Below, one piece after another: positions 1-32,003 of a stretch of DNA of 32,003 bases. Below the pieces are notes generated by a model that worked only from the letters and a program-made list of their open reading frames with translations, searched no databases and was not told the DNA's origin. The stretch spans positions 1-32,003 of the forward strand of contig CANFJA010000004.1 of NCBI GenBank assembly GCA_947447235.1, written 5' to 3'. The position numbers were made by a program, and so were the translations under genes. Every line of letters starts with the position of its first letter. Positions within the stretch are counted from its first letter, which is position 1. The stretch is from Comamonadaceae bacterium. Lineage in GTDB: Bacteria > Pseudomonadota > Gammaproteobacteria > Burkholderiales > Burkholderiaceae_C.

Positions 1-296
1 ATGTCGGCCTTGACGATGCCCCAGTGGTCCACGATGAGGGCGTTGGTGAGCACGGTGTCGACCGCGCCGCCGGCTTGCGGGCCGCTGCCGGTGCCATCAC
101 GCGTGCGCTGGCTTTGGGCCATGCCGTCGCGGATGGTTTTGCCTCCGCCAAATTTGACTTCTTCGCCATAGCCCCCGGCGCGCAGGGTGAAGTCTTGTTC
201 GACTTCAATCACCAGTTCGGTGTCGGCCAGACGAACCCGGTCGCCCACGGTGGGGCCAAACATTTCCGCGTACGCGCGTTTGCCAATCGTTGCCAT
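1..296 (-). CDS. ureC: Urease alpha subunit UreC, N-terminal part (cut by window edge)
   Basis: This is the first 98 codons of the large catalytic subunit of urease, a cytoplasmic nickel enzyme that hydrolyses urea to ammonia and carbamate. The translation begins [19 protein letters not shown] and continues through the family's [14 protein letters not shown] and [12 protein letters not shown] segments. The nickel ligands and the carbamylated lysine lie beyond the edge, so integrity of the active site cannot be judged. The ATG overlaps the ureB stop by one base (TGATG), which suggests translational coupling. ureE, ureF and ureG are expected beyond the left edge but are not visible. Confidence 0.96.
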
Positions 297-625
297 CAGT
301 GTTGTCCTTTGACAGGGGCGTCGACTGCGCCGTTGACCAACCCACGAAACCCAAACACGTTGCGGTCACCGCCAAGGTCAACCAACTCCACTGTGCGTTG
401 TTGGCCGGGCTCGAAGCGCACGGCGGTGCCTGAGGCGATGTTCAAGCGCATGCCATGTGCTGCTGTGCGGTCAAAGCCCAGGGCGCCATTGGTTTCGGCG
501 AAATGGTAGTGTGAGCCCACTTGGATGGGGCGGTCGCCGGTGTTTTGCACCACCAGCGTCAGCGTGCGCCGTCCTGGGTTGAGGGTGTGTTCGCCCTCGT
601 CGATGAAGAGTTCTCCGGGTGTCAT
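296..625 (-). CDS. ureB: Urease beta subunit UreB
   Basis: Small structural subunit of urease (109 residues, normal length for a separate bacterial UreB). It begins [16 protein letters not shown] and contains the strongly conserved block [17 protein letters not shown] at about residues 31-47 and [10 protein letters not shown] at about 66-75. It packs with UreA and UreC into the (UreABC)3 enzyme. Its stop codon overlaps the ureC start. It is separated from ureA by a small membrane-protein gene, so the structural genes run ureA, small ORF, ureB, ureC in one direction. Confidence 0.96.
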
Positions 626-637
626 GGGCGCCTCGCT

Positions 638-805
638 TTACTTGCCACGACCCGTGAACCACCACAGCAAAGCAGCCACAGCGACAGCGGCCACAAAGCC
701 CACCACATCGGTGGCGTGGTAGTGCGATGCACCTTCAATGCCATGGCCTTCGTGGGCCCAAGCACTCAGACTGAGTGCGCTCAACAGAGAAAGAAGTTTG
801 TTCAT
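638..805 (-). CDS. Small His-rich single-pass membrane protein between ureA and ureB
   Basis: A 55-residue protein that I do not recognise as a named family. The start is the ATG at 805, preceded by GGAG with a suitable spacer; a longer reading to 838 has no such signal. Residues 1-17 look like a signal peptide or anchor (MNKLLSLLSALSLSAWA). A histidine-rich stretch follows (HEGHG then SHYHATD), then one hydrophobic segment VVGFVAAVAVAALLWWF and a short basic end. It sits tightly between ureA (12 bases downstream of the ureA stop at 851) and ureB (12 bases before the ureB start at 625), so it is almost certainly co-transcribed with urease. The His-rich exposed segment suggests metal (nickel) handling, but that is inference. 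It is far too short to be a UreJ/HupE permease. Confidence 0.75.
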   Translation of the reverse strand: MNKLLSLLSALSLSAWAHEGHGIEGASHYHATDVVGFVAAVAVAALLWWFTGRGK

Positions 806-850
806 AGGGGCAGCTCCACAGCGTGTGACACGCAGCAAAAAAAAGCAAAT

Positions 851-1153
851 TCAAAGAATGGGTTGATGGACGGTGACGAGCTTGGTGCCGTCAGGAAAGG
901 TGGCTTCCACCTGAATGTCGGGAATCATCTCGGCCACGCCGTCCATCACGTCGGCGCGTGTGAGGACGTTACGACCTTCGCTCATGAGCTGTGCCACTGT
1001 TTTGCCGTCGCGTGCGCCTTCCATCACAGCGGCGCTGATCAGGGCCACGGCTTCGGGGTAGTTGAGTTTCAAGCCACGAGCTTGGCGCCTCTCAGCCAGC
1101 AAGGCGGCGGTGAAGATCAAGAGTTTGTCTTTTTCGCGGGGTGTGAGTTCCAT
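851..1153 (-). CDS. ureA: Urease gamma subunit UreA
   Basis: Smallest structural subunit of urease (100 residues, the standard length). It begins [20 protein letters not shown] and has the family blocks [27 protein letters not shown] and [15 protein letters not shown]. The ATG at 1153 is preceded by GGAAAAAGCC, a plausible weak ribosome-binding site. It is the first visible gene of the urease structural operon. In the usual proteobacterial order ureD lies directly upstream of ureA; here the urt operon, on the other strand, occupies that place and ureD is about 6 kb away at 7125-7958. Confidence 0.96.
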
Positions 1154-1252
1154 GGCTTTTTCCTTGCAACTTGCATGCCCTATTGTCTGCTGGACTTGCG
1201 ACAGGAATGTGTGTGCATTGGTGCAAAAGCCCGAGATGGTGCATTTTTGAAT

Positions 1253-1267
1253 GCACTCAATCAGTGC
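1253..1267 (+). promoter_or_regulatory. Candidate NtrC binding site upstream of urtA
   Basis: The sequence reads GCAC, seven bases, GTGC, which is the core of the enteric NtrC consensus (TGCACC-N5-GGTGCA). Two further GTGCA half-sites lie just upstream, at 1221-1225 and 1239-1243. The site is about 140-155 bases before the predicted start of transcription, the usual distance for an NtrC enhancer. Confidence 0.6.
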
Positions 1268-1380
1268 GATTTTGGATTTTTTGGGCTGAGCCCGTTCGAA
1301 GTTGGTGCGTCCTTGGGGCGTGATGGCTTTGTGACTGTCTCTTTATAGGGGCATGTCTGCGCGGTTGGGTCGCTGTGTGC

Positions 1381-1396
1381 TGGCACGGGCTTTGCA
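1381..1396 (+). promoter_or_regulatory. Sigma-54 (-24/-12) promoter of urtABCDE
   Basis: The sequence is TGGCAC-GGGCT-TTGCA, preceded by C. It matches the sigma-54 consensus YTGGCACG-N4-TTGCW at every defined position, with the invariant GG and GC ten bases apart. Transcription should start near 1407, leaving a leader of about 50 bases before the urtA start codon. Together with the NtrC-type dyad upstream this indicates nitrogen-limitation control of urea uptake. Confidence 0.85.
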
Positions 1397-1459
1397 GAAG
1401 GTGTTGGAGCGCGTCGAGTTGGTCCCGCGTGATGAATTTTCTAATTTGGAGTGAACCCC

Positions 1460-2734
1460 ATGATGAATCGTCGAGGAAACCTCAAGGCCCTGGCCGCAGC
1501 CGCTGCGCTGTCGGTGGGATCGTTCGTAGTCGCACCGCAAGCCTTTGCCGCAGACACCATCAAGGTGGGCGTGCTGCACAGCCTGTCGGGCACCATGGCC
1601 ATTTCTGAGACCGTGTTGAAAGACACCGTCTTGATGGCGATTGATGAGATCAACGCCAAAGGCGGCGTGTTGGGCAAAAAGCTCGAGCCCGTGGTGGTCG
1701 ACCCCGCCTCGAACTGGCCTTTGTTTGCCGAAAAAACCAAGCAGCTGCTCGGTCAAGACAAAGTCTCGGTGATCTTTGGTTGCTGGACCTCGGTGTCACG
1801 CAAGTCGGTGCTGCCCGTGGTCGAAGAAATGAACGGTTTGCTGTTCTACCCCGTGCAATACGAAGGTGAAGAACTCAGCAAGAACGTGTTCTACACCGGT
1901 GCTGCGCCCAACCAACAAGCCATCCCTGCGGTGGATTATTTGATGAGCAAAGATGGCGGCGCGGCCAAGCGCTGGGTCTTGCTGGGCACCGACTATGTGT
2001 ACCCCCGCACCACCAACAAAATCTTGCGCGCTTACCTCAAGAGCAAGGGCGTGAAAGACACTGACATCGACGAGAAATACACCCCGTTTGGCCACAGCGA
2101 TTACCAAACCATCGTGGCTGACATCAAGAAGTTCTCGGCTGGCGGCAAAACAGCGGTGGTGTCCACCATCAACGGTGACTCCAACGTGCCGTTCTACAAA
2201 GAGTTGGGCAACGCAGGCTTGAAAGCCAAAGACGTGCCGGTGGTGGCGTTCTCGGTGGGTGAAGAAGAGCTGCGCGGTGTGGACACCAAGCCGCTGGTGG
2301 GTCACTTGGCGGCATGGAACTACTTCATGAGCATCAAGAATCCGACCAACGATGCCTTCATCAAGAAGTGGAGCGACTACGCCAAGGCCAAGGGCATTGC
2401 GGGTCACAAAGACAAGCCATTGACCAACGACCCAATGGAAGCCACTTACATCGGCATCCACATGTGGAAGCAAGCGGTCGAGAAGGCCAAGAGCACGGAC
2501 GTGGACAAGGTGATTGCGGCCATGGCCGGTCAGACCTTCACGGCACCGAGCGGCATCACCAGCAAGATGGATGAGAAGAACCACCACTTGCACAAGTCGG
2601 TGTTCATTGGCGAGATCAAGGCCGATGGCCAGTTCAACGTGGTGTGGAAGACACCCGGTCCAGTCAAGGCCAAGCCATGGAGCCCGTTCATTGAAGGCAA
2701 CGACAAGAAGCCTGATGAGCCGGTGAAGAAGTAA
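1460..2734 (+). CDS. urtA: Urea ABC transporter substrate-binding protein UrtA
   Basis: Periplasmic urea-binding protein of the branched-chain amino acid/amide ABC family, 424 residues. The start is placed at ATG 1460, with GGAG at 1448-1451; the upstream in-frame GTG at 1451 overlaps that ribosome-binding site. A Sec signal peptide spans about residues 1-30 (ending AFA-AD). The mature protein opens DTIKVGVLHSLSGTMAISE, and the UrtA-typical segments ASNWPLFAEK, FGCWTSVSRKSVLPV and LFYPVQYEGEE are all present. It is first in urtABCDE and is followed by a hairpin that may raise its level above that of the membrane genes. Confidence 0.96.
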   Translation: MMNRRGNLKALAAAAALSVGSFVVAPQAFAADTIKVGVLHSLSGTMAISETVLKDTVLMAIDEINAKGGVLGKKLEPVVVDPASNWPLFAEKTKQLLGQDKVSVIFGCWTSVSRKSVLPVVEEMNGLLFYPVQYEGEELSKNVFYTGAAPNQQAIPAVDYLMSKDGGAAKRWVLLGTDYVYPRTTNKILRAYLKSKGVKDTDIDEKYTPFGHSDYQTIVADIKKFSAGGKTAVVSTINGDSNVPFYKELGNAGLKAKDVPVVAFSVGEEELRGVDTKPLVGHLAAWNYFMSIKNPTNDAFIKKWSDYAKAKGIAGHKDKPLTNDPMEATYIGIHMWKQAVEKAKSTDVDKVIAAMAGQTFTAPSGITSKMDEKNHHLHKSVFIGEIKADGQFNVVWKTPGPVKAKPWSPFIEGNDKKPDEPVKK

Positions 2735-2758
2735 GCGTTTCTCCTGGGTATGAACTTT

Positions 2759-2786
2759 GGGGGAGGGCGGTGCTCTCCCCCTTTTT
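2759..2786 (+). terminator. Intra-operon attenuator or terminator hairpin after urtA
   Basis: A 7-bp stem GGGGGAG (2759-2765) pairs with CTCCCCC (2775-2781) and is followed at once by five T residues. It has the form of a weak intrinsic terminator. It lies in the only sizeable gap of the urt operon, between the binding-protein gene and the permease genes, where partial termination or 3' end protection commonly gives excess binding protein. Confidence 0.6.
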
Positions 2787-2798
2787 ACTGGAATGTCG

Positions 2799-4376
2799 AT
2801 GAATCGATTGGCCTACTTTGGAATCGTGTGCGGACTGCTGTGGAGCGCGCATGCGCATGCGCTGACCGCAGAGCAGGCACGCGCCTTGACAGTGGGTGAG
2901 ACCGATGCGCGCATCACGGCTTTGCAACAAGCCCTGGCGTCTCCTGATGAAAAAACGGCTGGCTTCTTGCAAGCGATGGCAGACGATGCCGTCAAGCTCA
3001 GCGGAGCGCAGGTGCTGGTGGTGCGCGAAGGCCAGGCCACCGACCCGGTGACCGGCAGCGCCATGGCCTTGCCTGACGGCACAGAGGATGTGATCAACAA
3101 CAACCGCATGCGCGGTGAAATAGATTCCGCCTTGGCTGCCTTGCAATTGCTCAGCCCCGATGCGGCCAAGCGCTTGGCTGCGGTGAATGCTTTGCTCAAA
3201 GAGCCAGACCCGACCAAGCTGCCCATGTTGGAGAAAGCATTGAGCGCAGAGGCCGATGCCAAAGTCAAAGCACAGATGCTGCTGGCCCGCGCTGCCGTGA
3301 TGCTCAACAGTGACAAGGCAGAGGAACGCTTGGCCTCGGCCAAGGCCTTGGCAGAGAGCCAAACGCCTGACACCCAGTTGTTGCTCAACCAACGCTTGAG
3401 CCAAGAAGAAGACAAACTCGTGCGTGCGCAGCTGGAGTCGTCGTTGCGCACCATCCAGTCGGCCTTGAATTGGGGCGAGAAGCTGGGGGCTTTGTTCACG
3501 GGCATCAGCTTGGGTTCTATTTTGTTGTTGGTGGCCCTAGGGTTGGCCATCACCTACGGTTTGATGGGCGTGATCAACATGGCCCATGGCGAGCTGATGA
3601 TGATTGGTGCTTATGCCACTTACGTGGTGCAAGGTGTGTTCCGTCAGTACCTGCCTGGCGCGTTTGATGCCTATTTGTTGGTGGCGGTGCCCGCTTCATT
3701 TTTGGCGGCAGCCTTGGTCGGCGCTCTGCTCGAACGTGCGGTGCTGCGCCATTTGTATGGCCGCCCACTCGAGACATTGCTGGCGACGTGGGGCATCAGC
3801 TTGGTGTTGATGCAAGGGGTGCGCACCGTGTTTGGCGCACAAAACGTGGGCGTGGAAAACCCATCGTGGATGAGCGGGGGTGTGCAGTTGCTGGCCAATT
3901 TGTCGCTGCCCTACAACCGCTTGGTCATCATTGCCTTTGCGCTGTGTGTGCTGGTAGGCATGACCTTGTTGATTGGCAAAACACGCCTGGGTTTGTTTGT
4001 GCGTGGTGTCACGCAAAACCGGCCCATGGCGTCGGCCTTGGGGGTGAACACCGCGCGCATTGACACCTATGCGTTTTCGCTGGGTTGCGGCATTGCGGGT
4101 CTGGCCGGTTGTGCCCTGAGCCAAATTGGCAACGTGGGCCCTGACCTGGGTCAAAGCTATATCGTGGACGCGTTCATGGTGGTGGTGCTCGGCGGCGTAG
4201 GCCAGTTGGCGGGCACGGTATACGCCGCCTTGGGACTGGGCTTGATGAACAAATTGCTCGAAGGTTTGGCGGGTGCCGTGCTCGCCAAGATCGCGGTGTT
4301 GGTGTTCATCATCGTCTTCATCCAAAAACGTCCGCAAGGCTTGTTTGCCATGAAAGGCCGCAGTGCGGAGGCTTGA
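2799..4376 (+). CDS. urtB: Urea ABC transporter permease UrtB
   Basis: Inner-membrane permease subunit of the urea importer, 525 residues from ATG 2799 (GGA six bases upstream; an in-frame ATG at 2793 is possible). A signal-like segment (residues 1-20, ending AHA) leads into a roughly 200-residue Ala/Leu-rich helical extracytoplasmic region. That extension distinguishes UrtB from the shorter LivH. The LivH-like transmembrane part starts near residue 230 and contains GLMGVINMAHGELMMIGAY. Its partner permease UrtC starts one base after the urtB stop. Confidence 0.94.
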   Translation: MNRLAYFGIVCGLLWSAHAHALTAEQARALTVGETDARITALQQALASPDEKTAGFLQAMADDAVKLSGAQVLVVREGQATDPVTGSAMALPDGTEDVINNNRMRGEIDSALAALQLLSPDAAKRLAAVNALLKEPDPTKLPMLEKALSAEADAKVKAQMLLARAAVMLNSDKAEERLASAKALAESQTPDTQLLLNQRLSQEEDKLVRAQLESSLRTIQSALNWGEKLGALFTGISLGSILLLVALGLAITYGLMGVINMAHGELMMIGAYATYVVQGVFRQYLPGAFDAYLLVAVPASFLAAALVGALLERAVLRHLYGRPLETLLATWGISLVLMQGVRTVFGAQNVGVENPSWMSGGVQLLANLSLPYNRLVIIAFALCVLVGMTLLIGKTRLGLFVRGVTQNRPMASALGVNTARIDTYAFSLGCGIAGLAGCALSQIGNVGPDLGQSYIVDAFMVVVLGGVGQLAGTVYAALGLGLMNKLLEGLAGAVLAKIAVLVFIIVFIQKRPQGLFAMKGRSAEA

Positions 4377-4377
4377 C

Positions 4378-5505
4378 ATGAACACCACCACTTCTATGAA
4401 TGCAACTCCTGTGAATTTGCCTGCCGCACCCTCTTTGCTGGGGCGCGCTGGATGGGCTTTTTTCTTGGCCGCTGTGGTGGCCCTGTGCGCCGTGGTGCCC
4501 CTGCTCAATCTGTGGGTGCCTGCGGGCAGTGTGTTTCACATGAGCGACTTTGCGGTGGCTTTGGTGGGCAAGATCATGTGCTACGCCATCTGCGCGCTGG
4601 CGATGGATTTGATCTGGGGCTACACCGGCATTTTGTCGTTGGGGCACGGCCTGTTCTTTGCCTTGGGTGGTTATGTGATGGGCATGTACCTGATGCGCCA
4701 GATTGGCACCGACGGCAACTACAAAAGCAACTTGCCCGACTTCATGGTGTTTCTCGACTGGAAAACCTTGCCTTGGCACTGGACCTTCAGCGACAGCTTC
4801 ATCGCCACCTTGATCTTGATCGTGGCAGTGCCCGGTGTGCTGGCCTGGGTGTTTGGGTACTTCGCGTTTCGCTCGCGCATCAAAGGCGTGTACTTTTCGA
4901 TCATCACGCAGGCTTTGACGTTTGCCGCGATGCTGCTGTTCTTTCGCAATGAAACCGGCTTTGGTGGCAACAACGGGTTCACCGACTTCAAACGTGTGTT
5001 GGATTTGCCCATTGCGACGCCGACGATGCGCATGACTTTGTTCGTCTTGACAGCAAGCATGTTGCTGTTGTGCTTTTTGTTTGCCCGCTGGTTGGTACAA
5101 AGCAAATTTGGCCGTGTGCTGCAAGCCATTCGCGATGCCGAGAGTCGGGTGATGTTTTCGGGCTATTCGCCCTTGCCCTACAAGCTGACCATTTGGGTGA
5201 TCTCTGCGGTGATGTGTGGCATTGCTGGCGCTTTGTATGTGCCACAAGTGGGCATCATCAATCCGAGCGAGATGAGCCCGGCCAACTCCATTGAGATGGC
5301 CGTGTGGGCGGCAGTGGGCGGACGCGCCACCCTGATTGGCCCCATCGTGGGCGCCTTCTTGGTCAACGGTGCCAAGAGCTGGTTGACCGTGACAGCACCC
5401 GAATTTTGGTTGTACTTTTTGGGCGCTTTGTTCATTGGGGTCACGCTGTATCTGCCGCAAGGTGTGATGGGCTGGCTCAACAAGCGTGCAGGAGACAAAG
5501 CATGA
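4378..5505 (+). CDS. urtC: Urea ABC transporter permease UrtC
   Basis: Second permease subunit (LivM-like), 375 residues, about eight to ten hydrophobic segments. The ATG at 4378 has GGAGG six bases upstream (4367-4371), an excellent ribosome-binding site; the in-frame GTG at 4363 overlaps the end of urtB and is less likely. The LivM-type motif GILSLGHGLFFALGGYVMG lies near residues 83-101. A characteristic UrtC cytoplasmic stretch, FRNETGFGGNNGFTDF, is present near residue 190. Its stop overlaps the urtD start by four bases (ATGA). Confidence 0.95.
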   Translation: MNTTTSMNATPVNLPAAPSLLGRAGWAFFLAAVVALCAVVPLLNLWVPAGSVFHMSDFAVALVGKIMCYAICALAMDLIWGYTGILSLGHGLFFALGGYVMGMYLMRQIGTDGNYKSNLPDFMVFLDWKTLPWHWTFSDSFIATLILIVAVPGVLAWVFGYFAFRSRIKGVYFSIITQALTFAAMLLFFRNETGFGGNNGFTDFKRVLDLPIATPTMRMTLFVLTASMLLLCFLFARWLVQSKFGRVLQAIRDAESRVMFSGYSPLPYKLTIWVISAVMCGIAGALYVPQVGIINPSEMSPANSIEMAVWAAVGGRATLIGPIVGAFLVNGAKSWLTVTAPEFWLYFLGALFIGVTLYLPQGVMGWLNKRAGDKA

Positions 5506-6374
5506 CGCCCGATTTGTTTGAACAAGGCGCTGAACGCTTGGCTCAACACCAAGCGCGCCTGACGCCAGAGGTGAATTCGGGTGACCGCAGCGCGGGCTAT
5601 GGCCGCGTGCATGAGCCTGGCTCGTTGGATGTGACGCACGGCCGCATTTTGTATTTGGAAGATGTGAGCGTGAGCTTCGATGGCTTCAAGGCCATCAATC
5701 ATTTGTCACTCGACATCGCGCCGGGCGAGTTGCGCTGCATCATTGGCCCCAACGGTGCGGGCAAGACCACGATGATGGACATCATCACGGGCAAAACCAG
5801 ACCCGACTCGGGGCAGGTATTTTTTGGCAGCACCATCGACTTGCTGCGGCACAACGAGCCTGAGATTGCCCAGTTGGGCATTGGCCGCAAGTTTCAAAAG
5901 CCCACCGTGTTTGAACACCTGAGTGTGTTTGAAAACCTGGAACTGGCCTTGAAGACGCACAAAGGCGTGGCGGCGTCGATGTTTTTCAAACTCAACGGCA
6001 TTCAACGTGACCGTTTGAGCGAGGTGTTGCACACCATCCACCTGGAAGACAGCGTCACGCGCCAAGCGGGCAACCTGAGCCATGGCCAAAAACAGTGGCT
6101 GGAGATTGGCATGTTGCTCATGCAAGATCCCAAGCTCTTATTGCTCGATGAACCCGTGGCTGGCATGACCGACTTTGAAACCGAGCGCACAGCCGAGTTG
6201 TTCTTGACCCTCAAGGGCAAACATTCGTTGATGGTGGTCGAGCACGACATGAGTTTCATCAACACCATCTCTGACATCGTGACCGTGTTGTGCGACGGCT
6301 CGGTGCTGGCGCAGGGCACGCTCGATCAGGTGCAAGCCGATGAGCGTGTGATTGAGGTCTATTTGGGACGATGA
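5502..6374 (+). CDS. urtD: Urea ABC transporter ATP-binding protein UrtD
   Basis: Cytoplasmic ATPase (LivG-like), 290 residues. Walker A is IIGPNGAGKTT (about 80-90), the signature is LSHGQ, Walker B is LLLLDEPVAGM, and the H-loop histidine is in VVEHDM. The first 45 residues are an N-terminal extension before the ATPase fold, which UrtD proteins often have. The ATG overlaps the urtC stop and the urtE start overlaps its own stop, so these genes are translationally coupled. Confidence 0.95.
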   Translation: MTPDLFEQGAERLAQHQARLTPEVNSGDRSAGYGRVHEPGSLDVTHGRILYLEDVSVSFDGFKAINHLSLDIAPGELRCIIGPNGAGKTTMMDIITGKTRPDSGQVFFGSTIDLLRHNEPEIAQLGIGRKFQKPTVFEHLSVFENLELALKTHKGVAASMFFKLNGIQRDRLSEVLHTIHLEDSVTRQAGNLSHGQKQWLEIGMLLMQDPKLLLLDEPVAGMTDFETERTAELFLTLKGKHSLMVVEHDMSFINTISDIVTVLCDGSVLAQGTLDQVQADERVIEVYLGR

Positions 6375-7105
6375 GTGGCACCATGAATTCAATGAGCAAC
6401 AAGGACCAGCCACTGCTTCAAGTGGCCAATGTCAACCAGTATTACGGCGGCTCACACATCTTGCGTGATGTGAGTTTTGAGGCCCACTTAGGCCGCATCA
6501 CCGTGCTGTTGGGCCGCAACGGGGTAGGTAAAACCACACTGCTGAAATCACTCATGGGTTTGGTGCCTATTCGCAATGGCAGCATGGCGCTCAATGGTCA
6601 AACCATTGAACGTGCCACGCCCTATGAGCGCGCCCGTGCAGGCATTGGCTATGTGCCACAAGGTCGTGAAATATTTGCGCGTCTCACCGTTGAAGACAAT
6701 TTGCGCATGGGGTTGGCGACACAGCCCGCGGGTACGGCCATCCCAACCGAGTTGTTTGAGCTGTTTCCCGTGCTCCAACAAATGCTGCACCGCCGAGGGG
6801 GGGACTTGTCGGGTGGCCAGCAACAGCAGTTGGCCATTGCGCGTGCACTGGCCTCATCGCCCAAATTGTTGGTGTTGGATGAGCCGACCGAGGGCATTCA
6901 GCCCAGCATCATCAAAGACATCGGCCGTGTGATTCGCATGTTGGCCGGTCGAGGTGACATGGCGATCTTGTTGTGCGAGCAGTACTACGACTTTGCCGAG
7001 GAACTCGCCGACGAGTACTTGGTGATGGAGCGTGGCGAGGTGATTGCGCGAGGTGCGGGCCGAGACATGCAAGCCAACGGCGTGCGTCAACTGGTGGCGA
7101 TTTAA
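6371..7105 (+). CDS. urtE: Urea ABC transporter ATP-binding protein UrtE
   Basis: Second ATPase of the urea importer (LivF-like), 244 residues. Walker A is GRNGVGKTT (48-56), the signature is LSGGQQQQLAIARAL, Walker B is LLVLDEPTEGIQPS, and the switch segment is LLCEQYYDFAEELAD. The start chosen overlaps the urtD stop (ATGA); in-frame ATGs at 6383 and 6392 are alternatives. It is the last gene of the operon and converges on ureD with only 19 bases between stops and no visible terminator. Confidence 0.95.
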   Translation: MSGTMNSMSNKDQPLLQVANVNQYYGGSHILRDVSFEAHLGRITVLLGRNGVGKTTLLKSLMGLVPIRNGSMALNGQTIERATPYERARAGIGYVPQGREIFARLTVEDNLRMGLATQPAGTAIPTELFELFPVLQQMLHRRGGDLSGGQQQQLAIARALASSPKLLVLDEPTEGIQPSIIKDIGRVIRMLAGRGDMAILLCEQYYDFAEELADEYLVMERGEVIARGAGRDMQANGVRQLVAI

Positions 7106-7124
7106 ATCGGCTGCCAGTCAGCGA

Positions 7125-7958
7125 TCACATGGCCCAAATACGCGGGGCTGTGTCACCCATCTGCCACAGGCCTCGACGCCAGGCAGCCCACACGGCGCGC
7201 AGCAACTGCTGGGCGGGCTCCACCAAGGGCGAGAGGGTGCGCAGCACCACCACACGCGGGTGTGGCGAGGTGACGCCGGCTTGCACGCCTGCTACCGATT
7301 CGCCCAATGCTTCGCGGGCCAAGCTGAGTGCCAGTTCGCGCCGCTCTCGGTTCAAATCGGCACCGCAGGCAAACACCAGGGTGGCCATGCACCTCTGGCC
7401 TGCCAGCCCCAAGGGGCCATTGAGCAAGCGAAGGTCTTGCGCGTCAATCAGTCCACGCTCTAACCACACACCTTTGATTTCCAGGTGCTGCTGCAGCTGG
7501 CCGTGTTCAAACGGCAAATTGGCGTTGGGCAAGCCCAGTGCGGTGATGTCCCAAGCCATCAACTCGGCGCTGTCTGCCATGTCGAAGCTGGCTTGGTTGA
7601 GCCCATGGCAGCCGTTGTAGGCGATGGTCTCGAGCGGCAACCACTCCAGTCGGCTGTGTTCACCCAATCGCGCGTGAACTTGCTGTGTGGCCAAGCCGTT
7701 TTCGCTGCGGTAAAAACGGGTGGCTCCTGGAGTGGTGATGAGGCCGTGGCTGTGGGCGTCGAGCTGAACCTGGATGTTCAAGGTATCGCCTCCGACCAGG
7801 CCGCCAGGTGGGTGAACCAAGACGTTGTGGCACACACGATCACCCTCCGGATAGAGGCTTTGCAGCACCCGCAAGGGGCCTTGGTGCTCAAAACGAACAA
7901 CCGTGCGAGGTCCCGAGGTGGCATAAGCAAGAGAGAGTTTGGCGTGCCAACCGATCAT
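7125..7958 (-). CDS. ureD: Urease accessory protein UreD
   Basis: Urease maturation chaperone (277 residues) that binds the apo-urease and, with UreF and UreG, delivers nickel. Recognisable UreD segments are LHSL-type RVLQSLYPEG, the conserved VLVHPPGGLVGGDTL, and TTPGATRFYRS. It is on the same strand as ureA-ureB-ureC but is separated from them by the whole urt operon on the opposite strand. Only 27 bases separate its start from the upstream 69-residue membrane-protein gene, so it is probably read from the channel operon promoter near 12500. I see no strong ribosome-binding site. Confidence 0.94.
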   Translation of the reverse strand: MIGWHAKLSLAYATSGPRTVVRFEHQGPLRVLQSLYPEGDRVCHNVLVHPPGGLVGGDTLNIQVQLDAHSHGLITTPGATRFYRSENGLATQQVHARLGEHSRLEWLPLETIAYNGCHGLNQASFDMADSAELMAWDITALGLPNANLPFEHGQLQQHLEIKGVWLERGLIDAQDLRLLNGPLGLAGQRCMATLVFACGADLNRERRELALSLAREALGESVAGVQAGVTSPHPRVVVLRTLSPLVEPAQQLLRAVWAAWRRGLWQMGDTAPRIWAM

Positions 7959-7985
7959 GCGGTCAGGATATCTGAGTCGCAGGCC

Positions 7986-8195
7986 TCATGCGTCAGGATC
8001 GTCGGTGTTTTTATTTTTTCTTTTGAGGAAAATTTTGTAGAGGGCATAGACCGCGAGCACGGCAGCCAACCCACACACCACCACCTCAGCCAACGTCATC
8101 TCTTGAACGAACCACTCGAGATAGTCGTAGGTCGAGAGTGGCGTGTAGACGTCGGGGTTTTCTTGCTTGTATTTTTGGTAAGCGCCGTTGTCCAT
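7986..8195 (-). CDS. Small single-pass membrane protein, unknown function
   Basis: A 69-residue protein I cannot assign to a family. An acidic/aromatic N-terminus (MDNGAYQKYKQENPDVYTPL, then DYLEWFVQEMT) precedes one hydrophobic helix (LAEVVVCGLAAVLAVYALYKIF) and a basic KRKNKN stop-transfer end, so the N-terminus is probably periplasmic. It starts 20 bases after the stop of a channel gene and ends 27 bases before ureD, both on the same strand. The position suggests a role with the channels, for instance as an auxiliary subunit, but this is guesswork from context. Confidence 0.65.
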   Translation of the reverse strand: MDNGAYQKYKQENPDVYTPLSTYDYLEWFVQEMTLAEVVVCGLAAVLAVYALYKIFLKRKNKNTDDPDA

Positions 8196-8215
8196 AGGGG
8201 TAGGTCCGTGTGAAT

Positions 8216-9181
8216 TTAGGATTGTTTGTTGGCCGCTGCGATGTGCTTTTCTTCTTCCATCTGTGTGACGATGGATTGCACTTGTTCGTCGGACATGCCG
8301 AGTTTTGCTTGCATCAATTTGAGTTTGGCTTGCTCTTCTTCGGTGACCACACCGTCTGCCAGCGCAGAGCGCACTTCCATTTCATACATGGCCTGGCGTC
8401 GTTCAACTTGCGCGGTGTAAGCCGTTGCGACCACACCGGTCAAGATGGCGGCCAGTGCGATGGACAAGATTTGCGTGAGGATGACCAGCATCGTTCCTAA
8501 AAATGTTACCGGGTCCACATTGCCCCAGCCCGAGACGATGGTGATGACAAACCAGTGCATGGCCGCGGGAATAGAGGGAAAGACGTCGGGCTGCTCATGG
8601 CCTTCGATGATGTAGATCAGCGAGGAAAACAGCAAGCAACTGATGAACAGTAAGAAGACAGCCGAAGAGAAAGAGTCTTTCTCGGCTTTCACGGCGGCCA
8701 CCATGTCTTCAAAGGCACTGTTGTAGCGTGAGAGTTTGAAAATTCGCATCAGCCGAAACATGCGCAGCACGCGAAGATCGGCGCCAGGGAGCAGCAGCTG
8801 CAAGTAAAACGGCACTGTGCTGACAAAGTCGATGATGCCGTAGAAGCTGAATACATATTCCTTGCGACCTTGCCATGCTGTGCCGCCACTGTGGCTGTAT
8901 TTTTCGCTGTACGACCAAACGCGCAACACAAACTCAACCGAGAACACGGCCACGCTGAAGACGTCAAAAGCATGGAACTCGCGTTCGAAAGCCTCATGGA
9001 TTTCAGGTACCGACTCCAAGATGATGCCAATCACATTGGCCACCACCAAAAGGGCGATAAAAATTTCAACAAAGTGGCTGTACTTGTCGGGTACGGCACC
9101 TTCCATGATTTCGTAGGTACGGCGCTTGATACGCTGGAGCATGGAGGGGGTGGGAGCTGCTGGATTCATGATGGCGCTCAC
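8216..9181 (-). CDS. Voltage-gated ion channel superfamily protein with SGWGN filter
   Basis: A six-helix channel subunit of 321 residues from a GTG at 9181 that overlaps the preceding stop (GTGA); the ATG at 9169 is an alternative with GAG upstream. S1 is at about 38-56, S2 71-89 with Glu83, S3 110-128 with Asp118. S4 is at 134-151 with a charge every third residue (RVLRMFRLMRIFK), S5 at 171-192, S6 at 227-254. The filter is TIVSGWGN (214-221), one residue shorter than the K+ channel TxTTVGYGD and with Trp for Tyr and Asn for Asp. A C-terminal module, ADGVVTEEEQ onward, is shared with the two neighbours. Ion selectivity cannot be read from the sequence. It is a paralogue of the next gene upstream. 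Confidence 0.85.
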   Translation of the reverse strand: MSAIMNPAAPTPSMLQRIKRRTYEIMEGAVPDKYSHFVEIFIALLVVANVIGIILESVPEIHEAFEREFHAFDVFSVAVFSVEFVLRVWSYSEKYSHSGGTAWQGRKEYVFSFYGIIDFVSTVPFYLQLLLPGADLRVLRMFRLMRIFKLSRYNSAFEDMVAAVKAEKDSFSSAVFLLFISCLLFSSLIYIIEGHEQPDVFPSIPAAMHWFVITIVSGWGNVDPVTFLGTMLVILTQILSIALAAILTGVVATAYTAQVERRQAMYEMEVRSALADGVVTEEEQAKLKLMQAKLGMSDEQVQSIVTQMEEEKHIAAANKQS

Positions 9182-10089
9182 TCGATGGCAGATGATTTGT
9201 TTTTGGCGCGCAGCATCATGGCTTCAACTTGCTCGTCGGTGAGCCTGTAGTGCGCTTGCAAGCGCTTGAGGGTGTCTTGTTCTTCGTCGGAGACATTGCC
9301 GTCTGAGAACACTTCACGCAACTGTGCTTCAAAGGCGGCTTTCTTACGCGCGACTTGGTTGGAGAAGGCCGACGCCACGATACCCGTCATGATGGCGGCC
9401 ATACACACCCCGAGGAAACCGGTGATGAGTGCAATGGTCTCACCGGCTTTGGTCATGGGTTCGACGTTGCCGTAACCTGAGGTGATGGTGACGATGGCCC
9501 AGTAAATGGAGTGCGGGATGGTGCCAAAAAACTCGGGCTGATGATGGCCTTCGGCGAAGTGCATCAACGATGCAGAAACGATGGTGGCGATGGTGAGTAA
9601 GAAGACGGCCGAACCAAAGGCTTGACGCTCTGAGTAAACGGCATGAAACAAATCTTGCAGGGCGGTGTTGTATTTGGACAGTTTCAAAATCCGCAGCAGT
9701 CGCAGCACACGCAAGATGCGCAAATCAAGTGCGGGGAAGAACATGTGCAAGTAATGCGGCATGGTGGCAAAGAAGTCGACCAAACCAAACGGGCTGAACA
9801 TGTACTGGAATCGACCTTTCCATGAGCCACCGTTCTCGCTGTCGTACTTTGCGCCTAAGGACCAGACGCGGGCGATGTATTCGACCGTGAAGAACATCAC
9901 ACTCCAGAACTCGAGCTCATGGAAAAACTCTTTGAATTCAGCGTGAATTTCAGGGACGGAGTCAAGAATCACCGCCGAGCAGTTGACCAACACCACCACG
10001 GTGATGAGCCACTCGACGTAGCGACTGGCCGTGTGATTGGGCGAGCCGTCTAATATTTCCATCAGAGTGGTCTTGAAACCTTTTGTCAT
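9178..10089 (-). CDS. Voltage-gated ion channel superfamily protein with SGYGN filter
   Basis: A 303-residue six-helix channel. S1 is at about 27-43, S2 60-78 (Glu70), S3 100-118 (Asp105). S4 is at 121-138 with R124, R127, R130, R133 and K136; S5 is at 156-178 and S6 at 218-244. The pore loop reads WAIVTITSGYGNVEP. Aligned with the K+ channel WAVVTMTTVGYGDMYP it lacks one residue before GYG and has Asn in place of Asp. The C-terminus carries SDGNVSDEEQ (262-271) and the following helices, colinear with the other two channels. Its stop overlaps the start of the next channel gene. It lies 111 bases after the two-sensor channel, and that gap contains a strong hairpin. Confidence 0.87.
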   Translation of the reverse strand: MTKGFKTTLMEILDGSPNHTASRYVEWLITVVVLVNCSAVILDSVPEIHAEFKEFFHELEFWSVMFFTVEYIARVWSLGAKYDSENGGSWKGRFQYMFSPFGLVDFFATMPHYLHMFFPALDLRILRVLRLLRILKLSKYNTALQDLFHAVYSERQAFGSAVFLLTIATIVSASLMHFAEGHHQPEFFGTIPHSIYWAIVTITSGYGNVEPMTKAGETIALITGFLGVCMAAIMTGIVASAFSNQVARKKAAFEAQLREVFSDGNVSDEEQDTLKRLQAHYRLTDEQVEAMMLRAKNKSSAIE

Positions 10090-10137
10090 TGCGATGGTCT
10101 AACGAAATAAATGAATGGAAAGAATGAATAAGCAGCA

Positions 10138-10162
10138 GCGGTCACGCGCCACGCGTGACCGC
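10138..10162. repeat. Perfect inverted repeat (hairpin) inside the channel operon
   Basis: Two 11-base arms, GCGGTCACGCG and CGCGTGACCGC, are separated by CCA. No U-tract follows on either strand, so it does not look like a normal intrinsic terminator. It lies between two channel genes and may act in RNA processing, attenuation or as a protein site. A CGGCGGG followed by seven T on the minus strand (10184-10197) has no stem partner. Confidence 0.7.
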
Positions 10163-10200
10163 TTGGTCAGGAGATCTTTAAAAAAACCCGCCGATGTTTA

Positions 10201-11844
10201 TCAAGCCTTACCTTGAATTTTGTGCCACAAATCAAGTTCGTTTGATGACAGTCGTGCATGTTGTTGCGCGGCTTCTTCAAATTTCGCTTCATCGATTTGC
10301 ACGCCGAGTTGCCGAATTTGCCCCAGTAATACTTTGTAGTGTTCCACGGCCAAGGCTGGGTTTTCGGCAATTTTGTGGATCGGCAGTGGATTGCGCTCTT
10401 CGAGCTCATGCTCTTTGATCACGACTTCGATCAATTTGTTCACTTCTTCCACCGTCAGGTGCAATCGTTTCGCTTCTGAACGAATGATGGCCGCTTCATC
10501 ATCACTGATGTGACCATCTTTCAAAATGGCAAACAGGTTGGCTTTCAACTGATCGCGTTCTTTGACCAATTCATCGCTGAAGGCCGAGGCCAACAAAGCC
10601 GCTGGGATAGCAAAGATACCAATGCCCATCAGCGCCAAGATACTGGTCATGGCGCGTCCCATCGGTGTGACGGGTGAAATGTCGCCATAGCCCACAGATG
10701 CCAAAGTAATTACCGCCCAGTAGATAGAGGTCGGGATGTTTTCAAACTTCTCGGGCTGCGCATCGTATTCAAACAAGTAGCCCAAGCTCGCGGTCAAGAC
10801 CAAGAGCAGCATCATGATGAAGGTGGCGGCTCCCATGACCGGCCATTCGCGCACGACGACCTTCACCAGCACGGCGGTGGCATCGCTGCCGCGTGTGAGT
10901 TTGAGCAGTCGCGCCAAACGGAAGACCCGCAAGAAGCGCAAGTCGATCAAATGGTGCAAAAACACTTCCAAGAAGAAGGGCAAGATCGCCAAAAAGTCGA
11001 TGAATGTGGATGGTGACTTGGCTTGTTTGAGTCGTCCAAGGAACGAGCCTTTGTAACCTGGCTCTTCTACGCAAGAGTAAATGCGCATGCAATATTCAAC
11101 GGTGAAGATGGCAACCGCTACCGCATCTAGGATCACAAATTGCAGATGCAAGATGTAGTTGATGCTCTTGACCGATTCCAAAATCACGGCCAGCACAGAC
11201 AAGATCACCCACACACCAATGAACACTTCAAAAATGTGTTGCATGGTGCCGCCGTAGTTGCTTGGGAACACCAAGGCGTGCACTTTTTGGCGGAAGGTTC
11301 GGTTTTTGTTGAGCTCTTTGAACTCGGAGATGGCGGGAATCAAGACGCGGAACAGCTTCATGATTCGCAACAGTCGCAGGAATCGCAACACGCGCAGATC
11401 AATGGGAATGAAGGCTTGCAAATAGAAAGGCGCAACAGCCAGGAAGTCAATGATGGCAAACGGGCTGGTCACGAAGCCCAAGCGTGCGTTTTTGCGGGAT
11501 TTGAATTCTTCGTCTTCAGGCGCTAAATAAAAGCGCAGGACATATTCAATGGTGAACACGGCCACTGAGAAGATGTCGAAGAATTCAAACCACATACGGT
11601 AGGGCTCGAACACAGCAGGCACGTGCTCGAACATCAACGTGAACAAGTTGATGATGATCAGGTAGCTGATCCACTTGTCTAAGTCTTTTTGAAAGTTACC
11701 GGGAATATTGGGATCAAGCAACCATGAGTACAACCACTTGCGCATGGGCAAATTGCGGTCGATGTTGGCCTCATGGTCTTGGCCCAGGATGGCTTGAACG
11801 TCGAGATCTTCTAAGAATTTATCTTGTTTGGATTGTGTTTGCAT
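10201..11844 (-). CDS. Channel protein with two voltage-sensor domains and one K+-type pore
   Basis: A 547-residue membrane protein. Sensor 1 has S1 at about 57-73, S2 86-107 (Glu100), S3 124-143 (Asp133) and S4 148-168 (R151, R154, R157, R160, K163, R166). Sensor 2 has S1 at 205-223, S2 235-256 (Glu250), S3 280-298 (Asp283) and S4 301-317 (R303, R306, R309, R312, K315). Only sensor 2 is followed by S5 (335-358), a canonical filter TLASVGYGD (380-388) and S6 (397-423). The tail carries KDGHISDDEA (442-451), the module shared by the neighbours, plus about 70 further residues. GAGG lies six bases before the ATG. The 4+6 helix layout is unlike a typical Kv channel (6) or a two-pore channel (6+6). 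It starts 8 bases after the stop of the 196-residue protein gene. Confidence 0.88.
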   Translation of the reverse strand: MQTQSKQDKFLEDLDVQAILGQDHEANIDRNLPMRKWLYSWLLDPNIPGNFQKDLDKWISYLIIINLFTLMFEHVPAVFEPYRMWFEFFDIFSVAVFTIEYVLRFYLAPEDEEFKSRKNARLGFVTSPFAIIDFLAVAPFYLQAFIPIDLRVLRFLRLLRIMKLFRVLIPAISEFKELNKNRTFRQKVHALVFPSNYGGTMQHIFEVFIGVWVILSVLAVILESVKSINYILHLQFVILDAVAVAIFTVEYCMRIYSCVEEPGYKGSFLGRLKQAKSPSTFIDFLAILPFFLEVFLHHLIDLRFLRVFRLARLLKLTRGSDATAVLVKVVVREWPVMGAATFIMMLLLVLTASLGYLFEYDAQPEKFENIPTSIYWAVITLASVGYGDISPVTPMGRAMTSILALMGIGIFAIPAALLASAFSDELVKERDQLKANLFAILKDGHISDDEAAIIRSEAKRLHLTVEEVNKLIEVVIKEHELEERNPLPIHKIAENPALAVEHYKVLLGQIRQLGVQIDEAKFEEAAQQHARLSSNELDLWHKIQGKA

Positions 11845-11852
11845 GGCAGACC

Positions 11853-12443
11853 TCAGAATTCAAATTCAGCAACTTTGATGGCGTAGCCACCTTTGTCACA
11901 TACCGACAAGCGCAGCTGCATCTTGTAGTCAATGGCGTCGGTTTCAACCAACTGCGACGCTACAAAGGGCGTGGCTGAACCAGGAGGGGTGGGCATGAGA
12001 TCTTCCAACAAGATTGCGCCCATCAAGGTGCGGTCTGAAGGAACGCAAGCCGCCACGAAGTGGGGGGGCGCGTTGAAGAAGGGATTGATTTGGTCTTTCA
12101 ATTCCGTTGAGGTGCTCATGATGTGAGCCAAACATGCGCCCCACGTGCCGGGTGTGTCCGCCTTGGCATTAGCCGGTGGCTTGACGCCACCTTGACAAGC
12201 AGGATGCTGAGTGTCGGATTCAAAGCGTGTGGTGCCGGTTTCGGTCAACCAAGCCACCCATGCCTCGCCATTGCTTTTGCTGGTTTCGGTTTTGATGGCC
12301 TCTTTGTAGTTGACAACACCCAACAGGGTGACAGCAATCACAACCAAAACCAAAAAGGCCATAAAGAGTTTGTCGGTCGAGCTGGGGCCGAGTGGTCGGC
12401 TCTCGGATGCGTGGTCTGTTGAAGATGCCATGGGGATCGCCAT
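11853..12443 (-). CDS. Membrane-anchored Cys-containing protein of unknown function, first in channel operon
   Basis: A 196-residue protein I do not recognise. A Ser-rich cytoplasmic N-terminus precedes one hydrophobic helix (KLFMAFLVLVVIAVTLLGVVNY, about residues 25-46). The rest is predicted extracytoplasmic and contains four cysteines in the contexts HPACQGG, GACLAH, AACVPS and SVCDKGG, compatible with two disulfides. The C-terminus ends KVAEFEF. Neither the ATG at 12443 nor the in-frame ATG at 12431 has a clear ribosome-binding site. It is the promoter-proximal gene and ends eight bases before the two-sensor channel gene. An extracytoplasmic sensor or channel partner is a reasonable guess, no more. 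Confidence 0.7.
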   Translation of the reverse strand: MAIPMASSTDHASESRPLGPSSTDKLFMAFLVLVVIAVTLLGVVNYKEAIKTETSKSNGEAWVAWLTETGTTRFESDTQHPACQGGVKPPANAKADTPGTWGACLAHIMSTSTELKDQINPFFNAPPHFVAACVPSDRTLMGAILLEDLMPTPPGSATPFVASQLVETDAIDYKMQLRLSVCDKGGYAIKVAEFEF

Positions 12444-12501
12444 TCAAGTAAAGGAAATCCGACGCGTCTAGCGAGGTAGAGAGCCGGGCGAAAGGGTTTT
12501 G

Positions 12502-12532
12502 ATGATATTCGCAAATTTTGCGAATTTGTCAA
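12502..12532 (-). promoter_or_regulatory. Candidate MerR-type promoter with spacer dyad for the channel operon
   Basis: On the minus strand a perfect -35 TTGACA (12532-12527) and a -10 TATCAT (12507-12502) are 19 bases apart. That is too long for a normal sigma-70 spacer. The spacer is filled by a perfect 19-base dyad (12507-12525; arms ATTCGCAAA and TTTGCGAAT around one base), centred within one base of the spacer centre. This geometry is the hallmark of promoters activated by MerR-family regulators. Transcription would start near 12494. No merR gene is in the window. Confidence 0.6.
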
Positions 12533-12584
12533 TTTAACGCTTGAAATTGCATGTACTCACATGGAGCAGTGAGTAGTTAAGGAT

Positions 12585-12616
12585 TCAAAAAACTGTTTTA
12601 TCAAACAGTTTTTTGA
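12585..12616. terminator. Bidirectional intrinsic terminator after the ABC importer operon
   Basis: A perfect 14-bp stem, TCAAAAAACTGTTT with AAACAGTTTTTTGA, closes a 4-base loop. The A/T tracts give a U-run on both strands. It lies 11 bases past the stop of the permease gene on the minus strand and insulates that operon from the channel operon promoter. Confidence 0.8.
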
Positions 12617-12627
12617 TGTGTGAAATA

Positions 12628-13395
12628 TCAGTGATTTTGCGAGCTGCGGTGAGCCCACGCCGTGGTGTGTTTTTCGACGTAACTGAACAACTCATACATC
12701 ACCATGGCCATGGCACCCACCACAACCAGACCGGCAAAGGCCAGGCCCATTTGCATGGCGGATCCTGCAGAAATCAGCAAATAGCCAATGCCTTCGTTGG
12801 CAGCGGTCATCTCTGACACCGTGGTGCCCACAAAGGCCAGTGTGATGGCCACTTTGAGGGACCCATAAAAGTAGGGCATGGAGCGTGGCAGGCCCACTTT
12901 GACCAGCACGTCCCAGCGCTTGGCACCCAAAACGCGCAACACGTCTTCCAGCTCAGGCTCCAAGGTGGCCAAGCCTGTGGCAATGTTGACCATGATGGGA
13001 AAGAAGCTGATCAAAAAAGCGGTCAAGATGGCAGGTCCCACACCGATGCCAAACCACACCACCAAGATGGGCACAAAGGCTGCTTTTGGCAAGGCGTTGA
13101 AACCCGTCATCAAGGGGTAGACCGCGGCGTAAGCAGTGCGTGAGCTGCCAACGACAAAGCCCAACAACACGCCCACCACAATGGCAATGCCAAAACCCGC
13201 CATGGTGACCCAGTAGGTGCGCCAAGCATGGGCGGCAATGACCTCGCGAAACTCCACCATTTGTTCCCAAATCCGCAATGGGCTTGGAAAGACAAATTCA
13301 GAGACAGAAAAAACAGTGCACAAGCCTTGCCAAGAGATCAGGGTGAGGATCAGCAGCGCCCATGGCGACCAACGTTCGATTTGTTTTTGATTCAT
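12628..13395 (-). CDS. NitT/TauT-family ABC transporter permease
   Basis: Inner-membrane permease of the SsuC/TauC/NrtB type, 255 residues, about six transmembrane segments. The EAA-like cytoplasmic loop is visible as LEDVLRVLGAKRWDVLVKVGLPRSMPYF near residues 150-177. Typical family segments are FPSPLRIWEQM near the N-terminus and GFNALPKAAFVPILVVWFG. It is the last gene of a binding protein, ATPase, permease operon and is followed by a strong terminator. The substrate is not evident from the permease itself. Confidence 0.9.
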   Translation of the reverse strand: MNQKQIERWSPWALLILTLISWQGLCTVFSVSEFVFPSPLRIWEQMVEFREVIAAHAWRTYWVTMAGFGIAIVVGVLLGFVVGSSRTAYAAVYPLMTGFNALPKAAFVPILVVWFGIGVGPAILTAFLISFFPIMVNIATGLATLEPELEDVLRVLGAKRWDVLVKVGLPRSMPYFYGSLKVAITLAFVGTTVSEMTAANEGIGYLLISAGSAMQMGLAFAGLVVVGAMAMVMYELFSYVEKHTTAWAHRSSQNH

Positions 13396-13414
13396 GGTGC
13401 TTGATTCTTGTTGT

Positions 13415-14239
13415 TTATGGCTCTATGACTGCGGTGGTTTTTCGAATGGCGCCGATGTGCCCGCGCAGTTCATGGACGATGTCGGTGAACTCGGGCGTGT
13501 AAGTCACCTCCAAGTCGCGCGGACGGGGCAGATCGATGTTGCGTTTGACAACAAAGCGACCGGGACTCTTGCTCATCACATACACCGTGTCGGCCAAGAA
13601 AACCGATTCACGCAAGTCATGTGTGACCAAGATGACATTGAACTTTTGCTCTGTCCATAAGTCGCGCAAGGTGCACCAGAGTTCTTCACGTGTGAAGGCG
13701 TCGAGTGCGCCAAACGGTTCGTCAAGCAGCAGCATCTTGGGTTCATGGATCAGCGCACGGCAAATGCTGGCACGCTGTTGCATGCCGCCTGAGAGCTGCC
13801 AAGGAAATTTGCGCTCATACCCGCCCAAGCCGACCGTCTGCAAAAGCTGGATGGCGCGTGCCTCGTACTCTGCCTTTTTGGCTTTGAAGTTGGAACGGTA
13901 GGGTTCCACAATTTCCAGCGGCAGCAACACGTTGTCAAGCGTGGTGCGCCAAGGCAGCAGCGATGAGGCTTGAAAAGCCATGCCACTGATTTTGAGAGGA
14001 CCGTTGACTGCTTGACCGTCGACCAAGATCTCGCCTCGGCTTGGTTTGCGAAGGCCTGTGGTGAGCTTCATGAAGGTAGATTTGCCACAGCCCGAGGGGC
14101 CCACAATGGCGATGAACTCGCCTTGCTTGACCTGTAGGTTGATGTCTTCTACCGCGAAGTGGTTTTGTGCCAGCAGCTCGTCGTTGTAGGCGAGCCAGAC
14201 ATTTTTGAATTCGACGAAGTTGTCAGCAGAGGCAGTCAT
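13415..14239 (-). CDS. NitT/TauT-family ABC transporter ATP-binding protein
   Basis: Cytoplasmic ATPase (SsuB/TauB/NrtD type), 274 residues. Walker A is GPSGCGKST (about 47-55), the Q-loop is MAFQASSLLPWRT, the signature is LSGGMQQRASICRAL, Walker B is MLLLDEPFGALD, and the H-loop is VILVTHDLRESV. It lies 14 bases after the binding-protein gene and 19 before the permease gene. It energises import by the neighbouring permease. Confidence 0.92.
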   Translation of the reverse strand: MTASADNFVEFKNVWLAYNDELLAQNHFAVEDINLQVKQGEFIAIVGPSGCGKSTFMKLTTGLRKPSRGEILVDGQAVNGPLKISGMAFQASSLLPWRTTLDNVLLPLEIVEPYRSNFKAKKAEYEARAIQLLQTVGLGGYERKFPWQLSGGMQQRASICRALIHEPKMLLLDEPFGALDAFTREELWCTLRDLWTEQKFNVILVTHDLRESVFLADTVYVMSKSPGRFVVKRNIDLPRPRDLEVTYTPEFTDIVHELRGHIGAIRKTTAVIEP

Positions 14240-14253
14240 TGGGCGGTGATCGC

Positions 14254-15288
14254 TTATTTCTTAGGCTTGGGTAAAACGTCGAGTTCTTTGGCGGTGGGCA
14301 AGAAACTGCCATTCCAGATGATGTCGGCATTGACGCGGTTTTTGGTGTTGAACGCATCAGACACCTGCGACGCCATCAGCGACAAGCGCGGGCCTTTGAT
14401 TTGACCAAAGCCTTCTGCGCGCGCGTCTGGGCTGTTGATCACGGTGTCGATGGCCAGTTGCAAGCGACGTGTTTCAAGTTCGGTGTTGATGATGCCGTCG
14501 CGTGCCTTGACCGTTTCAATGGCCGCTTTGGGATCGGCAATCACATCTTTCATGCCTTTGGCGAATGCCGACAAGAAGGCCTTGATGGCTGCAGGATTCT
14601 CTTTGATCAACTTGGGACTGGCGATGATCGCGTTGCCATACAGCTTGACGCCGTAGTCGGGGTATTGCAAGACGACCACATCTTCGGCTTTGACGCCTCG
14701 GGCTTCGATGTTGAGCAGGGATGTGAAGGTGAAGCCTGTGATGGCGTCTACGTCACCACGAACCAGCATGGTTTCACGCAAAGGTGGATCCATCGCTGTC
14801 CAGGCCACGTTGCCGATGTTGTTGGCCTTGGCGAAGATGGGAAACGCCCGACGACCTGCGTCAAAGACGGGGGCACCGAGTTTTTTACCCGCCAAGTCAG
14901 CAGGCGTTTTGATGCCTGATTTTTTCAGGGCCATCACCGAGGCTGGGGTGTTGTTGTAGACCATCATCACGGCCACAGGCTTGTTGGGCGCGTCTGGGTT
15001 GTTGGCGTTGAATTCCATCAAGGCAGCCAAGTCAGCAAAACCCATGTCGTAGGTGCCTGAAGCCACACGCGTCACAGCGCCACCCGAACCGTTGCCGGCA
15101 TCGACGGTCACGTCGAGTTTGGCGTCTTTGAAATAACCTTTGGCCACAGGCACCAAAAACAAGGCGGCGGGGCCTTCAAAGCGCCAGTCGAGTTGGAACT
15201 TGATGGGGGTGGTTTGGGCTTGCGCCAAACCAAAGCTGGCTGTCAAGGCCAAGCTGAGGCCGGTTTTGAGAAATGTGCGTTTGATCAT
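14254..15288 (-). CDS. NMT1/THI5-like ABC transporter substrate-binding protein
   Basis: Periplasmic binding protein, 344 residues. The start is ATG 15288, with AGGAG upstream and a Sec signal peptide at residues 1-24 (MIKRTFLKTGLSLALTASFG, ending AQA). The mature part opens TPIKFQLDWRFEGPAALFLV and has the NMT1/SsuA-like segments GYFKDAKLDVTVDAGNGSG and DMGFADLAALMEFN. The substrate is unknown. Relatives bind pyrimidines such as thiamin precursors, sulfonates, nitrate or nucleobase-like compounds. The sigma-54/NtrC promoter and the adjacent purine permease favour a nitrogen source. Confidence 0.88.
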   Translation of the reverse strand: MIKRTFLKTGLSLALTASFGLAQAQTTPIKFQLDWRFEGPAALFLVPVAKGYFKDAKLDVTVDAGNGSGGAVTRVASGTYDMGFADLAALMEFNANNPDAPNKPVAVMMVYNNTPASVMALKKSGIKTPADLAGKKLGAPVFDAGRRAFPIFAKANNIGNVAWTAMDPPLRETMLVRGDVDAITGFTFTSLLNIEARGVKAEDVVVLQYPDYGVKLYGNAIIASPKLIKENPAAIKAFLSAFAKGMKDVIADPKAAIETVKARDGIINTELETRRLQLAIDTVINSPDARAEGFGQIKGPRLSLMASQVSDAFNTKNRVNADIIWNGSFLPTAKELDVLPKPKK

Positions 15289-15339
15289 GGGGATGCTCCT
15301 GTTAGGCGAATTGGTGAACACAGTTGTATGCACAGGTCT

Positions 15340-15355
15340 TGCAATAAGGGTGCCA
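15340..15355 (-). promoter_or_regulatory. Sigma-54 (-24/-12) promoter of the NitT/TauT-type importer
   Basis: On the minus strand the sequence is C then TGGCAC-CCTTA-TTGCA. It matches the -24 and -12 consensus elements exactly, with correct spacing. The predicted start of transcription is near 15329, about 40 bases before the start codon of the binding-protein gene. It is the second sigma-54 promoter in the window and resembles the one before urtA. Confidence 0.83.
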
Positions 15356-15456
15356 GTCGCAAAATCACAGACCGGTGGCTCATGGCTAAATTGTGCGCGA
15401 ATTTGGGGCGGATTTTGGGTGTGTTGATCCAAAACAAGGGTGAACCCTTGAACTGC

Positions 15457-15471
15457 GCACTCTGGCGGTGC
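15457..15471 (-). promoter_or_regulatory. Candidate NtrC binding site upstream of the importer operon
   Basis: The dyad is GCAC, seven bases, GTGC, the same core as the site before urtA. It lies about 130-140 bases upstream of the predicted sigma-54 transcription start, a normal enhancer position. Binding by NtrC is inferred from sequence only. Confidence 0.55.
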
Positions 15472-15534
15472 CTTTGGCGGTGCGTGCCATGCTCCACCAC
15501 GAGGCATAAATACGCGGGCAAGAGAAGTTTTCGC

Positions 15535-15562
15535 AAAGAAAAGGCCTGCATAGGCAGGCCTT
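15535..15562 (-). terminator. Intrinsic terminator of the purine permease gene
   Basis: The arms AAGGCCTGC and GCAGGCCTT (15541-15562) form a perfect 9-bp stem with a 4-base loop. On the minus strand TTTTCTTTG follows. It begins about 42 bases after the permease stop codon. Confidence 0.8.
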
Positions 15563-15603
15563 CGGTGCATGCAAAATGCTTGTGCAGTTTGCATGAAGCG
15601 TGA

Positions 15604-17091
15604 TCAGTGGCTGTCGGCTTGGCGTGCGGCTTGTATGGCTGCAGCGTCATCGTCGTGGGCACCATTGAAGAACAAGTTCAAGAGAACAGCCGAGAGCGAT
15701 GCCAACAAAATGCCGGACTCGATCAGCGGGTGCAGGTTGTGCGGCATCCATTGTTTGAAGTTAGGTGCGATCAGCGGAATCATGCCGATGCCAACGGAGA
15801 TGGCGACCACCAAGCTGTTGAAGCGGTTGTTTTTGAAGTCCACCCCGCCCAAGATGCGAATGCCGGTGGCAGCTACCATGCCAAACATCACCAACCCTGC
15901 GCCACCCAGAACCACGGTGGGCAGCGACTCGACCAGAGCAGCCATTTTGGGAATCACGCCCAAGATGATCAAGATGATGCCACCGGCGACGCAGACAAAA
16001 CGGCTCTTCACGCCCGTGACCGCAACGAGTCCGACGTTTTGCGAGAAGCTGGTGTAGGGGAAGGTGTTGAAAATGCCGCCAATCAAGGTGCCCAAGCCAT
16101 CTGTGCGCAGACCACGCGTCAAAGCAGCGCGGTCCACATGACGGTCGGTCATTTCACCCAAGGCCAAGAACATGCCGGTGGACTCGATCATCACCACAAT
16201 CATCACCAGCGTCATGGTCAGGATGAGCACCGGGTCAAACACGGGCATGCCAAATTGGAAAGGCAGCACCACATCAAACCAAGCAGCTTTGCCCACCTTG
16301 TCGAAATTCATCAGGCCCATGGCTGTTGCCACGACTCCGCCCAAGATGATGCCCAGCAACACAGAAATATTGGCCATGAAGCCGCGTGCGTATTTGGCGA
16401 TTAATAAGATCGAGACGAGCACCAGCGCGGCTATGCCGACGCCGGTGAGGTCGGCGTATTTGGGATTGGGCAGTTTGGCTACCAGTGCCAAATCTTTGGG
16501 CACGGGCGGCAGGATGGCGCCCGGCGCAGAGGCTGCTGCCGCCGCATCTGCCAGCCATTTCGCGTGTTCGGGATTCACGATGGACGGTGCCGTGGGGCCA
16601 AAGGGGTTGCCGAAAATCCAGTTGATGCCAATTCGCATCAGGCTGATGCCGATGACGGCAATGATGGTGCCTGTCACCACAGGCGGAAAGAAGCGCAGCA
16701 GTCGGCTGACGATGGGTGCGATCAACATGGAGATCACGCCTGCACCAATGATGGCGCCAAAGATGAGTTGAGCCCCCGCATCGCCAGGGTTGGTGTTGGC
16801 CATCGACACCATCGGTGCCACGGCTGCAAAGGTCACGCCCATCATCACCGGCAGACGGATGCCGAACCATTGCGTTGCGCCCCAAGATTGAATGAGGGTG
16901 ACCAAGCCGCACACAAACAAGTCGGCCGAGATCAGCATCGCCACTTGCTCCGGGCTGAGCTTTAACGCGCGGCCCACGATGAGGGGCACAGCCACGGCCC
17001 CAGCGTACATCACCAGCACATGCTGAAGCCCTAGCGCGGCCAGTTTGCCGGTTGGCAAACGTTCGTCGACGGGATGGGTGGTTTGTGTCAT
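15604..17091 (-). CDS. NCS2-family nucleobase permease, xanthine/uric acid type
   Basis: Inner-membrane proton-coupled purine permease, 495 residues, about 12-14 hydrophobic segments. The ATG at 17091 has AGGAG six bases upstream. The NCS2 signature reads FSQNVGLVAVTGVKSR. The QN pair is typical of xanthine/uric acid carriers, whereas uracil carriers have EN or similar. The conserved acidic motif is VVMIESTGMFLALGEMTDR. A short Asp-rich end (GAHDDDAAA) follows the last helix. It is transcribed alone toward a terminator, and a palindrome overlaps its promoter region. Purine as a nitrogen source would fit the neighbouring urea genes. Confidence 0.9.
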   Translation of the reverse strand: MTQTTHPVDERLPTGKLAALGLQHVLVMYAGAVAVPLIVGRALKLSPEQVAMLISADLFVCGLVTLIQSWGATQWFGIRLPVMMGVTFAAVAPMVSMANTNPGDAGAQLIFGAIIGAGVISMLIAPIVSRLLRFFPPVVTGTIIAVIGISLMRIGINWIFGNPFGPTAPSIVNPEHAKWLADAAAAASAPGAILPPVPKDLALVAKLPNPKYADLTGVGIAALVLVSILLIAKYARGFMANISVLLGIILGGVVATAMGLMNFDKVGKAAWFDVVLPFQFGMPVFDPVLILTMTLVMIVVMIESTGMFLALGEMTDRHVDRAALTRGLRTDGLGTLIGGIFNTFPYTSFSQNVGLVAVTGVKSRFVCVAGGIILIILGVIPKMAALVESLPTVVLGGAGLVMFGMVAATGIRILGGVDFKNNRFNSLVVAISVGIGMIPLIAPNFKQWMPHNLHPLIESGILLASLSAVLLNLFFNGAHDDDAAAIQAARQADSH

Positions 17092-17119
17092 GAGAACTCC
17101 TGAAGGGTCATTGTTCAAC

Positions 17120-17135
17120 AAACTGTATACAGTTT
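17120..17135. promoter_or_regulatory. 16-base palindrome, likely operator of the purine permease gene
   Basis: The sequence AAACTGTATACAGTTT is perfectly self-complementary and lies 29 bases upstream of the permease start. TGTATACA cores are common in GntR-family operators. A second palindrome, TTTGCATGCAAA, overlaps it (17134-17145). The region is shared with the divergent secretion operon, so either or both could be controlled. Confidence 0.55.
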
Positions 17136-17252
17136 TGCATGCAAATAATCTAGCGGGAAACCCTTATCGGAGTTTCAATATTTGCGATGGGTTGTCGCCC
17201 CATCACGGCTTAGCCCTGCCTATTCTTGAATTTTTTTCAGGGGCCCAAAGTC

Positions 17253-19427
17253 ATGGATGAACTCGAGCTGCTCAAGTTGTATTGCCAGTTGCACCATCAG
17301 CACATAGAGCTTGATCAACTGAAACACCAATTCGGCCTCTACGACGCGCACAGTCAGCCCATGTCGTTGGGCATAGGTGAGGTGTTGAAAGCCCTGCAGA
17401 GTTTGGCGTTTGATGCAACGTTAAAACACGGCAATACGCGTGCCCTGCGAACGGCCACATGGCCCGCATTGATGCCGGTCAGAGACGGGGGCCTGATGTT
17501 GGTTGGAAAAGTGGATGTCAGGCATCGTGATGGCCCCTGTGTTGTCCTTCAAAAAACAGGGCAAAGCATGCCCGACCAAGTCACGCTGCAAGAGTTTGAG
17601 CAACTTTTTGCAGGGGTCTGGATCGACGCCAAGCCAATGGCCAAAAGACATCTTCAGAGTGCCTCTGCCAATGCAGAACAAGAGGTATTTGGTTTTTCAT
17701 GGTTTTGGTCTTCTTTGAAGAAATACAAGTCGCTGATGGCGGAGGTATTGATCGCGTCGCTGTTTTTACAGATCATTGCCTTGGTCACACCCTTGATCTT
17801 TCAGGGGGTGATCGACAAAGTACTGCCCCACCGAACGCTGTCTACTTTGGACGTGATGGTGTTCGCCTTGCTAGGTGTCAGTATTTTTGAAGTGGCCTTA
17901 GGTGCCATGCGGCACTACTTGCTGAGTCACACCACCAGCCGGGTGGATGTGGAATTGGGCAGCAAATTGTTTCAGCACCTGTTGCACTTGCCATTGACGT
18001 ATTTTGAGAGCCGACGCAGTGCAGACACCGTGGCGCGGGTGCGCGAGTTAGACAACGCCCGCAACTTTCTCACAGGCCAGGCGCTGACATGCTGGCTGGA
18101 TGTTCTATTTGTGCTGGTCTATTTGGCGGTGATGCTGTACTACAGCGTGGCGTTGACCATGGTGGTGATGGCTGCATTGCCGATTTTTTTGGGTGCTTCA
18201 GCAGCGATCACCCCTGTGCTGAGAAAAAAGCTGGAAGATAAATTTACTTTAGGTGCCGACAACCAAGCTTATTTGGTGGAGACGGTGACATCGATCGAGA
18301 CACTCAAGAGCCTTGCGGTTGAACCCCAATGGCAACGCGAGTGGGATAGGCGGCTGTCTGACTATGTGCAGGCCTCATTTGATGGGGGGCATTTGGGAAA
18401 CACGACCCATCAGTTCATCAACTTGACGAGCAAGCTATTGACAGTTGCCCTTTTGTGGCTAGGTGCACGTTTGGTGATTGAGGGTGACTTGACAGTCGGT
18501 GGTTTGATTGCCTTCAACATGCTCAGCGGGAGAGTGAACGCGCCTATTTTGAAGCTGTCTTCTTTGTGGCAAGAGTTTACGCAAATGAAGGTCAGCATCA
18601 AACGTTTGGGCGACATCATGAACGCCCCTAGCGAACCCACATTCAAAGCCAATCGATTTTTGCCTACTGCCTTTCAAGGGCGACTCACGTTTGAGCATGT
18701 TGGGTTTCGTTACGCCGCGCAAGCGCCCGAAGTGTTGAGTGACTTGAGTTTTGATGTTCAAGCGGGTGAGGTGATTGGCATTGTGGGCGTTTCTGGCGCT
18801 GGCAAGACGACCATGATGCGTTTGATTCAACGTCTTTATACCCCTGAACACGGACGCATTTTGATCGATGGTTTGGACTTGAGTTTGGTAGACGCCTCGT
18901 GGTTGCGCCGTCAAATCGGTGTGGTGGGTCAAGACACCCTGTTGTTTAACCGAAGTATCAAAGACAACATCGCATTAGCCGATGCCAGCTTGAGCATGGC
19001 GGCCATCACCGAAGCTGCAGAGTTATCCGGTGCGCATGAATTTATTGTGCAGTTGCCTCAGGGCTATGACACGCTCATCGGAGAGCGGGGCGGAAAACTC
19101 AGCGGCGGGCAGCGTGCGCGCATGGCCATTGCGCGGGCCTTGGTCAGAAGTCCGAAGGTGTTGTTGTTTGACGAAGCCACCGCCTCTTTGGACTATGAGA
19201 GCGAGCGCTTGATCCACGACAACATGGCCGCGATGGCGCAGGGCCGAACAGTGTTCATCGTTGCGCACCGGTTATCTACCTTGCGGTTGGCAGACCGAAT
19301 TTTGGTGTTGGATCAAGGGCGTTTGATGGAGACCGGATCCCACAGTCATTTGATCAAGCAAGAGGGACGCTATGCGGCCTTGTACCAAGCGCACCAAGTG
19401 TTGGAGCGCGAAGGAGTTGCCGCATGA
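17253..19427 (+). CDS. Type I secretion system ABC transporter with inactive C39-like domain
   Basis: Exporter ATPase/permease of the HlyB/LapB group, 724 residues. The start is ATG 17253, with AGGGG upstream; an upstream TTG has no support. Residues 1-125 resemble a C39 peptidase domain but lack the catalytic-cysteine motif, as in RTX-type exporters that do not cleave a leader. About six transmembrane helices lie between residues 155 and 440. The ATPase has Walker A GVSGAGKTT (about 512-520), signature LSGGQRARMAIARAL (616 onward), Walker B VLLFDEATASLD and H-loop IVAHRLSTL. The next gene starts inside its stop (ATGA). Confidence 0.93.
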   Translation: MDELELLKLYCQLHHQHIELDQLKHQFGLYDAHSQPMSLGIGEVLKALQSLAFDATLKHGNTRALRTATWPALMPVRDGGLMLVGKVDVRHRDGPCVVLQKTGQSMPDQVTLQEFEQLFAGVWIDAKPMAKRHLQSASANAEQEVFGFSWFWSSLKKYKSLMAEVLIASLFLQIIALVTPLIFQGVIDKVLPHRTLSTLDVMVFALLGVSIFEVALGAMRHYLLSHTTSRVDVELGSKLFQHLLHLPLTYFESRRSADTVARVRELDNARNFLTGQALTCWLDVLFVLVYLAVMLYYSVALTMVVMAALPIFLGASAAITPVLRKKLEDKFTLGADNQAYLVETVTSIETLKSLAVEPQWQREWDRRLSDYVQASFDGGHLGNTTHQFINLTSKLLTVALLWLGARLVIEGDLTVGGLIAFNMLSGRVNAPILKLSSLWQEFTQMKVSIKRLGDIMNAPSEPTFKANRFLPTAFQGRLTFEHVGFRYAAQAPEVLSDLSFDVQAGEVIGIVGVSGAGKTTMMRLIQRLYTPEHGRILIDGLDLSLVDASWLRRQIGVVGQDTLLFNRSIKDNIALADASLSMAAITEAAELSGAHEFIVQLPQGYDTLIGERGGKLSGGQRARMAIARALVRSPKVLLFDEATASLDYESERLIHDNMAAMAQGRTVFIVAHRLSTLRLADRILVLDQGRLMETGSHSHLIKQEGRYAALYQAHQVLEREGVAA

Positions 19428-20755
19428 CTTCAAGCAAACACATTCATAAGCTGAGCAACCCCTTCGCAAGCGCTGCACTGGCAATGCAGCAGCAACCACC
19501 GCCGTATGTGTTGCGGATGGTGTCATTGAGCGTCTGTGCCATGGCGGCTTTGAGTTTGCTGTTTGCCAGCTGTTCAACCATGGACATCGTGGTTTCTGCG
19601 CAAGGTCGGGTCATCCCGTCGGGCAAAAGCAAAGTGGTGCAGCCCTTAGAGGCTGGTTTGGTCCGTTCTGTGCATGTACGCGATGGCCAGTGGGTTCGCG
19701 AGGGGGATACCTTGTTGGCGCTAGACCCAACCCAAACAGGCGCAGACCGCGAGCGCGTTCAGCGTGAATATTGGGAGGCGCAAACCGATGTATTGCGCTT
19801 TAAAGCGCAGTTGGAGGGGAAGTTTCGGTTGGCTGCATCTCAAGACATTCCGTCAGACATTGTGGCGAATCAATCGGTCATGCTGGAAGGACGCTTGGCA
19901 GAGCAGCGCGCCAAATTGGCGGGCTTGGAGGCGGACTTGGTCAAGCGACGGTCTGATGCAGATGCGATTCAAAGCAATATCACCCAATTGCGCAACAGTT
20001 TGCCCTTGATTCAACAGAAGCATCAAATGCGTGAGGCGTTATCTAAGACGGGACACATTGCACAAACCAGCGTGATAGATGCCAAGCTTGAGTTGATCAC
20101 CGCAGAGAAGGATTTGGCAGTTCAAACGAACCGCCTGAGCGAGTCATTGGCCAATTACCAAGCAGCTGTTGAGCAGCGCACGCAAGCGCTCTCTGAATTC
20201 AAATCGAGGACGAGCACTGAGCTGGCCGAGGCCTTGAAAAAACGAGATGTGATTCAACAAGAGTTCATCAAAACCACCCAACGGCATGCGCAACAAACCT
20301 TGCGCGCACCCATTGACGGCATCGTTCAGCAATTGGCTGTCTCCACGGTGGGTGGCGTGGTGACTGCCGCGCAGCCTTTGCTGACACTCGTGCCCGACAA
20401 CGCTCCGCTCGAGCTCGAAGCTCAAGTGATGAATCGCGACATCGGCCATGTCCATGTGGGGCAGCGCGTGATCAACAAGGTTGAGACTTACGACTTCACA
20501 CGCTACGGATTTATCGATGGTGAAGTTTTGTGGGTAGGAACAGATGCCATACAAGACCCTAAGCTGGGTTTGGTCTATCCGGTCCGAATCAAGCTCGCAC
20601 AAACGCAAACACCCCATGCAGTGAATGGCCGTAAGGGGCTGGTGACTGCAGGCATGAATGTGACCGCAGACATTCGCACCGATGAACGCCGCATGATTTC
20701 GTATTTGCTGGCCCCGATGTTGCGCTACCAACAGGAGTCCTTGCGTGAAAGATAA
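19424..20755 (+). CDS. Type I secretion membrane-fusion protein, HlyD family
   Basis: Periplasmic adaptor of 443 residues linking the ABC exporter to the outer-membrane channel. One transmembrane helix (about 29-49, LRMVSLSVCAMAALSLLFAS) is followed by the family hallmark MDIVVSAQGRVIPSGKSKVV. The lipoyl half-motif EAGLVRSVHVRDGQWVREGD comes next, then a long coiled-coil region at about 100-290, and the second lipoyl part LRAPIDGIVQQLAVSTVGGV. The start overlaps the ABC gene stop by four bases. Confidence 0.93.
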   Translation: MTSSKHIHKLSNPFASAALAMQQQPPPYVLRMVSLSVCAMAALSLLFASCSTMDIVVSAQGRVIPSGKSKVVQPLEAGLVRSVHVRDGQWVREGDTLLALDPTQTGADRERVQREYWEAQTDVLRFKAQLEGKFRLAASQDIPSDIVANQSVMLEGRLAEQRAKLAGLEADLVKRRSDADAIQSNITQLRNSLPLIQQKHQMREALSKTGHIAQTSVIDAKLELITAEKDLAVQTNRLSESLANYQAAVEQRTQALSEFKSRTSTELAEALKKRDVIQQEFIKTTQRHAQQTLRAPIDGIVQQLAVSTVGGVVTAAQPLLTLVPDNAPLELEAQVMNRDIGHVHVGQRVINKVETYDFTRYGFIDGEVLWVGTDAIQDPKLGLVYPVRIKLAQTQTPHAVNGRKGLVTAGMNVTADIRTDERRMISYLLAPMLRYQQESLRER

Positions 20756-22127
20756 ATTAATTCGCCTGTTTTTGAGTAGCAATCTATTGAGCTTTTTTGG
20801 CGTGAGTCACGCCCAGTCTTTGATGGATGTCTACCAAAAAGCAAGACTTCAAGACACGCAATTTCTTGCTGCGCGCAGCGCGTTAGACGCTGCACTTGAA
20901 AAGATACCCCAAGCGCGTGCCGGCTTGTTGCCCGTAGTCAGTGTGGCAGCCAATAAAAATTTTCAAATGGGTGAAGGATTCTTCTCTGGAGAGGGTTATT
21001 CGGGTGTGCCAAATGTGTCACGTGAAGTTCGTGCATGGAGTTGGACGGCTCAACTCACGCAACCTGTTTTTCGCCTGAGCAGTTGGGCTGCGTATACCCA
21101 AGCTGATGCTCAAGTGGTACAAGCGAAAGAGCAATTTTTCTTGGCTGAACAAGAGCTCATCGTTCGGACAGCGCAGATTTATTTTGATCTGCAATTGGCC
21201 ATGCAAAGTGTTCATGTCTCAGACGCACAACTCGAAGCAATGCGCGAACAGCTGATATTGGCAGAACGCACGTTTGATGTGGGAACGGGGACGATCACCG
21301 ACGTGCATGAGGCCAAAGCCAAGCAAGCCTTGAGTTTTGCGCAACGTGCCTCGGCGGTGAACGATTTGACAACCAGGCAGGCTGAATTGGAAAAGCTAGT
21401 GGGCCAATACATGCAACTGGCTCCCACAGAGTTGGTCAAGAGTCTGCCTGAGCTGCAACCCAAGCATGTCAGCGACTGGTTGTCGCTGGCGATGAATCAG
21501 AGTCCACAAATTCGAATTCAGCAAGCAACCTTGAGCGTTGCCCAAAACGAGGTCGCCAAAAACATGGCAGCGCATGCACCGACCTTGGATTTGGTGGCCC
21601 ATCGGATGGCCAACTACAACTCGGGTTCTTTGAGCACGCCAGCTGAATTGTCGGCCCGCGTGAACGCTCACCAGGCAGGCGTGCAACTCAGCATTCCGTT
21701 GTTTTCGGGGGGGGCAACCCAATCCAAAGTGCGTGAGGCCGTGGCTTTAGAGCAAAAAGCCAAAGATGAACTTGTCGGAGCCCAACGCACGACGAGCAGC
21801 TTGGTTAGGCAAACATTTGCAGGCGCTATCAACGGGCAAGCTCAGGTGGATGCATTAGAAGCTGCTGTTGAAGCCAGTCAGAACTCTGTGGCATCGAACA
21901 AAATTGGCTTCAAGATTGGGACGCGCATCAACCCCGATGTGCTCAACGCCGAGCAGCAGCTCTACAGCACGCTGCGCGATTTGAATAAAGCACGCGTGGA
22001 AGTAGTGATGCAGCGCCTGAAGCTCAAAGCAGCAACGGGTTCGTTGAGCCCAGACGATGTGTTGCATCTTGATCGAATATTGGTTCCCACTGTCCTAGAG
22101 ACGCAGCTTGCTGCGTTCCACAGGTAG
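20745..22127 (+). CDS. TolC-family outer-membrane efflux/secretion channel
   Basis: Outer-membrane channel of a type I secretion apparatus, 460 residues. The start is a GTG at 20745 that overlaps the end of the HlyD gene by 11 bases and has AGGAG (20733-20737) seven bases upstream. A signal peptide spans about residues 1-23, ending SHA. TolC repeats are seen in the paired SLMDVYQKARLQDTQFLAAR segment and in the later LSLAMNQSPQIRIQQATL; the C-terminal KIGFKIGTRINPDVLNAEQ is a family hallmark. It converges on argG with eight bases between them. Confidence 0.92.
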   Translation: MKDKLIRLFLSSNLLSFFGVSHAQSLMDVYQKARLQDTQFLAARSALDAALEKIPQARAGLLPVVSVAANKNFQMGEGFFSGEGYSGVPNVSREVRAWSWTAQLTQPVFRLSSWAAYTQADAQVVQAKEQFFLAEQELIVRTAQIYFDLQLAMQSVHVSDAQLEAMREQLILAERTFDVGTGTITDVHEAKAKQALSFAQRASAVNDLTTRQAELEKLVGQYMQLAPTELVKSLPELQPKHVSDWLSLAMNQSPQIRIQQATLSVAQNEVAKNMAAHAPTLDLVAHRMANYNSGSLSTPAELSARVNAHQAGVQLSIPLFSGGATQSKVREAVALEQKAKDELVGAQRTTSSLVRQTFAGAINGQAQVDALEAAVEASQNSVASNKIGFKIGTRINPDVLNAEQQLYSTLRDLNKARVEVVMQRLKLKAATGSLSPDDVLHLDRILVPTVLETQLAAFHR

Positions 22128-22135
22128 CCCCTGAC

Positions 22136-23497
<1,362 letters not shown>

Positions 23498-23815
23498 TCA
23501 ACCGAAGTGGCAGATGTAGTGGTAGGGCTCGGTGACACGGATGTCAAATTTGGAGTTGCCGGGAACGCTGAATTGCTCACCAGCGCTGGACTTGACCCAG
23601 TCGTTGCTGCCGTCGAGCTTGTATTCGCAAAAGCCAGCTACACACTCCATGATTTCAGGTGCGCTGGTATTGAAGGTCAGGTTGGCGGGCAAGATGACGC
23701 CCACAGACAGCTTGGTGCCGTTGCTCAGGGTCAGCGCGTGGCTCACGCACTTGCCGTCAAAGAACACATTGGCTTTGGTGGTGACGCTGACGCTGTCGAT
23801 TTTTTCTGTGGTCAT
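23498..23815 (-). CDS. ppnP: Pyrimidine/purine nucleoside phosphorylase (DUF1255 cupin)
   Basis: A 105-residue cupin-fold protein matching PpnP, which phosphorolyses several nucleosides to free base and ribose-1-phosphate. Family segments visible are KLSVGVILPANLTFNTSAPE, EIMECVAGFCEYKL, SAGEQFSVPGNSKFDIRV and the end EPYHYICHFG. It is about ten residues longer than the E. coli protein. The ATG at 23815 is chosen because homology begins there; an upstream extension to 23896 looks random. It ends 21 bases before argG on the same strand, so the two may be co-transcribed. Confidence 0.9.
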   Translation of the reverse strand: MTTEKIDSVSVTTKANVFFDGKCVSHALTLSNGTKLSVGVILPANLTFNTSAPEIMECVAGFCEYKLDGSNDWVKSSAGEQFSVPGNSKFDIRVTEPYHYICHFG

Positions 23816-23894
23816 GGTGCTGGGGTGTGAAAGATTCAAAACCATTGATTTTAGTGGACAGCCCCCTGCCAGCAGCGCCTGACGCTGACTGGGC

Positions 23895-23922
23895 AAACAA
23901 AAAGCCGCAGAACTGCGGCTTT
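23895..23922 (-). terminator. Intrinsic terminator after the glycine-zipper gene
   Basis: The arms AAAGCCGCAG and CTGCGGCTTT (23901-23922) form a 10-bp stem with a two-base loop. On the minus strand TTTTTGTTTG follows. It lies 21 bases after the stop of the glycine-zipper gene and separates it from ppnP-argG. Confidence 0.85.
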
Positions 23923-23943
23923 GTTGGAAGGCTTGAGGCTTGA

Positions 23944-24489
23944 TCAGTAGCGGGGCGCAGAGCCGGGTGGGGGCACATTGCCGTAGTTTTGGGCGGGAGG
24001 TCCAGCCATTGGCGTGATTTGCAGTCGCACGGTGGGGCCCGGGTCGCTGGGCATTTGCACCGTGTACTGCTTGCCAGCAAATTCATAGACGATGTTGTAG
24101 GCCATGGTGCGGTTTTCATAAAACATTTGCTGCGTGCAGTTTTGCACGTTGCGCACTTCAGCCGGTGCATTGCCTTCAACTTTGTCACCCAAGATCGCCC
24201 CACCAAACAGGCCCAACATGGTGGCAGCCGCACGACCTGAGCCTTGGCCCATGCTATTGCCGATGGCGCCACCTGCAATGGCACCCATCGCAGCACCCGC
24301 ACCTGATTTTTGACCTGGGGTGACCACTTGTTCGTTGTTGCACACCTGACGTGGGACAGCGACTTGCTGAATGATGGGCGTGCTCGAGATGACGCGACCC
24401 ACTTCTTGGGATTGCGCGGACAGGCAGAGCAAGGAAAGCGCTGCCATCAGGCTCCCCATCAACGAGGTTTGGATTTGGATGTTTTTCAT
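23944..24489 (-). CDS. Glycine-zipper 2TM-domain envelope protein
   Basis: A 181-residue exported protein of unknown precise role. The ATG at 24489 opens a signal peptide (MKNIQIQTSLMGSLMAALSL, ending AQS). The centre is a glycine-zipper hairpin, GAGAAMGAIAGGAIGNSMGQG followed by MLGLFGGAILGDKVEG (about residues 64-103), of the type found in SlyB/RcnB-like outer-membrane proteins. Two cysteines (VCNNEQ and NCTQQM) flank the zipper. The C-terminus is Pro/Gly-rich (NYGNVPPPGSAPRY). It appears to be a single-gene unit ended by a good terminator. Confidence 0.87.
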   Translation of the reverse strand: MKNIQIQTSLMGSLMAALSLLCLSAQSQEVGRVISSTPIIQQVAVPRQVCNNEQVVTPGQKSGAGAAMGAIAGGAIGNSMGQGSGRAAATMLGLFGGAILGDKVEGNAPAEVRNVQNCTQQMFYENRTMAYNIVYEFAGKQYTVQMPSDPGPTVRLQITPMAGPPAQNYGNVPPPGSAPRY

Positions 24490-24566
24490 GGCGTGTCTCT
24501 GGTTGTGTGACAGGTTGGGAAGTTTAGTCTGTGCGTGCACAAGATCTGTAAAGCAAAGGTAAAAGT

Positions 24567-24926
24567 TCAACCTAGAACGTTTTGCCAAGCTGGTGGGTTG
24601 ACGCCCACGATGACTTGCCCCTGCAGCACGCACACCGGACGCTTGATGACGCTGGCATGTTCGAGCATGACTTGTCGAGCACTTTGGCTGTCGATGACGC
24701 TGGCTTGCAGGGACGGCTCGAGCTTGCGCCAGGTGGTGCCTTTGCGGTTGAGCAGCGTTTCCCAGCCTACTTGAGAAAGCCAAAAGTCAAGCGCCTGCGG
24801 TGGGACACCTTCTTTTTTGAAGTCGTGAAAGACGTAATCTGCGCCGCGCTCCGCAAGCCAAACACGGGCTTTCTTCACGCTGTCGCAGTTGGGTATGCCG
24901 TAAACGGTGAGAGGTATGGATGTCAT
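24567..24926 (-). CDS. ArsC/Spx-family thioredoxin-fold protein (YffB-type)
   Basis: A 119-residue cytoplasmic protein of the arsenate reductase-like family, closest in pattern to E. coli YffB. It begins MTSIPLTVYGIPNCDSVKKA with a single active-site cysteine (C14), then DYVFHDFKKEGV, GWETLLNRKGTTWRKL and the conserved IKRPVCV near the end. True arsenate reduction is not established for this subgroup. The start codon has no ribosome-binding site, and the nine bases before it (ATTCACCCC) are identical to those before the divergent folC start. Confidence 0.88.
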   Translation of the reverse strand: MTSIPLTVYGIPNCDSVKKARVWLAERGADYVFHDFKKEGVPPQALDFWLSQVGWETLLNRKGTTWRKLEPSLQASVIDSQSARQVMLEHASVIKRPVCVLQGQVIVGVNPPAWQNVLG

Positions 24927-24985
24927 GGGGTGAATGATGCCCCAAAGCACGCGGCGCAAAACCGTGGGCGACAATTCACCCCATG
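24924..24985. promoter_or_regulatory. Symmetric divergent start region of the YffB-like gene and folC
   Basis: A 12-base inverted repeat, CATGGGGTGAAT (24924-24935) and ATTCACCCCATG (24974-24985), contains the start codons of both divergent genes. On each strand a -10-like hexamer (CATCAT at 24939-24934; GACAAT at 24970-24975) is followed by exactly TCACCCC and then ATG. Transcription would therefore begin at or very near the start codon, and neither gene has a Shine-Dalgarno sequence. No good -35 is visible. Confidence 0.45.
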
Positions 24986-26290
24986 AATTCATTGGACAGT
25001 TGGCTCGCGCACTGCGAGCGTTTACACCCCCACAACATCGAGATGGGCTTGGACCGTGTGCGCATGGTGGCCGAACGGATGTCTTTGCACTTTGACTGCC
25101 CTGTGTTCACGGTGGCGGGGACCAATGGCAAGGGCTCGACGTGTGCCATGTTGGAGGCTTGTTTGCTTCAGGCAGGGTACCGCACAGGGGTGTACACCTC
25201 GCCGCATTTGGTGCACTTTCAAGAGCGTTGTCGCATCCACGGCGAGACGGTAGAGCCCGACCATTTATTGCCGCACTTTGAGCGTGTGGAGCAGGCGCGC
25301 TTGGGCGGCGGGTCAGCAGACGCGGTGTCGCTGACCTATTTCGAGTTCACCACTCTGGCGATTTTGAGTTTGATGGCGGCTTCGAATTTGGAGGCAGCCA
25401 TCTTGGAGGTGGGCTTAGGCGGAAGGTTGGATGCGGTCAATGTGTTGGACGCCGACTGTGCGGTGATCACCAGCATCGACCTCGATCACATGGATTGGCT
25501 GGGCGCTGACCGAGAAAGCATTGGCCGTGAAAAAGCCGGCATCATGCGCACCGGACGGCCTGTGATCGTCAGTGACCCAGTGCCACCTCAGAGCGTGTTG
25601 GACCATGGCTTGGAAATTGGTGCAGACTTGTGGACACTGGGTCGGGATTTCAACTTCACTGGCGACAAGCAGCAATGGGGCTGGGCCGGGCGAGGGCGGC
25701 GATACAGCGGCTTGGCCTACCCGGCTTTGCGCGGGGCCAACCAATTGGTCAACGCCAGCGGTGTGTTGGCCGCGTTAGAGGCCATGCGCAGCCGCATTCC
25801 GGTGACAGCCCAAGCGGTGCGCAATGGACTGGCCATGGTGGAGTTGCCGGGGCGGTTTCAGATCGTGCCGGGTCAGCCAGCGCTGGTTCTTGATGTGGCC
25901 CACAACCCCCATGCTGTGGCGGCTTTGACTGAGAACTTGGATGCGATGGGCTTTTATCCAACCACCCATGCCGTGTTTGGTGCCATGGCCGACAAAGACG
26001 TGGTGCCCATGCTGGAGCGTGTGGGGGGATTGGTCGATCGCTGGTATTTCTGTGATTTGCCTACCCCCCGTGCTGCCAGCGCTGAGCAACTGCAGCTGCA
26101 GTTGCAAGCCAGTCATCAAAGGCCTGGTGTGAAAGCAGGTACTTACACAGATCCTCAGTCGGCGCTTGACGCCGCAGTGGCCGCAGCAGACCCCGCTGAT
26201 AGAATTGTGGTGTTTGGATCGTTCTTCACGGTCGGCGGGGTTTTAAAGAACGGAACTCCCCGTTTAGATGCCCCACATTTGAGTTCCTGA
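24983..26290 (+). CDS. folC: Bifunctional dihydrofolate synthase/folylpolyglutamate synthase
   Basis: Cytoplasmic Mur-ligase-family enzyme that adds glutamate to dihydropteroate and to folates, 435 residues. The ATP loop VAGTNGKGSTCAMLEA starts at about residue 44. Other family motifs are VYTSPHLVHFQERCRIHGE, EVGLGGRLDAVNV, SIDLDHMDWLG and LDVAHNPHAVAAL. It opens the conserved run folC, SPOR protein, cvpA, purF, metZ. The start has no ribosome-binding site and may be leaderless. Eight bases separate it from the SPOR gene. Confidence 0.96.
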   Translation: MNSLDSWLAHCERLHPHNIEMGLDRVRMVAERMSLHFDCPVFTVAGTNGKGSTCAMLEACLLQAGYRTGVYTSPHLVHFQERCRIHGETVEPDHLLPHFERVEQARLGGGSADAVSLTYFEFTTLAILSLMAASNLEAAILEVGLGGRLDAVNVLDADCAVITSIDLDHMDWLGADRESIGREKAGIMRTGRPVIVSDPVPPQSVLDHGLEIGADLWTLGRDFNFTGDKQQWGWAGRGRRYSGLAYPALRGANQLVNASGVLAALEAMRSRIPVTAQAVRNGLAMVELPGRFQIVPGQPALVLDVAHNPHAVAALTENLDAMGFYPTTHAVFGAMADKDVVPMLERVGGLVDRWYFCDLPTPRAASAEQLQLQLQASHQRPGVKAGTYTDPQSALDAAVAAADPADRIVVFGSFFTVGGVLKNGTPRLDAPHLSS

Positions 26291-26298
26291 GACCCCCC

Positions 26299-27030
26299 AT
26301 GGCATTTTTTAAGTTTCGATTGCCCAGCCAAACCGAAGGCGATGCACAGGGCAATTTCAGCAATGCACCGGCACAAAGTGTGGATGCCTTGAGACGTCGT
26401 GCACGTCATCGCTTGATTGGCGCTTCGTTGCTGGTGTTGGTGGCCGTGGTGGGTTTTCCCTTGTTGTTTGACACCCAGCCTCGTCCTGTGTCGGTTGACA
26501 TTGCGGTGGTCATTCCTGAGCGTGCCACCAGCAAGCCCCTGGTGGCTAATCCCGCATCGACCAAGCTACCTTTGGCCGCAAGCTCTGGCCTAGACCCCAA
26601 AGAAGAAGTGGTGGCTGCGCCTAAGACAGAGAGCAAATCGCAAGCGCCGGTTGCTGCTGTGGTGCCAGTGACCAAACCAGAGGCCAAACCGGCCGAGGCT
26701 AAACCAGACAACAAGACAGAAGGCAAGGCTGAAGCGAAACCCGAGCCCAAAGCAGAAGCCTCTGCTGCCAAGCCAGACGCTTCCGACAGCAAGGACACAG
26801 CCCCCAGATTTGTGGTTCAAGTCGGCGCCTTCTCTGAAGAGAGCAAAGCACGCGACGTGCGCGCCAAGCTTGAAAAGGCAGGCTTCAAAACCTACACCCA
26901 TGTGGCCGAAACCAAAGAAGGCAAACGCACGCGCGTGCGCGTGGGCCCTTTTGGCAGTCGCGATGAGGCCGATAAAGCGGCCCAAAAGATCAAGCAACTG
27001 CAATTGCAGCCTGCTGTCTTGAGTCTGTGA
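26299..27030 (+). CDS. SPOR-domain cell-division-type membrane protein (DedD-like)
   Basis: A 243-residue inner-membrane protein with one transmembrane helix (about 39-57, LIGASLLVLVAVVGFPLLF) behind a basic cytoplasmic segment LRRRARHR. A long low-complexity Ala/Lys/Pro/Glu linker (about 85-165, repeats of KPEAKPAEA type) spans the periplasm. The C-terminal SPOR domain (about 168-243) opens FVVQVGAFSEESKARDVRAK; SPOR domains bind denuded peptidoglycan at the septum. The next gene starts one base inside its stop. The position between folC and cvpA matches E. coli dedD. Confidence 0.92.
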   Translation: MAFFKFRLPSQTEGDAQGNFSNAPAQSVDALRRRARHRLIGASLLVLVAVVGFPLLFDTQPRPVSVDIAVVIPERATSKPLVANPASTKLPLAASSGLDPKEEVVAAPKTESKSQAPVAAVVPVTKPEAKPAEAKPDNKTEGKAEAKPEPKAEASAAKPDASDSKDTAPRFVVQVGAFSEESKARDVRAKLEKAGFKTYTHVAETKEGKRTRVRVGPFGSRDEADKAAQKIKQLQLQPAVLSL

Positions 27031-27524
27031 TGCCGACGGTTTCCGCGGTCGACTGGATTTTTCTGGCCGTCCTGGGCCTGTCTGCTTTGCTGGGTTTGTG
27101 GCGCGGCCTGGTGCAAGAGGTCTTGTCCCTCGCAGGTTGGGTGCTTGCTTTTTTTGTGGCACCAATGTATGCGCCAGCTGCGGCCAACTGGTTGCCCATG
27201 TCTGGCAGCAGCGACATGTTGCGTTATGCAGCTGGCTTTGTGCTCGTGTTCGTGGCTGTGTTGATAGCCACAGCGTTGGTCAGTTGGATGATCAAAAAAT
27301 TAGTCTCTGCAGTTGGACTAGGCCCCTTGGACCGATTGCTGGGCAGCGGATTTGGACTCTTGCGAGGCTTGGTGCTGTTGTTGGCTGTGACGGTGGTGGT
27401 GTGCATGACGCCATTGCGTGACAACGAATCTTGGCAAAGCGCCCAAGGTACACCTTGGCTGCAACAGACATTGAATGCGTTGAAGCCGGTGTTGCCGGTG
27501 GATTTCAGAAAGTTTTTACCCTGA
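27030..27524 (+). CDS. cvpA: CvpA family membrane protein
   Basis: Inner-membrane protein of 164 residues with four hydrophobic segments. It begins MPTVSAVDWIFLAVLGLSAL, with the family blocks GLWRGLVQEVLSLAGWVLAF and LDRLLGSGFGLLRGLVLLL. CvpA was named for colicin V production and lies upstream of purF in many proteobacteria; its molecular role is poorly defined. The ATG at 27030 overlaps the SPOR gene stop by one base (TGATG); a GTG at 27027 is an alternative. It ends 13 bases before purF. Confidence 0.93.
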   Translation: MPTVSAVDWIFLAVLGLSALLGLWRGLVQEVLSLAGWVLAFFVAPMYAPAAANWLPMSGSSDMLRYAAGFVLVFVAVLIATALVSWMIKKLVSAVGLGPLDRLLGSGFGLLRGLVLLLAVTVVVCMTPLRDNESWQSAQGTPWLQQTLNALKPVLPVDFRKFLP

Positions 27525-27537
27525 CTGGGCTTGAAAT

Positions 27538-29052
27538 ATGTGTGGAATCGTCGGCGTTGTCAGCAACGCACCTGTCAATCAGCTGATTTATGACGCTTTG
27601 CTGCTTTTGCAGCACCGTGGTCAAGACGCGGCTGGCATCGTGACCCAGTTGGACCGTAAATTTTTCATGCACAAAGCCAAGGGCATGGTGCGTGATGTCT
27701 TTCGCACCCGTAACATGCGCGCCCTGCCTGGCAACAACGGCTTGGGGCAAGTGCGCTACCCCACGGCGGGCAATGCCTACAGCGAAGAAGAAGCACAACC
27801 GTTTTACGTCAACGCACCATTTGGTCTGGTGCTGGTGCACAACGGCAATTTGACCAATGCGCACGCCCTCAAAGCGGAGTTGTTTTCAGAAGATCACCGC
27901 CACATCAACACCGAGAGCGACTCTGAGGTGTTGCTCAACGTGCTGGCGCACGAGTTGGAAAAAACCACGCGTGGCTTGCCTTTGACTCCCGGCGATGTGT
28001 TTGAAGCCGTGCGCAGGGCACACCGGCGCATCAAGGGCTCGTATGCGGTCATCGCTTTGATCTCGGGTCATGGGGTGCTGGCTTTTCGCGATCCATTTGG
28101 CATTCGCCCTTTGTGCATTGGGCGCGGCAAAGATGGCACGATCATGGTGGCCAGTGAGTCGGTGGCACTCGAGGGCACTGGCCATCGGCTAGAGCGCGAT
28201 TTGGCTCCTGGCGAAGCAGTCTTCATCACGGACGATGGGCAAGCTCACTTTCAGCAATGCGCCGATACGCCTCAGCTCAAGCCGTGTATTTTTGAGTATG
28301 TGTACTTGGCCCGTCCCGACTCCACTCTGGACGGCATCTCTGTTTATCAAGCGCGTTTGAACTTGGGCGAATCCTTGGCCAAGCGCGTGGTCTCCACGGT
28401 GCCGCCCAATGACATTGATGTGATCATTCCCATCCCAGAGTCGAGCCGTCCCAGTGCCACGCAGTTGGCGCATTTGCTGGGCGTGCCGTATCGCGAAGGA
28501 TTTGTCAAAAACCGCTACGTCGGTCGAACCTTCATCATGCCGGGGCAGGGCGTGCGAAAAAAATCTGTACGCCAAAAGCTCAACGTGATTGCGAGTGAAT
28601 TCAAAGGCCGCAATGTGTTGCTGGTGGACGACTCGATCGTGCGCGGCACCACCAGCCGCGAGATTGTGCAAATGGCACGTGATGCTGGTGCACGCAAGGT
28701 CTACATGGCCAGTGCTGCGCCACCGGTGCGTTTTCCCAATGTGTATGGCATTGACATGCCCACGCCCGAAGAGTTGGTGGCGCACAACCGCACCATTGAC
28801 GAAGTGCGTGAATTGATCGGATGCGATGCCTTGATTTACCAAGACGTGGACGCGATGAAGCAGGCTGTGCTCAGCGCTGCTGCGCCTGGAGCTCCTAAGC
28901 TCGATGGTTTTGATGCATCGTGCTTTGATGGTGTGTACGTGACTGGCGACATTTCGTCGCTAGACATTGTGCGATTGAACGAAAAACGCGTCGGTCAAGA
29001 AGATGGCGCTGAAGACAATTCGCGCTTGGCTTTGCCCAACGCCTCGGAGTGA
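27538..29052 (+). CDS. purF: Amidophosphoribosyltransferase
   Basis: First committed enzyme of purine synthesis: it uses glutamine and PRPP to make phosphoribosylamine. The protein has 504 residues, like E. coli PurF. It starts MCGIVGVVS, so Cys2 becomes the N-terminal nucleophile after Met removal and no propeptide is present. The glutaminase half has QHRGQDAAGIV and VHNGNLTNAH. The transferase half has the PRPP loop VLLVDDSIVRGTTSREIVQMA at about residues 361-381. It lies 13 bases after cvpA and four before metZ. Confidence 0.97.
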   Translation: MCGIVGVVSNAPVNQLIYDALLLLQHRGQDAAGIVTQLDRKFFMHKAKGMVRDVFRTRNMRALPGNNGLGQVRYPTAGNAYSEEEAQPFYVNAPFGLVLVHNGNLTNAHALKAELFSEDHRHINTESDSEVLLNVLAHELEKTTRGLPLTPGDVFEAVRRAHRRIKGSYAVIALISGHGVLAFRDPFGIRPLCIGRGKDGTIMVASESVALEGTGHRLERDLAPGEAVFITDDGQAHFQQCADTPQLKPCIFEYVYLARPDSTLDGISVYQARLNLGESLAKRVVSTVPPNDIDVIIPIPESSRPSATQLAHLLGVPYREGFVKNRYVGRTFIMPGQGVRKKSVRQKLNVIASEFKGRNVLLVDDSIVRGTTSREIVQMARDAGARKVYMASAAPPVRFPNVYGIDMPTPEELVAHNRTIDEVRELIGCDALIYQDVDAMKQAVLSAAAPGAPKLDGFDASCFDGVYVTGDISSLDIVRLNEKRVGQEDGAEDNSRLALPNASE

Positions 29053-29056
29053 CCTG

Positions 29057-30271
29057 ATGAGCCAACACCCTTTACCTGATAACTTGCACATTGACACCCT
29101 GGCCGTGCGTTTAGCGGTCGATCGCAGCCAATATGGCGAAAACTCTGAAGCGCTTTATCTCACCAGCGGCTTTGTTCAGCCTTCGGCTGAAATTTCAGCC
29201 CGTCGCTTTGCTGGCGAAGAAGACGGCTACACCTATGGCCGCACAGGCAACCCCACCGTCAGCAGCTTTGAGATGCGCTTGGCCGCGCTTGAGGGCAGCG
29301 AGGCTGCACTGGCCACCTCGTCGGGCATGTCGTCGGTGATGTTGATGTTGTTCAGCTTGCTCAAAGCAGGGGACCATGTGCTGTATTCGCAGTCGATGTT
29401 TGGCTCCACCATCAAGCTGATTGGGTCGGAATTTGCGCGTTTTGGCGTGGAGTCCACCATGGTGTCGCAAACCGATCTGGCTGCTTGGAAAGCCGCCATT
29501 CGTCCCAACACCAAAATCTTGTTTGCCGAGACGCCCACCAACCCTTTGACCGAGGTGTGCGACATCGCTGCATTGGCAGACTTGGCGCACAACGCGGGCG
29601 CGTTGCTGGCGGTGGACAACTGTTTTGCCACGCCTATTTTGCAGCGACCCATGGGCATGGGCGCCGATATCGTGATGCACTCTGGCACCAAGTATTTGGA
29701 CGGTCAAGGGCGCGTCATGGCAGGTGCTCTGTGTGCCAGTGAAAAGATGGTGCTTGAAAAGTTTTGGCCCGTCATCAGAAACGCCGGCATGGTGCTGTCG
29801 CCATTCAACGCTTGGGTGGTGCTCAAAGGCTTGGAAACACTCAACATTCGCATGCGTGCGCAAAGCGCACGTGCGCATGAGTTGGCGCTCTGGCTTGAGC
29901 AACACCCCCGCGTAGCTCGTGTGTATTACCCTGGGCTGACCAGTCACCCGCAACACGACTTGGCGATGAAACAGATGTCGGGCATGGGTGGCGCTGTGCT
30001 GTCTTTCGATGTCAAAGCTCCCGACCCGCAGACAGCCCGCACGCAGGCCTTTCATGTGCTCGACAGCTTGCGCGTGCTTTCGCTGTGTACCAACTTGGGC
30101 GACACCAAAACATTGTTGACACACCCTGCCAGCACCTCGCACGGCAAACTCTCTGAAGACCAGCGACAAGTTGCAGGCATTGGCCAAGGCTTGATCCGTG
30201 TGGCGGTCGGTTTGGAGCACTTGGACGACCTCAAGGCTGACTTGTTGCGCGGCCTCGATACCCTTGGATGA
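29057..30271 (+). CDS. metZ: O-succinylhomoserine sulfhydrylase
   Basis: PLP-dependent enzyme that makes homocysteine directly from O-succinylhomoserine and sulfide, 404 residues. The ATG at 29057 has GGAG (29046-29049) upstream and lies four bases after the purF stop. The PLP lysine is K212 in [34 protein letters not shown] and [16 protein letters not shown] are standard family motifs. The long homology with MetZ, and the purF-metZ linkage common in beta- and gammaproteobacteria, favour metZ over the cystathionine synthase metB. Confidence 0.93.
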
Positions 30272-30281
30272 CAAGCTCCGC

Positions 30282-31667
30282 ATGACCAAAATTCGCACCC
30301 GCTTTGCCCCGTCTCCTACGGGCTTTATCCATCTTGGCAATATCCGCTCGGCACTCTATCCGTGGGCGTTTGCTCGCGCCACAGGGGGTGACTTCATATT
30401 GCGCATTGAAGACACCGACCTTGAGCGATCCAACCAAGCCTCGGTGGATGTGATCATCGAAGGCATGGCTTGGTTGGGTCTTGACCACGACGAAGGCCCG
30501 TTCTATCAGATGCAGCGCATGGACCGCTACAAAGAGGTGTTGGCCCAGCTGCAAGCTGCTGGCCAGGTGTACCCCTGCTACATGAGCGTGGCCGAGCTTG
30601 ATGCGTTGCGCGAGCACCAAATGGCCCACAAAGAAAAACCACGATACGACGGCACTTGGCGCCCTGAACCTGGTAAATACTTACCTCCGGTCCCTGAGGG
30701 TGTGCAACCCGTGTTGCGCTTTAAAAATCCGCAAGGCGGTGTCGTGGCTTGGGACGACAAGGTCAAAGGCCGCATTGAAATCAGCAACGACGAGTTAGAC
30801 GACTTGGTCATCGCGCGTCCTGACGGCACACCCACCTACAACTTTTGCGTGGTCGTTGACGACATCGACATGGCCATCACCCACGTCATTCGTGGTGACG
30901 ACCATGTCAACAACACGCCACGCCAAATCAACATCTTCAAAGCCTTGGGCAAAGAACCCCCGGTGTACGCCCACTTGCCCACGGTGCTCAACGAGCAGGG
31001 CGATAAGATGAGCAAGCGCAGTGGTGCCAAAGCGGTCACCCAATACCGTGATGAAGGCTACTTGCCCGACGCCATGGTCAACTACTTGGCTCGTTTGGGG
31101 TGGAGCCATGGCGACGATGAAATTTTCAGCCGCGCCCAATTCTTGGAATGGTTCAATCTTGACCACCTCGGACGCAGTGCTGCCCAGTTTGACGAAGCCA
31201 AGCTGCGTTGGGTCAACGCCCAACACCTCAAGGCCATGGCCGACGATGCGCTGGCGCCATTGGTGCAAACACAATTGGCCAAACGCAACATCAACACCGA
31301 TGAGCGTTTGCCGGCCTTGTGTGGTTTGCTCAAAGACCGTTGTGACACCACGGTGGCATTGGCCGATTGGGTCATGGCTTTTTATGGTGATGTATCACCC
31401 ACAGCCGACGAACTGGCTCAGCACATCCCCCCCACTGTTTTGCCTGCGCTGACCATGTTGCGTGACAAGTTGACGGTCTGCGCTTGGAGCAAAGAGGCGA
31501 TCAGCACTGCCATCAAAGAAGTGTTGGCAGCCACTGGGCTGAAGATGCCGCAGTTGGCCATGCCTGTGCGTGTGTTGGTGATGGGAACCCCACAAACCCC
31601 CTCGCTAGACGCAGTGCTTGCACTGTGCACCCGCGAAAAAGTTTTGCAGCGTTTGCTGGCGCCTTGA
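30282..31667 (+). CDS. gltX: Glutamyl-tRNA synthetase
   Basis: Charges tRNA-Glu, 461 residues, class I fold. It begins [20 protein letters not shown], so the HIGH motif reads HLGN at residues 17-20, and KMSKR is at 242-246. The zinc-binding Cys/His set of the E. coli enzyme (Cys98, Cys100, Cys125, His127) is not present; only one cysteine (YPCYMS) remains in that region. The start is ten bases after the metZ stop. A tRNA-Glu gene lies about 150 bases downstream. Confidence 0.96.
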
Positions 31668-31682
31668 AAAATTGGTTATACT
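31653..31682 (+). promoter_or_regulatory. Candidate tRNA promoter
   Basis: A -10 TATACT (31677-31682) is preceded at 18 bases by a weak -35 TTGCTG (31653-31658), which overlaps the end of gltX. A GC-containing discriminator follows. It would start transcription near 31690, twelve bases before the first tRNA. Confidence 0.5.
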
Positions 31683-31701
31683 CACGGACTCGACACCCGA
31701 T

Positions 31702-31777
<76 letters not shown>

Positions 31778-31812
31778 AACAGGACGTCGAGTTGGTTTAG
31801 TCCACAGGTTAT

Positions 31813-31888
31813 GACCCTATCGTCTAGAGGCCTAGGACATCACCCTTTCACGGTGAGTACCGGGGTTCGAATCCCCGTAGGGTCGCCA
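31813..31888 (+). tRNA. tRNA-Glu (TTC)
   Basis: A full 76-base cloverleaf with encoded CCA. The acceptor GACCCTA pairs with TAGGGTC. The anticodon arm TCACC-CTTTCAC-GGTGA gives anticodon TTC. It is 35 bases after tRNA-Ala and probably part of the same transcript. Confidence 0.97.
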
Positions 31889-31946
31889 AGTTTTGCAACA
31901 CTTGGCTTTGGTGCCACAAGCACTGAAGCAAACGTTGCAACCACGT

Positions 31947-32003
31947 GGAGTGGTAGTTCAGTTGGTTAGAATACCGGCCTGTCACGCCGGGGGTCGCGGG
32001 TTC
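31947..32003 (+). tRNA. tRNA-Asp (GTC), cut by window edge
   Basis: The first 57 bases of a tRNA that matches bacterial tRNA-Asp closely (GGAGTGGTAGTTCAGTTGG onward). The anticodon arm CCGGC-CTGTCAC-GCCGG gives anticodon GTC. The sequence ends within the T loop. Confidence 0.95.

Follow-up and report, generated by a model that had tools for sequence, protein, structure and literature searches.

The window, meaning here the whole stretch of 32,003 nucleotides that was analysed, comes from a freshwater bacterium of the Limnohabitans group and carries on its minus strand a three-gene operon, abcSAP, for an ABC importer of the NMT1/THI5 type, whose position (12628-15288) and gene order had been given correctly in the earlier note. 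The features on which the argument draws are these:

14254-15288, minus strand: abcS, NMT1/THI5-like substrate-binding protein of 344 aa (PF09084, 121 bits, cut-off 20.5)
13415-14239, minus strand: abcA, ABC transporter ATP-binding protein of 274 aa (PF00005, 114 bits)
12628-13395, minus strand: abcP, ABC transporter permease of 255 aa (PF00528, 84 bits)
12585-12616, minus strand: hairpin with a T-rich stem just after abcP, the likely operon terminator (minus-strand fold, -15.7 kcal/mol)
15296-15300, minus strand: AGGAG ribosome-binding site before the abcS ATG, read from the sequence
15340-15355, minus strand: sigma-54 -24/-12 promoter element TGGCACCCTTATTGCA, exact consensus with no mismatch
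15388-15405, minus strand: conserved element CAAATTCGCGCACAATTT between dyad and promoter, from an alignment of 20 upstream regions
15457-15471, no strand assigned: NtrC-type dyad (upstream activating sequence) GCACTCTGGCGGTGC, GCAC-N7-GTGC, exact; on the minus strand GCACC-N5-AGTGC
15542-15561, minus strand: terminator-like hairpin between the xanthine permease gene and abcSAP, AGGCCTGC-CTAT-GCAGGCCT followed by a T run
15604-17121, minus strand: NCS2 xanthine/purine permease, a separate transcription unit (TIGR03173 pbuX, 512.6 bits, cut-off 414.15)
1381-1396, plus strand: comparison sigma-54 element before urtA, exact consensus
1253-1267, no strand assigned: comparison NtrC-type dyad before urtA, exact

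Binding protein, permease and ATPase all score above the cut-offs of their families and are encoded in one operon, with gaps of 14 and 19 bases between the genes. Orthologues of abcSAP occur in 123 of 201 sampled genomes of the family, nearly all at 66-90% identity; one genome (G162, L175:3079-4135) has abcS split into two overlapping open reading frames, likely a decaying copy or an assembly error. The AlphaFold2 model of abcS (46 near-identical orthologues) was of poor quality and did not permit an analysis of the pocket (mean pLDDT 48.7, pTM 0.47). The adjoining gene, previously described as a purine permease, passes the xanthine permease model TIGR03173, and in the window it is this gene only that adjoins abcSAP, the urate genes not being adjacent. 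Beside the permease there is a type I secretion operon (17226-22127; HlyB, HlyD and TolC families), at the place where several relatives carry urate-degradation genes. Downstream of the importer, three ion-channel genes in a row (8216-11844) are conserved in many relatives, with a PF00520 match in 10201-11844, while the other two match potassium-channel models more weakly. The gene for the urease accessory protein UreD (7125-7958) is convergent with urtE and ties the urea importer to urease.

The element upstream of abcS conforms to TGGCAC-N5-TTGCA, with GG and GC at the fixed spacing, at 15355-15340, just as the earlier note had claimed, and it starts 67 bases from the abcS ATG (15288). The whole window contains two exact elements of this kind, the other being that of urtA (1381-1396), and the 1.77 Mb assembly contains five. 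Given that terminators flank the operon and that a scan of 12400-15700 returned no sigma-70-type promoter (1.8 expected by chance), the sigma-54 element is the sole recognisable promoter of abcSAP. Among 80 orthologous loci, mostly from Limnohabitans and uncultured Comamonadaceae, an element of the TGGCACCCTTATTGCA type is found at -95 to -40 of the start codon without mismatch in 28 and with at most one mismatch in 65, leaving 15 near orthologues without a site at that threshold; three scrambled or reversed controls gave no match in the same regions. Several cultured isolates of Limnohabitans have the operon behind this promoter. The -24/-12 bases form a conserved block in the alignment of 20 near-relative upstream regions. 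Among broader family members, 31 of 61 keep the element with at most one mismatch and the remaining half lack it. Counted over 61 genomes of the genus, the sigma-54 motif occurs 502 times, compared to 110 for the reversed pattern.

The dyad proposed to lie about 130 bases further upstream is indeed there, and exact, although not at that distance: it is placed 116 bp upstream of the sigma-54 element, start-to-start, and the corresponding distance at urtA is 129. The proposed likeness to the urtA layout holds, the window having just two exact dyads (15457-15471, and 1253-1267 before urtA) and just two exact element/dyad pairs, arranged alike. Not one of 300 simulated windows, matched to the dinucleotide make-up of the real one, contained an exact sigma-54 site with an exact dyad 60-200 bases upstream, against two such pairs observed; taken singly, the two motifs arose at 0.22 (sigma-54 site) and 0.36 (fuller dyad) copies per simulated window. 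Of the 80 orthologous loci, 16 have an exact dyad and 43 have one with at most a single mismatch, as compared with at most 3 and 10, respectively, for five control dyads. In the alignment, several near relatives show another dyad some 18 bases downstream of the first.

Between dyad and promoter, the element CAAATTCGCGCACAATTT is a possible site for a second regulator. It is retained with up to three mismatches in 20 of the 80 loci, every one in the nearest clade, and was not seen to recur upstream of other genes of the cluster. A GntR-type palindrome, TTGTATACAA, lies between the NtrC dyads and the promoter, some 131 to 81 bases before the start of abcS, in 18 of the 80 loci (L018-L024, L027-L029, L031, L032, L035, L040, L049, L053, L069, L083), with about one expected by chance in the whole set; a search of the window for it found none. 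The urate cluster includes a gene for a GntR regulator, so that these sister loci may be under a second, substrate-specific control.

Across Burkholderiaceae the importer adjoins urate-degradation genes and often directly precedes a nucleobase-type deaminase. In 40 family genomes, picked for long contigs and not at random, and with neighbour genes called by codon usage, the conserved neighbours comprise an M20 hydrolase (23 genomes), a fusion of OHCU decarboxylase and allantoate amidohydrolase (UraD-AllC, 22), a GntR regulator (22), the allantoinase PuuE (20), hydroxyisourate hydrolase (HIUase, 16), the urate oxidase PuuD (12), a CDA-fold deaminase (11) and a xanthine permease (10). Relatives thus have urate-degradation enzymes alongside the importer, the neighbourhood sought as the mark of an importer for purine catabolism, and this placement fits the earlier suggestion of a nitrogen compound, possibly a nucleobase or its breakdown product, as ligand. 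PuuE is encoded in 117 of the 123 importer-bearing genomes, compared to 47 of the 78 others (hand-compiled counts; Fisher p 7e-10, relatedness ignored); importer and PuuE share a contig in 74 of the 106 genomes for which the PuuE position was listed, and are no more than 30 kb apart in 67 of these 74. The genome of the window itself has on another contig (C156) hydroxyisourate hydrolase, a GntR regulator, PuuE and, at the contig end, the start of UraD; PuuD is present as well. The guanine deaminase model TIGR02967 stays below its cut-off in this genome, where absences mean little because the assembly is 65% complete and in 206 contigs. The M20 hydrolase (family c3), of ArgE/DapE type, lies between UraD-AllC and the importer (e.g., about 1.4 kb upstream of abcS in L139); the gene is found also in 45 of 80 Limnohabitans-type loci, many of them truncated, and its product, below every curated cut-off among the models compared, could act on a ureide.

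Close homologues of the CDA-fold deaminase are encoded in 59 genomes, 51 of which also have the importer; in 36 of these 51 the deaminase gene follows the importer on the same strand, no more than about 5 kb further downstream, and in L176 the stop of the permease gene overlaps its start. Among PDB entries, those named CMP/dCMP deaminase and guanine deaminase are nearest to the linked deaminase. No close homologue was found in the Limnohabitans genomes examined. Several genomes additionally encode a paralogous NMT1 binding protein, about 41% identical to abcS (L176:6537-10647; L177:10685-14735; L178:4749-8545), beside genes that resemble isopenicillin-N-synthase-type dioxygenases, with a Rieske-type oxygenase added in L178; the paralogue in L176 is paired with a second nucleobase-type deaminase, 41% identical to the first. 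These loci have the appearance of an oxidative uptake-and-deamination cluster. That the second importer has a deaminase of its own points to a paired function of importer and deaminase.

Collectively, promoter and neighbourhood make it probable that abcSAP is a high-affinity importer, driven by NtrC and sigma-54, of a purine-derived nitrogen compound, be it a nucleobase, urate or a ureide. Among these ligands we slightly prefer a nucleobase that carries an amino group (guanine, for example) to urate or allantoin. One genome (G090, 99% complete) has the importer, the deaminase, UreD and urt genes and lacks PuuE, PuuD and XdhB. The urate route is therefore not obligatory for the importer, and at least in this genome a ligand that yields ammonium by deamination would be favoured. 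In a broader formulation, which we consider as apt to be wrong as right, the importer would be dedicated to the high-affinity uptake of a purine base, urate or a ureide, would be widespread in the Burkholderiaceae under an NtrC switch, and would often be coupled to a nucleobase deaminase and to urea and urease genes.

Alternatively, the importer could be nitrogen-controlled and have its ligand outside purine catabolism, in a pyrimidine or amino-N-heterocycle (cytosine, isocytosine, an aminopyrimidine) from which the neighbouring deaminase strips ammonium. The closest solved relatives of abcS are aminopyrimidine binders of the THI5/ThiY type, the deaminase stays with the importer in G090, which has no PuuE, PuuD or XdhB, and the second importer comes with its own deaminase. 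However, the strong linkage is to urate genes and xanthine permease, no pyrimidine-degradation genes were identified beside the importer, and a close deaminase homologue is missing from the Limnohabitans genomes examined; we therefore judge this explanation unlikely, while giving it precedence over the other alternatives.

Less likely still is an explanation by which the abcSAP promoter is served not by NtrC but by another enhancer-binding protein, for example a flagellar one. The remaining three exact sigma-54 sites of the assembly lie just upstream of flhA (G000 contig C69:5395-5410; L171:1396), roughly 25 bases before a fliO-like gene (C133:3395-3410; L172:1896) and inside murJ, the gene names being read off the translated sequence, and C88 encodes a second protein of the NtrC family. 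Copies of the flhA motif, TGGCACATCGATTGCT, are found across the genus, which suggests sigma-54-dependent flagellar genes. A sigma-54 site alone is not nitrogen-specific in this genome. To that extent the earlier reading of the promoter as the mark of a nitrogen scavenger, although supported, needs qualification; in its favour are conservation far beyond chance and the presence of both regulators, RpoN (PF04552, 215.6 bits) and NtrC (TIGR01818, 673.3 bits, cut-off 558.6; the frame includes a neighbour). Given the exact sites near flagellar genes, the nitrogen argument rests on the dyad, its conservation, the parallel with urtA and the gene neighbourhood; it is the GCAC-N7-GTGC dyad, conserved upstream of the abcS promoter and common to urtA, that speaks against a different activator. 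From these elements we infer NtrC occupancy and nitrogen-dependent expression.

Import of a thiamine precursor (HMP/FAMP) in the manner of ThiXYZ is very improbable: the best solved-structure matches of abcS are THI5, THI13 and a FAMP-binding protein, but the similarity is weak and at the level of the fold family, the window has no TPP riboswitch (its Rfam RNAs are three tRNAs only), the conserved neighbours include no identifiable thiamine genes, and a nitrogen promoter is ill-suited to such a role. A sulfonate, taurine or nitrate importer, at which the family name might hint, has an equally slight chance, the matches to SsuA, TauA and nitrate-importer models being weak and far below cut-off for the binding protein (SsuA, TIGR01728, 53.5 vs 163.5; taurine, TIGR01729, 33 vs 304.25 bits) as well as for permease (TIGR01183, 82.3 vs 209) and ATPase (TIGR01184, 197.6 vs 291.8 bits), and no sulfur-assimilation genes having been identified among the conserved neighbours.

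Uptake of a purine-derived compound under NtrC control, the preferred reading, can be understood as the following sequence. When nitrogen is short, phosphorylated NtrC would bind the dyad at 15457-15471, probably together with weaker tandem sites, and would loop to the sigma-54 holoenzyme at 15355-15340 to bring about abcSAP transcription. The importer would then take up a nucleobase (e.g., guanine), urate or a ureide (e.g., allantoin), and the imported compound may feed the urate-allantoin-urea route, the genes for which lie beside the importer in relatives and partly elsewhere in the genome of the window. The urea importer urtABCDE would be under the same control. If true, an importer class modelled as sulfonate- or nitrate-like would serve instead to scavenge organic nitrogen in Limnohabitans, a freshwater genus, and in much of the Burkholderiaceae, and purine-derived nitrogen, released for example by lysis or grazing, would constitute a high-affinity nitrogen source for these bacteria. 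The purine reading also yields a short, testable list of ligands.

In Burkholderia cenocepacia H111, urt (urea import), urease, the urate-oxidase cluster and xdhAB (xanthine dehydrogenase) are all activated by NtrC (PMC5491218), and in betaproteobacteria the regulon of NtrC extends to the uptake of nitrogen compounds (PMC5343134). By this comparison abcSAP appears to be an importer that fits the known pattern of NtrC-regulated nitrogen scavenging, itself previously without an assigned ligand; no paper assigning one was found in the open-access literature. No abcSAP orthologue was identified in the H111 regulon. The closest parallel within the window, the urtABCDE promoter, has the same layout, in which an exact -24/-12 element is preceded by an NtrC-type dyad at a distance of about 115-130 bp, whereas the importer it serves belongs to another family, has another ligand and comprises five genes instead of three. 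With the NCS2 xanthine/urate permeases (pbuX type), one of which is encoded next to it, abcSAP probably shares a nutrient class; these are, however, single-protein symporters, transcribed separately and with no dependence on a binding protein. The NMT1/THI5-like importers (THI5, ThiY, SsuA, TauA) have in common with abcSAP the PF09084 binding protein and the standard permease and ATPase, but abcSAP falls below every curated equivalog cut-off and is distinguished by the urate-degradation genes that adjoin it in relatives.
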